From Sulfuricurvum sp. (lineage in GTDB: Bacteria; Campylobacterota; Campylobacteria; Campylobacterales; Sulfurimonadaceae): a DNA stretch of 56,547 nucleotides. The first letter of the stretch is position 1, and every line of letters starts with the position of its first letter. The stretch is taken from assembly GCA_011391735.1 (NCBI GenBank), contig JAABPY010000131.1, positions 1-56,547 on the forward strand. The letters are read 5' to 3'. Made by a program: the position numbers and the translations under genes. The notes beneath the pieces were generated by a model, which saw only the letters and a list, made by a program, of their open reading frames with translations, did no database searches and was not told where the DNA came from. Shown piece by piece: positions 1 through 56,547 of the stretch.

Positions 1-225
1 GGTATAGGGAAATTAGCAACCAAAGCGTATCACACACACAGTGGTTACTTCGGTAGCGTTAAAAGCGAAAAACTTTCAGAGCTTATGATTACTAATCCTG
101 AAAAACTTTTCAAACTTGCAGCACGTGGGATGCTTCCTAAGACAAAATTGGGTCGCGCAATGATCAAAAAACTAAAAGTCTATGCTGGTGCGGAACATCC
201 TCACACTGCACAGATCGCTAAGTAA
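1..225 (+). CDS. rplM: 50S ribosomal protein L13, C-terminal part
   Basis: This is an open frame from the first base to a TAA at 223-225, giving the last 74 residues of L13. The stretch THSGYFG, the [12 protein letters not shown] segment and the C-terminal [11 protein letters not shown] are typical of the family. L13 is an early-assembling protein of the large subunit. rpsI follows after nine bases, the conserved bacterial L13-S9 operon order. The 5' part lies outside the window. Confidence 0.97.
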
Positions 226-234
226 GGATAAATA

Positions 235-624
235 ATGGCAAAAACTTATGCAACTGGCAGAAGAAAAACATCTATCGCTAAAGTATGGTTGACTCCAGGA
301 ACGGGTAAAATTACCGTTAATGGTCTTTCACTTGACGCATGGCTTGGTGGTCTTGAAGCGAAAAAATTGCGTGTAACGCAACCTCTTTCTCTTACCAAAC
401 AAGACACATCGGTTGACATCAACGCAACCACAGTAGGTGGCGGTTTCTCAGGTCAATCGGATGCACTTCGTCATGGTATTTCTCGTGCACTTTGTACGTT
501 TAATCCTGAATTCCGTCCGGTTCTTAAACCATACGGTATGTTGACTCGTGATTCACGTATCGTTGAACGTAAAAAACCAGGTCTTCGTAAAGCACGTCGT
601 TCACCTCAATTCTCAAAGCGTTAA
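235..624 (+). CDS. rpsI: 30S ribosomal protein S9
   Basis: The 129-residue protein has the S9 hallmarks: N-terminal [14 protein letters not shown], central [19 protein letters not shown], and the basic tail ending PQFSKR that reaches toward P-site tRNA in the 30S head. Length is normal for the family. It is co-transcribed with rplM, with an AAGGATAA ribosome-binding site just upstream of the ATG at 235, and is followed by a hairpin and T-run at 645-669. Confidence 0.98.
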
Positions 625-644
625 TCGTTTTATTTTCTTCTTTC

Positions 645-669
645 TCTCGGGTTCTCCGAGGGTTTTTTC
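645..669 (+). terminator. Rho-independent terminator of rplM-rpsI
   Basis: A CTCGG stem (646-650) pairs with CCGAG (656-660) around a five-base loop, followed by GGTTTTTT. The position, 20 bases after the rpsI stop, fits the end of the ribosomal operon. Confidence 0.8.
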
Positions 670-734
670 TCATTTGCATCTTCTCATTAGCTTAAAATAA
701 TATATGATACCACACCTTTTTTACTGGAGTAATT

Positions 735-2339
735 ATGGTCTCTTTTTTTAAATCATTTAAAGTCCGATCGTGGACACTTATCGTTTCGGTAGCTCTCTTT
801 TTGACCCTTGTTGCGAATATTGCTTTCTTCAAACATGTCATAGAAGTTTATCCCCTCTCATGGAGCAGTGCCCCTTTTATTGTATCGTTGGCATTGGTGT
901 TGATGAGTGTTACGATCATTCTTTTGTCCCTTTTTAGTTTCCGTCGTACCCTCAAGCCTGTTATCATTTTAATTTTAATTCTATCGTCGTTTGTTGCCTA
1001 TTTTATGGATACCTACAATACGGTGATTGATACCCATATGATTCAAAATACGTTAGAAACTAATCTGAGTGAATCCTCCGATTTATTTAGTTTTACCCTT
1101 GTATTGTACGTTCTTTTGATCGGCGTACTTCCTTCATTTATCGTCTATAAAGCTAATATAGCTCCGATGAAGCTTAAATCGGCACTTCTCGAGAAAGGAA
1201 AAATCATTGGGATTGCCCTTGCTCTTGTCGCGGTACTTTTATTTGCTTTTAGCAAAAATTATACATCCTTTTTTCGAGAACATAAGCCGTTACGTTATTA
1301 CGCCAATCCAGCCTTTTATCTCTATTCAAGTGGTTCGTATATACAAAAATCATTGTCCCATCCGTATACGGGATTAGCCCTTTATGCCCAAGATGCAGTG
1401 GCATCTCCCTCGGATAAAAACCGAAAATTGATTGTTGTTGTCGTTGGAGAAGCAGCGCGATGGGATCATTTCTCTCTCAATGGCTATTCACGTGAAACGA
1501 ATCCATTGCTCAAAAATGAGGATATTGTCAACTTTACTCAGTTCACCTCCTGCGGTACGGAGACGGCGATCTCCGTTCCGTGTATGTTCTCCTCTTTTGG
1601 TCGAGAAAATTACGAGGGGGAAAAAGCGAAACATACCGAAAATATTTTGGATGTTCTCAAACGCTCGGGAGCGAATATTTTGTGGCGGGATAACAACTCC
1701 GATTCCAAAGGGGTAGCAGAACGTGTGACCTACGAGGATTACAAAATACCGGCTAACAATACGATTTGCGAAGATGGTGAGTGCCGTGATGAGGGGATGT
1801 TAGTTGGGCTTGATACGTACATTAAGGCTCATCCCAAAGGGGATATTGTTATCGTTCTTCACCAGATGGGCAATCACGGTCCTGCCTATTACAAACGGTA
1901 TCCGAAAGAATTTGAGAAATTTACCCCTGTGTGCAAAAGCAATCAGTTGGAACAATGCACCCAAGCGGAAATTGCCAATGGATATGATAATGTCCTTCTT
2001 TATACCGATTATTTTTTGAAGAAAACGATTGATTTTCTTAAAAAGAATGATTCATCCTTTGCAACGGCGATGTTTTATGTAAGCGATCATGGGGAGTCAT
2101 TGGGGGAGAATGGTCTCTATCTCCACGGGTTTCCGTACGCCATTGCCCCTGAAGCACAAAAGCATGTCCCTGCCGTAATGTGGTTTGGTGAAAAATTCAA
2201 GGTGAATAAGGTGGCGTTGAAGCAACGTGCATCTCAACCCTACAGCCAAGATTTTATATTTGATACGTTGTTGGGGATGAGTGAAGTGAAGACCTCTGTC
2301 TACCGAAGCGAGCTGGATATTTTGCATGGCATCCACTAA
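735..2339 (+). CDS. Phosphoethanolamine transferase, EptA/MCR family
   Basis: This inner-membrane enzyme would move phosphoethanolamine from phosphatidylethanolamine to lipid A or another periplasmic acceptor. The 534-residue protein starts with about five membrane segments (residues 12-180), followed by a periplasmic alkaline-phosphatase-fold domain. Visible catalytic features are VVVGEAARWDH with metal ligand Glu about 239, SCGTETAISVPC with the probable nucleophile Thr about 277, HQMGNHGP near 366, and SDHGES with Asp about 451 and His about 452. Paired cysteines are typical of the family. The next gene overlaps it by 14 bases and encodes a PAP2 protein, a common partnership. Specific substrate (lipid A, flagellar rod protein or glycan, as for Campylobacter EptC) cannot be told from sequence. 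Confidence 0.92.
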   Translation: MVSFFKSFKVRSWTLIVSVALFLTLVANIAFFKHVIEVYPLSWSSAPFIVSLALVLMSVTIILLSLFSFRRTLKPVIILILILSSFVAYFMDTYNTVIDTHMIQNTLETNLSESSDLFSFTLVLYVLLIGVLPSFIVYKANIAPMKLKSALLEKGKIIGIALALVAVLLFAFSKNYTSFFREHKPLRYYANPAFYLYSSGSYIQKSLSHPYTGLALYAQDAVASPSDKNRKLIVVVVGEAARWDHFSLNGYSRETNPLLKNEDIVNFTQFTSCGTETAISVPCMFSSFGRENYEGEKAKHTENILDVLKRSGANILWRDNNSDSKGVAERVTYEDYKIPANNTICEDGECRDEGMLVGLDTYIKAHPKGDIVIVLHQMGNHGPAYYKRYPKEFEKFTPVCKSNQLEQCTQAEIANGYDNVLLYTDYFLKKTIDFLKKNDSSFATAMFYVSDHGESLGENGLYLHGFPYAIAPEAQKHVPAVMWFGEKFKVNKVALKQRASQPYSQDFIFDTLLGMSEVKTSVYRSELDILHGIH

Positions 2340-3027
2340 AAATATTCTCCTTACCGCTCTTCTCCTCTTAGGGGCAATCTTGTTTTTTGGATTGAGCGGT
2401 GCGGATATTGCGATACAAAGCCTTTTTTATAACCCTCAAACCCATCAATGGCTTGTTGATTCAAACAATGCCGTTTTGAAATTTGTTTTTTACGATGGAA
2501 TCAAACGGCTATTGATCATTATCGGCGTTGTTGTTTTAGTTGGATTGATGGTTGGATGGAAACGCCCTTCATTACAACCGTATCGACGGGGGTTAATTAT
2601 TCTCCTTGCCTCCTCGATAGTTGTCCCCCTTATTGTGGGTTCTCTAAAAGCGGTGACGAATATGCCATGTCCCAAAAATGTTGAAATATTTGGGGGAACG
2701 TATCCGCATACGTGTGTGTGGGAGAGATACGGAAATAATGAGTGCCCCAAAGAGAAGCAAAAATGTTGGCCAGCAGGACATGCGAGTGGGGGATTTGCGT
2801 TGATGGCATTGGTTTTTCTCTTCCAGAGACGACGGGCGAAAATAGTCGCTATGGGCTCTGCACTACTCATCGGTTGGAGTATGGGGACGTATAAAATGCT
2901 CATAGGAGATCATTTCTTTAGCCATTCGGTGATTACGATGATATTGGCGTGGCTGTTGATAGTATTGATTGTACGGGGGGTGGATATACTGTTTCCACGA
3001 AGTATTAAGGGTTGTTACGTACAATAA
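2326..3027 (+). CDS. PAP2-superfamily membrane phosphatase
   Basis: The 233-residue polytopic protein carries a PAP2 signature in the variant form found beside eptA genes. It has SLKAVTNMPCP, where Cys replaces the usual Arg of the KxxxxxxRP motif, then CWPAGHASGG for PSGH (about residue 150), then GDHFFSH for the third motif. It likely removes phosphate from a lipid (lipid A, undecaprenyl-PP or a phosphatidyl lipid) on the periplasmic face. The ATG lies inside the end of the phosphoethanolamine transferase gene, so translation is probably coupled. Whether it prepares lipid A for modification or recycles the diacylglycerol product is inference. Confidence 0.88.
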   Translation: MASTKNILLTALLLLGAILFFGLSGADIAIQSLFYNPQTHQWLVDSNNAVLKFVFYDGIKRLLIIIGVVVLVGLMVGWKRPSLQPYRRGLIILLASSIVVPLIVGSLKAVTNMPCPKNVEIFGGTYPHTCVWERYGNNECPKEKQKCWPAGHASGGFALMALVFLFQRRRAKIVAMGSALLIGWSMGTYKMLIGDHFFSHSVITMILAWLLIVLIVRGVDILFPRSIKGCYVQ

Positions 3028-3057
3028 TAAATTACGTGAAGTAATGGACAAAATGTC

Positions 3058-3087
3058 TTGCCAAAAAGGTCTTTTTTTGGCTATACT
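3058..3087 (+). promoter_or_regulatory. Sigma-70 promoter of tRNA-Gly(UCC)
   Basis: TTGCCA at 3058-3063, an 18-base spacer and TATACT at 3082-3087 place the start about six bases before the mature tRNA. The spacer contains an A5/T7 inverted repeat that could double as a weak terminator for the upstream PAP2 gene. The -10 region TATACTTCCACT is identical to that of the other tRNA-Gly at 34347. Confidence 0.75.
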
Positions 3088-3099
3088 TCCACTACGGAT

Positions 3100-3176
<77 letters not shown>

Positions 3177-3209
3177 TCCGTATCTTTTTAGAATAATGCA
3201 CTTTTATCC

Positions 3210-4223
3210 TCAAATAATCCAAGATCCATTTTCATAAACAATTTCATTTCCCAGTGTAAACGTATCGGTATCGACGAAAATATCGACATGGTATTTCCCG
3301 TCTCGCCGTTTAAATCCAGGTTTGCCGTAGATACCGTGCTTCGCCCCCAAGGATAAATGAACACCGCACATTCGCTCATACGTTCCTGTATCCGCAACGG
3401 TGCGTGTTTTGTCAAAGGCTCTATTAAGACCCAATCCTAGTTCCCGTACCCAAACCGTCCCTTCATCTCGACGAATATTAAAGAGTATCTCATCAAACGC
3501 AGGGGTGGAGTTTTCACATTCTACAACTTGCCCCTCTTTGACGATAATGGTGATGGGAATTTCGGGAGTATTGAGTTTATACGTGACATCCCCAAAACAA
3601 AAAATCTTCGCCCGTCCATTGAGTGCACGTAAATCTTGCGCTTCGGTAAAGACTTCTCCTAGCGGAAACTGCCCCCCCGTATTGGGCATATCGGAGTAAT
3701 CGCCAATATTAAGTTTGGCAGATTCAAAAGGGGTACTGTAGACCAAAAGTTCACCACCACTGTCGATAACACCAAATGGAGCACTGTCTATTTTGGCTTT
3801 GAGGGCACGCCCCACCCCTCGATAATAGTGCGCATCATACTCTAAGGAATCGATATAATAGGATGCTTCATCATCGGACATACGGCTAAGATGGGGGTGT
3901 TCGATCACTTTGATCTGTTTTTTAAAGAGTTCGACCCGCAGACGAAACTCATTGAGACGAAAACTTTTGGATTGGATCAATACGACCAAATCGAAGGGGT
4001 GTAGTGAATCAAAAATTGACAGTATCTCTTCAGGTGCGCTAGCATTAAAATCAATAAGTAAGGCATTGGGTAAAGCACGTTTATACCCTTGCATCAACAA
4101 CGTAGAGAGGAGACAATCGGTGTCATAAACGACGATCGCACGCTCTTTATCGGTGTGGTTAAAAGCGGTTGTGATAAGAGGTGTTAGGTTCTGGTGGGCT
4201 TTTTGAATCAATGTCTCGGACAT
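3210..4223 (-). CDS. Aminopeptidase M29-like protein (AmpS/PepS-related)
   Basis: The 337-residue protein resembles the thermophilic metallopeptidase (M29, aminopeptidase T/PepS) family mainly in its C-terminal half. Visible there are a stretch with VRELGLGLNRAF, then YERMCGVHLSLGAKHGIYG and GKYHVDIFVDTDTF. These match the family's conserved Glu/His metal-site region and final Asp. The N-terminal half is less recognisable and the protein is shorter than the usual ~370-410 residues, so peptidase activity is a family inference. It is transcribed leftwards from a promoter near 4484, with a roughly 250-base leader holding two very small ORFs and two hairpins. No operon partner follows; a tRNA gene lies downstream on the opposite strand. 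Confidence 0.65.
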   Translation of the reverse strand: MSETLIQKAHQNLTPLITTAFNHTDKERAIVVYDTDCLLSTLLMQGYKRALPNALLIDFNASAPEEILSIFDSLHPFDLVVLIQSKSFRLNEFRLRVELFKKQIKVIEHPHLSRMSDDEASYYIDSLEYDAHYYRGVGRALKAKIDSAPFGVIDSGGELLVYSTPFESAKLNIGDYSDMPNTGGQFPLGEVFTEAQDLRALNGRAKIFCFGDVTYKLNTPEIPITIIVKEGQVVECENSTPAFDEILFNIRRDEGTVWVRELGLGLNRAFDKTRTVADTGTYERMCGVHLSLGAKHGIYGKPGFKRRDGKYHVDIFVDTDTFTLGNEIVYENGSWII

Positions 4224-4282
4224 AATTTTTCCTTATTTTTCAAGGTTGTGATGAACTTTTAAAGAGGGGAAAATTGGGGGAT

Positions 4283-4301
4283 CAAGGGGATAGACCCCTT
4301 G
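4283..4301 (-). terminator. Hairpin between small ORF and peptidase gene
   Basis: A perfect 7-bp stem CAAGGGG/CCCCTTG closes a five-base loop, reading leftwards just after the 19-codon ORF stop. Downstream bases are C- and T-rich rather than a clean T-run, so it may be a pause, a weak terminator or an mRNA end-stabilising stem. Confidence 0.45.
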
Positions 4302-4304
4302 GCA

Positions 4305-4364
4305 CTAATGAATTAGTGGTGCAAAAATGCACATAAGAAATAGTGTGAGTATGATCTTATCCAT
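4305..4364 (-). CDS. Predicted 19-residue hydrophobic peptide
   Basis: An ATG at 4364 opens MDKIILTLFLMCIFAPLIH then TAG. An AAGGGGG ribosome-binding site sits five bases upstream. The peptide is one hydrophobic helix with a charged N-terminus, like the very short type I toxins (Ibs, about 19 residues) in size and composition only. It sits in the leader RNA of the M29-like gene, downstream of an intrinsic terminator. It could be a leader peptide, a toxin-like peptide, or untranslated. No homology is claimed. Confidence 0.4.
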   Translation of the reverse strand: MDKIILTLFLMCIFAPLIH

Positions 4365-4396
4365 AACGACCCCCTTCTGTTGAATCTTTGGAGGAC

Positions 4397-4432
4397 AAAA
4401 AAAAAGGTCAAGGGGTAATTAATCCCTTAACC
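4397..4432 (-). terminator. Intrinsic terminator in leader (attenuator candidate)
   Basis: Reading leftwards, GGTTAAGGG pairs with CCCTTGACC across an AT-rich loop and is followed immediately by nine T. It lies about 45-80 bases after the predicted transcription start and overlaps the 9-codon ORF, so most transcripts could stop here unless the stem is disrupted. Confidence 0.7.
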
Positions 4433-4437
4433 TTCAT
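4408..4437 (-). CDS. Predicted 9-residue leader peptide
   Basis: ATG at 4437 opens MKVKGLITP then TGA at 4408-4410. GGAG stands seven bases before the ATG. The coding bases form both arms of the terminator stem, so a ribosome translating it would open the hairpin. No run of one amino acid is present, so no classical amino-acid attenuation signal is visible. Confidence 0.4.
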   Translation of the reverse strand: MKVKGLITP

Positions 4438-4483
4438 ATTGTCGCTCCATTGATTCAACAGAAAAGTCACACTCACAAAATGG

Positions 4484-4492
4484 ATTATATCA
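4484..4492 (-). promoter_or_regulatory. Extended -10 promoter for leader and M29-like gene
   Basis: Leftward TGATATAAT is a perfect extended -10 element (TGnTATAAT), predicting a start near 4477. It is back to back with the rightward promoter at 4515. Confidence 0.7.
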
Positions 4493-4514
4493 CAAGAGTT
4501 CTTAACGATTACGC

Positions 4515-4520
4515 TATAAT
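4515..4520 (+). promoter_or_regulatory. -10 box for the solute-binding protein gene
   Basis: TATAAT in the context ACGCTATAAT lies 23 bases before the TTG start of the next gene, so the leader is very short. The same GCTATAAT form recurs at 15671, 27837 and 34414. Confidence 0.6.
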
Positions 4521-4543
4521 TCATTCTAAAAACAGGTCAAATA

Positions 4544-6046
4544 TTGAAATTCTTATCTTTTCTCCTCCTTTTTAGCCTCTCACTCATCGCTTCAACCCTT
4601 CATCTTAGTGCCTCATCCAATCCAGCCCGCCTCAATCCCCTTATTGCAACGGACTCCGCGAGTGGTGAAATTACCAATTTTATTTTTAATGCCCTTGTCA
4701 AATACGACGCTACAGGGCAAAATGTAATCGGGGATTTGGCCAAGGAGTACAAGCGACTCTCCCCCACCGTTATCGAGTTCAAGCTTCGTCGTGGGGTGAA
4801 ATGGAGCGATGGGAAACCTTTTAGTGCCGAGGATGTGGTCTTTACTTATAATCTTATCACCTCTGCTAAAGTGACAAGCCCCTATTCGACCGATTTTCGG
4901 GTGGTCAAAGAGGTGCGGGCGATGGATCCCTATACGGTACGAGTCACCTATACGAAGCCCTATTTTAAAGCGTTAGAGATCTGGATGATGGGGATTGTCC
5001 CTCGTCATATTCTTGAAAAAGAAAAAGATATTATGGGGAGCTCTTTTAATACCCATCCCATCGGAACAGGGCCGTATATCTTGAAAAAACTGGAGTTTTC
5101 CAAGCAAATAGAACTACGTGCCAACCCCTATTATTTCGAACACCGCCCCAAAATAGAGACGATAGTTTTTCATATTATCAGCGACCCAATGACTCGTTTT
5201 TTGATGCTGAAAAACGGTGAAATTGATATTGATGGATTGGATCCGATGCAAGCGCAGCGTCAGCTGGACAAAAACTTTCATCAACGGTTTAAACAATTGG
5301 AATTACCCTCACACAGCTACACCTATTTGGGGTTTAATTTACGGCTCAAAAAGTTTCAAGACCCCAGAGTTCGTGAAGCACTCTCCCTTGCTGTTGATCG
5401 CCAAGAGTTGGTTGATATTTTATTTCTCAATCACGGGAGTGTCTGTACAGGTCCTTTTTTACCAGGGAGTAAAGGGTTTAATACAGCGATAAAAGCCCCC
5501 AAACAAGACCTCGTTCGGGCGAAAGCTCTTCTAAAATCGGCAGGGTATGATCCGAAAAATCCCCTGTGCTTTGAAATTGCCACCTCCAACTCCAACCCTA
5601 TTCGCCCCTACGCAGCGGAGATAATGCAACGGCAACTTTTAGCCATTGGGGTCAAAGTAACTCTCAAGGTAATGGAGTGGCAAGCTTTTTTAAACACCGT
5701 CGTTATGCCCAAAAAGTTTGAAACGGTACTGTTGGGATGGGGGCTTTCTCTCACCCCTGATCCGTATATGATTTGGCACAGCAATGGGGATGTCGCAGGG
5801 GGATTTAATATGATTGGGTATCATTCCAAAAAAACGGATAGATTGATCGAAACAATGGAAAATTCGACGCAACCAGAGACGACAGCAGCCCTTCAACGGG
5901 AGATTTTTGCCTCGATTGTCCACGATAATCCGTATCTTTTTTTGGTCGTTCCCAATGATATTCATGTCTATAACCGACAGATACAAGGGATAAAACCGAC
6001 GATAAACGGGATTTGGGACAATTATATTGATTGGGAGAAAAAATGA
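4544..6046 (+). CDS. ABC transporter solute-binding protein, family 5 (peptide/nickel type)
   Basis: The 500-residue periplasmic protein has a signal peptide (MKFLSFLLLFSLSLIASTLHL) and the SBP_bac_5 fold signatures: LNPLIATDSASGEI, a typical FKLRRGVKWSDGKPFSAEDVVFTY block (residues about 75-100), PIGTGPYILK, and FNLRLKKFQDPRVREALSLAVDR. It would bind an oligopeptide, nickel chelate or similar ligand for an ABC importer, but no permease or ATPase genes are adjacent, so its transporter must be elsewhere. The start is TTG at 4544 directly before the signal peptide; no better start exists upstream. The stop overlaps the next gene's ATG (ATGA), so the HAD phosphatase is translationally coupled. 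Confidence 0.9.
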   Translation: MKFLSFLLLFSLSLIASTLHLSASSNPARLNPLIATDSASGEITNFIFNALVKYDATGQNVIGDLAKEYKRLSPTVIEFKLRRGVKWSDGKPFSAEDVVFTYNLITSAKVTSPYSTDFRVVKEVRAMDPYTVRVTYTKPYFKALEIWMMGIVPRHILEKEKDIMGSSFNTHPIGTGPYILKKLEFSKQIELRANPYYFEHRPKIETIVFHIISDPMTRFLMLKNGEIDIDGLDPMQAQRQLDKNFHQRFKQLELPSHSYTYLGFNLRLKKFQDPRVREALSLAVDRQELVDILFLNHGSVCTGPFLPGSKGFNTAIKAPKQDLVRAKALLKSAGYDPKNPLCFEIATSNSNPIRPYAAEIMQRQLLAIGVKVTLKVMEWQAFLNTVVMPKKFETVLLGWGLSLTPDPYMIWHSNGDVAGGFNMIGYHSKKTDRLIETMENSTQPETTAALQREIFASIVHDNPYLFLVVPNDIHVYNRQIQGIKPTINGIWDNYIDWEKK

Positions 6047-6693
6047 AAAAAATAATACTGTTTGATTTAGATGGGACATTGATTGACTCAACGGAGGCGA
6101 TATTGGAGAGTTTTTATCACTCACTAAAAACGCATGGAGAGGTTCGTGACATAACCAAGGAGATGATCACTTCACAAATCGGGCACCCTTTGCAAACAAT
6201 GTTCGCTGGGGTTGGGATAGGCAAGGAGACTATTGAATCGCACGTGGCGACGTATAAACTCCATTATCGGGAGATTTCACGTTTCAAAACGTTTATGCTC
6301 CCTTTTGCGGTAGAGGCAATCAAAGAGGCATCACTGTTTGCTCGACTGGGGATTGTCACGACCAAAACAGGGCACTATTCACGTGAATTGATGGAACATT
6401 TTGAGGTGATGGACTATTTTGAGGTGCTTGTTGGTTTTGAGAATGTCACAAATCCCAAACCCCATCCAGAGCCTATTTTGACAGCACTAGAACAGATGGG
6501 TTCAGGGACGCAAAACGTATGGATGATTGGGGATACGAGTTTGGATTTGGAAGCATCGGTGGGTGCAGGGGTAGAGGGGGTAGGGGTTTTAAGTGGTTAT
6601 CATACGGCGGAACAATTGTCTCCATTTCCCTTTACAATTCACAATAATGCCCTTGAAGCGGTTCGTCATATTGCAAAAGAGGGGATAAAGTAA
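6043..6693 (+). CDS. HAD-family phosphatase, phosphoglycolate phosphatase-like
   Basis: The protein of 216 residues begins MKKIILFDLDGTLIDST, the DxDGT HAD motif I with nucleophile Asp 8. The cap domain follows, then a motif II Thr in VTTKTG, motif III Lys in TNPKPHPEP, and motif IV GDTSLDLEA. This is the Gph/PGPase-like subfamily. The start at 6043 is preferred over an upstream in-frame TTG because it has GGGAG at 6033-6037 and overlaps the preceding stop as ATGA. Substrate (2-phosphoglycolate, pyrophosphate or another phosphate ester) is not decided by the sequence. Confidence 0.88.
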   Translation: MKKIILFDLDGTLIDSTEAILESFYHSLKTHGEVRDITKEMITSQIGHPLQTMFAGVGIGKETIESHVATYKLHYREISRFKTFMLPFAVEAIKEASLFARLGIVTTKTGHYSRELMEHFEVMDYFEVLVGFENVTNPKPHPEPILTALEQMGSGTQNVWMIGDTSLDLEASVGAGVEGVGVLSGYHTAEQLSPFPFTIHNNALEAVRHIAKEGIK

Positions 6694-6810
6694 CATTTAT
6701 CCCTAGCCTTTGCAGAGTATCAAAAATGGAAAGCTACATTTAAGAGCAAGTTTCCTAAAATACAGACACTGATAATGCAAGCTTAAAAATTTAAGTCAGA
6801 GGGAGAAGCC

Positions 6811-7368
6811 ATGCTCGAAATTCGATGGCATAGTCGCGCCGGTCAAGGTGCTGTAACAGGTGCAAAAGGTTTAGCGGATGTTGTATCCACTACGGGTAAG
6901 CACGTTCAAGCGTTTGCGTTCTACGGTTCTGCTAAACGGGGTGCTGCAATGACAGCGTACAATCGTGTTGATGATGCACCGATCATGAACCATGAGAAAT
7001 TCATGGCTCCAGATTATGTTTTAGTGATTGACCCTGCTTTGGTGTATGTAGCCGATTTTACAGCATTTGAGAAGCCGGATACGGTTTATATTATTACGAC
7101 CCATCTTAGTACAGAAGAGCTTGTTGCTTCTCAGCCGAAGCTTGAAGGTAAAAAAGTATACACCGTTGATTGTATTAAAATTTCGCAAGAGACAATCGGA
7201 AAAGCGATCCCCAATACACCAATGCTTGGCGCATTGATGAAGGTTTCGGGAATGTATGAGATGGATTTTTTCAAAGAGAATATGATTCGTGTATTGAAAA
7301 AATTACCACAAAAAATTATTGATGCCAACATGATCGCAATCCAACGCGCTTATGATGAAGTAAAGTAA
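6811..7368 (+). CDS. porC: Pyruvate:ferredoxin oxidoreductase gamma subunit
   Basis: The 185-residue subunit carries the POR gamma signature RWHSRAGQGAVTG at its N-terminus and the motif VLVIDPALV. In the PFOR complex it forms the domain that completes the catalytic heterotetramer. It is first in the order gamma-delta-alpha-beta, the arrangement of the split por operon of Helicobacter and relatives. A GAGGGAG ribosome-binding site precedes the ATG. In autotrophic Campylobacterota this complex fixes CO2 onto acetyl-CoA with reduced ferredoxin or flavodoxin (pathway knowledge; direction inferred). Confidence 0.95.
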   Translation: MLEIRWHSRAGQGAVTGAKGLADVVSTTGKHVQAFAFYGSAKRGAAMTAYNRVDDAPIMNHEKFMAPDYVLVIDPALVYVADFTAFEKPDTVYIITTHLSTEELVASQPKLEGKKVYTVDCIKISQETIGKAIPNTPMLGALMKVSGMYEMDFFKENMIRVLKKLPQKIIDANMIAIQRAYDEVK

Positions 7369-7378
7369 GGAGCCTAGA

Positions 7379-7795
7379 ATGGAAAAAGCAGGATGGGATG
7401 GATTTGAAATCGGCGCAATGCTTCGAACATTTGATGGAGCGATACAAAATATTGCGACAACATTGCCAGAAGATAGAGCCTATTCACAATCAAGTTCGTT
7501 TACGGCAAGTGTAGCCGATTGGCGTATTGAAAAGCCGTTGTTTAACAAAGATTATTGTATCGATTGCCAATTTTGTTGGATTTATTGTCCCGATATGTCG
7601 ATTATCGCACGGGATAAGAAGATGATCGGAATTGATTTTGATCACTGTAAAGGGTGCGGAATTTGTGTGGAAGTATGTCCAACCAATCCAAAATCATTGT
7701 TGATGTTCCCTGAGCAACAAGATGAAGATGTGGCACTAGAGCAATGGCCTAAAAAAGTGAAAAAAGAAAAAGAAGATGAAGTAGGGGAAGAATAA
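7379..7795 (+). CDS. porD: Pyruvate:ferredoxin oxidoreductase delta subunit (2x[4Fe-4S])
   Basis: The 138-residue ferredoxin-like subunit has two cluster motifs. CxxCxxCxxxC occurs in CIDCQFCWIYC (Cys 60, 63, 66, 70), and the second in CKGCGICVEVCP (Cys 90, 93, 96, 100). The N-terminal ~55 residues are an extension shared with epsilonproteobacterial PorD proteins, and the tail is highly charged. It passes electrons between the TPP site on the beta subunit and external ferredoxin or flavodoxin. The stop overlaps the porA ATG by one base (TAATG). Confidence 0.95.
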   Translation: MEKAGWDGFEIGAMLRTFDGAIQNIATTLPEDRAYSQSSSFTASVADWRIEKPLFNKDYCIDCQFCWIYCPDMSIIARDKKMIGIDFDHCKGCGICVEVCPTNPKSLLMFPEQQDEDVALEQWPKKVKKEKEDEVGEE

Positions 7796-9015
7796 TGGCT
7801 GAGTCTATGGAATTACGAGACATCGAAGTCTGGGATGGGAATATGGCGGCGAGCCAAGCGCTACGTCAAGTACAAGTAGACGTTGTTGCAGCGTACCCAA
7901 TTACGCCATCGACACCTATTGTTGAAAATTATGCTGGTTTTGCTGCAAATGCATACGTTGATGGTGAGTTCGTTATGACCGAATCTGAGCATGGTGCAAT
8001 GTCATGTTGTATCGGTGCATCAGCTGCGGGCGGGCGTGTTGCAACAGCAACGTCATCCCAAGGTTTTGCCTTGATGGTTGAGACATTGTATTCCGCTTCA
8101 GGGATGCGTCTACCGATTATTCTTAATGTTGTTAACCGTGCGATTGGGGCTCCATTGAACGTTAATGGGGATCACTCGGATATGTATATGGGACGTGATA
8201 CTGGATGGATTCAGCTGGATGCGTACAACCCACAACACGCCTACGATTTGAACTTTATTGCGTTTAAAGTAGCGGAAGATCATGATGTTCGTCTCCCTGC
8301 AATGGTACACCAAGACGGGTTTATGACCTCTCATACGGCACAAGGTGTTCACACTATGACGGATGAAGCTGGTTTCAATTTTGTGGGTGAATTCAAACCC
8401 ATGAATGATATGCTTGATCTTGACCATCCTGTTACTCACGGGGTACAAACGGAAGAAGATTGGCACTTTGAACACAAAGCACGTCAACAACACGCCCTTA
8501 TGACAGCGGTTATCCCTAAATTAGAAGCAGCTTTTGATGCGTTTGAAGCCTTAACAGGACGCCGTTATAATTTGGTCGAGACGCACCAAATGGAAGATGC
8601 CGAAATGGCAGTTATTTGTATGGGTACATCGGTTGAAACCGCAATGGAAGTAGTTAACGAATTGCGTGCTCAAGGGATTAAAGCGGGTGTTGTCGGTATT
8701 CGTGTTTTCCGTCCATGGCCTATGGAGCGATTGGTGGAAGTTCTTAAAAATGTAAAAGCAATCGGAACATTGGATCGCTCTAGCCCTCACGGAACGATGG
8801 GTATGCTTTTCAATGAGATTTCGGGTTCACTTTTCAATACCGACACTAAAGCAGTTCTTACGAACTATATTTATGGATTAGGCGGACGTGATTTGACTAA
8901 AGCACATCTAGTGGGTATTTTCAATGACCTTAAAGCAAATATGGATGCAGGTAAGCCTACAACTCCATTGCAACAGTATATCGGTCTTCGTGGACCGAAA
9001 CTTTCATTTTTCTAA
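7795..9015 (+). CDS. porA: Pyruvate:ferredoxin oxidoreductase alpha subunit
   Basis: The 406-residue subunit has the pyrimidine-binding-domain signatures YPITPSTPIVE (about residue 36), ESEHGAMSCCIGASAAGGR and ATSSQGFALM, and a C-terminal domain with GVVGIRVFRPWP. Length is usual for the separate alpha chain. It forms part of the active site with porB. Confidence 0.96.
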   Translation: MAESMELRDIEVWDGNMAASQALRQVQVDVVAAYPITPSTPIVENYAGFAANAYVDGEFVMTESEHGAMSCCIGASAAGGRVATATSSQGFALMVETLYSASGMRLPIILNVVNRAIGAPLNVNGDHSDMYMGRDTGWIQLDAYNPQHAYDLNFIAFKVAEDHDVRLPAMVHQDGFMTSHTAQGVHTMTDEAGFNFVGEFKPMNDMLDLDHPVTHGVQTEEDWHFEHKARQQHALMTAVIPKLEAAFDAFEALTGRRYNLVETHQMEDAEMAVICMGTSVETAMEVVNELRAQGIKAGVVGIRVFRPWPMERLVEVLKNVKAIGTLDRSSPHGTMGMLFNEISGSLFNTDTKAVLTNYIYGLGGRDLTKAHLVGIFNDLKANMDAGKPTTPLQQYIGLRGPKLSFF

Positions 9016-9022
9016 GGGGTGA

Positions 9023-9982
9023 ATGATGTCAGAAATCAAAAAAATCAAAAACCTTAAAGAGTTTTCCACTTCGGCGGATCGCTTTGAGGGTGCTAACCTT
9101 TTGTGCCCAGGGTGTGCTCACTCGATTATCGTTCGTGAAGTGCTCAATGCCACCAATGATGACTTAATCCTTGCAGCCTCTACGGGTTGTTTGGAAGTAT
9201 GTACGGCTGTTTATCCGTACACTTCATGGGATGCGTCGTGGATTCACATCGGATTTGAAAATGGTTCATCCGCAGTAGCTGGTGCGGAAGCGATGTATAA
9301 AGCGCTTAAAACCAAAGGTCGTCTAAAGCAACCAGAACGCACTCCTAAATTCGTTGCATTTGGTGGCGATGGTGCAACGTATGACATCGGATTCCAGTGG
9401 ATTTCAGGGTGTTTTGAGCGTGGACATAACATGATGTACGTTTGTTTGGACAATGAAGTATATGCCAATACGGGTGGACAGCGTTCAAGTTCAACACCAA
9501 TTGGGGCATCGGCTACAACGACTCCTGCGGGAAGTATCAGTTATGGTGAGAAGAAAAACAAAAAAGATATGATGGCAATCATGGCAGCACACGGCGCTCC
9601 ATACGTCGCTCAAGTTTCTCCAAGCAAATGGAAAGATATGGTCACCAAAATCCAAAAAGGGTTTGCAGCTGAGGGTCCTGTATTTATCAATGCTATCTCT
9701 GCTTGTACGACGGAATGGAAATTTGCACCAGAAGATACCATCGCAATTACGGATCTTGCTACCGATTCTTTGGTATTTCCATTGTATGAGATTATCAACG
9801 GTACCGAGTTGAATATCACCTATCGTCCGAAAAATATTGTACCTGTTCGTGATTATTTGGGTGCTCAAGGGCGTTTTAAACACCTTTTCACCAAGCAATA
9901 CGAATATCTTATTGACGAGTGGCAAGCACGTGTTGATTTGAAATGGGAACAACTCCAACGTCGTGAAGAAGCGCGCGTCTAA
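9023..9982 (+). CDS. porB: Pyruvate:ferredoxin oxidoreductase beta subunit (TPP-binding)
   Basis: The 319-residue subunit holds the TPP and [4Fe-4S] site. CPGCAHS lies near residue 27. GGDGATYDIG followed by a downstream DNEVYANTGGQ gives the GDG-N Mg-TPP motif (about residues 118-150). ASTGCLEVC and a cysteine in SACTTEWK are consistent with cluster ligation. AAGGGG precedes tandem ATG codons at 9023 and 9026; either could start. It is the last gene of the operon, with a hairpin following. Confidence 0.96.
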   Translation: MMSEIKKIKNLKEFSTSADRFEGANLLCPGCAHSIIVREVLNATNDDLILAASTGCLEVCTAVYPYTSWDASWIHIGFENGSSAVAGAEAMYKALKTKGRLKQPERTPKFVAFGGDGATYDIGFQWISGCFERGHNMMYVCLDNEVYANTGGQRSSSTPIGASATTTPAGSISYGEKKNKKDMMAIMAAHGAPYVAQVSPSKWKDMVTKIQKGFAAEGPVFINAISACTTEWKFAPEDTIAITDLATDSLVFPLYEIINGTELNITYRPKNIVPVRDYLGAQGRFKHLFTKQYEYLIDEWQARVDLKWEQLQRREEARV

Positions 9983-9992
9983 TTTCTCTTCT

Positions 9993-10018
9993 TTCCCCGT
10001 AAGGGGAATGTTTCTCTC
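9993..10018 (+). terminator. Probable terminator of porCDAB
   Basis: TTCCCC (9993-9998) and GGGGAA (10003-10008) form a stem with a GTAA tetraloop, followed by TGTTTCTCTCTT. The T-run is interrupted, so efficiency may be moderate. Confidence 0.6.
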
Positions 10019-10184
10019 TTCGTTAAAACTTACGAAACGAATTCTAAAATAATCGTCGTGACCATTTTTCCAACTGATCTTCAATAGTGGCTAAGAAATT
10101 AAAATATTTTTTGTGGACACTTTTTATCATGATATCCCCTTTATAAGAAAAAGTATAATTCCTTATAAGCAAATATCATTCCAT

Positions 10185-12431
10185 TTAATCGATCAAGGTA
10201 TCCCGTATTGTGAGGAACTGATCAAGATGGCTGAAGAAAATATCAACGAGTTCGGGATCAAAATGTTTCCCTCTCTCTTTTTGGAAGAGTTCAAGTATCT
10301 CTTCTAGTGGCCACGCTTTTTTGTAAATACGATCATGCCCTAGGGCATCAAAAACATCGGCAATGGCGGTAATACGACCAAAAATATGAATATCGCCCCC
10401 TTTTGTCTGATTGGGATACCCGCTCCCATCCCATTTTTCGTGGTGGGTAGAGGCGACGATGGCAGAGGCTTTGAGGATAGGGCGTTTGGAGTGCTTGAGC
10501 ATCTCAAATCCTAGCTGTGCGTGTGTTTTCATAATCTCAAACTCTTCAAAGGTGAGTTTTCCTGGCTTATTTAGAATACTATCGGGTATAGCAACCTTGC
10601 CAATATCATGCATCGGAGACGCTTGTTTAAGTAGCGACGCCTCCTCCTCACTAAGTCCAATCAGCTTCGCTAAGAGATAGGAGTATTCGGCAACACGCTT
10701 AACGTGCAAGCCTGTCTCCTTGGAGCGGGTCTCTCCGATTGCCCCCATCGTAAAGACGACCTCTCGTTGGGTGTTGATAATCTCCTCATTGAGGGTGACG
10801 ATTTCGGTGATGTCGTGCATGATTTGTAAGTATTCGACAATCTCCCCATGAGTATTGATGATGGGATAAAAAAGATTGTTGACGATGTACTCGTGACCAC
10901 TTTTGGCAATATTGGTCATAATTTTGTTCACAATCTTTTTCTCTTCAAGCTCTTTGCGTATTCTGGTACACTCATTGACAGCTTTATGCTTTTCATGGCG
11001 CATGGTCTTGCAATCCATCCCTTTTAGCTCTTGGGAGCTATATCCACTGAGTTGACAAAATTTTTCATTGGCATATTGGATAATGTTATTCGTATCAGTT
11101 TTCAAAATGGCGGTTGTTGAGTTGATTGCATCCTCGTATTGCGCCATATAATTGAGATTTTCTTCAAGGCTTTTATTGGTTGTATCAAGCTCATATTTTA
11201 AAAGCTGTTTGAACTCCTCTAGCTCATTACTGGTTTTTGAGATCAAGGTGGTCAATGCTTTGAGGGTGACTTCATTTTTATTTTTCTTCCCATTGTGGGA
11301 GATGAGATTGACCTTTTCACTCCCCATGGTTTCATTGAGGGTGACAAACGTCGTTGTGATATTAAGAAGATTGTTGTGGCACCCTTGTTGATCGTGAAAG
11401 AACTCACCGTAGGTGATAAATCCTGATGTCGGGGCGATTTGATTGATATATTCGAGCTCTTCGTTCAAAAAAGTTCCGAGCATTTGACGACGTGAGCCGC
11501 AGCTATAGATATAAATAGCTTCGTTTTTGTATTCGAACTCACGGGAGAGGATCTCTTTGTTTTGATGTTCAATATGTTCAATGTTTGCGTGACCAAATCG
11601 GACAGAGGTCCCTTGCAGAATCTCTCCTGCAAACGACACAGAACCCATCTCTTGGTTAAATGCGATAGGGGCACGGGCGATTTCCACGTCACCGATATTG
11701 AAGAGAAGGGGAAACTCAATCCCATATTCGAGAATATTATCGGCAATATCTTTTCCAAGATAGTGGGTGTAGATATCAATAGGGCTTTTGTGGTCGATTT
11801 CCAACACCTCTGCCTCGTGCGATTTTGTCACAACCATCTCTTGACCGATGGATTGACAATTCAGAAGGTATTTGGTGGAGACATGAAGCTGCTGGGAGTC
11901 AATAGCAGCAAAAACAATATCACAATCCTCTTCATTTTTGGAAAAAACAACGCATCGTTGGAAATGGTAATCATCCCCCGCATTCCCCCCTGCAATGACA
12001 AGATGACCGTAGCGATTAGTGAGCTTTTGGAGTAACTCGGTTGGATTGAATCGAAAGGTATTGGCAAAAATAATCAGTAGTTTGGTGGTGTCTGTAATCA
12101 GAGTTGTCGAGAGTTCTTCGATCATGGAGTCAATGGGAGTATCGGTGTAACCGACGCAGGAAATATGGGCGGAGTCAAAGGTGGAAAAAGAGATAGTGAT
12201 ACTATTGTCAATGAGTTCTCCATCGCTAATGATCCCTGCCGTGGAGGTAGCAATAAGAGAACAATCGGGAAGAAGTGAAACTATTTCACCCCTGACTCGA
12301 TAAAGTGTCTCATCCTCTTGATTGGAAAAAAAGATTTGAATTAAAACGGAAGGGTATTTTCGGAGGTTGTGGGAATGGATATAATCCGATAGCGATTCTA
12401 AATTGTGATAAATATGGTTTATTAACGTCAT
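10185..12431 (-). CDS. FIST-PAS-HD-GYP signalling protein (c-di-GMP phosphodiesterase)
   Basis: The 748-residue soluble protein has three parts. Residues about 30-370 form a FIST N/C sensor (ATSTAGIISDGEL, VIAGGNAGDDY, YSCGSRRQMLG, TSGFITYGEFF), a domain proposed to bind small ligands such as amino acids. A PAS domain follows at about 435-545. The rest is an HD-GYP domain (about 560-745) with an intact metal site: HDIGKVAIPD, HHEKWDGSGYP and GRITAIADVFDAL. It should hydrolyse c-di-GMP in response to a FIST ligand. The HD-GYP module is closely similar to that of the protein at 17631. No membrane segment is seen, so the sensed ligand would be cytoplasmic. It is monocistronic and convergent with porB. 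Confidence 0.92.
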   Translation of the reverse strand: MTLINHIYHNLESLSDYIHSHNLRKYPSVLIQIFFSNQEDETLYRVRGEIVSLLPDCSLIATSTAGIISDGELIDNSITISFSTFDSAHISCVGYTDTPIDSMIEELSTTLITDTTKLLIIFANTFRFNPTELLQKLTNRYGHLVIAGGNAGDDYHFQRCVVFSKNEEDCDIVFAAIDSQQLHVSTKYLLNCQSIGQEMVVTKSHEAEVLEIDHKSPIDIYTHYLGKDIADNILEYGIEFPLLFNIGDVEIARAPIAFNQEMGSVSFAGEILQGTSVRFGHANIEHIEHQNKEILSREFEYKNEAIYIYSCGSRRQMLGTFLNEELEYINQIAPTSGFITYGEFFHDQQGCHNNLLNITTTFVTLNETMGSEKVNLISHNGKKNKNEVTLKALTTLISKTSNELEEFKQLLKYELDTTNKSLEENLNYMAQYEDAINSTTAILKTDTNNIIQYANEKFCQLSGYSSQELKGMDCKTMRHEKHKAVNECTRIRKELEEKKIVNKIMTNIAKSGHEYIVNNLFYPIINTHGEIVEYLQIMHDITEIVTLNEEIINTQREVVFTMGAIGETRSKETGLHVKRVAEYSYLLAKLIGLSEEEASLLKQASPMHDIGKVAIPDSILNKPGKLTFEEFEIMKTHAQLGFEMLKHSKRPILKASAIVASTHHEKWDGSGYPNQTKGGDIHIFGRITAIADVFDALGHDRIYKKAWPLEEILELFQKERGKHFDPELVDIFFSHLDQFLTIRDTLID

Positions 12432-12547
12432 AAAATCTTCCCTGAACTTTTTGATGTGTCGATTTTAACACATATTTAATCATAATTTTTGATTTTAGGG
12501 CAAAATTGTTGAGAGATGTTGAAAAAATGAAATAAAGGGACTCTTTT

Positions 12548-12775
12548 TCAAGGTCTTGCCGCAATCTTCATCGCCAGTTTACGAGCGAATGGAAAAACAA
12601 GCAGTATCGTCGGAAATGCGATGGCATACGCCACTAGCCATGCGTGTATCCAAATAGCAATAAAATGATCGACCGCTCCAATATTGATAAAGGTAATCGC
12701 CCCTGACATAATAAAGCTCATAAAGCCAGAGAGCAGTGCGGCTTGTACTTGATGGAGATATTTAACTGAAACCAT
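12548..12775 (-). CDS. DUF2798-family small membrane protein
   Basis: The 75-residue protein has two membrane segments (about residues 8-32 and 38-62) and the family pattern SGAITFINIG...W..AWLVAYAIAFPTI with a terminal basic tail. Function is unknown in the family. The start at 12775 (MVSVKYL) is preferred over an upstream ATG because AAGGA lies six bases before it. It is divergent from the alcohol dehydrogenase gene across a 150-base control region. Confidence 0.75.
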   Translation of the reverse strand: MVSVKYLHQVQAALLSGFMSFIMSGAITFINIGAVDHFIAIWIHAWLVAYAIAFPTILLVFPFARKLAMKIAARP

Positions 12776-12806
12776 TTTAATCCTTTTGTTGTGTACAAGC
12801 ATATTC

Positions 12807-12835
12807 TTGACAGTAAATAGTGTATACTATAGAAT
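12807..12835 (+). promoter_or_regulatory. Consensus sigma-70 promoter of the alcohol dehydrogenase gene
   Basis: TTGACA at 12807-12812, a 17-base spacer and TAGAAT at 12830-12835. The spacer holds GTGTATACTATAG, a partial dyad that could be an operator. A related ACTATACAGTG lies at about 12868-12878, so a two-site regulator is possible. Confidence 0.7.
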
Positions 12836-12927
12836 CCCTCCTGATAAACCACTAAAGGGTTCTTAAGTGCACAAACTATACAGTGAATTTTTCAAGCTCA
12901 TTACTTAATCTATAAACAAGGAATATT

Positions 12928-14073
12928 ATGAATACATTTACCTACTATAACCCAACTCGAATCGAATTTGGACGTGGCAAAGAAAATACCATCGGAGAAA
13001 TGATCGCCCAACAGGAAATTAAACGGCTCCTCCTCGTTTACGGAACTGGTTCGATCAAAAAAAACGGCTTATACGATAGAGTTGTTGAAAGTCTCATAAC
13101 AGCGGGAATCGCTTTTGAAGAGCTCGACGGCGTCGTGAGCAATCCCCTCCTCTCCCGCGTCCATGACGGTATCGAAATGGTCAAATCGCATGATCTCCAA
13201 GCCGTTTTGGGTGTCGGCGGCGGTTCGGTCGTCGATTCGGCTAAAGCGATTGCAGTAGGAGCACTGTATGAGGGCGACGTATGGGATTTTTTCATCCAAA
13301 AAGCCTCTATTACAGCAGCGCTTCCCATCTATGCGGTCATGACCCTTGCGGCAACTGCTAGTGAGATGAACGGCAACTCGGTGGTTATGAATGATGTGAC
13401 CAAACAAAAATACTCAATAGCATCCGTATTGGTTAATCCAAAAATATCGGTCATCAATCCCGAATTAATGATGAGCGTCACCCCCGAATATCTTGCCTAT
13501 TCGGCAACCGATATTATTGCTCATACAATCGAAGTCTATTTTACAGCGAGTGATCATCCCCATTTTCAATCCCGTCTCGTCGAATCCATCGTCAAAACCG
13601 TTATCGAAACGACCGAAATCCTCCTCAAAGATCCGCTCAATTATGATGCACGTGCCGAATTTGCATGGGCTTCTACCCAAGCGCTCAATGGATTGACGAA
13701 TTCGGGAACGGGCGGGGGAAGTTTCCCGAACCATATGATCGAACACGCCCTCTCCGCCCTCTTTAATATCGCTCACGGTGCAGGTTTGGCGATTGTCATT
13801 CCAGCATGGATGAAATGGTATAAAGGGCAAAACCCCACTCAGTTCGAACGCTTTGCCCAAGAGGTTTTCGCTCTAAACAGTGCAGATGAGGGGATCAGTG
13901 CATTGGAAAACTGGTTTGACTCTATTGGTGCACCCATTACCCTCTTAGCCGCAAATATATCACGTGAGCGTATTGGCGATATTGCCGATAATGCGCATGG
14001 ATTAGCACTATTGTGGGGAATGGGAGAAGAGTACACCGCTACAACGATCGCAGAGATACTCCAAAACGCTTAA
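12928..14073 (+). CDS. Iron-containing (type III) alcohol dehydrogenase
   Basis: The 381-residue protein has the Fe-ADH fold: the nucleotide-binding GVGGGSVVDSAKAIA (about residues 94-108) and the metal ligands Asp and His of YSATDIIAHTIE (about 194 and 198), with two further His in NHMIEHALSALFNIAHGAG (about 265-285). It looks closest to the YqhD/BDH branch, which reduces aldehydes or butanal with NAD(P)H. It would detoxify or interconvert small aldehydes and alcohols. lsrK starts 31 bases downstream with a strong ribosome-binding site, so the two genes are likely co-transcribed. Confidence 0.9.
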   Translation: MNTFTYYNPTRIEFGRGKENTIGEMIAQQEIKRLLLVYGTGSIKKNGLYDRVVESLITAGIAFEELDGVVSNPLLSRVHDGIEMVKSHDLQAVLGVGGGSVVDSAKAIAVGALYEGDVWDFFIQKASITAALPIYAVMTLAATASEMNGNSVVMNDVTKQKYSIASVLVNPKISVINPELMMSVTPEYLAYSATDIIAHTIEVYFTASDHPHFQSRLVESIVKTVIETTEILLKDPLNYDARAEFAWASTQALNGLTNSGTGGGSFPNHMIEHALSALFNIAHGAGLAIVIPAWMKWYKGQNPTQFERFAQEVFALNSADEGISALENWFDSIGAPITLLAANISRERIGDIADNAHGLALLWGMGEEYTATTIAEILQNA

Positions 14074-14104
14074 TTCCATTTTTATTTTCTCAAGGGAGGT
14101 CTCT

Positions 14105-15643
14105 ATGAGTCATTATTTATGTGCTATCGATGCAGGGACGGGGAGTATTCGGGCAGTTATTTTTGATACGAAGGGCAATCAATGTTCCATGGCGCAATAC
14201 GAATGGAGCCACGTAGGTGAAGAGGGGGTTGAGGGTTCTATGGGGTTTGATTTTCTCCATGGATGGCTCCTTACGAAGCGGTGTATCCAAGAGGCTATTA
14301 AAGAAGCAGGGATACATCCAAACGAGATACTCGCCATCTCGGCTTCAAGTATGCGTGAGGGGATTGTCGTTTATGATAAGGATAAAAAGGAGCTGTGGGG
14401 GGTTGCCAACGTCGATAGCCGTGCACGTTCTGAAGTAGCCTATCTTAAAAGACAATCTCCCACAATGGAGCTGGAATTTTATAAAAATAGCGGACAAACG
14501 TTTGCCCTTTCGGCAACTCCACGCCTTTTGTGGCTGAAAAACAATCGCCCTGATATGTATGACAAAGCCACCTATTTTACGATGATAAGCGACTGGATCC
14601 TCTTCAAGCTCAGCGGTGAACTAGCATCCGAACCCTCTAATGCAGGAACAGCAGGGGCATTTAATCTCAAAACCCGTGATTGGGATAAAAACCAGTTTGA
14701 GCAATGTGGTCTGAAAGATCTGTTTGTCCCTGTGTTGGAAAGTGGTGAGATTTTGGGGAAAATATCGGCGCAGGCGTGTGATGAGATAGGCTTGAGTCGT
14801 GATACCCTTGTTGTTATGGGAGGCGGGGATGTTCAAATAGGTACCGCAGGTCTGGGAGCCTCCAAGCTTGGGGATGCCGTGATCTTAGGGGGGAGCTTTT
14901 GGCAACAGGTGGTTAATATCCCCTCTGATAGAACTCTTTTGGAGGAGATGTTGCTACGGGTTAATCCCCATGTTGTCCGTGGGATGAGCCAAGCGGAGGG
15001 GATCACCTTTTTTACGGGATTGGTGATGCGATGGTTTCGGGAGTCGCTAGGGGGTGGAAGAAGCTACGAAGAACTTGAAAAAATGGCAGCTACGGTTCCC
15101 GTAGGCTCGTATGGGATACTCCCCATTTTCAGTGACCGTATGAACTATGGGGAGTGGATACATGCTTCCCCGTCGTTTGTCGGGCTTGGATTGGACAGCG
15201 GTAAATACAATATTGGTTCGATGTTTCGCGCATTGGAAGAGAATGCGTGTATTGTCAGTGCCATTAATCTTGAGAATATCAAGGCATTTAGCGGTGTTTC
15301 TCCCACCTCCCTTACTTTCGCCAGCGGTGCGTCTAAGGGGTCATTGTGGGCACAGATATTAGCCGATGTGACGGGATTGGAAGTCAACGTTCCCTTTGTG
15401 AAAGAGGCAACAGCCTTAGGGGTTGCAATGGCGGCAGGGATCGGTGCAGGGGTGTATCGTAGTTTTGAAGAAGCAGGAGATAATATCGTAAAAATAGAGC
15501 GTAGCTATGAACCTAATCCTGAGTATTTTCAGAAGTATCAAGAGGTGAAAGAGAGATGGAATAAAGTGTACCGTAAACAAATGGAGCTGGTAAAAGAGGG
15601 GATTTTGGAGCCGATGTGGAAAGCTCCAGGGGTATTTGAATAA
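14105..15643 (+). CDS. lsrK: Autoinducer-2 kinase, LsrK-type FGGY kinase
   Basis: The 512-residue FGGY-family kinase resembles enterobacterial LsrK along its whole length, not just in family motifs: DAGTGSIRAVIFD, SASSMREGIVVYD, NVDSRAR, TMISDWILFKLSGELA.PSNAGT, VVMGGGDVQIG, LGGSFWQQVVN, RVNPHVV.GM.QAE, MRWFRE, PIFSDRM, LFRALEENA-like FRALEENACIVSA, and ILADVTGL with VPFVKEATALG. LsrK phosphorylates DPD, the linear form of AI-2, in the cytoplasm. No lsrACDB transporter, lsrR, lsrFG or luxS is in the window. Pairing with an iron alcohol dehydrogenase suggests a metabolic rather than classical quorum-sensing context (inference). Confidence 0.85.
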   Translation: MSHYLCAIDAGTGSIRAVIFDTKGNQCSMAQYEWSHVGEEGVEGSMGFDFLHGWLLTKRCIQEAIKEAGIHPNEILAISASSMREGIVVYDKDKKELWGVANVDSRARSEVAYLKRQSPTMELEFYKNSGQTFALSATPRLLWLKNNRPDMYDKATYFTMISDWILFKLSGELASEPSNAGTAGAFNLKTRDWDKNQFEQCGLKDLFVPVLESGEILGKISAQACDEIGLSRDTLVVMGGGDVQIGTAGLGASKLGDAVILGGSFWQQVVNIPSDRTLLEEMLLRVNPHVVRGMSQAEGITFFTGLVMRWFRESLGGGRSYEELEKMAATVPVGSYGILPIFSDRMNYGEWIHASPSFVGLGLDSGKYNIGSMFRALEENACIVSAINLENIKAFSGVSPTSLTFASGASKGSLWAQILADVTGLEVNVPFVKEATALGVAMAAGIGAGVYRSFEEAGDNIVKIERSYEPNPEYFQKYQEVKERWNKVYRKQMELVKEGILEPMWKAPGVFE

Positions 15644-15670
15644 CGTCTAAGTCCACCTAATCGACTATGC

Positions 15671-15676
15671 TATAAT
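15671..15676 (+). promoter_or_regulatory. -10 box upstream of coiled-coil gene
   Basis: TATAAT in the context ATGCTATAAT lies 34 bases before the ATG at 15710. No good -35 is visible. Confidence 0.55.
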
Positions 15677-15709
15677 ACGACCCATCAATAGGACGAAAAG
15701 AGAAATAGT

Positions 15710-16141
15710 ATGAACAAAACACGTGTTGATGATATGCTTATAGAAATGATTACCCCTAAAGTTAAAGAAATAGAAGAAAAATTCGGTCGTGGTGAGGGGC
15801 TAACGCAAGAGGACATCAATACTCTTTTGCTCAAAAGCCAATACAATCACATCAACCACCTTGATGATAAACTGAATGAAGTTGTCGCCGATGTAGCAAG
15901 CTTGAAAGGTGAGTTTAGTGGTCTTAAAGGTGAGTTTAGCGGTCTTAAAGGTGAGTTTAATAGCCTCCGAGGTGAATTCAAACTCTTAGAAACCAGTGTT
16001 AATGCTAAGCTGGATATTTTTAAAGCCGATATTGATCTGAAAATTCAAACCGCTATCAATACCAATATGCGATGGAGTATTGGTATTATCGCTTTTATCG
16101 TGACAATGCTCAAAGTTGCCGATATGCTGTTGGCAAAATAG
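15710..16141 (+). CDS. Coiled-coil protein with C-terminal membrane anchor
   Basis: The 143-residue protein is mostly helical. The middle has heptad units LKGEFSG repeated three times plus a diverged fourth (LRGEFKL), forming a coiled coil. One membrane segment follows near the C-terminus (about residues 121-140, WSIGIIAFIVTMLKVADMLL). The layout resembles DUF1640/CCDC90-type small membrane coiled-coil proteins that occur in mobile or accessory regions. Function is unknown. The repeat is encoded by near-identical 21-base units, so its length may vary between strains. Confidence 0.7.
   Translation: MNKTRVDDMLIEMITPKVKEIEEKFGRGEGLTQEDINTLLLKSQYNHINHLDDKLNEVVADVASLKGEFSGLKGEFSGLKGEFNSLRGEFKLLETSVNAKLDIFKADIDLKIQTAINTNMRWSIGIIAFIVTMLKVADMLLAK
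15901..15984 (+). repeat. 21-bp tandem repeat encoding heptads
   Basis: Units begin at 15901, 15922 and 15943 with a degenerate fourth at 15964. Each reads CTTAAAGGTGAGTTTAGYGG or close to it, so each adds one heptad to the coiled coil without changing frame. Confidence 0.85.
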
Positions 16142-16226
16142 GTTATAAGGGATATTTTCCTCTCCCCCTCTTTTTCAAACTCTTCAAACATATTTTTATA
16201 GCGTTTTAAAATGGAAAACATTTTTT

Positions 16227-16502
16227 CTACAGTATGTAGAGATCAAGAATTCTTTTAGGGAAAAATTCGCATACGTCTACTTCTAATACGTAAGCAATTT
16301 TCACCAAATGTTCAATATTAAAGTGTTGCTTTTTGTAATAAATTTCTGCAAGAGAGACAATAGAAAGTGACTTATGTCCTATTGCTTGAGCTAATTTGAG
16401 TTGGCTCATCCCTTTTTCCATACGGATTCTTTTGACATTCTGTCCAATTTCAATGTATATTCGATCAATGGTGTCATCTGCTAAATCAAGGATATCTTTC
16501 AT
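16227..16502 (-). CDS. XRE/Cro-CI family helix-turn-helix regulator
   Basis: The 91-residue protein is essentially one HTH_3 domain (about residues 16-75): IGQNVKRIRMEKGMSQLKLAQAIG, then SIVSLAEIYYKKQHFNIEHLVKIAYVLEVD. A short acidic N-terminal helix precedes it. A perfect 18-bp palindrome 58 bases upstream of its start, with a partial second copy nearer the gene, is the likely operator, implying autorepression and control of the divergent diguanylate cyclase gene. Confidence 0.85.
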   Translation of the reverse strand: MKDILDLADDTIDRIYIEIGQNVKRIRMEKGMSQLKLAQAIGHKSLSIVSLAEIYYKKQHFNIEHLVKIAYVLEVDVCEFFPKRILDLYIL

Positions 16503-16559
16503 ATAAAACCAACTTGTTATAAGAGGTTGTAAAGTTTATTAGGATAGAATATTTTCAGC

Positions 16560-16577
16560 AACTTGTTATAACAAGTT
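16560..16577. promoter_or_regulatory. Perfect 18-bp palindromic operator
   Basis: AACTTGTTATAACAAGTT is fully self-complementary. A second site at 16511-16529 keeps the left half (AACTTGTTATAA). The palindrome lies just upstream of the -10 box at 16588 and would cover its -35 region. Confidence 0.75.
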
Positions 16578-16587
16578 TAATGCATAA

Positions 16588-16593
16588 TATAAT
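16588..16593 (+). promoter_or_regulatory. -10 box of PAS-GGDEF gene
   Basis: TATAAT with a possible -35 TTGTTA at 16564-16569 (18-base spacer) that lies inside the palindromic operator. Binding of a repressor there would block RNA polymerase. Confidence 0.55.
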
Positions 16594-16656
16594 ACAATTA
16601 AGGATTAAGCTTTATTTTTTGGTGTTATATAATAATAATTGATATAAGTAAAAGGA

Positions 16657-17514
16657 ATGAATTTGGGGATCAAAAATACATATTATTATAAATATGTTTC
16701 TTTATTAGAAAAACATGTCTCTATTTCTATTACAGACCCAAATGGAGTGATTGTATGTGTGAGTAGGGCATTTTGTGAAATGACAGGATACAGCGAGGAA
16801 GAATTAATCGGTAAAAAACATACTCTCCTTCGTCATCCTGATATGAAAGATGAGGTATATCAAGATCTATGGATGACGATAACAGAAGGCAAGCCTTGGC
16901 ATGGACGTATTAAAAATCGAAAAAAAAATAAAGAGTTTTATTGGGTAGATGCCTATATTGAACCGATTTTTGATAATGAAACAATCGTTGGGTATCAAGC
17001 GATACGACAAAATATTACAGATGAAGTATTGTTTGAAACACTTGCCAAGATTGATGTACTGACAGGTTTATATAATCGTAATACCATTGAAGAGTTTGCT
17101 CGATTATTTATAGATGAATCACAGCGGTACCAAATCCCTTTTTCTATCATTATGGTGGATTTGGATGATTTTAAACAGATTAACGATCACTATGGACATC
17201 AAGCGGGTGATGAAGTATTGAAAAGATTGTCGGATATTTTTCAAGGTTTGGTGCGTTCAAGTGATCGTATAGGGCGTTGGGGGGGAGAAGAATTTCTTAT
17301 TTTACTTCCACAAACTACTTACTTGCAAGCAAAGGAACTTGCTGAGCGGTTACGCATCGGATTTTCCTCTTATATATTTGAGGGAATCGGATATAAAACG
17401 GCTAGCTTTGGAGTTGCTTTATTGGAGTCTAATGATAGAATAGAAAATTTAGTGGCTAAAGCGGATAAGGCGTTATACAAGTCAAAAAAATTAGGTAAAA
17501 ATTGTGTGACTTGA
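16657..17514 (+). CDS. PAS-GGDEF diguanylate cyclase
   Basis: The 285-residue soluble protein has an N-terminal PAS domain (about 10-120) of the Aer type: GKKHTLLRHPDM, KPWHG and NRKKN followed by FYWVDA. A catalytic GGDEF domain (about 130-285) has RWGGEEF near residue 207 and VDLDDFKQINDHYGH. It should make c-di-GMP under control of the PAS domain, which in Aer binds FAD and reads redox state. The ATG at 16657 abuts the AAAGGA site directly; an in-frame TTG at 16663 has better spacing (six bases) and may be the real start. It is divergent from the XRE regulator gene. Confidence 0.92.
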   Translation: MNLGIKNTYYYKYVSLLEKHVSISITDPNGVIVCVSRAFCEMTGYSEEELIGKKHTLLRHPDMKDEVYQDLWMTITEGKPWHGRIKNRKKNKEFYWVDAYIEPIFDNETIVGYQAIRQNITDEVLFETLAKIDVLTGLYNRNTIEEFARLFIDESQRYQIPFSIIMVDLDDFKQINDHYGHQAGDEVLKRLSDIFQGLVRSSDRIGRWGGEEFLILLPQTTYLQAKELAERLRIGFSSYIFEGIGYKTASFGVALLESNDRIENLVAKADKALYKSKKLGKNCVT

Positions 17515-17630
17515 TAATATTTTAAGTCCTATTCACGTGCAATAATTAAGTGCGGTATTGCTATACTTTGTAAGAAAAAATGAAAATAAATTTATAGTTA
17601 ATATAGTATTTAAAATGAGAAGGTGTAGCG

Positions 17631-19844
17631 GTGGTTTCATGCAAGAATTATCATTCGGCTTTAAAGAGAGAGAGAGAGAGAGAGAGAGAGACGGCGCATG
17701 CCATTTTAATCGTAGAAGATTCCACTTTATTTAATAATGCGCTTCGGAAAGGATTGTTGGCTTTAGGTCATAAAATTGTCAGTGCATTTACGCTTGAAGA
17801 AGCGTTGTCTGCACTCGAACACAACGCTTTTGATTTAGTCATTTTGGATTTACATTTACCCGATGGAGAAGGGGAAGATCTTCTTGAAAATTTAAATTCT
17901 AAACAAAAATTAAAAATTATTATTTACACCTCTGATGCGGATAAAGAACGTCGCAATGAATGGTTTCGATACGGGGTATTGGGATATTTGTCGAAAGATG
18001 ATCCTTTTGCTTTTGTTATTCAAGAAATTGATAAAACAGTAAAAGCGATAAATGAAAATACAAATTACACTATTTTAGTCGTTGATGATTCAAGTGTTGT
18101 TCGCCGTCAAATTACAATGTTGTTACAACCGCGAAATTACAAAATCAGTGCAGTGGTAGATGGTGCTACGGCACTTGAGAGCATTAATACAAAAAAATTC
18201 GATTTGATTCTTTTGGATCTTGAATTGCCTGATATGAATGGTGAAGACATCCTAAAGTATCTCAGAAAGAACAGTGCTACCGCCCAAATCCCTGTATTCA
18301 TTTTGACGGGAACTTACAATGCTGCTACTGTAGGGCGCTTGATTAAACAAGGGGCGAATGAGTTCTTCTTGAAACCTTTTATCCCCGAAGAGCTTCTTCT
18401 AAAAATTGATTTTTGTATTGATACCAAACGCAAAGCCATGCAAATCGAGTGTGAACGGCAGTTACTTCAAGAGTACAAAGATACGATTGATCGAAGTAGC
18501 ATCGTTTCAAAAACCGATAAACTGGGAATTATCACTTTTGTCAATGATAAATTTTGTGAGATATCAGGGTATTCAATTGCTAATCTTATCGGAAAACCTC
18601 ACAATATGGTGCGACATCCTGATATGCCAAAAGAGGTATTTAAAGAGCTATGGGAAACGATTCTTGAGGGGAAAACATGGGAAGGGGTCGTTAAAAATCG
18701 TAAAAAAGATGGGACACACTATTGGGTGCAAACGATCATCAACCCAATTATTGATGTGAATGGGGATATCGTCGAGTTTATCGGTATTCGAACCGATATT
18801 ACCGAAATTCAAAATATTAAAGAGAATCTACGGGAGCAGCTTAATATTTCCGAAGAACATTTCGAAGATGTTTATCGAATGGCGAAGCTGTATGAAAAAG
18901 CAGTAGATGAGAGTAATATTCTCTCTCGAACGAAACCTGATGGAACTATTACTTATGCTAATAGTCTTTTTTCTGAAATTACAGGGTATAGTAAAGAGGA
19001 GATCATTGGTAAAACCCATGCGATAGTCCGACATCCCGATACCCCATTAAAAGTTTTCGCCGATCTATGGAAAACGATCCAAAGTAAAAAAGCATGGAAA
19101 GGTATTCTTGAAAATCGTAAAAAAGATGGTTCATCGTATTGGGTCGATTCGACGATTATTCCAATCGTGAACAAAGAGGGTGCTATTGTCGAATATATAG
19201 CAATTCGTCATGACGTAACGCAACTCATCACCTTACACGAAGAGATTGAAAATACACAGCGTGAAATCGTTTATAAAATGGGGGAGATAGGGGAGAGCCG
19301 AAGTAAGGAAACAGGAAATCATGTACGGCGGGTAGCTGAATACTCCAAGTGTTTAGCATTATTGGCAGGATTGGACGAAAAAGAAGCAGAGACGGTTGCT
19401 ATTGCATCTCCCATGCACGATATAGGAAAAGTTGCTATCCCTGATAACGTTTTGCTCAAACCAGGTAAGTTAAATAATGATGAGTGGGTAGTTATGCGTT
19501 CCCACAGCGCAATCGGTCATCAGGTGTTAAGTGGGAGTGAACGACCTATTTTAAAAGCGGCGGCAATCATTGCCAAAGAGCATCATGAGAAATGGGACGG
19601 TAGCGGATATCCTATGGGATTATCGGGTGAAGATATTCATATTTACGGACGCATCACCGCTATCGTCGATGTCTTTGATGCCCTTGGAAGTGATCGTGTG
19701 TATAAAAAAGCGTGGGCGATGGAGCAGATTTTAGAGCTATTTCGACAAGAAAAAGGGAAGCACTTTGATCCAAAATTGGTTGATTTATTTTTAGATAATT
19801 TAGACGAATTTTTAGCAATTCGTGATCGTTATCGTGACACATAA
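17631..19844 (+). CDS. REC-REC-PAS-PAS-HD-GYP response regulator with a repeat-bearing start
   Basis: The 737-residue soluble protein has two receivers (about 24-140 and 143-260; phospho-acceptors in VILDLHLPDGEGED and ILLDLELPDMNGED). Two Aer-like PAS domains follow (about 285-385 and 415-510; each with a RHPD motif and a Trp in KTWEG or KAWKG). The HD-GYP phosphodiesterase domain is intact (HDIGKVAIPD, HHEKWDGSGYP). The N-terminus, LKRERERERET, is encoded by an (AG)13 tract, and no in-frame start lies between the tract and the first receiver. Translation from the GTG at 17631, which has GAGAAGG seven bases upstream, is in frame only when the AG count keeps its present phase. The gene is therefore probably phase variable. 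Confidence 0.9.
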   Translation: MVSCKNYHSALKRERERERETAHAILIVEDSTLFNNALRKGLLALGHKIVSAFTLEEALSALEHNAFDLVILDLHLPDGEGEDLLENLNSKQKLKIIIYTSDADKERRNEWFRYGVLGYLSKDDPFAFVIQEIDKTVKAINENTNYTILVVDDSSVVRRQITMLLQPRNYKISAVVDGATALESINTKKFDLILLDLELPDMNGEDILKYLRKNSATAQIPVFILTGTYNAATVGRLIKQGANEFFLKPFIPEELLLKIDFCIDTKRKAMQIECERQLLQEYKDTIDRSSIVSKTDKLGIITFVNDKFCEISGYSIANLIGKPHNMVRHPDMPKEVFKELWETILEGKTWEGVVKNRKKDGTHYWVQTIINPIIDVNGDIVEFIGIRTDITEIQNIKENLREQLNISEEHFEDVYRMAKLYEKAVDESNILSRTKPDGTITYANSLFSEITGYSKEEIIGKTHAIVRHPDTPLKVFADLWKTIQSKKAWKGILENRKKDGSSYWVDSTIIPIVNKEGAIVEYIAIRHDVTQLITLHEEIENTQREIVYKMGEIGESRSKETGNHVRRVAEYSKCLALLAGLDEKEAETVAIASPMHDIGKVAIPDNVLLKPGKLNNDEWVVMRSHSAIGHQVLSGSERPILKAAAIIAKEHHEKWDGSGYPMGLSGEDIHIYGRITAIVDVFDALGSDRVYKKAWAMEQILELFRQEKGKHFDPKLVDLFLDNLDEFLAIRDRYRDT
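17665..17691 (+). repeat. (AG)13 dinucleotide tract near start of HD-GYP gene
   Basis: Thirteen uninterrupted AG units plus a final A lie 34 bases after the GTG start. Gain or loss of one unit shifts the frame. With one extra unit an ATG at 17639, which lacks a well-placed ribosome-binding site, would instead be in frame with the downstream domains. Confidence 0.95.
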
Positions 19845-19977
19845 ACATTATGACGGTTTTTACCTCTATTTTTAGCTTTCTAAAGAGCTTTATTGTCATC
19901 TAAGAATTTATATATTATTTGAAGTGTATAATTATTTTCTATAAACATTAGCATTTGAGTAGGTATAGAGGTTTTTT

Positions 19978-20718
19978 TTGCGTATTTTATTGATAGCGTT
20001 GCTTTTGTCTTCATTTGTCCTGGCTAAAGAGTATAAATTGGTATTCTCAGAGAGTACTCCCCCCTTTGTTTTTAAAGATGGTACAGGAATCGTCCAAACG
20101 ATCGTAAAAGAGGCTCTTGCGTATAAAGGGCATACGGTAACGCCTGTCTTTGTTAATATTGGGCGAGGGTTTGAACTATTTAAACACGGTTATGTTGACG
20201 GATCGACGATTATTCAGAGAAGTTCTGGATTAAAGGCATTTTATTCGGTCGATTATATGCAGTACCATAACGCTGCATTCACCCTTGAAAAAAATCATTT
20301 CACCCTCTCAAAGATGGATGATCTCAGAAATTATCATAGTATTGGATTTCAGAATGCCAATAAATATTTAGGTGAAAAGTTTGGAAAAGTTGCTCGTGGA
20401 ATGGGGAAAAATTATACGGAATTAGCCGATCAAAAACAGCAAGTGTATATGCTTTTTAAAGGTCGAACCGATGTCGTGGTTATGGATCGGAACATTTTTA
20501 AGTTTTATCGCAGTGAACTGATTGCCCAGCACAAAATAGATCCGAAAGATCAGTTTGAACTGTTTGAGCTTTTTGAACCAACGAAATACCAAACGGCATT
20601 TAAAGATCAAAAATCGAGAGATGATTTCAATGAGGGGATCGCATATCTCAAAAAAACCGGTCGCTATGATGAAATCTACAGAGAATACAGTGAAAAATAT
20701 TTTGCGGTTAAGAAATAA
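19978..20718 (+). CDS. Periplasmic solute-binding protein, family 3
   Basis: The 246-residue protein has a signal peptide (MRILLIALLLSSFVLA) and an SBP_bac_3-like fold: KLVFSESTPPFVFKDGTGIVQTIVKEAL at the start, GFQNANKYLG in the middle, and an ending AYLKKTGRYDEIYREYSEKY typical of amino-acid-binding proteins. The start is TTG at 19978, with AGAGG six bases upstream. The stop TAA is followed directly by the ATG of a membrane GGDEF protein, with no gap. No transporter genes are present, so it more likely delivers a ligand signal to that cyclase than serves uptake (inference). Confidence 0.85.
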   Translation: MRILLIALLLSSFVLAKEYKLVFSESTPPFVFKDGTGIVQTIVKEALAYKGHTVTPVFVNIGRGFELFKHGYVDGSTIIQRSSGLKAFYSVDYMQYHNAAFTLEKNHFTLSKMDDLRNYHSIGFQNANKYLGEKFGKVARGMGKNYTELADQKQQVYMLFKGRTDVVVMDRNIFKFYRSELIAQHKIDPKDQFELFELFEPTKYQTAFKDQKSRDDFNEGIAYLKKTGRYDEIYREYSEKYFAVKK

Positions 20719-21996
20719 ATGAAATTTAAACGTAAATCACTCTCCAAGCAGCTATTGGTATCGATTCTCGGTATTTATGTGCTGATTACTTTTGTCGTTA
20801 CGATGGTGCACGTTGTTATCGAATACAGTTATACAAAAGCGAATATCCAAAATGAACTAAAGCGAATTGCTCATATTTTTGAACCAGCACTGCAAACGGC
20901 GATTTGGAATCTCAGTGATGAACAACTTCAGTCAATTGCCAAAGGGATGAGTGAGATGCCGTTGATTTATGGTATGGTGATCATTGATCCTAGCAGCAAA
21001 ATTCTCTATCAAGAAGGGGTCAATACAGTTAAAAGCTCAGAACTCACGTATACCTTTCCCCTTTACCAAATACTTGATGGAAATAAGATCTTTTTAGGGA
21101 AGGTAACACTCTACTCAAGTAATCAGGCTGTTTTTGAAAGGTTAAAAGTCGGCTTAGCGATGTTGTTTTTAAATGCAATGATCAAAAGTTTAGCCCTTAT
21201 TATCCTTTTTTACATTGCGTTTCGAAAACATCTTGAAAAGCCTCTCCATGACTTGATGTATCAAATCTCAAATCTGACAGAAAAAGGGGAGGATAATAGG
21301 CTAATTGATGTCAAATTTCAACATACTAATGAGCTTTCCATTCTTCAAAATAAATTTAATGATCTGCTAAAGCATATTTATACCCAAGAAAAACAACGCA
21401 TTGAAATGGTACAAGATCAAAACAAGCAACTTGAATTATTGGTGCAAGAGCGGACAAGTGAACTCGAAATTGCCAATAAAGAGCTACAAAAACTTGCGAC
21501 TACCGATGCGCTGACACAGATTGCTAACCGATCCTATCTTGACGAGGTATTGAAGCAGTCTGTTGTTGCAAATGAACGGTACAATCGCCCTTTTTCAATC
21601 GTTATGATTGATATTGATTTTTTTAAAAAGATTAATGATACGTATGGTCACTTAGCTGGAGATACGGTTCTTAAAAAACTCTCCAGTTTGATAAAAAGTA
21701 GAATTCGCAGTGTAGATACCCTTGGAAGATGGGGTGGCGAAGAGTTTATGATTATTTATCAGGAAATCGATTGTGAGGGGGCATATACTTTGGCGGAAAA
21801 TATTCGCAAAGTTGTTGAGGGTCACCTTTTTGATGATATGGAAAATATTACCATTAGTATGGGTGTAGCGCAATACCAATCAGGAAATTCATTGGAGGAG
21901 CTACTTAAGCAAGCTGATAACGCATTGTATTACAGCAAAGAACATGGACGAAACCAAGTTACCTCCTATTGCACTGCTTCGAGTCAATCACTTTAA
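20719..21996 (+). CDS. Membrane-bound GGDEF diguanylate cyclase with periplasmic sensor
   Basis: The 425-residue protein has a membrane segment at about 12-34 and a periplasmic domain at about 35-145 containing FEPALQTAIWNLSDEQL, a pattern seen in small CHASE-like sensors. A second membrane segment lies at about 148-172, then a HAMP-like linker and coiled coil to about 255, and GGDEF with DIDFFKKINDTYGH and RWGGEEF near residue 338. It should make c-di-GMP in response to a periplasmic signal. It starts immediately after the solute-binding protein gene, so the two are made together and probably form one receptor. Confidence 0.92.
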   Translation: MKFKRKSLSKQLLVSILGIYVLITFVVTMVHVVIEYSYTKANIQNELKRIAHIFEPALQTAIWNLSDEQLQSIAKGMSEMPLIYGMVIIDPSSKILYQEGVNTVKSSELTYTFPLYQILDGNKIFLGKVTLYSSNQAVFERLKVGLAMLFLNAMIKSLALIILFYIAFRKHLEKPLHDLMYQISNLTEKGEDNRLIDVKFQHTNELSILQNKFNDLLKHIYTQEKQRIEMVQDQNKQLELLVQERTSELEIANKELQKLATTDALTQIANRSYLDEVLKQSVVANERYNRPFSIVMIDIDFFKKINDTYGHLAGDTVLKKLSSLIKSRIRSVDTLGRWGGEEFMIIYQEIDCEGAYTLAENIRKVVEGHLFDDMENITISMGVAQYQSGNSLEELLKQADNALYYSKEHGRNQVTSYCTASSQSL

Positions 21997-22190
21997 ACCC
22001 CGATTATCCTACGCTGTTTTTGTGTAATTTGTTGAACCAATCCCTTGATTTTTCACTCAATCCACGATGGATTTTATAAGAATTTAGTATAGCTTCGAAA
22101 CCATAGTGAAATATTTTAAGGGTAAAGTGTCAATAGTTGATTTATTATTGTTCGAATGTGGTTTTAAAAAACAAGGCATGGGGGATAAAA

Positions 22191-23702
22191 ATGATAGAAA
22201 AAGTGGATATTACCTTACTCTATGTGGAAGATGACGTTAAACTAAGAGGATTTTATAGTGAGGTATTTCAAAACAAGGTCAAACATCTGATTATTGCTGA
22301 AAATGGGGAAGAGGGTCTTAAAGCATTTATGAATGATAGCCCCGATATCGTCCTCACCGATATACGGATGCCCGTTATGAGTGGGATAGAGATGAGTCGC
22401 CATATTCGTCAAATAGACAAAAAAATCCCCATTATTATGACCTCGGGTTCAAGTGAATCCGAATTCTTATTTCAAGCCATAGAGCTTGGGGTGACGCGCT
22501 ATATTTTAAAACCGTTTCAACACGAACATCTGGAATTGATTTTAGACCAAACCATTGAATATATTCTCCTGCGAAAAGCCGAAATCGATCGAAAAAAAGA
22601 GCTCCAAGAGATTATGGATACCCAAAAAAGTATTATTCTACTCGCCAATATCCACGGTGTTGAACGTGTCAATAAAGTCTTTTGTAATGTTACTGGGTAC
22701 AAGACTTTGGAGGAATTTCAGAATAATCACCAATGTATTTGCGATCTTTTTGTGATGGAAGAGCAAGAAAATTATCTGAACGTTGAAGGATTTATCTCCA
22801 GTATGAAACAAGGAACCCCCTCGTTCATTAATGGAAAAAAAGTGAAGATGTATTGCAATATCCACCAAGAGGAGAGGATCTTTTTGGTGGATATTACCCC
22901 ATTTGTCCGTCAGGGGGATTTTGTGGTCACACTGACGGATATTACGGAACTTGAAGAGGAGATCAAAAAAAACAAGGAGAAAGATTATCTCCTCTTTTTA
23001 CAATCTAAACACGCTCAAATGGGGGAGATGATCTCCATGATAGCGCACCAATGGAGACAGCCGTTGAATGCCATATCGGCTTCGAGTATACGATTGTCGA
23101 TGCTCAATACATTAAATGATTTAGCCAAAGAAGAGATAACCTCTATTAGTAAATTTATCCAAAAAGAGACCCAAGATATGTCTCAAATTATCAACGATTT
23201 TATGAATTTTTTCAAGCCTGTCCCCCAAACAAGTTTCGTAAGTCTTGATAATATTTTAAGTGAAATCCGATCCCTAATAGAGGGACAATTAAAAAGCAAA
23301 GGGATAATACTCATTGTCAATGGTGAGGATATTCATACCCCCATTAGTGGCTATCGACAAGAGCTGAGTAATGTGTTGATTAATTTGATTGTAAATGCCA
23401 AAGATGCGTTTGATGGGAAAACAGTAGAGTCGCCAACCATAACGGTTGAGCTTTCTCTAAAAGAGGGTGTATGTACCCTTATCGTTCGTGATAACGCAGG
23501 AGGGGTTCCTGAAGCGATTATGAATAAAATTTTTAACCCCTATTTTACGACCAAGGAGCAGGGGAAAGGGACGGGGATTGGTTTGTATATGACCAAACGG
23601 ATTGTGGAAGAGATTTTAAGCGGTTCCATCGAGGTTTATAACCGAGGAGGGGGAGCCGTTTTTGAATTTAGTATGATACTTCCAGAAAACCAAAACTCTT
23701 GA
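22191..23702 (+). CDS. Receiver-histidine kinase protein (REC-PAS-HisKA-HATPase)
   Basis: From the preferred start (MIEKVDITLLYVEDD; GGGGGAT just upstream) the protein has 503 residues. It has an N-terminal receiver (phospho-Asp in DIVLTDIRMPVMSG), a PAS-like middle (about 140-250), an H-box MIAHQWRQPLNAI, an N-box NLIVNAKDAF and G-boxes DNAGGVPE and GKGTGIGLYMTKRIVEE. The HQWRQPL form is typical of Campylobacterota kinases. It has no membrane segment and no output regulator beside it. An upstream in-frame ATG at 22137 exists but lacks a good ribosome-binding site. Partner and target are unknown. Confidence 0.9.
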   Translation: MIEKVDITLLYVEDDVKLRGFYSEVFQNKVKHLIIAENGEEGLKAFMNDSPDIVLTDIRMPVMSGIEMSRHIRQIDKKIPIIMTSGSSESEFLFQAIELGVTRYILKPFQHEHLELILDQTIEYILLRKAEIDRKKELQEIMDTQKSIILLANIHGVERVNKVFCNVTGYKTLEEFQNNHQCICDLFVMEEQENYLNVEGFISSMKQGTPSFINGKKVKMYCNIHQEERIFLVDITPFVRQGDFVVTLTDITELEEEIKKNKEKDYLLFLQSKHAQMGEMISMIAHQWRQPLNAISASSIRLSMLNTLNDLAKEEITSISKFIQKETQDMSQIINDFMNFFKPVPQTSFVSLDNILSEIRSLIEGQLKSKGIILIVNGEDIHTPISGYRQELSNVLINLIVNAKDAFDGKTVESPTITVELSLKEGVCTLIVRDNAGGVPEAIMNKIFNPYFTTKEQGKGTGIGLYMTKRIVEEILSGSIEVYNRGGGAVFEFSMILPENQNS

Positions 23703-23813
23703 AATACAATTAATTCTTCGATTTGGTTCACTTTAATCAAACTATTATGAGAGGTAGCCTATTATAAAGAAATCGAATACGATAGTATAAGAAAAGAAGA
23801 GGTGGTAAACGTG

Positions 23814-25946
23814 ATGAGAAGTGTATTTCTAACTATTGTTTTATTGTCACGTTTCACCTCTTTGTATGGTGAAAATTCGGATGATATGGGTGATTTTCAG
23901 TCCCTTTTGGAAAATGTTAGTGATTTGGCCACCAAAAAATCGCTTAATGTCGATTATATGCCCTCTGTCGTCACGATTATTGATGCCCAAACGTATAGAG
24001 AGGGTGGAATACAAAATGTCGGGGAAGCATTGGGAATGCTTCCGGGAATCCAAATGCAGCTAAGCCCTATGGGATATTCTATGGCGACAGTGCGAGGATT
24101 TAAAAATCCCAATGCCTATCTCTCGGATAAAATAAAAATACTCATCGACGGTGTTGCCATCAACAATGAAGTTGCTGGTTCGGGTGATTTTTATATGGAT
24201 TTTCCGATGCAGCTTGTCGATCGCATAGAGGTACTGCGAGGACCCAACTCGACAACCCAAGGGTCGGGAGCTTTTTATGGAACGGTCAATATTATCACGA
24301 AACTGGGCAATACCAAAGAAGAGAATAGAATATTTCTTGGCGGTGGCAGTTACAAGGCGCTTACGGCAGGGGCGAATGGTTATACTCTTTCGAATAACTG
24401 GAAACTCTTTACCGATGGCTATATGGCACGCAATGAAAAATCCCTTCCCGTTGATGGAGGTACCACTGGGACCGATGAAGCGATGAGGGATCTCTCCATC
24501 GGTTTTAAAGCGGTCAATGGGGGTTTTGAATTTCTTACACGGTACAAACGAAGTGTGTATGGAAATTTTTATGGTTTTGAAGAGGATCTTGATCCGATCC
24601 CTACTCACCCCAAAGAGCATATTAATTCGTATTTCTTCTCACAAGCTTCGTATAAGAGCAATATCAATGATGTTGGAATCGAGACGAAGGTCAATTTTTC
24701 TCACCGTGAGTTGAATGAGGGTGCTAATATCCGTGATGTTGGGGGCGAAGCAGCAAGGTTTGCGACCGTAGGGGTCAATATGCAAGAGGGTTTTTATTTT
24801 ACTGAGAAGCTCAAAGAACAAAATTTGGAAGCAGAAACGATTTTTACCCTTCCGAAGATCGCCTCCAATGAGATTGTCGCAGGAGTTGGGGTTCGGTATG
24901 CGAAAATAGTACAAGATGACTATACTAACAGTATCGAAAACGGTATCACCCAAAATATCGGTACCATTTTAGCCAGTCCAAATTACGACTCCTTCCGATA
25001 CAGAGAATCACGAGAACCCGCATTTTGGGCGAATCCCACCACAAGTTTCATCAAAGCCAATCAAAGCCGAACGATTGGGTATGGATACGCTCAGGATTTG
25101 ATCTCGGTCAATCGTGATGTGGATATTATCCTTGGCGCACGTGTCGATAACTATTCTGATATGGGAAAAACACAGTTGAGTCAACGAGCTGCTGTTGTTT
25201 ATCGTGCGAATGATACGACTATATTCAAATTGCTCTACGGTTCAGCATTTCGTGCCCCAACCTTTACCGAAGCGTATGCCAATGGACATATAAATTACCG
25301 TGCTGGGCTTGATACTATGAAACCCGAAGAGACCAATACCTACGAAGCGGTTGCCATTTACTCACCCAACTTGAACACGAAATTCTCTTTAGACCTCTTT
25401 TATTCACAGCTTAAAAATGTCATTGATTTAGAAGAGTTCTCCAATACCATTGCGGGATACCAAAACTACGCAGACCGAACAAGCAAAGGGGTTGAGTTTG
25501 AGTACAATTTTAGGTCAAAACTTCAGCACAATTTCTATTTAAATGCCTCGTATATCCAAACATGCTATGCCACTCCCCCTGAAGAGGATTATCCCGTCTC
25601 AACGAGCCAATCAATGCCCGATATCTCCAAGGTGATGTTCAAAGCACTCTATATTTACAAACCTGTTGATAACCTCTCTTTTGGGACAGCATGGAAATAC
25701 TTCTCAAAAACAACGCAATCCAAAATAGGGTGGATAGTCGATGACGGAACCGATACAACGGTTCATCCCCAACACATCGTCGATGAGACCCTTACGTATA
25801 AACTCTCCTCTTCCAGTGAATTTCGTGCAACGGTCAAAAATATTTTCAATGCCGATATACGAGAACCAAGCTATTACTACAACACAGACGGAGGGATAAA
25901 GAGAGAGGGGAGAAACTATCTTTTTAGTTATGTGAAAAGTTTTTGA
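23814..25946 (+). CDS. TonB-dependent outer-membrane receptor
   Basis: The protein has about 710 residues, a signal peptide (MRSVFLTIVLLSRFTSLYG) and a plug domain with SVVTIIDAQTYREGG, NVGEALGMLPGIQ, VRGF, ILIDGVAINNE, DRIEVLRGPNSTTQGSGAFYG and VNIITK. A beta-barrel follows, ending in an aromatic residue (SYVKSF), as needed for outer-membrane insertion. ATG 23814 is chosen because AGGTGG lies eight bases before it; GTG 23802 and 23811 are alternatives. It is followed by a YfiR-like gene and a GGDEF gene in one unit, so it may signal as well as import its ligand (siderophore, cobalamin or another; not determinable). Confidence 0.93.
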   Translation: MRSVFLTIVLLSRFTSLYGENSDDMGDFQSLLENVSDLATKKSLNVDYMPSVVTIIDAQTYREGGIQNVGEALGMLPGIQMQLSPMGYSMATVRGFKNPNAYLSDKIKILIDGVAINNEVAGSGDFYMDFPMQLVDRIEVLRGPNSTTQGSGAFYGTVNIITKLGNTKEENRIFLGGGSYKALTAGANGYTLSNNWKLFTDGYMARNEKSLPVDGGTTGTDEAMRDLSIGFKAVNGGFEFLTRYKRSVYGNFYGFEEDLDPIPTHPKEHINSYFFSQASYKSNINDVGIETKVNFSHRELNEGANIRDVGGEAARFATVGVNMQEGFYFTEKLKEQNLEAETIFTLPKIASNEIVAGVGVRYAKIVQDDYTNSIENGITQNIGTILASPNYDSFRYRESREPAFWANPTTSFIKANQSRTIGYGYAQDLISVNRDVDIILGARVDNYSDMGKTQLSQRAAVVYRANDTTIFKLLYGSAFRAPTFTEAYANGHINYRAGLDTMKPEETNTYEAVAIYSPNLNTKFSLDLFYSQLKNVIDLEEFSNTIAGYQNYADRTSKGVEFEYNFRSKLQHNFYLNASYIQTCYATPPEEDYPVSTSQSMPDISKVMFKALYIYKPVDNLSFGTAWKYFSKTTQSKIGWIVDDGTDTTVHPQHIVDETLTYKLSSSSEFRATVKNIFNADIREPSYYYNTDGGIKREGRNYLFSYVKSF

Positions 25947-25972
25947 GGGTCAATGTATAATAAAAAAAGGGG

Positions 25973-26533
25973 GTGGTGTTGATAAGTCGTTTTTTCTTTT
26001 TAATAATTTTTACGGTGTATACGACGGTTCTTCATGCATCGGCGTATGATGAGGACACCTTAGAGATCTTTTCCAAGATTATTCCCCGTTTTGTTTTAAT
26101 GAGTACCCAAAAAAACAGTCTCAAAGATAAAATCGGGATATGTATCTTGCATAATAAGTTCGATGAAAAAACGGCAGAAATCCTCACGGATAAAATTCAT
26201 ACTAGTTACCCTGATGGGATTAAAAATTATAAAATAAAAGTAATCGAGAGTGAATACCCCAATGTGGGGGTGTGTGAAAAATCTCAATTGGTGTTTATGT
26301 TTGATAGCGATGAAAAAAATATTGATAATAGTCTCCGTATTTTAAGGCAATCTCCTATCCTGACCATGTCCTACAATGCCAAGTATCTTGAGAACGGAGT
26401 GGGTGCTACACTGTTTTTGGGGAGAAAAGTAGTTCCGTATATCAATGTGGGTGCGATACGTCAAAGCGGTATCGACCTTGATAATGTATTGGTACAAATA
26501 TCGAAAATTTATGGGAAAGGGGATGGCAAATAA
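25973..26533 (+). CDS. YfiR-like periplasmic protein (DUF4154)
   Basis: The 186-residue protein has a signal peptide (about residues 1-24) and the DUF4154 C-terminal pattern: a variable middle, then GVGATLFLGRKVVPYINVGAIRQSGI, which matches the usual (V)xFxLexxrvrfeINLxAAxxAGL block. In Pseudomonas YfiR is the periplasmic repressor of the cyclase YfiN. The next gene encodes a GGDEF protein with a periplasmic loop and overlaps this stop by one base (TAATG). Tandem GTG, GTG and TTG codons follow AAGGGGG; the true start may be 25976 or 25979. Confidence 0.75.
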   Translation: MVLISRFFFLIIFTVYTTVLHASAYDEDTLEIFSKIIPRFVLMSTQKNSLKDKIGICILHNKFDEKTAEILTDKIHTSYPDGIKNYKIKVIESEYPNVGVCEKSQLVFMFDSDEKNIDNSLRILRQSPILTMSYNAKYLENGVGATLFLGRKVVPYINVGAIRQSGIDLDNVLVQISKIYGKGDGK

Positions 26534-27798
26534 TGCGTGGTATGAGTATTGAAATCAAAATGGTTATCGGCTCTATCCTCTTTGCCTTTTTATTGGTTGC
26601 CGTGGAACGGTACCAGTTTTCGGAAAATATTATTGAGCAGTTTCTTGAATCCAAAAAGTCAAAAAACAAATTGTTGATGGATACCATCTCCCCGATTGTC
26701 AGTTTGAATATAGCGTTGGGATTGGAGGATGCCAATCAAGAGTATCTACACCAAATCGTCCATCAAAATCATGATATTCTTCGTTTTGAGCTGGTGGATG
26801 CGCAGGGGAAAAAGCTCTATAGCTATATGAAAAATCCATCCAAAAAACTCAAAAAGAGGATAGATGGTGTCTATTTTTCGGCGCAGTCCTTAGCCGATGG
26901 GTTGACTGGGGAGAAATTCGGAACCCTTTATGCCTATTTTGATGACCATGAATACCGACAAATGGTGCAAAAAAATAAAGAGGCAACGATCAAACTTTTT
27001 ACCATTGCCTTAATTATGTTGATTATTTTCATCGCCTATATCAAAAGAGAACTCTCATTCTTGAAAAAGTTAAGTGAACATGTTTTGAACTATGATCCCC
27101 AACGCAATAATTTCACCTTGATGACATCGAAGCGAACCGATGAGGTGGGGGTTATCCATAACGCCATTATCTCAATGGTGAACAAAATCAATACCTATGC
27201 CACCCTTTTGGATGAGATGAATCACTCTTTGACCCTCAAAGTACAAGAGAGAACCAAGGAGCTAGAAGAGGCAAATGCACAATTGCAAGAGCTCTCTTTG
27301 ATGGATCCCTTAACGCAACTTTCCAACCGACGAGGGCTTGAAATTCATCTTCAGAATGTGTGGGAGCTTGCAAAACGAAACGGTGTGGCGATTTCGATGA
27401 TTATGTGTGATATTGACCATTTTAAAAATGTGAATGACACCTACGGGCATCTGGTGGGGGATTATGTCCTTATAGATATTGCCAAACTATTAAAAACATC
27501 GCTGAAACGAAAAGCCGATTTCATCGCACGCTATGGAGGGGAGGAGTTTATTATTGTGTTGTATGATACACAAAGTGATGCTGCTGCGGAGTTGTGTACC
27601 ACGATTCAACATACCCTTAAACTCTTTGATGGTTTTGACTATTCAGGGACAAAATTAGAATCGCTTACCCTTAGTTTTGGGATTGCAAGTTCAATTCCCG
27701 AGGAGACACGTTCGTATCAAGAGCTTATAAAACGTGCTGATGTTGCTTTGTATGAAGCCAAAGAGGAGGGGAGAGATCGCTTTATGGTTTCGAGTTAA
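26533..27798 (+). CDS. Membrane GGDEF diguanylate cyclase (YfiN-like context)
   Basis: The 421-residue protein has a membrane segment at about 9-25 and a periplasmic domain to about 148 with VSLNIALGLEDANQEYLHQIV. A second membrane segment (about 150-170) is followed by a HAMP-like region, a coiled coil ending VQERTKELEEANAQLQEL, and GGDEF with CDIDHFKNVNDTYGH and RYGGEEF near residue 334. It is predicted to make c-di-GMP. Its coupling to a YfiR-like protein and a TonB receptor suggests the periplasmic loop is held off by YfiR until the envelope signal arrives, as in the YfiBNR model (inference). Confidence 0.92.
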   Translation: MRGMSIEIKMVIGSILFAFLLVAVERYQFSENIIEQFLESKKSKNKLLMDTISPIVSLNIALGLEDANQEYLHQIVHQNHDILRFELVDAQGKKLYSYMKNPSKKLKKRIDGVYFSAQSLADGLTGEKFGTLYAYFDDHEYRQMVQKNKEATIKLFTIALIMLIIFIAYIKRELSFLKKLSEHVLNYDPQRNNFTLMTSKRTDEVGVIHNAIISMVNKINTYATLLDEMNHSLTLKVQERTKELEEANAQLQELSLMDPLTQLSNRRGLEIHLQNVWELAKRNGVAISMIMCDIDHFKNVNDTYGHLVGDYVLIDIAKLLKTSLKRKADFIARYGGEEFIIVLYDTQSDAAAELCTTIQHTLKLFDGFDYSGTKLESLTLSFGIASSIPEETRSYQELIKRADVALYEAKEEGRDRFMVSS

Positions 27799-27836
27799 CA
27801 AAAGAGGTTAGAATCCATCTTGTAACTCTCATACGC

Positions 27837-27842
27837 TATAAT
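27837..27842 (+). promoter_or_regulatory. -10 box upstream of RMD1-family gene
   Basis: TATAAT in the context ACGCTATAAT lies 30 bases before the ATG at 27872. No convincing -35 is visible. Confidence 0.55.
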
Positions 27843-27871
27843 AGACCATTCTCTTCATGAAAGGAACTTTT

Positions 27872-28645
27872 ATGAACCTCCTCTCTCTTAATCTCTCCAA
27901 GCCCATTAACCGCTCTGCTTTAGAATATACCCTTGATATAGCTCTCGAAAAAGGGATCGAAAACAGTTATTATGGGAAGAATACCCTTTTGCATGTTGTC
28001 CTTGCCCCTTTCGATGTTCTGACATTGATTGCGCAGGAGAAAGGAACCATTCTTCAAGCACTCACCAAGATGGGGCTCTCCCTTACCACAGAAGAGGAAC
28101 AGCTAATCTATCAAGATTATCCCATCGAAATAAATCCCGATCAGCCAGAGCCGTTTATCGTCACCAATGAGGCCATTTTTCTCAAAAATCCCACCACCCT
28201 TAATCTCAAACTTATCGCCCTTGCGATTAGCCAGAGTGTGGGGTTGGAACGGTACGAAAAACAGCTCGATTTACTATTCTCCAAAAATCGTCAAATCATC
28301 GAATCAATCCACACTTTCTCCATCGCTCGCCGCCCCTCTTTGCTAAAATTCGTTAAACAACTGGCGCTAATGCGACACGATATGGTGGGAAATCTCCTCC
28401 TCCTTGATAAGCCCAATATTGTATGGGATGATGCCCAAGCCGAAGCGCTTTATAATCAAATGGCACTAATCCTCGAACTCTACGACCGTCACGAAATCGC
28501 CCTCTCCAAGCTCTCTCAGATCAAAGAAGATGTGATGCTGGTGATGGATCTCCTCAACCACAAACAAAGCGAATTTTTGGAGTGGATTATTATTATCCTC
28601 ATTCTCATTGAGATTGTTATGGGGCTCGTTGAGTTTTTTCGCTAA
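27872..28645 (+). CDS. RMD1/DUF155-family membrane protein
   Basis: The protein has 257 residues. ATG 27872 is chosen over 27857 because AAGGA lies six bases before it. The central LIALAISQSVGLERYEKQLD, followed by FVKQLALMRHDMV and NKP-type NIVWDD, and a single C-terminal membrane segment (FLEWIIIILILIEIVMGLVEF) match the DUF155 (RMD1/YagE) family. Members are tail-anchored proteins with no settled bacterial function; the eukaryotic relatives act in mitochondria or meiotic division. Confidence 0.8.
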   Translation: MNLLSLNLSKPINRSALEYTLDIALEKGIENSYYGKNTLLHVVLAPFDVLTLIAQEKGTILQALTKMGLSLTTEEEQLIYQDYPIEINPDQPEPFIVTNEAIFLKNPTTLNLKLIALAISQSVGLERYEKQLDLLFSKNRQIIESIHTFSIARRPSLLKFVKQLALMRHDMVGNLLLLDKPNIVWDDAQAEALYNQMALILELYDRHEIALSKLSQIKEDVMLVMDLLNHKQSEFLEWIIIILILIEIVMGLVEFFR

Positions 28646-28672
28646 TGGGTACCATAATTGCTAAATGATTTA

Positions 28673-29770
28673 TTAACGTAATTTTTCCTGTAAAATTCGA
28701 TCTAAAATAGTAAATACCCCATCGCTTGCATGTTCCATCTCTTCGAATACATGGACGAATTGCTCAGACCCAATCTCTTCTGTTTTGAGGAGATCAAAGA
28801 TTTTATGGGTTGCATTATGGACAATAGCATGAGGAGACTCTAGTGATGTGTAGCTTGCTGCTTTTTTGAAAAACTCTGCGCCATCCCCTTCATAATACCA
28901 TTTTCCAAGACGACAGCTATGATGATCGACAAAACCAAATTGTTCTTTACGAGTAACAGCAGAAAGATAGGTATTCACCTTCCAAATCACATGGTCAAGC
29001 TTCGCCAAACTCATAAAAATAAGTTCAGAGGTGTGCGTTGTCTTATCAAAGGTATGTTTCATCATACCAAGATTATGTTCCATATTATGGCTAAAATGAC
29101 CAATAGCATCATTGGAGGCACTAATATTTTCCCGAATTTGATCAAACTTTTTACCGATGGAGGCGACATCTTGTGTCATCGACTGTAGTGAGATATTGAT
29201 TTCACTAATCGCCTTATCGGTACGATCCGCTAGCTTACGTACTTCATCGGCAACGACAGCAAACCCTCGACCATGTTCCCCTGCACGTGCTGCTTCAATC
29301 GCCGCATTAAGGGCAAGAAGATTGGTTTGATCGGAAATATCTTTGATGAGATTCAAAATACTTGCCACATCTTGTGCTCGTTGGGAGAGGGTCTGTACCG
29401 TATCCATCGAATCAAGGGCCAAATGATTGAGACCTTCGAGGGTATTGGAAATGCCAGAGGCTTTACTTCCCAATTCAGCAATATTTTCAAGCAAAGCGAC
29501 AGACTGGGTGATATTCTCTTTGGAGGAGGAGACAGAGGAGGCCATATTTCCTTGAATATCAAGGAGATTTTTTTTCAGCTGTCCATTTTGATAGGTCATA
29601 ATTGAGGAGGCATTCGCACAGCTATTGTGACTATTTTGTTCATTAATAATCTTTTCTTGCTCCTGAATACGCTCTGTTAATCGAAGATTTTCTTCTTTAA
29701 GCCGTTCTCGCTCCTTTTGTATCTGTAAGAGTTCATTTTTTAGTGTTGTATCTTCGCTAAACCATCCCAT
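28673..29770 (-). CDS. Soluble methyl-accepting chemotaxis protein with zinc-binding CZB domain
   Basis: The 365-residue protein has no membrane segment. An N-terminal coiled coil (about 1-50) is followed by the MCP signalling hairpin with [20 protein letters not shown] and [13 protein letters not shown]. The C-terminal CZB domain (about 245-345) has candidate ligands His in LDHVIWK, Cys in [10 protein letters not shown] and two His in [11 protein letters not shown], the 3His-1Cys zinc site. CZB receptors in Helicobacter and E. coli read zinc or hypochlorite. It would talk to the chemotaxis kinase from the cytoplasm. GGAGGTG gives a strong ribosome-binding site. Confidence 0.93.
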
Positions 29771-29914
29771 TACACACCTCCATTGGTATCCTTGATAAGA
29801 GCTATTATACTTGATTTATTCTTGGAAATATAAAATAAAATTATGACTTTTAAGGAGATTTTTTTTGTGATGTTTTAAGAAAGTTATGAAGTAAATGTGG
29901 CGGAGAAACTCCTT

Positions 29915-30267
29915 TCCATAGCGTTCTAATGTTTTAAGGGTTCGGGAAAGGTTTGATTTCTTCCGACCACTCAGCACTTCAAGTTTAGTAAGTGAACGAG
30001 GATGTTTGTCATCAATAATTTTTAAAAGCTCTTGATTTTCATTGCTAAGTACTTGAGCGAGTGACTTGATTGATTCGAACCATCTGCTTTGGGTTTATAT
30101 TCGCTCTTTGCAATACTAATGGTTCGTTTGATGTAATCGGCTTTATTCATGATACCGACGTATAAAATTTTAGATTTCATCATTGAATCCTTTTTGACCT
30201 GAAATTTAACCCAATAACCGTTGTTCATCGGGAATATTTTGTCATCCAACAAAAGAAGATTCTTCAC
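29915..30267 (-). pseudogene. Decayed DUF6516-type toxin / HVO_A0114-like antitoxin locus
   Basis: Reading leftwards, the first ~25 codons from 30267 (DDKIFPMNNGYWVKFQVKK) resemble the start of DUF6516 proteins and then break off. MMKSKILYVGIM follows, beginning a winged-helix antitoxin-like regulator (IAKSEYKPKAD). That frame fails near 30081-30085 and ends after 81 codons. In the next frame the sequence continues as WFESIKSLAQVLSNENQELL and GRKKSNLSRTLKTLERYG, the expected HTH core. One missing base therefore splits the regulator, and the toxin-like part is truncated. The family assignment is from memory of the two-gene pairing and is less certain than the frameshift. The remainder of 29771-30349 shows no other gene. 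Confidence 0.6.
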
Positions 30268-30349
30268 ATCAACAAACTTGGACTCTTTTGGTTATCATCA
30301 GATGATAATATGCTTCATGAGAATTTTTGATATAAATGCAAAAATATGT

Positions 30350-33300
30350 TTAGTTTTTAATATCTCTGTTATCATGTAAGAATCGTTCAAACTCCACTGA
30401 GGGAAGTGGTTTACTGAAATAATACCCTTGTATTTCATTACATCCGTGCAAGCGAAGGAAGGCTAACTGTTCAGCAGTCTCCACCCCCTCTGCTATCGTA
30501 ACCAATCCTAGGTTATGAGCCATATCGATTATGGCACTTACAATAGCTCGGTCGTCTGGATTATCGGAGATATCACGAATAAACGATTGATCAATTTTTA
30601 GCTTGTATACTTTAAACTGCTTTAGATAGCTTAGAGAAGAATAGCCTGTACCGAAATCATCGATTGACATACGGATTCCTCGTTCGTGAAATTTGTTCAT
30701 GACATTAATCACATATTCTGGATCATGCATTGTAACAGCTTCGGTCAGTTCCAATTCTAGATATTCGTTTGGCAACTGTACCTCTTCTAAAATGTCTGTG
30801 ACCAGTTTTAGCAAATTTTGCTGTCGAAACTGTATTGCAGATAAATTTACTGCGATGATCATAGGAGCAAATCCGCTGTCAATCCACTCTTTCGTTTGTT
30901 GGATAGCAGTTCTGAGAACCCACTCTCCAATCTCAATGATTTGGCTGCTACTTTCAGCTATCGGGATAAATTCGGCAGGAGAAACCATTCCAAATTCTGG
31001 ATGATGCCATCGTAATAAAGCTTCAGCACCAATAACATGCCCATCTGATATAGAAATCTGCGGCTGATAATAGACTTCTAACTCATTTCGTTCGAGTGCA
31101 TGGCGTAGTGCATTCTCTAGTTGCAGGTTACGTGCTAAATTTACCTGCATCTCCAGTGTAAAGAAATGGAAACTGTTGCGACTGTTGCTCTTGACCCTGT
31201 ACATAGCAGTATCAGCATTTTTGAGAAGGGTTTCGAAATCTGCACCGTCATTAGGATAGATGGCAATACCGATTGATGGTGTAATGGTTAGTTCATTGTG
31301 CTCAATTATAGAGATTTTTGAAACTGCTGTGATTAGTTTTGTGGCAATATGCATAGCCGTATTCGAATCAGTATTGGGGAACAGCATAATGAACTCATCG
31401 CCTCCCAACCTCGCTACAGTGTCTTCATCCCGAATCACTGCCTTGATCCGATTGGCCATTTCTATTAATACTTGATCTCCAACAGTATGACCTAAAGTAT
31501 CATTAATATTTTTAAAATGATCGAGATCTAGAAACATCACAGTTAATGGTTCATTATTGCGTTGTGCCATACTCAGAAGGTAAGTGACCCGATCATTAAG
31601 CATAACACGATTAGGTAAGCCGGTTAATTGATCGAAATGGGCAAGATGATCAATATATGCTTCAGATTTCTTTTTCTCCGTTATATCTTCTTTGATCGCC
31701 ACATAATTAGTGATTTTTCCATCGGATTGTTTGACTGGAGAGATAGTAGCCGATTCGATGTAAATACTTTTATCTTTACGGCAATTGATAAGTTCACCAT
31801 GCCATGTTTTACCATGAATCAGATGCTCCCACATATCATCGTATGTTGCCTGAGGTGTTTCATCAGATTTTAATATGCTTGGATTTTGACCTAACACCTC
31901 TTCCATACTGTATCCAGTTACCGTAGTAAACATACGATTAACATATTCGATATTCCCCTCTAAATCGGTAATAACAATCGAATTTGGGCTTTGCTCAACG
32001 GCTAATGAAAGCTTAAGAAGTGAACTTGTAACCCGTTTAGTATCGGTGATGTCCTGGATAGTGCCTAGCATTTTTAGAGGCATTCCACTGGTATCAAATT
32101 CAAGTTTACCTAGTCCGTGTACCCATCGTTCAACCTGATTATTATGACAAATTATGCGGTATTCTTGGTTAAATTCTCTATGTTTGCCAATCACTTCCTC
32201 TTTGAAATAAAGATTGATCCAATCTCGATCATCAGGATGAACTAAGGTCATCCATCCTACAAAAGAGTGTTCGTAATCTTGATCTATCCCAAATAACGTA
32301 TCAAGTACTTCCGAACTTCTCCATATTCCCGTTTTAAAATCAAGAATGTAACTTCCTAATCCTGCAATTTTTTGAGATTCTTTAAGGAAATTTTCGCTCG
32401 CTCGCAGAGCATCTTCTGTGTGTATACGCTCGGTAATGTCTTCTGAAATTCCCAAAAGATATTGCAACTCGCCGTATTCATCTTTTATCGGTATCTTTTT
32501 GGTGTGTAGGATACGAATTCCATTAGGTGTTTCAATCGGCTCTTGAGATATGTCGACGATAATGCCACCATGCAGTGCTTCACGATCTTTTTGGATAAAA
32601 AAATCGGCTTGCTCTTTTGGAAAAAAATCATTATCACTATGATTTAACAATGTGTTTTGACTTAAACCTGTGAGTGCTTCACCAGCTTTATTGAATAAAG
32701 CATAGCGTAAGTCTGAAGCATGTTTAAGAAAGATCATATGGGGAATATTATTGACGATACTGTCGAGCAGACGGTTCTTATCATGAACCTGTTTTTGTGT
32801 TGTAGCTAATTCTTCATAAGGTTTTTGCACAGTAGTAACAAAAATTGCACGATAAATGAATAGGTAGGCAATTGATTTATAAATATGCCCCAAGATATTA
32901 TAAATATCCGTAACATCAGCATATAAAGTAAAAAATAATTCGCTCATTGCCATGATACATACCGCAGCAAACATCGTCGCCGCATGATAAGGCTGAGGCT
33001 GATACATCCGTCTCCACAATGCAAATGCTGTAATTAGATTGAATGCAGTAATGGTATACTCTGTATTCGTTTTTAATGGGGTTAACCCCTGACCAGCTAT
33101 AAAAAACAGATGTGGAAATAGATTATAATTAAACAGTACTAACCAGTGTATTAAACCAATCAATATAAATACGAAGACTAGCAGAAGATACTGAAAGGTT
33201 TTAGAGGTCAATGAGCGTAATGGAAATAGAGCGAAAACCAAGAGACCAATAGCCGAAAGCAGACGGGCCGCTAGCCAAAAATCAATTGCTTTGTCTGGAC

Positions 33301-33652
33301 TATTTGGAGTTACGTAATCTGGCATTCCGGCATAAGAGAGCATATGTGAAAAATCGAGTATGGCTACACCAAAAAATATTGAGGAAAGAAATATGATATT
33401 GCCAACTGTTTTATGACTGAAAGCGTTCCATCCTAGCCCGGCTACTTGCATCGCAATAACAATCGCAATAGTTTCTAGCATCATGTGCAACGGTAAGTAA
33501 TCTTTATAACCTTGAATTGTACAAGGGGAAGGAATCATCGAAATAATTATCAAACCAATTGCCAACACTACAAGACTAGGAATAATTTTACGCAGTGAAT
33601 CTTTATGGCTTGGATGAATTTGAAAAAATGATTTGGATTTTAAGGATATCAT
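30350..33652 (-). CDS. MASE3-PAS-GGDEF-EAL membrane signalling protein
   Basis: The 1100-residue protein has a MASE3 N-terminus (about 25-275): eight or so membrane segments with the signature DFSHMLSYAGMPDYVTPNSP and FWLAARLL. Three PAS domains follow (about 295-415, 425-540, 550-665), then GGDEF (about 675-835; RLGGDEF near 750) and EAL (about 855-1090; GAEALLRW near 877, DDFGTGYSSL near 1020). Both catalytic motifs are intact, so it could make and break c-di-GMP, with PAS or membrane input choosing direction. It is a single-gene unit with 256 bases upstream that hold no gene. Confidence 0.93.
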   Translation of the reverse strand: MISLKSKSFFQIHPSHKDSLRKIIPSLVVLAIGLIIISMIPSPCTIQGYKDYLPLHMMLETIAIVIAMQVAGLGWNAFSHKTVGNIIFLSSIFFGVAILDFSHMLSYAGMPDYVTPNSPDKAIDFWLAARLLSAIGLLVFALFPLRSLTSKTFQYLLLVFVFILIGLIHWLVLFNYNLFPHLFFIAGQGLTPLKTNTEYTITAFNLITAFALWRRMYQPQPYHAATMFAAVCIMAMSELFFTLYADVTDIYNILGHIYKSIAYLFIYRAIFVTTVQKPYEELATTQKQVHDKNRLLDSIVNNIPHMIFLKHASDLRYALFNKAGEALTGLSQNTLLNHSDNDFFPKEQADFFIQKDREALHGGIIVDISQEPIETPNGIRILHTKKIPIKDEYGELQYLLGISEDITERIHTEDALRASENFLKESQKIAGLGSYILDFKTGIWRSSEVLDTLFGIDQDYEHSFVGWMTLVHPDDRDWINLYFKEEVIGKHREFNQEYRIICHNNQVERWVHGLGKLEFDTSGMPLKMLGTIQDITDTKRVTSSLLKLSLAVEQSPNSIVITDLEGNIEYVNRMFTTVTGYSMEEVLGQNPSILKSDETPQATYDDMWEHLIHGKTWHGELINCRKDKSIYIESATISPVKQSDGKITNYVAIKEDITEKKKSEAYIDHLAHFDQLTGLPNRVMLNDRVTYLLSMAQRNNEPLTVMFLDLDHFKNINDTLGHTVGDQVLIEMANRIKAVIRDEDTVARLGGDEFIMLFPNTDSNTAMHIATKLITAVSKISIIEHNELTITPSIGIAIYPNDGADFETLLKNADTAMYRVKSNSRNSFHFFTLEMQVNLARNLQLENALRHALERNELEVYYQPQISISDGHVIGAEALLRWHHPEFGMVSPAEFIPIAESSSQIIEIGEWVLRTAIQQTKEWIDSGFAPMIIAVNLSAIQFRQQNLLKLVTDILEEVQLPNEYLELELTEAVTMHDPEYVINVMNKFHERGIRMSIDDFGTGYSSLSYLKQFKVYKLKIDQSFIRDISDNPDDRAIVSAIIDMAHNLGLVTIAEGVETAEQLAFLRLHGCNEIQGYYFSKPLPSVEFERFLHDNRDIKN

Positions 33653-33822
33653 ACACGTGCTCTCACCAATAATAGAATAGAATAATCCGAATTTAGGTAA
33701 CTACCATTTATTAGTTTACACCACGATAGCGTAAGTATTCTTAAGAAGATACTATCTTTATTCTCCTTAATTACAGTGAATAGGAAGCTAACTTGGTAAG
33801 GAGCGCGAGGGTCAAATCAGCT

Positions 33823-33839
33823 ATTACAAAATTTGTAAT
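33823..33839. promoter_or_regulatory. Palindrome upstream of MASE3 gene / downstream of tRNA cluster
   Basis: ATTACAAAATTTGTAAT is a perfect dyad around a central A. It lies in the 256-base gap 33653-33908, which contains no gene. It could be a regulator site; nothing else ties it to a gene. Confidence 0.35.
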
Positions 33840-33908
33840 TATGCGGCACTTGTACTCAACTGAAAGTATCATAAATAAGAGGACTGTGAAGGATTTTTTG
33901 TGTTGTGA

Positions 33909-33996
33909 TGGCGGGCCACTAAGGATTTGAACCTTAGGAGGTTTAACCCTCGCCGGTTTTCAAGACCGGTGCAATCGACCACTCTGCCAGTGACCC
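33909..33996 (-). tRNA. tRNA-Ser (anticodon UGA)
   Basis: The acceptor GGGTCAC pairs with GTGGCCC, the anticodon loop CTTGAAA gives UGA, and a long variable arm is present, as for Ser. CCA is encoded at the 3' end. It is last in a leftward Leu-Cys-Ser string. Confidence 0.96.
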
Positions 33997-34023
33997 GTAT
34001 AAAAGTGAGACTATCTTACAATT

Positions 34024-34097
34024 TGGAGGTGGTACCCAGATTCGAACTGGGGGTCAAGGTTTTGCAAACCAGCGCCTTACCGCTTGGCCATACCACC
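34024..34097 (-). tRNA. tRNA-Cys (anticodon GCA)
   Basis: The acceptor GGTGGTA/TACCACC, the loop TTTGCAA with anticodon GCA and the T-arm GTTCGAATC are all present, with encoded CCA. Confidence 0.96.
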
Positions 34098-34106
34098 ATC
34101 CATTTG

Positions 34107-34193
34107 TGGTGCCCGGAGCCGGACTTGAACCGGCACAGTGTTACCACCGAGGGATTTTAAGTCCCTTGCGTCTACCGATTTCGCCATCCGGGC
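34107..34193 (-). tRNA. tRNA-Leu (anticodon UAA)
   Basis: The acceptor GCCCGGA/TCCGGGC, the loop CTTAAAA with anticodon UAA, the long variable arm and CCA are present. The sequence is close to bacterial tRNA-Leu(UAA) throughout. Confidence 0.96.
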
Positions 34194-34202
34194 AACGGTA
34201 AC

Positions 34203-34250
34203 AAAAAATATCTCAGTTAAAACATCATTGCTAATACTTTAACTGAGATA
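34203..34250 (-). terminator. Intrinsic terminator after tRNA-Gly(GCC)
   Basis: A perfect 13-bp stem (34209-34221 with 34238-34250) is followed, reading leftwards, by six T. It separates tRNA-Gly from tRNA-Leu/Cys/Ser, so the cluster may be two transcription units or the stem may limit readthrough. Confidence 0.75.
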
Positions 34251-34252
34251 TA

Positions 34253-34327
<75 letters not shown>

Positions 34328-34346
34328 ACTTTCTTTGTGGAGTGGA

Positions 34347-34375
34347 AGTATATCAAAAAAAAGAGGTGATGTAAA
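34347..34375 (-). promoter_or_regulatory. Promoter of tRNA-Gly(GCC)
   Basis: Leftward TTTACA (34370-34375), a 17-base spacer and TATACT (34347-34352). The bases TATACTTCCACT match the tRNA-Gly(UCC) promoter exactly. Confidence 0.75.
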
Positions 34376-34413
34376 GAGGTTTTTGATAATTTTAGAAAAA
34401 AGTGGAGTTTGGC

Positions 34414-34419
34414 TATAAT
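34414..34419 (+). promoter_or_regulatory. -10 box of ilvD
   Basis: TATAAT in the context GGCTATAAT lies 36 bases before the ilvD ATG. Confidence 0.55.
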
Positions 34420-34455
34420 AATATCAGAAAATAAAATGGTAACTAAAGGATATTT

Positions 34456-36144
34456 ATGCGCAGTGATACAATCAAAAAAGGGTTTGACAAAACCCCTCAC
34501 CGAAGCTTGCTACGAGCAACAGGATTAAAAGATGAAGATTTTGATAAACCGTTTATTGGGGTAGCCAATTCTCATATTGATATTATTCCAGGGCACTTTT
34601 TTCTCCAAGAGTACGGTCGTATCGTCAAAGAGGCGATTCGTGAAGCAGGCGGGGTCCCTTTTGAGTTTAATACTATCGGTGTGGATGATGGGATTGCAAT
34701 GGGGCATGATGGAATGTTGTACTCATTGCCTAGCCGTGAACTTATTGCAGACAGTATCGAAACAGTGATGAATGCCCATAAGCTTGATGGGTTGATTTGT
34801 ATCCCTAACTGTGACAAAATCGTTCCGGGGATGTTGATGGGGGCGTTACGGGTCAATGTTCCCACTATTTTCGTTTCTGGCGGACCGATGAAGGCCGGAC
34901 ACAAAAAAGATGGTACGGCGATTGATTTGGCAACAGCATTTGAAGCGGTCGGAAAACACGCTGATGGGAAGATGTCTGATGAAGAGTTGTATGAGATCGA
35001 GTGTGAAGCGTGTCCATCTGGGGGATCGTGCTCGGGGATGTTTACGGCAAACTCTATGAATACCCTTTGTGAAGCGATGGGGGTAGCGTTACCAGGGAAT
35101 GGAACTGTCCTTGCAATGACTCCTGAGCGTATTGCGATGGTCAAAGAGGCAGCAAAACGGATCGTTGCGATGGTCAAAGATGAAAACAGTGAAAAATGGA
35201 ATATGCGTAATATCCTCAATGATAAAGCCATTCATAACGCATTTGTTATTGATATGGCAATGGGGGGGTCGTCGAATACGGTTCTTCATCTATTGAGTAT
35301 TGCCAAAGAGGCAGAAGTTGATTTTGATATTACGAAGATCAATGAAATTTCTGAAAAAGTGGCCCATATTGCCAAAATTTCCCCATCCCTCTCAACGGTA
35401 CATATGGATGACATTAACCGCGCAGGGGGTGTCAATGCTGTTATGAAAGAGGTGAGCCGTCGAGGTGGCGTTTTGCATCTTGATGCAATGACAGTGACGG
35501 GTGAGACATTGGGTGAGCGGATCAAAGATGCGGTGATTAAAGATACCAACATTATTCATACTAATGAAAACGCTTTCTCTCCTGTGGGGGGATTGTCAAT
35601 TCTTTTCGGTAACCTTGCCGAAGAGGGGGCGGTTGTCAAAACAGCGGGTATAACGGCGAATATGCGTCAGTTTACGGGTAAAGCGATTTGTTTTAACTCT
35701 CAAGACGAAGCGATCAAAGGGATTATGGGTCATAAAGTCAAAGCGGGCGATGTGGTCGTTATTCGCTATGAAGGGCCAAAGGGTGGTCCTGGGATGCAGG
35801 AAATGCTTGCCCCTACGGCATTGATTATGGGGATGGGGCTTGGTGAGAGCGTTGCCCTTATCACAGACGGACGTTTTAGCGGTGCAACACGAGGAGCTAG
35901 TATCGGTCATGTCAGCCCCGAAGCTGCTGAAGGGGGATTAATCGGACTCGTTGAAGACGGGGATGAGATCAGCCTTGATGTCGATAAGCATCTTTTACAA
36001 CTTAATGTAAGCTATGAAGTTCTTGAACAACGACGGCTTCACTGGAAACCTCTCAAAAAAGAGATTACGTCGAAATGGCTTAAACGCTATAGTTTGCTTG
36101 TTTCCAATGCCTCTAATGGTGCCGCGTTAAAAACGGAGTTGTAA
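34456..36144 (+). CDS. ilvD: Dihydroxy-acid dehydratase
   Basis: The 562-residue enzyme converts 2,3-dihydroxy-isovalerate and dihydroxy-methylvalerate to the 2-keto acids of valine and isoleucine. IlvD/Edd features are clear: cluster cysteines in NCDK (about 120) and [18 protein letters not shown] (about 190), [18 protein letters not shown], and the C-terminal [19 protein letters not shown] with the catalytic Ser region. Length is normal for the [4Fe-4S] or [2Fe-2S] types. It is a single gene with AAAGGAT as ribosome-binding site. No other ilv gene is adjacent. Confidence 0.97.
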
Positions 36145-36146
36145 AT

Positions 36147-36212
36147 AACCCGTTCGCCCTGAGCTTGTCGAAGGGTGCATTCATGGTTCGACATGCTCAC
36201 CACGAACGGGTT
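36147..36212. repeat. Inverted pair of REP-like palindromes
   Basis: Two 24-base copies of CCCGTTCGnnnTGAGCnTGTCGAA face each other around a 14-base spacer, filling the space between ilvD and pglF. The outermost bases overlap the pglF stop codon. The sequence looks like the REP family seen widely in bacterial intergenic regions and can fold into a long stem, so it may also act as a two-way terminator for these convergent genes. Confidence 0.85.
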
Positions 36213-37992
36213 ACTTCCCCGAGGGTTTAAACTCTGGTACGATTTTTTGCAACGCCTCAATAGGGGTGTTGCTCCCCACTAATTTTTCAATATCGTCACA
36301 TAGCTTCTCAATCGGGTAGGGAGATGAACGGGCGATGAATATCGATTCAAATACCGTTTTTTGCTCACTCTCATCGATTAACAACTCTTCATACAATTTT
36401 TCCCCAGGGCGTAATCCACTCATGACTATCTCAATGGGCTTGGTTGCATAAAGGCGGATCATCGTCCGTGCCAAATCAATAATTTTAATCGGTTCTCCCA
36501 TATCGAGGATGAAGAGTTCCCCCCCCTTGGCAATAGCGGCCGCTTGAAGGACGAGTTGGCACGCTTCGCCAATGAGCATAAAATAGCGGGTAATATCGGG
36601 ATGGGTGAGGGTGATGGGTCCGCCACTATCGATTTGGGCTTTGAATTTGGGGATAACGCTTCCGCTAGAGCCTAGAACATTTCCAAAACGGACGGAGACA
36701 ATTTCACTTTTCTTGGGGTCAATATTTTGGGCATAGAGCTCCACAATCCGTTTTGTTGCCCCCATAATATTCGTAGGACGTACCGCCTTATCGGTGGAGA
36801 TAATAACAATCTTAGAAACCGCATGGACAATAGCACTGTCGATGACGTTACGGCTTCCGATAATATTGTTGGTGATAGCGGCGTGAATGTTTGCTTCACA
36901 TAGCGGTACGTGCTTGTAGGCGGCGGCGTGGATGAGGATGTCAGGCTTGGAGGAGTCAATAAGGGTATCGAGAGCTTTTTTGTCTAAAATATTGGTTAAA
37001 TGGAGAGATGCCAAGGGGAGTCTTTCGCCGATTTGATAAAGGTTGTATTCACTGTTATCGATCAAGATAAGCTCTTTTGCTCCAAACGTATGACACTGTA
37101 GCGCTATCTCACTTCCGATACTTCCCCCAGCTCCTGTGATAACGACGGTTTTCCCCGCTATGAATGCCCCAATGGTTTTTTGGTCAAGATCTTTGGGGTG
37201 ACGGGCAAGGAGTTCTTCGAGGGAGAGGGATTCGATGGTGTTGTGGGACTCATCTAGTAACCGTGAGCGTTTGATCTCTTGGATACCTGCATCGCTTAAG
37301 AGTTGGTACGCTTCACGTACATAGGTGTTCGGGAGTGAACCGTCGATGATGGCAGTGATGATTTTCTGAGAGACAATCCATTTTTCAAGATCTTCTATCC
37401 CAATGATTTTTAGGTTTTGGATAGTGGAACCGATCATATTGTGATTTTTTTCTTGGAGGGCAAGGAGGGCGATGGGGTAATAATCACTGGAGTTTTCAAG
37501 GGTGCTTTTGATGAGGTTACCCGTGTGATTGGAAATGCCGACGATGAGGGTGGGATTATAATGATGAACATGGCGACGGGATTCAAGGAGAAGCCGTTTG
37601 GAAAATCGTAGTAGAGCAAGGAGTGTAAAGGAGAGGAGAAAATCGATGACGATAACACTACGGGGAAAAGGGGAGAACGGTTCAGGCAAAAGGGTGTAGA
37701 GTAGGGCAAAAAGGGTATAGGCTACAAGATGGGCTTGAAAAAGTCCCTTGACCTCTTCCAAGTCAAAAAAACGCCAGATAATGGTGTAGTTTTTAAAAAA
37801 GGCAATAAAGAGAAGTTTTAGCCCTAAGAGGGTGAAAAAAACAAACCAAAACGGCGTTAAGAAATCATTGGGTATCTGAAAATTAAAGCGAAGAAGATAG
37901 GCAACATAGAGGGTGAAAATAGACAAAAAGGTATCGGCTAAGATAAAAAAAGAGATACGGTTGGTACTGTTCGGGCGTAGCCATCTCCTCAT
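36211..37992 (-). CDS. pglF: UDP-N-acetylglucosamine 4,6-dehydratase, membrane-anchored
   Basis: The 593-residue protein matches the FlaA1/CapD/PglF family in length and layout. Four membrane segments occupy about residues 14-115, a CoA-binding-like domain follows, and the catalytic SDR domain has GAGGSIGSEIA (about 288), AAAYKHVPLCE and STDKAVRPTNIMGATKR, where Met-x3-Lys replaces the usual Tyr-x3-Lys as in PglF. It makes UDP-4-keto-6-deoxy-GlcNAc, the first step to bacillosamine. The start overlaps the pglE stop as ATGA, so PglE and PglF are made together. It is the last gene of the pgl operon. Confidence 0.93.
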   Translation of the reverse strand: MRRWLRPNSTNRISFFILADTFLSIFTLYVAYLLRFNFQIPNDFLTPFWFVFFTLLGLKLLFIAFFKNYTIIWRFFDLEEVKGLFQAHLVAYTLFALLYTLLPEPFSPFPRSVIVIDFLLSFTLLALLRFSKRLLLESRRHVHHYNPTLIVGISNHTGNLIKSTLENSSDYYPIALLALQEKNHNMIGSTIQNLKIIGIEDLEKWIVSQKIITAIIDGSLPNTYVREAYQLLSDAGIQEIKRSRLLDESHNTIESLSLEELLARHPKDLDQKTIGAFIAGKTVVITGAGGSIGSEIALQCHTFGAKELILIDNSEYNLYQIGERLPLASLHLTNILDKKALDTLIDSSKPDILIHAAAYKHVPLCEANIHAAITNNIIGSRNVIDSAIVHAVSKIVIISTDKAVRPTNIMGATKRIVELYAQNIDPKKSEIVSVRFGNVLGSSGSVIPKFKAQIDSGGPITLTHPDITRYFMLIGEACQLVLQAAAIAKGGELFILDMGEPIKIIDLARTMIRLYATKPIEIVMSGLRPGEKLYEELLIDESEQKTVFESIFIARSSPYPIEKLCDDIEKLVGSNTPIEALQKIVPEFKPSGK

Positions 37993-39098
37993 GCAAGAGA
38001 CTTTTTAAGGAGATTACAGACTCTTGTTACATCATCACGAGACATTTTGGTTCCACTTGGGAGGCAAAGCCCTTTTTCAAAGAGCGTTCGAGAAGTCCCA
38101 TTTTCGATACGAAAAGCTTCTTTGAAAAGGGGTTGAAGGTGCATTGGTTTCCACAATGGACGGCTTTCGATATTTTCCTCTTCCAATGCAAGACGGATTT
38201 TTTCGGGATCGGTATGTTCTGAGGTGAGGGTAGTGAGCCAACGATTTCCTTGGGCGTTTGGAAGGGAGGGCATAAAAGAGATTTCATTAATGTTCTTTAG
38301 CTCTTCACGGTACCACTCAAAAATCATTTGTTTTTTTGCAATTCGTTCGTCTAATACTTCCATTTGTGCCACTCCGATAGCAGCCAAAATATTGCTGAGT
38401 CGATAGTTGTATCCAAACTCGCTATGTTCATAATAAGGGGCATCATCACGTGCTTGAGTAGAGTAAAAACGGGCTTTATCAATAAGTTCTTTATGAGGAG
38501 AAATAAGCATTCCACCCCCTGAGGTCGTGAGAATTTTATTGCCGTTAAAACTGTAGACACCGAAAATTCCAAAGGTTCCGCTTTGCTGACGCTCAAAGGT
38601 AGCCCCTAAGCTTTCGGCGGCATCTTCGATAAGATAAATGTCGTGAGCCGTACAAATCTCACAGATTCGTTTCAGATCAGCGCATTGACCGTAGAGATGG
38701 GTTACGATAAGAGCTTTGGGCTTTTTGGGAGCTTTGCGTATCGCCTCTTCTAAAAGAGTGGGGTCTAAATTCCAACTCGTTGTATCACTGTCGATAAAAT
38801 AGGGGAGTGCATTTTGGTAGAGGATGGGGGCTATGGAGCCGATAAAGGTAAACGAGGAGGCAAGGACAATATCCCCAGCTCCAATGCCCAATACCCGAAG
38901 AGCAAGATGAAGTGCGGCGGTAGCGCAGGAAAGGGCGAGGGCATTGGGGGTATGGGTGAGTTCTCTAATACTGTTTTCAAACTGATCCACCATAGGTCCT
39001 AAGGGGGCGATATAATTGCTTTCAAATGCTTGGGCAATATACGTTTGTTCTCGACCGCTCATATCGGGGGGGGAGAGAAAGAGACGAGGATTGTGCAT
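37989..39098 (-). CDS. pglE: UDP-4-amino-sugar aminotransferase (DegT/DnrJ/EryC1)
   Basis: The 369-residue PLP enzyme has EDAAESLGATF with the ring-stacking and Asp residues, and YSFNGNKILTTSGGGML with the Schiff-base Lys (about 185). The N-terminus, LSPPDMSGREQTYIAQAFESNYIAPLGP, is typical of PglE/PseC-type aminotransferases. It adds the 4-amino group to the PglF product using glutamate. It lies two bases after the pglB gene and overlaps pglF. Confidence 0.93.
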   Translation of the reverse strand: MHNPRLFLSPPDMSGREQTYIAQAFESNYIAPLGPMVDQFENSIRELTHTPNALALSCATAALHLALRVLGIGAGDIVLASSFTFIGSIAPILYQNALPYFIDSDTTSWNLDPTLLEEAIRKAPKKPKALIVTHLYGQCADLKRICEICTAHDIYLIEDAAESLGATFERQQSGTFGIFGVYSFNGNKILTTSGGGMLISPHKELIDKARFYSTQARDDAPYYEHSEFGYNYRLSNILAAIGVAQMEVLDERIAKKQMIFEWYREELKNINEISFMPSLPNAQGNRWLTTLTSEHTDPEKIRLALEEENIESRPLWKPMHLQPLFKEAFRIENGTSRTLFEKGLCLPSGTKMSRDDVTRVCNLLKKSLA

Positions 39099-39100
39099 CG

Positions 39101-41206
39101 TTATACTTTTAGTTTATAAATTTTGGTCATTGGATCACTCAAGACAGGCTCGAACAATTTGGGGTCATAATGGTCAAAAACAAACATTTGAATATAGGCA
39201 GAGTTAAAATAAAAATCATCCACAATCACAAACCGTCCATAGCTTGCCATATAAATAACATTGAGCCCTTCGGATGAGAAATGTTGTTCATTCACTTCAA
39301 GTGTGTTCTCCTTATTGTAGCCGACTTGATAAAACCCTTTGATGGGGACTTCTTGATTTCCCATTTTGAGGGTACTTTTTTCTTTGAGGATGGAGATACC
39401 GTTGCCTAGCTCTATTGTTTTGCCCGTATCTTGTATTTGCTGTGTCGCATAAAAGAAAGGTTGCTCCTCTTTATTATCAGGATTTTTGAGATCGAGATGG
39501 CTAAAGAGAGTGACGGTGGGGAGAATATCCATCATCCGAAGGGGGAGGTAGAGATAAACATCGCGGGTCGGTTTAGGCAAGAGTGTAGGGTTGAGCTGAA
39601 GATTGACCATCATATCATCGACACTGTCGGCTTTGGACTCTTTGAGCATTTCGGCGATAATAGCACTTTTGTTGTTTTCCCACCCCCTCTCGGTATACTC
39701 GACGCTTAAACGTGCCATAAATGCCGCATTTTGCTGGGGTTGCGTGAGGATATAGCTGGCAGGATAGTTGACATCCCCACTGTGTTTTCCCCCATCAACG
39801 AGCGTTTTGACATCACTGTAGTAGCGGATTGGGTAGCCATAATCCCACCATGAGATAACATAATCTTCACGGCTTGCTATTTTTCCAAGCTTATCGAGCA
39901 TCGACACCTCTTGGGACGTAAAAACAGTGGGGGTCATATACTCTTTGATATGAAGATAATTGGGATAAAGGGCAGCTCCTGTGAAGACAAAGAGGGTAAC
40001 AATTTGTAGCCAACGTTTTTCGATAGTTTGGGTGATGAGCAGTAATAAATAGGCAAATCCAAGTGCCATAGGGGCAACGGCATAGATCGTAAAACGTAGC
40101 CCCGCCGACATAGCAATAAATCCAAGGGCAACGAGGGGGAGGGTGATGATAAGGGGACGGTAAGCTATGATAGCGAGAAGATAACCGATACAGGCAAGGA
40201 CAAAAGTAATAGTGTGTCCGCTAATACGTTCGGCAAAAACGGTAAAAGGGATATGCCCCGCTTCACGAACGGTTTGGGCAACATTGTAAAAATGGAGAGC
40301 TCCATCTTCGTTAGAGAGGGTTTCTCGAAATAAATACCCTTTTAGCTGACCCCAAATGGGATCAATCCCCCCTGTTACGAAATAAAGGAGTGCTACCCCT
40401 GCAAAAAGAGCCCAAAACTGTTTTTGATTTTGTTTGGGTTGAAAATGAAACAGAGCAAAAATAGTCAAGGCAAGAAGTAGTTTTATCCAAATAGGGAGCG
40501 ATAAAATACCGATGAGGATAAAAAGGGCTATTTTATAAAAATAAATATTTTTTCGATCACTAAAAAGGGCATACCCAATAATTATCCCAAAAAGGGCACT
40601 ATCCAAAGAATACGCTTGCGGATACCACCATTGATAGAGGGCAATGGATACGGTAATAGGGATAAGGTAGCGGTTACGTTGATGGGTAAGGGCGAGAATA
40701 AGAGAATAGATTTCGAACACAGGAAAGACGATATTGAGCATATCCGTATCGTAATAGCCACTCATTGTACGATTGTAATAGCTGTAAGCAACAGAGCCAA
40801 TAAGGGCAGCGATAAACCCCATCGTCGTTTGATTGAGAGCTCGTCCAATCAACACAAGAGGGATAACAATCAGTGACCCAAGAAATGCAGGCATAGTCAG
40901 AATAAGGGTTTCAAAACTTACAGGGATGATTTTCGAAAGCCACGCCGTTAGAAGCGATAGAGGTTCATTGATGGGGGAGAGATCGTTGGCTTGATGGGAG
41001 CCGTTGAGAATATCACGCGCCCCTTCCGCAAAGAAATATCCATCATTGGTATTGATCATGAGGGCATGATTCCAATAAAAAGAGGGGATGGCTTGAACCT
41101 CCATCACCCAAATAGTGCGCATGGCTAGGGAAAAGATATAGGCTGCGACGATGAGAAGGAGTACCGTTTTGGTGTTGGTGACCTCATTGGGGAGTTGTAG
41201 TTTCAT
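39101..41206 (-). CDS. pglB: Undecaprenyl-diphosphooligosaccharide-protein glycotransferase (STT3-type)
   Basis: The 701-residue inner-membrane oligosaccharyltransferase moves the lipid-linked glycan onto Asn in D/E-x-N-x-S/T sequons in the periplasm. It aligns by eye with Campylobacter PglB: NTNDGYFFAEGARDIL (first acidic metal motif, about 50-62), YYNRTMSGYYDTDML (second), WWDYGYPIRYYSDVKTLVDGGKH-type block near 452, ARLSVEYTERG, and a MxxI sequon-binding motif in RMMDILPTV. About 12-13 membrane segments fill the N-terminal two thirds. All catalytic motifs are present, so it should be active. Confidence 0.96.
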   Translation of the reverse strand: MKLQLPNEVTNTKTVLLLIVAAYIFSLAMRTIWVMEVQAIPSFYWNHALMINTNDGYFFAEGARDILNGSHQANDLSPINEPLSLLTAWLSKIIPVSFETLILTMPAFLGSLIVIPLVLIGRALNQTTMGFIAALIGSVAYSYYNRTMSGYYDTDMLNIVFPVFEIYSLILALTHQRNRYLIPITVSIALYQWWYPQAYSLDSALFGIIIGYALFSDRKNIYFYKIALFILIGILSLPIWIKLLLALTIFALFHFQPKQNQKQFWALFAGVALLYFVTGGIDPIWGQLKGYLFRETLSNEDGALHFYNVAQTVREAGHIPFTVFAERISGHTITFVLACIGYLLAIIAYRPLIITLPLVALGFIAMSAGLRFTIYAVAPMALGFAYLLLLITQTIEKRWLQIVTLFVFTGAALYPNYLHIKEYMTPTVFTSQEVSMLDKLGKIASREDYVISWWDYGYPIRYYSDVKTLVDGGKHSGDVNYPASYILTQPQQNAAFMARLSVEYTERGWENNKSAIIAEMLKESKADSVDDMMVNLQLNPTLLPKPTRDVYLYLPLRMMDILPTVTLFSHLDLKNPDNKEEQPFFYATQQIQDTGKTIELGNGISILKEKSTLKMGNQEVPIKGFYQVGYNKENTLEVNEQHFSSEGLNVIYMASYGRFVIVDDFYFNSAYIQMFVFDHYDPKLFEPVLSDPMTKIYKLKV

Positions 41207-41218
41207 ACGAATAATTCC

Positions 41219-42142
41219 TTAGTTTCTAAGTTTTTGTACATCAGTAGGAGTCAATCCTGTTTTGAGGGCAATCGTTTGATCATCAAGAATATCCAGAAGA
41301 TTGCGTGCGATGGTAAGCTTGGCTAATTTTTCTCCTTCAGCCAGCCCTTCTTCTCTCCCCTCAGCCAGGCCTTCTTCTCTCCCCTCAGCCAGCCCTTCTG
41401 CCAGCCCTTCAGCCATCCCCTTAGCAAGAGCCGTATCCCTAGCTTTTCGTAAAGCATTCTCTTCATCTCTCTCTTTCATGGCTACCCAATCATAGACTCT
41501 CATATCTTCTTTATTCCATTTGTAGCGTGTGGCGATTAAAAATGCTTCATTAAATTCAGGTATCTCTTCGTATTGTTTGGGGATAAAATCCAATGTAGTC
41601 GCATTTTTGAGGAAGAACATCCATTTATCCAAAACAGTATCCAGTTCATCTAACCCTTTGGTGAATTTATTCAGCTCGATAAAGGTAAATTCAAAATCTT
41701 GCAGATCGTGGGAGAGGGTATCTTTATTGAGAATAAGATGTCGAGAAATATACGCTTCGTTATCCAACATATTGAAATTCAAAATACCAATAAAGTAGAC
41801 TTTTTTTAAGCGATTATAATCTTGACTCACATCCAATTGCTCCACATACGCTTTGGAAGTGTAATATAAACTTCGTTTGGTGAAATCGTACAAATCTCTC
41901 TTTTGCATCTCAATGATAAACTCTTCACCCGCCTCATTTTTGGCTTTAATGTCTAAGATGGTAAGTTTCATCTCTTCGATTTTAGGAACTTGGGTGGAAT
42001 TAACCAAGTCGACATGGGCTATTTTTTTATCCCCTTTAAAATCCAAAATAGCGTTTAAAAAAGAGATTAAAATTTCCTTATGCTGTTCATCGCCAAATAT
42101 TTTTTTAAAGGCAACATCGTTTCTAGGGTCGGCGAATTGCAT
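41219..42142 (-). CDS. Rpn-family PD-(D/E)XK nuclease/putative transposase
   Basis: The 307-residue protein begins DPRNDVAFKKIFG and has ILISFLNAIL, then the nuclease core LDIKAKNEAGEEFIIEMQ (Asp and Glu-x-Gln of the PD-(D/E)XK site, about residues 62-80). It ends ARNLLDILDDQTIALKTGL, shared with the second Rpn gene at 52549. Before that tail is a run of EGLAEG/EGREEG units from a short DNA tandem repeat. Rpn proteins promote RecA-independent recombination in E. coli. It interrupts the pgl order between pglB and pglD and is probably a mobile or selfish passenger. A paralogue in the same locus makes gene conversion possible. Confidence 0.88.
   Translation of the reverse strand: MQFADPRNDVAFKKIFGDEQHKEILISFLNAILDFKGDKKIAHVDLVNSTQVPKIEEMKLTILDIKAKNEAGEEFIIEMQKRDLYDFTKRSLYYTSKAYVEQLDVSQDYNRLKKVYFIGILNFNMLDNEAYISRHLILNKDTLSHDLQDFEFTFIELNKFTKGLDELDTVLDKWMFFLKNATTLDFIPKQYEEIPEFNEAFLIATRYKWNKEDMRVYDWVAMKERDEENALRKARDTALAKGMAEGLAEGLAEGREEGLAEGREEGLAEGEKLAKLTIARNLLDILDDQTIALKTGLTPTDVQKLRN
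41337..41420 (-). repeat. 24-bp tandem repeat within the Rpn gene
   Basis: Units of 24 bases start at 41337, 41361 and 41385 (plus-strand form TCAGCCAGCCCTTCTTCTCT then CCCC), the last decaying into 12-base part-units. They encode repeats of the type EGREEGLA. Changes in unit number keep the frame. Confidence 0.85.
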
Positions 42143-42153
42143 CCAAGGCTCCT

Positions 42154-42762
42154 TTAGGTTAGAATTTTTTTAATGACAGAGGGGACACCTGCGACCATCA
42201 CGTAGGAGGGAATGTCCCCAATGACCACGCTGCCAGCTGCAACCATGGTGTGGTGACCAAGGGTGCATTGTTGCATCACGCTTGTTCCCATCCCAACAAA
42301 CGTGTAATCCCCAACACCCACTCCCCCAGCTAAGGTTACACGTGGGGCAATATGGACAAAATTTCCCACGTGACTGTCGTGTTCGACAATGGCACCACTG
42401 TTGATGATGCACCCCACACCGATGGTGGCATCGGCATTAATAAGGGTAAGGGGCATAATCACACTCCCCTCACACACGGTAACTGAGGGCGAAAGAATAG
42501 CACTGGGATGGATAATGGTCGCAAGGGTATATCCTTTATCCCTAATTTTTTGGGCAATGGTCGCACGGATAGCATTATTTCCAATTCCCAACGCGATGAG
42601 GGCGTGGGGATATAAGGTACAAAACTGTTCCCATGGCATCGCATCCGCCAAAGGATTATCATCAATCCACCCTGCAACCTTATTGCCACACGCACAGATA
42701 CTATCGGCAATGACCTTGCCATGACCACTGGCACCGTAGATAAAAATGTCAGTTGGAACCAC
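42154..42762 (-). CDS. pglD: UDP-4-amino-sugar N-acetyltransferase
   Basis: The 202-residue protein has the PglD layout. An N-terminal Rossmann-like domain carries [15 protein letters not shown], and a C-terminal left-handed beta-helix has hexapeptide repeats, [23 protein letters not shown] (with the catalytic His), then [13 protein letters not shown] and a closing AGVPSVIKK. It uses acetyl-CoA to make UDP-diacetylbacillosamine. The start is GTG (42762) with GGAGAG upstream, inside the last codons of pglC, so translation is coupled. Confidence 0.93.
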
Positions 42763-43354
42763 AAAATCTCTCCATCGTCACTTCCCCATCTTGTGCTATT
42801 CCCTCTTTTTTAAACACTTTTAAAACCGTCAAAAAAAGAATTTTGATATCCAATAAAAATGATAGAGTATTCACATATTCGACATCATATCGAAATTTTT
42901 CTTCCCAACGTATCGCATTACGCCCATTCACCTGCGCCCACCCTGTGATACCGGGTTTTACATCGTGTCGGCGGGCTTGTTGTGGGGTGTAGAGGGGGAG
43001 GTATTCGGGTAACAACGGGCGAGGACCGATAAAACTCATCTCCCCTTTGAGGACATTCCACAGTTGCGGTAGCTCATCCAAACTGAGGCTACGGATACGT
43101 TTGCCTGTTGCGTGTAAACGCTGCTCGTCGGGGAGGAAATTTCCTTCGGTATCTTTTTCATCCGTCATGGTTCGAAATTTATAGATAGTAAAGATTTCCC
43201 CATGCAATCCAGGGCGTTTTTGGGTGAAGAAAATAGGGCGACCGATTTTTAGGGCGACGAGAAGTGCCGTTAAAACAATAATAGGGGAAAAGAGAACGAT
43301 CAATACGAATCCACCCAAACGATCAACTAGAGGTTTAAAAAAATATGGATACAT
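42749..43354 (-). CDS. pglC: Undecaprenyl-phosphate bacillosaminyl-1-phosphate transferase
   Basis: The 201-residue monotopic phosphoglycosyl transferase is very similar to Campylobacter PglC (200 residues). It has a re-entrant N-terminal helix with [30 protein letters not shown], the catalytic Asp-Glu in [11 protein letters not shown] (about 93-94), [12 protein letters not shown], and the [13 protein letters not shown] block. It starts the lipid-linked glycan by loading phospho-diacetylbacillosamine on undecaprenyl phosphate at the inner face of the membrane. Confidence 0.95.
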
Positions 43355-43372
43355 TTTTAGCGGACTTTATTG

Positions 43373-44374
43373 TCATCCGTATCCTTTTGGATTTTTTGTT
43401 TGAAAGTTCCATGTATCACGACACATGGTTTCTAGGGATTTCATCGCACTCCAGTGTAACAACTCTTTTGCTTTTTGTGGATGAGCATAACAAGCAGCAA
43501 TATCTCCCTCTCTTCGAGGTGAAATTTGATAGGCTATGTTGTTTCCCGAGGCAACTTCGAATGCTTTGACAACCTCTAGCACGCTATATCCTGTACCTGT
43601 TCCAAGATTGATGGCGGTGCACTGTGGAACACTCAAAGCCTGAAGCGCTTTTAAATGACCATGCGCCAAATCAACCACATGAATATAATCACGAACTCCT
43701 GTTCCATCATGCGTTGAATAGTCATCACCAAAAACATTAAGATAGTCACGACGACCAATCGCCACTTGTGCGATAAAGGGCATAAGATTGTTCGGAATAC
43801 CTTGCGGATCTTCTCCGATTAAACCGCTCTCATGGGCACCAACGGGATTAAAATAGCGTAAAATCATAATCTTCCATTGGGGATCAGATGCATAGAGGTC
43901 TCGTAATATCTCTTCGACCACCAGCTTTGTTTGACCGTAAGGATTGGTCGTTCGTAAGGGATGATCTTCTGTAAGGGGTAAAAATTCAGGATCTCCATAG
44001 ACGGTAGCCGAAGAGCTAAATACGATGGTTTTGATAGTATTCTTTTGCATGGCTCGCAAAAGGCAAAGGGTACCATTTACATTATTATCATAATATTCAA
44101 GCGGTTTGGCTACAGATTCACCAACTGCTTTGAGCCCCGCAAAATGGATAACGGCATCACACCCCACCATCGAGTTGCTTAATAATGTTTCATCTCGAAT
44201 ATCCCCCGAAATATAGGTGAATGACTTATGGGTGATAGTCTCAACCCGTCGTAGTGCTTCGACAGAACTATTGGAAAAATTATCGTAGACGACAATTTCA
44301 TACCCATTATCAAGAAGTTCGACACATGTGTGGGTACCTATGTACCCAGCACCACCCGTTATAAAGATTTTCAT
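43373..44374 (-). CDS. galE: UDP-glucose/UDP-GlcNAc 4-epimerase
   Basis: The 333-residue SDR enzyme has TGGAGYIGTHTCVELL, VIHFAGLKAVGESV, the Ser in FSSSATVYG, the Tyr-x3-Lys in NPYGQTK, and RYFNPVGAHESGLIGEDP, as in GalE/Gne. In Campylobacter the pgl epimerase supplies UDP-GalNAc for the glycan; the same role is likely here, though GlcNAc versus glucose preference is not decided by eye. A possible internal promoter lies at 44413. Confidence 0.92.
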   Translation of the reverse strand: MKIFITGGAGYIGTHTCVELLDNGYEIVVYDNFSNSSVEALRRVETITHKSFTYISGDIRDETLLSNSMVGCDAVIHFAGLKAVGESVAKPLEYYDNNVNGTLCLLRAMQKNTIKTIVFSSSATVYGDPEFLPLTEDHPLRTTNPYGQTKLVVEEILRDLYASDPQWKIMILRYFNPVGAHESGLIGEDPQGIPNNLMPFIAQVAIGRRDYLNVFGDDYSTHDGTGVRDYIHVVDLAHGHLKALQALSVPQCTAINLGTGTGYSVLEVVKAFEVASGNNIAYQISPRREGDIAACYAHPQKAKELLHWSAMKSLETMCRDTWNFQTKNPKGYG

Positions 44375-44412
44375 GACTATAGTCGCTCCTGCATGGATTA
44401 TGAATGTGTATT

Positions 44413-44418
44413 ATTATA
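44413..44418 (-). promoter_or_regulatory. Possible internal promoter before galE
   Basis: Leftward TATAAT in the context GGCTATAATAAT, 39 bases before the galE ATG. The -35 is weak. Confidence 0.4.
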
Positions 44419-44424
44419 GCCTAT

Positions 44425-45522
44425 TTAGATCCCATATACATCGAGATGTCTCTCTACAATCGTACCAATATCGAACTCTCGTACCGCTTTTTCTCTCCCT
44501 GCGTTTCCCATCTTTTGACGTAAAGAGGGATTAATAATCAGTTTTTCAATCGCATCGGCAAGTGCGTGAACATTTTGCGGTGGAATGAGAAAGCCATTCA
44601 CCCCATCGTCCACCGTTTCCCGACATCCGATGACATCGGTCGTTACGATGGGTAATCCCATGCTAGCCGCCTCCATAGAGGTGCGTGGTAACCCCTCTCG
44701 GTAACTTGGTAGAACAAATATATCACTTTGGGAGAGGATATGGCGAATATTTTCTTGATGTCCCATGTAATGGATAGACGATTGCATTTTCATAAACTCT
44801 TCGGATACGCTAAAACGATTTCCTTCATCGGGTGAGCCGACGTATTGAAACGAAACTTCGGGATATTTTTGTCCTAATAGCGCAGCCGCATTGACAAATT
44901 CGTGCACCCCTTTGTGTTTGAGGGCACGTGCGATCATTGTAACGCGAATCCATTCATCCTCTTTGGGGATTGGCTTCCACTCTGTTGTATCGATCCCCAC
45001 CCCTTTGAGGATAAACACTTTTTGAGGGTCAATGATGTTTTGGGAGATGAGGTACTTAGGGTCATCACGGTTGACGAACATCACCGTGTCCGAGAGTTTG
45101 AACGTCTGCCGATAGAGCATCTCTATAAGGGTACGGACAATACGGCTTTTAAGATCATTTTCGAGATAAAAACTCCCTAATCCCTCTACGAGGTTGATAA
45201 TACGGGGAACTTTCGCCAGTCGTCCCGCAATCGTCCCATAAATATTGGGTTTGGCAGTAAAGGTGTGGAGAATATCGAGATGAAGCGGTTTGAGTGCATG
45301 ATAAATATTTCGAATCGCTTGGAGCTCTTTGAGGGGATTGAGACTGGAGCGGCTGATAGTGTAAGGGATGTGAATGATACCGTGTTGGGTAAATGAGCTA
45401 CTAATCTCTCCGTTGGGGCAGATGGCATAGACGGTATGCCCTTGTTGTACTAATGCTTGCATCACAGGGAGGCGAAAAAGCCACAGGTTGTAATCGAGAT
45501 GGGAGAGGAAAGCTAGGGTCAT
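44425..45522 (-). CDS. pglA: PglA-like GT-B glycosyltransferase (family 4)
   Basis: The 365-residue protein resembles Campylobacter PglA through its length: FLSHLDYNLWLFRLPVMQAL, the SRSSLNPLKEL segment, LVEGLGSFYLE, MIARALKHKGVHEFVNAA, FVLPSYREGLPRTSMEA and a final glutamate-rich active-site segment. PglA adds the first GalNAc to undecaprenyl-PP-diacetylbacillosamine. The same acceptor is likely because the bacillosamine genes are present. Its first 43 bases are repeated upstream at 47066-47108, on the far side of an inserted ATPase gene. The ribosome-binding site in its present position is weak. Confidence 0.82.
   Translation of the reverse strand: MTLAFLSHLDYNLWLFRLPVMQALVQQGHTVYAICPNGEISSSFTQHGIIHIPYTISRSSLNPLKELQAIRNIYHALKPLHLDILHTFTAKPNIYGTIAGRLAKVPRIINLVEGLGSFYLENDLKSRIVRTLIEMLYRQTFKLSDTVMFVNRDDPKYLISQNIIDPQKVFILKGVGIDTTEWKPIPKEDEWIRVTMIARALKHKGVHEFVNAAALLGQKYPEVSFQYVGSPDEGNRFSVSEEFMKMQSSIHYMGHQENIRHILSQSDIFVLPSYREGLPRTSMEAASMGLPIVTTDVIGCRETVDDGVNGFLIPPQNVHALADAIEKLIINPSLRQKMGNAGREKAVREFDIGTIVERHLDVYGI
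45480..45522 (-). repeat. Direct repeat of pglA start, copy in intact gene
   Basis: These first 43 bases of pglA match 47066-47108 at 40 of 43 positions; all three differences are synonymous third-codon positions. Confidence 0.9.
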
Positions 45523-45529
45523 AGTAGTC

Positions 45530-46960
45530 TCACATCAATTCATCTATCGTGATTTGCTTATGTACGATTTCATTGTAATACTCGTTTTTGACGACACCAA
45601 ACGTTGTGATAAAAATCAACCTTGTATTATATCTATAGTTGGTTTGGCGATTAAATATTACTAGTTTATTTTTTAGCTCTTCATAATAACTTTTGGAAAT
45701 AACAAACTCCCCATCATAATATTTACACTCAATCAAATCTATATTCTTACTACTATCGGTATATTCAAGGAGAATGTCTATTTGTGCCCCTTTTTCATCA
45801 CTATTTTTTGCACGATAATTCCAATAGTGCGACCGTGTGCTTACTCCAGAAATCCCCAAAACTTCTTTTATTTTAGTGATATGGATATAACAAATATTTT
45901 CAAATGCAAAACCAGACCATACTTTATACGGTTGTGAGGTGGCGATAGTTTGCCAGTCGCTATTTTTACTATTTTTCATCCATTTGTTGTAAAAATAGGA
46001 AAATGAATCGACTGCCCTGTATATTTTATCTCTTGATATTTGACCAAACTTCGTTACAGAGACTACGAACCCTGACACCTCAAGCTCTTCTAAAATATCT
46101 TTTATCACAGAGGCAGACGTTTTAAGTTCAGTTGCAATATCTTTTTGAATGTATCCACTCCATTGGTTTGACAACAGATTCATGATTTTATAGTGCCAGT
46201 GAGAATTGGCAAAAAGAGCTCCATATAGCTCTTGATATTCGGTAGCTAAAAGCCCATTTTTGTCAAAACAGGCAAACGCAATGTTTTCAATTTGGTGTTT
46301 TGTACAATCCATATCATTGATATATTTTGCAACACCGCCTAGTGCAATATAGGTGTCTAGGATAGATTTATTGGAGTAGTGACAGTTTTTGGAGTGTAAA
46401 AGTTTTTTGGTAGTGGTTAAATCAAAGGGGAACATATTGATTTTATCCGTTATTCTGTTATGAAGCGTTTTCTTGTTTTTGACTATTTTATTGATCATAT
46501 ACGATGCAGCAGAACCGCAAACGATCAGTACAATGTCCTCTCTTCTCGTACAAAAATCATTCCAAAAAAGGGAGAATGCCTCCAGAAATCCCGATTTATG
46601 TGTATCAAGCCAAGGAAACTCATCCAAAAAAAGGACTTTTTTTTCGTTATTCTCAAAAGAACCTATAAAATCTTCTAGCATAAAAAAGATCTCTTGCCAC
46701 TCTTTTGGCTTAGTCTTATTTTTGATTGTGCCGTTGGAAGCTAATTCAATCTTTCGGGCTATTGCGTTAATATGAGTCATTTTGGTAGCACCATACAAGC
46801 CAGTGGCTTCGATGCTTGTTAGATTGTTTTCTTTGATGAAGTGTCGTATGGTTTCTGTTTTGCCTATTCGTCTTCTACCATACACGACGACAAAAGAGGA
46901 TTGTTTCCTATCGAGTAAACTTTTGAGCATCTGAAGCTCTTCTTCTCTTCCAACAAACAC
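45530..46960 (-). CDS. AAA ATPase with DUF234-type nuclease-like tail
   Basis: The 476-residue protein is of the archaeal-ATPase/DUF234 kind. MFVGREEELQMLKSLL leads to a P-loop in VYGRRRIGKTETIRHF, Walker B-like KVLFLDEFPWLD follows, then a winged-helix segment. The C-terminal DUF234 part has GAQIDILLEY and IDLIECKYYDG, which fit the D-ExK of a restriction-like nuclease core. The function of such proteins is unsettled; many are solitary and move horizontally. It splits the pgl operon and is flanked by copies of the pglA start. Start is GTG (46960). Codons look more AT-rich than the pgl core genes. Confidence 0.85.
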   Translation of the reverse strand: MFVGREEELQMLKSLLDRKQSSFVVVYGRRRIGKTETIRHFIKENNLTSIEATGLYGATKMTHINAIARKIELASNGTIKNKTKPKEWQEIFFMLEDFIGSFENNEKKVLFLDEFPWLDTHKSGFLEAFSLFWNDFCTRREDIVLIVCGSAASYMINKIVKNKKTLHNRITDKINMFPFDLTTTKKLLHSKNCHYSNKSILDTYIALGGVAKYINDMDCTKHQIENIAFACFDKNGLLATEYQELYGALFANSHWHYKIMNLLSNQWSGYIQKDIATELKTSASVIKDILEELEVSGFVVSVTKFGQISRDKIYRAVDSFSYFYNKWMKNSKNSDWQTIATSQPYKVWSGFAFENICYIHITKIKEVLGISGVSTRSHYWNYRAKNSDEKGAQIDILLEYTDSSKNIDLIECKYYDGEFVISKSYYEELKNKLVIFNRQTNYRYNTRLIFITTFGVVKNEYYNEIVHKQITIDELM

Positions 46961-46997
46961 AATCTTAACCTTTAATATGCTTAATTGTAATATTGTA

Positions 46998-47032
46998 GCG
47001 AATTATCTTTAGAAATATAGTAGATAATTCGC
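46998..47032. repeat. 11-bp perfect inverted repeat at edge of inserted ATPase module
   Basis: GCGAATTATCT (46998-47008) and AGATAATTCGC (47022-47032) flank 13 bases. It sits upstream of the ATPase gene and could be an operator, a hairpin, or a terminal-repeat relic. Confidence 0.7.
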
Positions 47033-47065
47033 AATAATATTCAATTTGTTGTCTGTAGGTTTCTC

Positions 47066-47108
47066 GCCAAAGGTTGTAATCGAGGTGGGAGAGGAAGGCT
47101 AGGGTCAT
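47066..47108 (-). repeat. Direct repeat of pglA start, upstream copy
   Basis: This 43-base copy of the pglA 5' end (40/43 identical) is followed by bases unrelated to pglA. Together with 45480-45522 it brackets about 1.54 kb containing the ATPase gene. Confidence 0.9.
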
Positions 47109-48169
47109 TGATTTATTTCTATTTTGATACTAAATAGTGTATCGATAAAGTTTTTATAAATCGGGAAATATTTTTGTATCGAAAAATGAAAAGCATTTTG
47201 GTGAGCATATTGAGAGTATTGAGTATAGAGAGCTGCGTCATTATGAAGCTGCGTGATTGCATCAATCCATTCATTGTGTGTTTTGGGTAAAAAACCATTC
47301 ATCCCCTCTTGGATAATAGTACAATTTTCTCCGACAGGGCTTGCTACCGAAGGTAGTCCGGCCGCTTGATATTGAATTAGTTTGAACCCTGATTTTCCTT
47401 GGCTGAAAGGATCATCATTGAGGGGCATAATCCCTATATGGGATTGTTTTAAAAGAGCGACTTCTGTTTCACTTGACCAATCATAGAATTTCATTGATAT
47501 ACCCGATATTGCTCTGCCTTCCAATGTTTTGGAAGCAATAATAATAAGATCGAAAGCAAGAGTTTTTGCAAGCTCTTGAAAAGTCGATGCAAAAGCTTCG
47601 ATATAGCGATAGGTTATGGGGCTGCCTATCCATACGAGAGAAAAGCAGTCGAATTTTTTTATCATCTGGGTTGACTGATAGAGATCAAGATTAATGACTG
47701 TCGGTATTTTAATGACATGAGGGTTGAGCTTTTTCACATAATTTTCAAGATAATTATTTCCCACAATAATACCAGCAGCATTTTTGACAAGATTATCGTA
47801 TTTGCCCTCAAGCATTTTTTTACCGTGATAGTCTTCCCAAACATTATCATCATAATCGAGAATATAGCTTTTTCCTTTTAAAAACCACTTTTCAATTCCA
47901 TAGGGAAGATAAGGGAAAAGTTCACGCTCGATAATGAGATTTTGAGATGAACGTAGAGTCGCTATAGAGCGTTCAATATAAGAGAAAAGAATTTGGGTTT
48001 TTTGCTTGGGTTGGTTTGCAAATAAACGGGTTAAATAACCGATAGGCATAAACGATTGAATTTCGATATTGTAATTCATCTCAGCAAGACGGGATGCAAA
48101 AGCAAAACTACGATATCGGCTCGTTGCCCCTTGGGTTGAATATTTGGTAAAAAAAGAGAGATTAGTCAT
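47105..48169 (-). CDS. Glycosyltransferase, GT-B fold (family 4-like)
   Basis: The 354-residue protein has an N-terminal TKYSTQGATSRYRSF acceptor-side pattern, IERELFPYLPYGIE, LDYDDNVWEDYHG, and the C-terminal donor part with LVWIGSPITYRYIE, IGIMPLNDDPFSQGKSGFKLIQYQAAGLPSVASPVG and a conserved Glu region. This is a typical family 4-like transferase without membrane segments. It overlaps the next upstream gene by four bases and once overlapped pglA. Donor and linkage are unknown; it is not clearly PglJ or PglH. Confidence 0.8.
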   Translation of the reverse strand: MTNLSFFTKYSTQGATSRYRSFAFASRLAEMNYNIEIQSFMPIGYLTRLFANQPKQKTQILFSYIERSIATLRSSQNLIIERELFPYLPYGIEKWFLKGKSYILDYDDNVWEDYHGKKMLEGKYDNLVKNAAGIIVGNNYLENYVKKLNPHVIKIPTVINLDLYQSTQMIKKFDCFSLVWIGSPITYRYIEAFASTFQELAKTLAFDLIIIASKTLEGRAISGISMKFYDWSSETEVALLKQSHIGIMPLNDDPFSQGKSGFKLIQYQAAGLPSVASPVGENCTIIQEGMNGFLPKTHNEWIDAITQLHNDAALYTQYSQYAHQNAFHFSIQKYFPIYKNFIDTLFSIKIEINQ

Positions 48170-49029
48170 ATTGAATCAATTTTCCCATATTTTGCTCTTG
48201 TAAAATCTCTTATTGCATAAATATATGCTTTTAGCTGGAAGAAACGATTAGGCTCAAATATGAAACACTTGAGAATATCTTTACAAGATCTAAGTATATC
48301 AACTATAACCCATTTTGGGAAATTTAAAAAATATTTTTTCCAAACATATAAAGAATTACGCAGGCGATAATATTTTCGAATCGGTGAATGATTTGTTATG
48401 TATGTATGAAAACCAAAAAAATTGATTCGTTGAAAATCCCCAAGTTTGTGTATCATTTTTGCAGTAGGAACTTTTAAGACTTTATATCCAAGGAGATTGG
48501 CTCTCAACGTATATTCAAAATCAACATAATCAATAAATAGCTTTTCATCATGTAAACCTATTTCTGGAATCATTGAGAGGCGAAGTAAGGCTCCGGAAGT
48601 AATTGCTGTCAAAGACTTTTTTGTCGCATTGGGTACTATTTGATGAAATGGGTCAGAATGATTTTTGTAAGTGACTCCTGCTATAAAAGCCTTAGGACAC
48701 TTTGTTATCGCCAGTACAAGCTGATTAATACAATTTGGTTCGATTGTACTATCTTGATCCAATAGGAAAGCATATATATAATTTTCTTTCATTGCATATT
48801 GTAAGCCCATATTTAAAGCTTTTGCAATACCAACATTTTCACCATTAAAAATATACGTTATTTTTGAGGGATATCTTTCATAAATTTTTTCCAACGACAT
48901 AACATTCGAATATAATGAATTATCAATGATGAAAAGTCTATCAACTTCCTGAATATAAGTAAATATATTATCGGTTGACATTTCAGATGGATGGTAAAAA
49001 ACTAGGATAGCAGCAATTTTTTCATTCAT
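48166..49029 (-). CDS. Glycosyltransferase family 2 (rhamnosyltransferase-like)
   Basis: The 287-residue GT-A protein has AAILVFYHPS, DNS at about 37, GENVGIAKALNMGLQYA, and LDQDSTIEPN, a metal-binding DxD-type motif in the LDQDS form common in rhamnosyltransferases. Four-base overlaps with both neighbours indicate strict coupling. A rhamnose or other deoxysugar donor is a family hint only; no dTDP-rhamnose genes lie in the window. Confidence 0.82.
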   Translation of the reverse strand: MNEKIAAILVFYHPSEMSTDNIFTYIQEVDRLFIIDNSLYSNVMSLEKIYERYPSKITYIFNGENVGIAKALNMGLQYAMKENYIYAFLLDQDSTIEPNCINQLVLAITKCPKAFIAGVTYKNHSDPFHQIVPNATKKSLTAITSGALLRLSMIPEIGLHDEKLFIDYVDFEYTLRANLLGYKVLKVPTAKMIHKLGDFQRINFFGFHTYITNHSPIRKYYRLRNSLYVWKKYFLNFPKWVIVDILRSCKDILKCFIFEPNRFFQLKAYIYAIRDFTRAKYGKIDSI

Positions 49030-50156
49030 TGTTCAAAATCTTGATAAGCTTGAAAAGTGTGATGGGCAGTATTTTCCCATGAAAATTTCTCATCACACTT
49101 TTTCATAGCTGTTTGGAGATTTATAGACGATAAAACTGCATTTTTAATAGATTCATGCTCATAAGGATTACAGACAAAAACATCACGACCAATTTTTTCA
49201 CCAAAATATGTTTGAACTGGACAAAACTGCTCTTCTGAAACAACAATTCTTAGTCCACAACAAAGCGCTTCTATTGAACTAAGTCCAGTAGTTTCACTGA
49301 AAGAAGGAAGTGCGTGCACATGAGCTTTTTTCATAATATTAATCAATTCATGCTGAGGTATATGATCGGCTATCAAGGTAAAATTGCCTCTTGCTTCCCC
49401 CTCTTTTTTAACAAGATTTGCATACTCTTTATCTGATCCTATTTTACCAACCAAAATAATATGAATGTCATTATTTTTGGAAAGTGCCCGTACTAAAGAT
49501 AACTGATTTTTTATCGGTTCAATCCTTGCTGCACACACAATGACTTTTTCAGTATTTTTTGGCGGGGTAAAAGTCAGAAGTTTAAATAAACTCGTATCAA
49601 TGGCATTAAATATGATTTTTGAGCTTGATAGTTTTAATCCAGAATAATGTTCGAGTTGCTTTAATTCTTCAGCTGAATTCGGTAATATTAAATCTGTATT
49701 TATTAATATGTTTAGTATTTTATTTTTATATATTTTTGAAAAACTATATGGTTTTCCAAAGAATAATGCGATAGTTTTTGCTAAGGAATGATGGATTAGT
49801 TTATAAAGTCCATAAAAGCGATTGAATTGATAAATTTTAAGTTTTGACATATGAATAATAAACAGAGCATCGGAAAGATCCCAAAATATAGGGGATAAAA
49901 TGATTTTTTTACCTGTTTTTTTTGCATTAGAAACAAATTCCAATGTTTGATCGACAGTTCTGATATTAAAAATATGGAGTATAGTCGCTTTAGAGACTAA
50001 GACTTGCTCTGGGTCTGTAACAATATCAATTTTAACAGGATACGAGGTCTCTAAATATTCTTTGGTTTTTAACATTTGAACAGTATCGCCACCTGGTTGC
50101 GAAAAACAATCTGCACGATTGCAAAATAGAAGATGATACTGATAATTATCTTTCAT
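49026..50156 (-). CDS. Glycosyltransferase, GT-B fold (family 4)
   Basis: The 376-residue protein has QPGGDTVQMLKTKEYLE near the start and the GT4 donor half with VCAARIEPIKNQLSLVRAL, ADHIPQHELINIMKKAHVHALPSFSETTGLSSIEALCCGLRIVVS (the E-x7-E type region). The N-terminal GGDTVQ motif and IFNIRTVDQ are found in glycosyltransferases acting on lipid-linked or LPS sugars. It overlaps both neighbours by four bases. Substrate is unknown. Confidence 0.85.
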   Translation of the reverse strand: MKDNYQYHLLFCNRADCFSQPGGDTVQMLKTKEYLETSYPVKIDIVTDPEQVLVSKATILHIFNIRTVDQTLEFVSNAKKTGKKIILSPIFWDLSDALFIIHMSKLKIYQFNRFYGLYKLIHHSLAKTIALFFGKPYSFSKIYKNKILNILINTDLILPNSAEELKQLEHYSGLKLSSSKIIFNAIDTSLFKLLTFTPPKNTEKVIVCAARIEPIKNQLSLVRALSKNNDIHIILVGKIGSDKEYANLVKKEGEARGNFTLIADHIPQHELINIMKKAHVHALPSFSETTGLSSIEALCCGLRIVVSEEQFCPVQTYFGEKIGRDVFVCNPYEHESIKNAVLSSINLQTAMKKCDEKFSWENTAHHTFQAYQDFEQ

Positions 50157-51097
50157 CTTGTTCGCCCATTTGAGTTATCACTAAATTTCAATAAATGAAA
50201 AAAAGAAAAGCACATGTATTCTTTGATCAGGCTATCTTGCGTTTTTATCCATAGCAAGAAATATTTTAAAAGATAAAGCAGATTGGCAATTTTCATTGTC
50301 AAAACACCATAGCTTTTATAAAAGAATAAATATTTGCTCGTTTCAATGATATGTATTTTTTTTATCGATTCAAGACTTCGTGTTGATTCCCCATGCAAAT
50401 GAATAATTTTTGCCTTTGGAACTAAGTAAGAACGGTAACCTTGGCATTTCATTCTGTAGCTTAATTCTGTTTCTTCATAATACAGAAAAAAATCAGTGTC
50501 AAATGGCTGCTCTGGCATCAATGATTTTCTAATGAACATATTTGCACCTGAAATGTAGTCGACTTCTTTGGGATGATATGTGGTAGCTGCTACTGCATTT
50601 GAAAGCTGCAATTCATAATACGCGGAAAATAACTTATGAATTCCAAATTCAAAAATAATTTGCTTCAAGCTTGGAAAATTTCCATAAGTAATTTCAGGAG
50701 TCATATCTTTCCTATAAATATTTCCTCCGCAACACCAAATATTCTTATGAAGAGGGTTGTCCATAAATTCATAAAAAAGTCTAGGAGCATTATTTATTAA
50801 AATAGTATCTGGGTTAAGTAAAAAAATGTACTTGCTTTTTGCTCTTTTAATACCGATATTATTGGCTACTCCAAAACCAAAATTGTTTTTATTGGCTATT
50901 AACTGAATATTTGGAAATGACTTAAGGATCACTTCCACTGTGTCATCAGTTGATGCATTATCTACAACAATAATTTCATATTGGATATTAATCGTTTTCT
51001 CAAAAATTGAATTTAAACACTTTTTGATAGTAGCACTAGAATTGAATGTTACAAGTATTATCGCTATCTCGCTACTATTCATTCTTAGCTTTTCCAT
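50153..51097 (-). CDS. Glycosyltransferase family 2 (WbbL-like)
   Basis: The 314-residue protein has a GT-A core: IAIILVTFNSSATIKKCLNSI, VDNASTDDTVEVI, NKNNFGFGVANNIGIKRAKS and LLNPDTIL (DxD-type). It has YISGANMFIRKSLM and FFLYYEETELSYR, then a C-terminal hydrophobic segment that may touch the membrane. The pattern is that of WbbL-type rhamnosyltransferases. The start may be ATG 51097 or an internal ATG at 51082, which would remove the overlap with the upstream gene. Confidence 0.83.
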   Translation of the reverse strand: MEKLRMNSSEIAIILVTFNSSATIKKCLNSIFEKTINIQYEIIVVDNASTDDTVEVILKSFPNIQLIANKNNFGFGVANNIGIKRAKSKYIFLLNPDTILINNAPRLFYEFMDNPLHKNIWCCGGNIYRKDMTPEITYGNFPSLKQIIFEFGIHKLFSAYYELQLSNAVAATTYHPKEVDYISGANMFIRKSLMPEQPFDTDFFLYYEETELSYRMKCQGYRSYLVPKAKIIHLHGESTRSLESIKKIHIIETSKYLFFYKSYGVLTMKIANLLYLLKYFLLWIKTQDSLIKEYMCFSFFHLLKFSDNSNGRTR

Positions 51098-52224
51098 AGT
51101 AACGCATGAATCTTTTCTACTTGATTAGACCATTTTAAATTTGTATGCGAGTAAGCAATTATCTTTTTAAAATCCGATTCATTGTGTCCTTTTGAAATAC
51201 ACTCACTATTTAATGCTTGTGCATATATTTTAGGATCTTCTGACATGACGATAAAGCCAAAGGAGTTTTTTCTTGTAGCTTCTTCTGCGCCTGAAACATT
51301 AGTAGTAATAATTTTTAGCCCAAAATAAAGTGCTTCTGCAAAAACGACAGGAAAACCTTCATATCTGGATGATAATGCCAAAAACTTGGCTATGTTAAAA
51401 TATTCAAATAGTTCACTTCTATTCGTTATATTTCCGATAATAACAATTCTTTGAATGAGCTCAGGATTATTAGAATAGGTATCTTTAATCCATTCCAGAA
51501 AATGAGCTTCGATTGGGCCTATAAGATAGAGTTTCCAGTCTGTTAATGAAGATAATGCGAAAGACTGGACAAGTAATTCTGTATTTTTTTGATAAGAACC
51601 AATTCTACTAATGTGTAAGATAATATTTTCCCTTTGATTGAAAGGTTTGATTTTAATATTGTTCTCAATGAATTTGTCATCCACTCCATTGGGTATATGA
51701 ATAATTCTTTTTGTTATCCTCGGAAAATCATGTTTCAGATTCTCGATACTTTTTATAGTCTCTGAAGAGATACAATCACATGCGTTAATCATACAAAATT
51801 CAAGCATAGGAGCAAGTTTTCGTCCAATAAAAGAATGTAAAATAAGTAATCTTTTATATTCAAAAAACTGTTTTTCATTCAGATCTAGTTTTAAATAAAG
51901 TTTCCCATGCCGGTTAAACAGTTTATAAATTAATCCATATATTATTGATGGTAATGAAAAATGAAATAGGTGTAAAATGTCTATATTTTTCGCTTGCTTA
52001 CAAAGATAGCTCACAACAGTCCAATCTACAAAAAATTTAATTTTTCGTTTTGACATATAAACTATATTTAATAACTTGGATTGGATATGATCTTGTCCAT
52101 TTTTATAAGAGATAAATAAATTATCATAACCGAGATGTTCCGAAAAATAGGTAGGAATCAATCCAACATCTTTCGATAAATGAACAGAAGTGGCATCTGG
52201 AAAAATAGTAGCTATCTTTTTCAT
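51085..52224 (-). CDS. Glycosyltransferase, GT-B fold (family 4)
   Basis: The 379-residue protein has ILHLFHFSLPSIIYGLIYK in its acceptor half and the GT4 signature in LHISRIGSYQKNTELLVQSFAL, YLIGPIEAHFLEW, and LALSSRYEGFPVVFAEALYFGLKIITTNVSGAEE. It leads the run of four GT genes that read as one coupled unit. The region is visibly more AT-rich than pglB-F. Donor is unknown. Confidence 0.85.
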   Translation of the reverse strand: MKKIATIFPDATSVHLSKDVGLIPTYFSEHLGYDNLFISYKNGQDHIQSKLLNIVYMSKRKIKFFVDWTVVSYLCKQAKNIDILHLFHFSLPSIIYGLIYKLFNRHGKLYLKLDLNEKQFFEYKRLLILHSFIGRKLAPMLEFCMINACDCISSETIKSIENLKHDFPRITKRIIHIPNGVDDKFIENNIKIKPFNQRENIILHISRIGSYQKNTELLVQSFALSSLTDWKLYLIGPIEAHFLEWIKDTYSNNPELIQRIVIIGNITNRSELFEYFNIAKFLALSSRYEGFPVVFAEALYFGLKIITTNVSGAEEATRKNSFGFIVMSEDPKIYAQALNSECISKGHNESDFKKIIAYSHTNLKWSNQVEKIHALLWKS

Positions 52225-52328
52225 AGTTTAACAACCTTTCATTTAGTACTTAACAATTGGTATTTAAGTCCACGGATTGCACGTGATCTGTCACTAAAGT
52301 ACAAATTGAGTATTTATAACTCATCGTC

Positions 52329-52547
52329 TTAACAAACATTTTGTTGAATAGAGAGAAAAATAGATAGACTGCTTTTTGTTTTCAGTGCCAAAAACGCCTC
52401 TTTAAAGCTCTCTTTTTCTACCCATTTTCTTATAAAAGGTCTTAGTGCATCAAAAAGAGCTAAATCTACATCTTTCTGAAGTTGTTCTGCAAGAAAGCTT
52501 TTGGCTCTTAAAAGGGTAAACGTCTTTTCTAAAGTTTTATTCCCCAT
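52329..52547 (-). CDS. Small helical protein after Rpn gene
   Basis: The 72-residue, mainly helical protein (LRAKSFLAEQLQKDVDLALFDALRPFIRKW) starts one base after the Rpn stop, so it is translated with it. I do not recognise a family. It may be an accessory protein of the nuclease or a decayed remnant; the 100 bases after it hold no gene. Confidence 0.5.
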   Translation of the reverse strand: MGNKTLEKTFTLLRAKSFLAEQLQKDVDLALFDALRPFIRKWVEKESFKEAFLALKTKSSLSIFLSIQQNVC

Positions 52548-52548
52548 G

Positions 52549-53397
52549 TTATCCCCTCAACGCCTCAACAGCTTCTACGGTAAGTCCTGTTTTTAATGCG
52601 ATAGTTTCATTATCTAGGATATCAATGAGATTTTTTGCAATCTCTATTTTTTCTTGATATTTTCCTTGTTCCAATCCTCGTCCAAACCCATCTTCATCGG
52701 CTTTTAGGAGGGAGAGTGTTTGGATTGAGATGAACTCTTTTCGTTTGTGTTGGGCTTCGAGCTCCTCTTTGGTTAGATTGGCTTCGTTGGCGTTTTCAAG
52801 AGCATCTTTGATGGTTGCATCCATGGTGCTGGGGATGTATTCTAAACTCCCTGCATTTTTAAGAAAATAAATCCACTGTTCTTTAATGTCTTGAAGCTCT
52901 TCAAGGGTTTTGGTAAATTTAGGGAGTTCGACAAAGATGAGTTCGATATCATCGTTATAGTGGATAAATTGCTCTTTCTCAATCAGTTTGAAGCTGTTAG
53001 TGATCGCTGGGCTCTCTTCAAACATGACAAAATCGACGATACTTAAAGCGATAACGGGATTGAGAAGGTGGTAGCTCTCTTTTTTATCGAGTTGGATGGA
53101 GTAATTCTTCGCAGCATTATAGAGGACTCTTTTTTCAAACCCTTTATGGTTAAGCACCTGCATTTCGATAATCACCTTGGTATCATTATCAAGGAGTGCT
53201 TTGACATCGACAAAGGTATCTTTAATCCCTTTAATCATGGGGATATTGTAGGGATCGACAATAGTAAGATCTTTGATTTTAACGTCACTCTCAAAGTAGA
53301 TAAGTGCGTTTAAAAAACTGATAAGGATCTCTTTACTCTCTTCGCTTCCGAATACTTTTTTAAAGGCGTAATCAGTTCGCACGTCTAAAAAATTCAT
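52549..53397 (-). CDS. Rpn-family PD-(D/E)XK nuclease/putative transposase (second copy)
   Basis: The 282-residue protein starts MNFLDVRTDYAFKKVFGSEE with ILISFLNALI, has FVDVKALLDNDTKVIIEMQ as the nuclease core (Asp and Glu-x-Gln near 65-80), and ends IAKNLIDILDNETIALKTGL, the same tail as the copy at 41219. It lacks the EGLAEG repeats. A leftward -10 box (53435) and AAGGAAT give it its own expression signals. It sits between pglK and the GT block. Confidence 0.88.
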   Translation of the reverse strand: MNFLDVRTDYAFKKVFGSEESKEILISFLNALIYFESDVKIKDLTIVDPYNIPMIKGIKDTFVDVKALLDNDTKVIIEMQVLNHKGFEKRVLYNAAKNYSIQLDKKESYHLLNPVIALSIVDFVMFEESPAITNSFKLIEKEQFIHYNDDIELIFVELPKFTKTLEELQDIKEQWIYFLKNAGSLEYIPSTMDATIKDALENANEANLTKEELEAQHKRKEFISIQTLSLLKADEDGFGRGLEQGKYQEKIEIAKNLIDILDNETIALKTGLTVEAVEALRG

Positions 53398-53434
53398 GGC
53401 GCATTCCTTATCAAAGAGGATTTGATAAAACGAT

Positions 53435-53440
53435 TATAGC
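53435..53440 (-). promoter_or_regulatory. -10 box of the second Rpn gene and downstream GT block
   Basis: Leftward TATAAT in the context ACGCTATAATCG lies 38 bases before the Rpn ATG. It could also feed the glycosyltransferase genes. Confidence 0.55.
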
Positions 53441-53461
53441 GTATAGTAAGTTTATTCCAGA

Positions 53462-55174
53462 TTACCTTTTTTCACACATTAGTGTAGGATTATTGTCAAT
53501 GCGATACACTTTCGCACACCCCTCTATCGTACTCAACCGATGGGCAATAATGATCAATGTTTTATCGTCGCATATTCTATAGATTTCTTCCATAATCTTT
53601 GCTTCCGTATCGGTATCAAGGGCGCTGGTTGCTTCATCAAGGACGAGAATTTCAGGGTCATGGTAGAGGGCTCGGGCGATGGCTAGGCGTTGGCGTTGCC
53701 CGCCGCTTAGTTTGATTCCCCCATCTCCTACCATGGTTTCTATCCCCTCATGATGAGTTTCTAGATACTCCAAGATATTGGCTTGGTGCAACACGTGTTT
53801 GATTTTTGCTTCATCAATACGGGTTCCAAACGCAACGTTTTGGGCAACCGTTGCATCAAATAGGGTGATCGTTTGGGGGATGTATCCTATTTTGGTGCGC
53901 CATGCTTTGATATTTGTCTCTTCCAAAGAGATAGTATCCACCGTTATGGTGCCACTTTTGGGGCGATAGAGACCGATGATGAGATCAACAAGGGTCGATT
54001 TACCACTTCCACTTTCTCCGATAAAGGCGATTTTATCCCCTTTATTGATCGTGAGGGTAATATCATTCAAGATGGGTTTGGCTTCCTCGTATTCAAAATG
54101 GATGTGACTAAGCTGTAGAGTGTGTTCAAAAGAAATAGGGGTATCTCCGAAATTTTCGGGATCGTACATCAGATCATTGTGGATAATATCGAGAGAGCTT
54201 TTATTAAAAAGGATTTGATTGTAGCCGTTTAGGATACGATTGGCAGAGGGCATCAACCGATAGAGTCCCAGCACGAACATGGAGATAAGCGCCATAGCTC
54301 CCGAGATGTTGTCTTGGTATTTGTAAACAAGGTAAATCACCATAAAAATAATGATTCCAAATCCGAGTGCTTCGAGAAAAAGTCTGGGAAAATGGGAGAG
54401 GGTTTCGTTGCGAATATTGGCATTGGCATAACCCGCACTGGCATCGGCGAATTTTTTCAAAATAGGTTCGGTGTTGGAGGAGAGTTTCATCATCTTAAAA
54501 TTAGCAAGGGTGCTTTGGAGTATTGCATAAAACTTTTTTTGGTGCTCTTCTCGTGCAACTCCCGATTTTTTGATGGAACGGGAGACGGTGAGAATAAGTA
54601 AAATAGCATTGGTAATAAGGAGAATGCTAATAAGGAGGGTGATTTTCCAATTAATAATAAGCATAATGGTGTAAATAAAAATAACGATAAAAATTTCACT
54701 CAGCATCAGCAACAGCCCCGAGAGGAGATTGGTCATATTTTGGGCTTCATCAATGATCGCTTTACTCAAATCGGAGCTGTTTTTAGTGGTAAACGAGCGG
54801 TAATCCATCCCAAGATAGTTTTCAAAAAGGCGATAGGCAAGGAGATGGTAACGCCCTTTGGAAAACTTGGCAAGGAGATAAAAATAGCCAAGATTGAGAA
54901 GACTTCGCAAAAAATAAAAGAGTAACAGCGCAGAACCTACGGTAATAACGAAGTGTATGTCATTCTGAAAATGAAAAAATTGGTAAACCATCTCAATGGT
55001 AGGGTTCGTGTGAATAGACGTAAAATTACTAGCAATGGTAATAAAAGGGAGGATAGCCGTCACCCCCACCATCTCAACGAGGGAAATAAGGATGGAAACC
55101 AAGACCAACAAGAGGAGAAATTTTTTATCGTGACGGGTAAGGATAGAGAAAAGCTTACTAAAAAAATGGGTCAT
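53462..55174 (-). CDS. pglK: ABC transporter, lipid-linked oligosaccharide flippase (PglK/WlaB)
   Basis: The 570-residue half-transporter has six membrane segments (about 20-310) and an ATPase domain with Walker A in GESGSGKST (about 370), Q-loop in IGYIPQTITLF, signature LSGGQRQR, Walker B in ILVLDEATSALD and an H-loop in IIAHRLST. Length and the external short helix region fit PglK (564 residues in Campylobacter), which flips the undecaprenyl-PP-glycan to the periplasm for PglB. The gene starts next to the stop of the unknown coiled-coil gene, with no gap. Confidence 0.92.
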   Translation of the reverse strand: MTHFFSKLFSILTRHDKKFLLLLVLVSILISLVEMVGVTAILPFITIASNFTSIHTNPTIEMVYQFFHFQNDIHFVITVGSALLLFYFLRSLLNLGYFYLLAKFSKGRYHLLAYRLFENYLGMDYRSFTTKNSSDLSKAIIDEAQNMTNLLSGLLLMLSEIFIVIFIYTIMLIINWKITLLISILLITNAILLILTVSRSIKKSGVAREEHQKKFYAILQSTLANFKMMKLSSNTEPILKKFADASAGYANANIRNETLSHFPRLFLEALGFGIIIFMVIYLVYKYQDNISGAMALISMFVLGLYRLMPSANRILNGYNQILFNKSSLDIIHNDLMYDPENFGDTPISFEHTLQLSHIHFEYEEAKPILNDITLTINKGDKIAFIGESGSGKSTLVDLIIGLYRPKSGTITVDTISLEETNIKAWRTKIGYIPQTITLFDATVAQNVAFGTRIDEAKIKHVLHQANILEYLETHHEGIETMVGDGGIKLSGGQRQRLAIARALYHDPEILVLDEATSALDTDTEAKIMEEIYRICDDKTLIIIAHRLSTIEGCAKVYRIDNNPTLMCEKR

Positions 55175-56053
55175 TTAGAACGAAAATCCTGTTTTTTTGG
55201 CTTGTTTTTCACAATATTTCTTCGCAACTAAAAGTCGTTCTTTGTGTTTCCCATCGGCGAGGGCTTCGGTGATCACACTTCGCAAATAATATTCGACGTA
55301 TTTACAGAGATTAAGATCCCCTTGTATCCCTGCCTCTTTTTTAAACCGTTGGATAGAGCCAGAGCGTTCGGAATCATGGAAGAGGGTTTCATTGAAATCG
55401 TATCCGAAATAGTTGAGGGATTCGGTAAATTGGAAGGTGAGTTTGTCTTTGATCTCATTAAAATGTTTTAAAAATTCCTCTTTATGCAACTCTTCAAACG
55501 TTTTGAGATTTGTGTGCATCGCTTCCAGTTCTTGACGATGCGTCCCAATGGTATGAATGGTATCCACTTGCTCTCGACGCACCCTTTTGAGATCGGTTTC
55601 AAAATCGGCTAGTTTTTCTTTGGAAATAGTGCTAAATTGAGCTTCCATAGATGTGCGCTTTGCGGTGAGCCCTTGTTCGGCAGTAAGGAGCATTTGAACT
55701 TCTGCTTTGAGACTTTCGAACCTTTTTTTTTCGGTAACGTATGCCTCTTGAGAGCCTAAAAACTCTTTCATATAAACTTGTAAGGCATAGGCACTTCGTT
55801 GTTCAAAATCGGTGTATTTTTCATTGAGGAAACGGATGGTTTTAAATTTATTGATTAAATTTTGGTTATAAATAGTGGGGTCGAGGTCTTTAAACATCCC
55901 AGCAGCAGCATAAATAAATTCTTTAAAGACATCAAATCGAAACTCCTCATCAAAATCGAAACCAATGGCATTAAAATATTTTTTGACAATTTTAATATCA
56001 TTTTCAAAAAAGTTCATAACAACTTGTTTTTGAGACGTAGAAATGGTTATCAT
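55175..56053 (-). CDS. Coiled-coil protein of unknown function, first gene of pgl unit
   Basis: The 292-residue protein has no signal peptide or membrane segment. It has helical N-terminal (about 15-95) and C-terminal (about 200-290) parts around a coiled coil (about 105-190; LKAEVQMLLTAEQGL then TDLKRVRREQVDTI). I recognise no family. ATG 56053 or 56017 could start it, and neither has a clear ribosome-binding site. It ends immediately before pglK, so it is very likely co-expressed with the flippase. Confidence 0.7.
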   Translation of the reverse strand: MITISTSQKQVVMNFFENDIKIVKKYFNAIGFDFDEEFRFDVFKEFIYAAAGMFKDLDPTIYNQNLINKFKTIRFLNEKYTDFEQRSAYALQVYMKEFLGSQEAYVTEKKRFESLKAEVQMLLTAEQGLTAKRTSMEAQFSTISKEKLADFETDLKRVRREQVDTIHTIGTHRQELEAMHTNLKTFEELHKEEFLKHFNEIKDKLTFQFTESLNYFGYDFNETLFHDSERSGSIQRFKKEAGIQGDLNLCKYVEYYLRSVITEALADGKHKERLLVAKKYCEKQAKKTGFSF

Positions 56054-56097
56054 CGGTATTCATGCTTTTTATAAAATTTAGTAAGGCAATGATAGCG

Positions 56098-56103
56098 TAT
56101 AAT
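56098..56103 (+). promoter_or_regulatory. -10 box of asnB
   Basis: TATAAT in the context AGCGTATAAT lies 30 bases before the GTG start, in the 80-base divergent gap. Confidence 0.55.
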
Positions 56104-56133
56104 TGCCATAAAAATCGTATAAAAAGGGGAATT

Positions 56134-56547
56134 GTGTGCGGAGTATTTGGCATAATTGGTGACTATACCCCCACAAAAGCCCGAGCAGCCCTTGCAACGC
56201 TTTCGCATCGTGGACGGGATCATTGTGGGATTATTGAAGAACAAGGGCTTTTTCTAGCCCATCAGCGTCTCTCGATTACCGATCATCATTCACGTTCTCA
56301 CCAACCGTTACGACATCAAAAAGTATTGCTTAGTTTTAACGGAGAGATTTATAACCATACGCAATTGCGCCGCCAACTGGAGGCTTTTGTGTGGAAAACC
56401 CATAGCGATGCGGAGGTAGTGCTAGCAGCGTATGAAAAGTGGGGGATAGGGTGTCTAAGCCATTTGGAGGGGATGTTTGCTTTTGCCCTACTTGATGGAG
56501 AGAAGCTTTATCTCGTTCGTGATCGTGCAGGGAAAAAGCCGATGTTT
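56134..56547 (+). CDS. asnB: Asparagine synthase (glutamine-hydrolysing), N-terminal part
   Basis: The frame from GTG at 56134 runs off the window after 138 codons. It starts (M)CGVFGIIGDY, with Cys 2 as the class II glutaminase nucleophile, then LSHRGRDHCGI, HQRLSITD, LSFNGEIYNH, HSDAEVVLAAYEKWG and LEGMFAFALLD, with LVRDRAGKKPMF at the end. These are the AsnB/GATase II signatures. AAGGGGA precedes the GTG. A paralogue with another amidotransferase role cannot be excluded until the synthetase domain is seen. It is divergent from the pgl unit. Confidence 0.88.
   Translation, partial: MCGVFGIIGDYTPTKARAALATLSHRGRDHCGIIEEQGLFLAHQRLSITDHHSRSHQPLRHQKVLLSFNGEIYNHTQLRRQLEAFVWKTHSDAEVVLAAYEKWGIGCLSHLEGMFAFALLDGEKLYLVRDRAGKKPMF

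Follow-up and report, generated by a model that had tools for sequence, protein, structure and literature searches.

The stretch of Sulfuricurvum sp. DNA considered here (56,547 nucleotides, the whole of it hereafter the window) carries, on its plus strand, a gene for a multidomain signaling protein that contains a long perfect AG repeat close to its start codon. Relatives were sought in all 41 genomes of the genus; G000 denotes the window's own genome, and G017 and G026 denote two others. The features of the locus are as follows.

16227..16502, minus strand: HTH_3 regulator gene, divergent; the G017 orthologue retains a shorter divergent relative of 59 aa on its upstream side
16561..16576, no strand assigned: palindrome ACTTGTTATAACAAGT, a probable operator with one change in G017, which the HTH protein may bind
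16588..16593, plus strand: TATAAT, probable −10 box; the G017 equivalent lies directly 3' of its AT tract
16657..17514, plus strand: PAS-GGDEF gene, a probable diguanylate cyclase, adjoining the HD-GYP gene upstream with a gap of 116 nt
17615..17617, plus strand: second alternative ATG, in the frame of ATG17639, with an anti-SD energy of +0.7 kcal/mol, that is, no Shine–Dalgarno-like site
17619..17623, plus strand: GAAGG, Shine–Dalgarno-like, 7 nt 5' of GTG17631, aligning with the GAAGG ahead of the G026 start
17631..17664, plus strand: GTG start and leader MVSCKNYHSAL(K), like the leaders of the G017 orthologue and of the paralogue G017:C4:1917418
17631..19844, plus strand: ORF of 737 aa, REC-REC-PAS-PAS-HD-GYP, a probable c-di-GMP phosphodiesterase, ON at 13 units
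17639..17641, plus strand: alternative ATG, in frame with the receiver domain at 11, 14 and 17 units only, among counts of 9–18
17665..17691, plus strand: (AG)13 + A tract, the putative frame switch, read as (RE)n
17700..18065, plus strand: first receiver domain, with approximate limits taken from a REC-REC PDB match at residues 24–263
18072..18407, plus strand: second receiver domain (residues 148–259, Pfam)
18534..18788, plus strand: PAS 1 (residues 302–386, Pfam)
18930..19223, plus strand: PAS 2 (residues 434–531, Pfam)
19293..19778, plus strand: HD-GYP domain with HD and HHE..GYP motifs (residues 555–716); best solved match 4mcw

The domain order REC-REC-PAS-PAS-HD-GYP, proposed in an initial annotation made from the sequence, is borne out by both Pfam and PDB matches. 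The catalytic part yields a Pfam HD_5 match (4.4e-34), and residues 531–736 align with chain 4mcw (E 3.9e-70), so that the domain and the HD and GYP motifs that define an HD-GYP phosphodiesterase are both present. Since the HD, HHE and GYP motifs are all kept in this alignment, the protein is likely a working c-di-GMP phosphodiesterase. The same genome contains at least 24 matches to the protein at E ≤ 1e-3 (a count that takes in REC and PAS matches, with 18 scored out of 136 first-look candidates), which points to a crowded signaling network. Named campylobacterotal relatives come from Arcobacteraceae, Campylobacterales, Sulfuricurvum, Sulfurimonas, Aliarcobacter, Sulfurospirillum and Helicobacteraceae MAG records.

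As described in the initial annotation, 13 perfect AG units begin 34 nt past the G of GTG17631; they occupy 17665–17690 and are followed by A17691. The remaining AG or CT runs across the 56.5-kb window have at most four units, and the longest run in 200 first-order Markov simulations of the window had five, on which ground a chance origin was rejected. An assembly artefact was also rejected as improbable, given the unique flanks of the 27-nt tract and its location inside a 56.5-kb contig. AG runs of at least seven units occur at only three places in the source genome (2,144,541 bases, 85% complete), two of them in frame within ORFs:

17665–17691 of the window
C69:13383–13406
C1:59764–59789

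The tract is thus a perfect tandem repeat well above chance, with a unit that is not a multiple of three and a position within coding sequence ahead of the functional domains, as expected of an SSR contingency locus. Among 398 genomes of the order, the pattern of the tract with its 3' flank was found in G000 only, G026 being outside that sample; a pattern scan of viral_contigs for the tract gave no match, and the tract length is known from one assembly. Because the AG tract is absent from the orthologue and from the paralogues read, it appears to be young.

The consequences of slippage were computed for tract lengths of 9–18 units and four starts. GTG17631 is open at 10, 13 and 16 units (735–739 aa); ATG17639 (733–737 aa) and ATG17615 (741–745 aa) are open at 11, 14 and 17 units; and none of the four starts reads through at 9, 12, 15 or 18 units. 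From GTG17631, translation ends after 33 codons at 12 units and after 26 codons at 14 units. This calculation reproduces the earlier statement that 13 units place GTG17631, and 14 units ATG17639, in frame. The accompanying remark that ATG17639 has no well-placed ribosome-binding site can be refined, as a GGTGG run precedes it and its calculated anti-SD energy (−5.7 kcal/mol) is near that of GTG17631 (−5.9 kcal/mol), though the site is closely spaced. ATG17615, which had not been named, adds a second start in the +1-unit frame, and a partly ON state may exist at 14 units. Past the tract, TTG at codons 42 and 43 is the earliest in-frame start-like sequence, and no in-frame ATG or GTG occurs before an ATG at codon 163.

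To place the tract relative to the translated sequence, leaders were compared with those of 4 of 18 relatives, whose 5' ends were extracted (the G017 orthologue, G017:C4:1917418, G026 and G000:C210). Over the 11 residues after the start, the GTG-frame leader shows ungapped identities of 5/11 with the paralogue G017:C4:1917418 and 4/11 with the G017 orthologue; the ATG17639 and ATG17615 frames give 0–1/11 with the same two, and the G026 and G000:C210 leaders give 0/11 with the GTG leader. At the DNA level, the 5' flanks of the window and G026 genes form an ungapped 48-nt match with GAAGG and the reading frame in register, within which the G026 start lies one codon earlier; the score of this match was equalled in 0 of 5000 shuffles and in 2 of 5000 random pairs of real 60-mers. 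The ancestral start is not beyond doubt, since the ATG of G017 falls on ATG17639 and not on GTG17631 in a pairwise DNA alignment. Judged from these comparisons, the tract probably lies inside a translated leader. The initial annotation had named a true start 3' of the repeat, and homologues that start without the tract, as findings that would speak against a switch. The former is made unlikely by the shared leader frame together with the lack of an ATG or GTG until codon 163. The latter is true of the G017 orthologue and the paralogues read, but two of these tract-free homologues have leaders that match the GTG frame, so that the tract seems to interrupt a translated leader.

The 116-nt gap between the PAS-GGDEF and HD-GYP genes contains no terminator-like site that could be found; the promoter scan listed one weak promoter-like site there (17580–17607, 9/12) and fewer sites than in shuffles. 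The gap length and the lack of a terminator-like site, which form the sole basis for this assignment, suggest that the HD-GYP gene is probably co-transcribed with the PAS-GGDEF gene. Between the HTH gene and the PAS-GGDEF gene, two operator-like copies of the AACTTGTTATAA type lie at 16511–16529 and 16559–16577, 29 nt apart. An inverted-repeat scan of 16500–17720 recovered these as a 19-nt pair at 89%, with TATAAT outside, together with a 75% pair inside the GGDEF gene. An invertible promoter of the pdcB type (see below) was rejected, as no inverted-repeat pair encloses the probable promoter within 16500–17720. Farther upstream, a 21-nt direct repeat in 2.6 copies (15905–15959) lies in a small ORF (15710–16141); 21 being a multiple of three, length and not frame would vary there.

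The nearest relative in another genome, G017:C4:1991506, is 78% identical and lacks the AG tract; a paralogue in the window's own genome (G000:C210), also without the tract, is nearly as close at 76%. G017:C4:1991506 was taken as the orthologue because it is accompanied by a related divergent HTH gene, a homologous promoter region and a PAS-GGDEF gene, the last of these (77%) lying about 1.5 kb past its end. In its promoter region, an (AT)13.5 tract stands directly before a −10-like TATAAT and ends 35 nt before the ATG, and this region aligns with the window region 5' of the PAS-GGDEF gene, the palindrome included. AT runs of at least 21 nt are confined to four places in 3 of the 41 genus genomes, and G017 has one, at this promoter. 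At 20 nt, the TTGATA–TATAAT spacer falls outside the optimal range, and a promoter scan accepting 16–18 nt did not list this promoter. In this sister species, the gene appears to be varied through a different device, namely a tract in the promoter spacer. The fimbrial genes hifA/hifB of Haemophilus carry a (TA)n repeat in their promoter spacer, which the G017 tract resembles in its position directly before TATAAT; the latter, however, stands before a phosphodiesterase gene.

In G026, an (AT)11.5 tract upstream of a chemoreceptor gene is followed by a PAS-HD-GYP gene with (AG)14 at its 5' end and then by a PAS-GGDEF gene, whose product is 76% identical to that of window positions 16657–17514. 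The PAS-HD-GYP gene (L148, 3630–4520; G026:C62) lacks a central part that includes the HD half of its catalytic domain; since the first 75 positions of the HD profile are missing, this copy is probably not a working phosphodiesterase. It was not kept as an orthologue of the window gene, being receiver-less and closest to G029:C9 (74% over 179 aa and 69% over 126 aa); a similar 5' leader and the tract are what the two genes have in common. Another genome, G024, keeps the PAS-GGDEF gene (77%), and the surrounding 12 kb contain no HD-GYP motif and no dinucleotide tract of more than five units.

Lack of canonical mismatch repair is helpful, though not strictly defining, for SSR contingency loci. 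Neither MutL nor MutS1 exceeded its curated cut-off in any of the 41 genus genomes, while each did so in 11 of 14 controls. Below the cut-off, a weak MutL match was present in 13 of 41 genomes and a MutS-family match, from the MutS1 search, in 38 of 41, so that some repair may exist. Epsilonproteobacteria are described as being without several mismatch-repair genes, and hypervariable G:C tracts as absent in Arcobacter butzleri, S. denitrificans and W. succinogenes (PMC2147049).

Taken together, we consider it probable that the c-di-GMP phosphodiesterase gene is switched by its tract as a slipped-strand contingency locus. This reading is supported by a tract that is probably translated, by a start that agrees with the leaders of two relatives, by the absence of a nearby ATG or GTG that could rescue translation, and by a catalytic domain like that of 4mcw. 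Further support comes from a second coding AG tract in the genome and, in two other species, from repeats at the promoter of the orthologue and at a related gene. Replication slippage would add or remove AG units at a raised rate, and a slip of one unit would shift the frame so that translation from GTG17631 stops early, leaving slipped cells without the enzyme; at 11, 14 or 17 units, a smaller amount of enzyme might perhaps be made from ATG17639 or ATG17615. As the PAS-GGDEF gene upstream probably belongs to the same transcript, a slip would abolish the hydrolase and spare the cyclase, shifting the pair toward c-di-GMP synthesis in a subpopulation. The initial annotation had gone on to propose a toggle between motile and sessile states. 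Anatomy and comparison support the frame switch on the HD-GYP phosphodiesterase itself, whereas an effect on swimming or attachment is conjectural, in a genome with many related signaling genes.

The most serious competing explanation is that the AG run is a neutral microsatellite that drifted into an unconstrained leader, its OFF variants being rare loss-of-function mutants with no adaptive role. The leaders of the relatives do vary in length and sequence, the orthologue does without the tract, and the many signaling paralogues could mask a loss. Against drift of this kind, AG runs of at least seven units occur at only three places in 2.14 Mb, two of them in frame within ORFs, the promoter of the orthologue has a repeat tract of another kind, and the related G026 gene has an AG tract of its own. 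Moreover, drift in a genome without a MutL above the cut-off would be expected to leave tracts at more places. We therefore regard neutrality as unlikely, while giving it far more weight than either of the following two readings.

The tract could instead serve as a charged linker of tunable length, with (RE)n ahead of the receiver domain growing or shrinking in steps of three units and frame changes arising as a side effect. Arg-Glu repeats make soluble linkers, and the frame is kept at 10, 13 and 16 units. From GTG17631, however, just one length in three would be usable, the tract-free relatives have no such linker, and the G026 tract stands ahead of a PAS domain instead; a role as a linker is accordingly very improbable. 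Equally improbable is an internal start unaffected by the tract, from which the catalytic part would be expressed at any repeat number. TTG codons are available from codon 42 on, the strongest anti-SD energy among them being −6.3 kcal/mol, at codon 120, and relatives without receivers exist. Against this, a start at codon 42 or later would cut off the first strand and the acidic residues of receiver 1, no internal ATG is available until codon 163, and the leader is in the frame of the relatives' leaders.

A broader proposal builds on the contingency switch. One c-di-GMP phosphodiesterase gene may have come under repeat-driven random control more than once in the genus, through the coding AG switch in the window, the promoter AT spacer of the sister species G017, and the AG and AT tracts of a third species at a related phosphodiesterase–chemoreceptor–cyclase cluster, whose phosphodiesterase lacks part of its catalytic domain. 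Stochastic diversification of c-di-GMP would itself be the selected trait, with the coding tract uncoupling hydrolase from cyclase. We offer this as a tentative proposal, somewhat more likely to fail than to hold. If the switch is real, programmed variation would target a regulatory network and not a surface molecule, and the unit count would provide a simple read-out of c-di-GMP bet-hedging in metagenomes.

Surface antigens and restriction systems of host-associated bacteria are the usual setting of contingency repeats, and the SSR contingency genes of Haemophilus, Neisseria, Campylobacter and Helicobacter mostly concern surface structures and restriction–modification. The window gene differs from these in its target, a signaling hydrolase, in its AG unit and in its bacterium, which is probably free-living, to judge from the named relatives. 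As in the SSR contingency genes described in the available text of PMC11868660, its tract lies between start codon and functional domain, has a unit that is not a multiple of three, and is accompanied by starts in other frames.

That a c-di-GMP phosphodiesterase can be phase-variable is not in itself new. In Clostridioides difficile, pdcB and pdcC are described as phase-variable c-di-GMP phosphodiesterases controlled by promoter inversion (PMC9286219; PMC11868660). Both systems would involve stochastic ON/OFF expression of such an enzyme and c-di-GMP levels that differ within a clonal population, the latter being a prediction here. By those accounts, the C. difficile device is an invertible promoter that governs transcription of a GGDEF-EAL protein, whereas here a dinucleotide tract at the coding 5' end would govern translation of a REC-REC-PAS-PAS-HD-GYP protein; the coding repeat tract is what differs from pdcB and its DNA inversion. 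The phase-variable sfa fimbrial operon of Escherichia coli also contains a PDE gene (Zlatkov et al., described in PMC11868660). It resembles the present proposal in having a phase-variable PDE, but operon control is epigenetic, without a repeat tract, in that description. Within the same phylum, a variable G-repeat in the leader of Helicobacter pylori tlpB controls a chemoreceptor gene (PMC8295292); there too a repeat controls a signaling gene, but it is described as a leader homopolymer targeted by a small RNA and not as a coding frame switch. Laboratory evolution of Pseudomonas aeruginosa yielded intergenic homopolymer indels together with changed c-di-GMP enzymes (PMC8115180). Repeat-tract variation and c-di-GMP tuning were proposed to act jointly in that case, but the selected indels were enriched before cell-envelope genes, and the available text of PMC8115180 names none inside a c-di-GMP enzyme gene. 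In literature searches on repeat-driven cases and on phase variation in free-living Campylobacterota, no repeat-driven c-di-GMP enzyme was recognised among the matches listed, in a coverage that omits most subscription journals.

Dinucleotide tracts at known kinds of contingency sites are a feature of the genus, although not all tracts are of that kind. AG runs of at least nine units occur at 15 places in 11 of the 41 genomes, where the promoter, ORF and intergenic calls in genomes other than G000 derive from reading of ORFs of at least 70 aa, with Pfam for selected ones. Five places lie within open frames: besides the window gene and an MBOAT gene of G000, these are the G026 gene, a type I specificity locus of G008, and an unassigned G003 ORF with an ATG frame that is closed as assembled. 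Upstream of a small ORF and a TPR gene, the two tracts of G060 and G033 sit between TTGAC- and TAAAAT-like boxes with a spacer of 21; three (G014:C23, G014:C45 and G021) precede chemoreceptor, PAS or PAS-kinase genes; and five occupy other intergenic or contig-end places. Of the four AT places, the G017 promoter and the site ahead of the G026 chemoreceptor gene account for one each, and the other two are neighbours within AT-rich non-coding sequence of G018.

Several of these tracts merit separate mention. In the window's genome, (AG)12 lies in frame inside an MBOAT/AlgI-like O-acyltransferase gene (L008, G000:C69:13383–13406). An alignment of this copy with nine of the 22 other listed matches, namely the ones for which a locus was given, shows that the tract encodes an Arg-Glu loop, and that all nine have shorter loops without the repeat and a frame conserved on both sides; alongside the window gene, it is probably a second contingency gene of G000. 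In G008, the type I specificity locus (L095, G008:C30) has (AG)12 between two frames, 3' of an N6-methylase gene, with a type I specificity domain in the second frame, and is a candidate phase-variable restriction–modification locus. The two promoter-like places, L090 (G060:C6) and L099 (G033:C180), each with (CT)9 at 1501–1518 and a spacer of 21, belong to two species and are candidate phase-variable promoters. An intergenic flank, GCGCTCTTCG(AG)n, is common to four tracts in 4 of the 41 genomes (L001 in G000:C1, L089 in G027, L094 in G015 and L097 in G016) and resembles a recurrent intergenic element that includes a repeat of its own. Finally, the chemoreceptor, PAS or PAS-kinase genes mentioned for G014 and G021 are preceded by (CT)17–18 runs (L146, 2501–2534; L149, 3056–3089; L150, 2–37); those of G014 share the 3' flank ACCATCATAAGCC, and two G014 contigs begin at such tracts.
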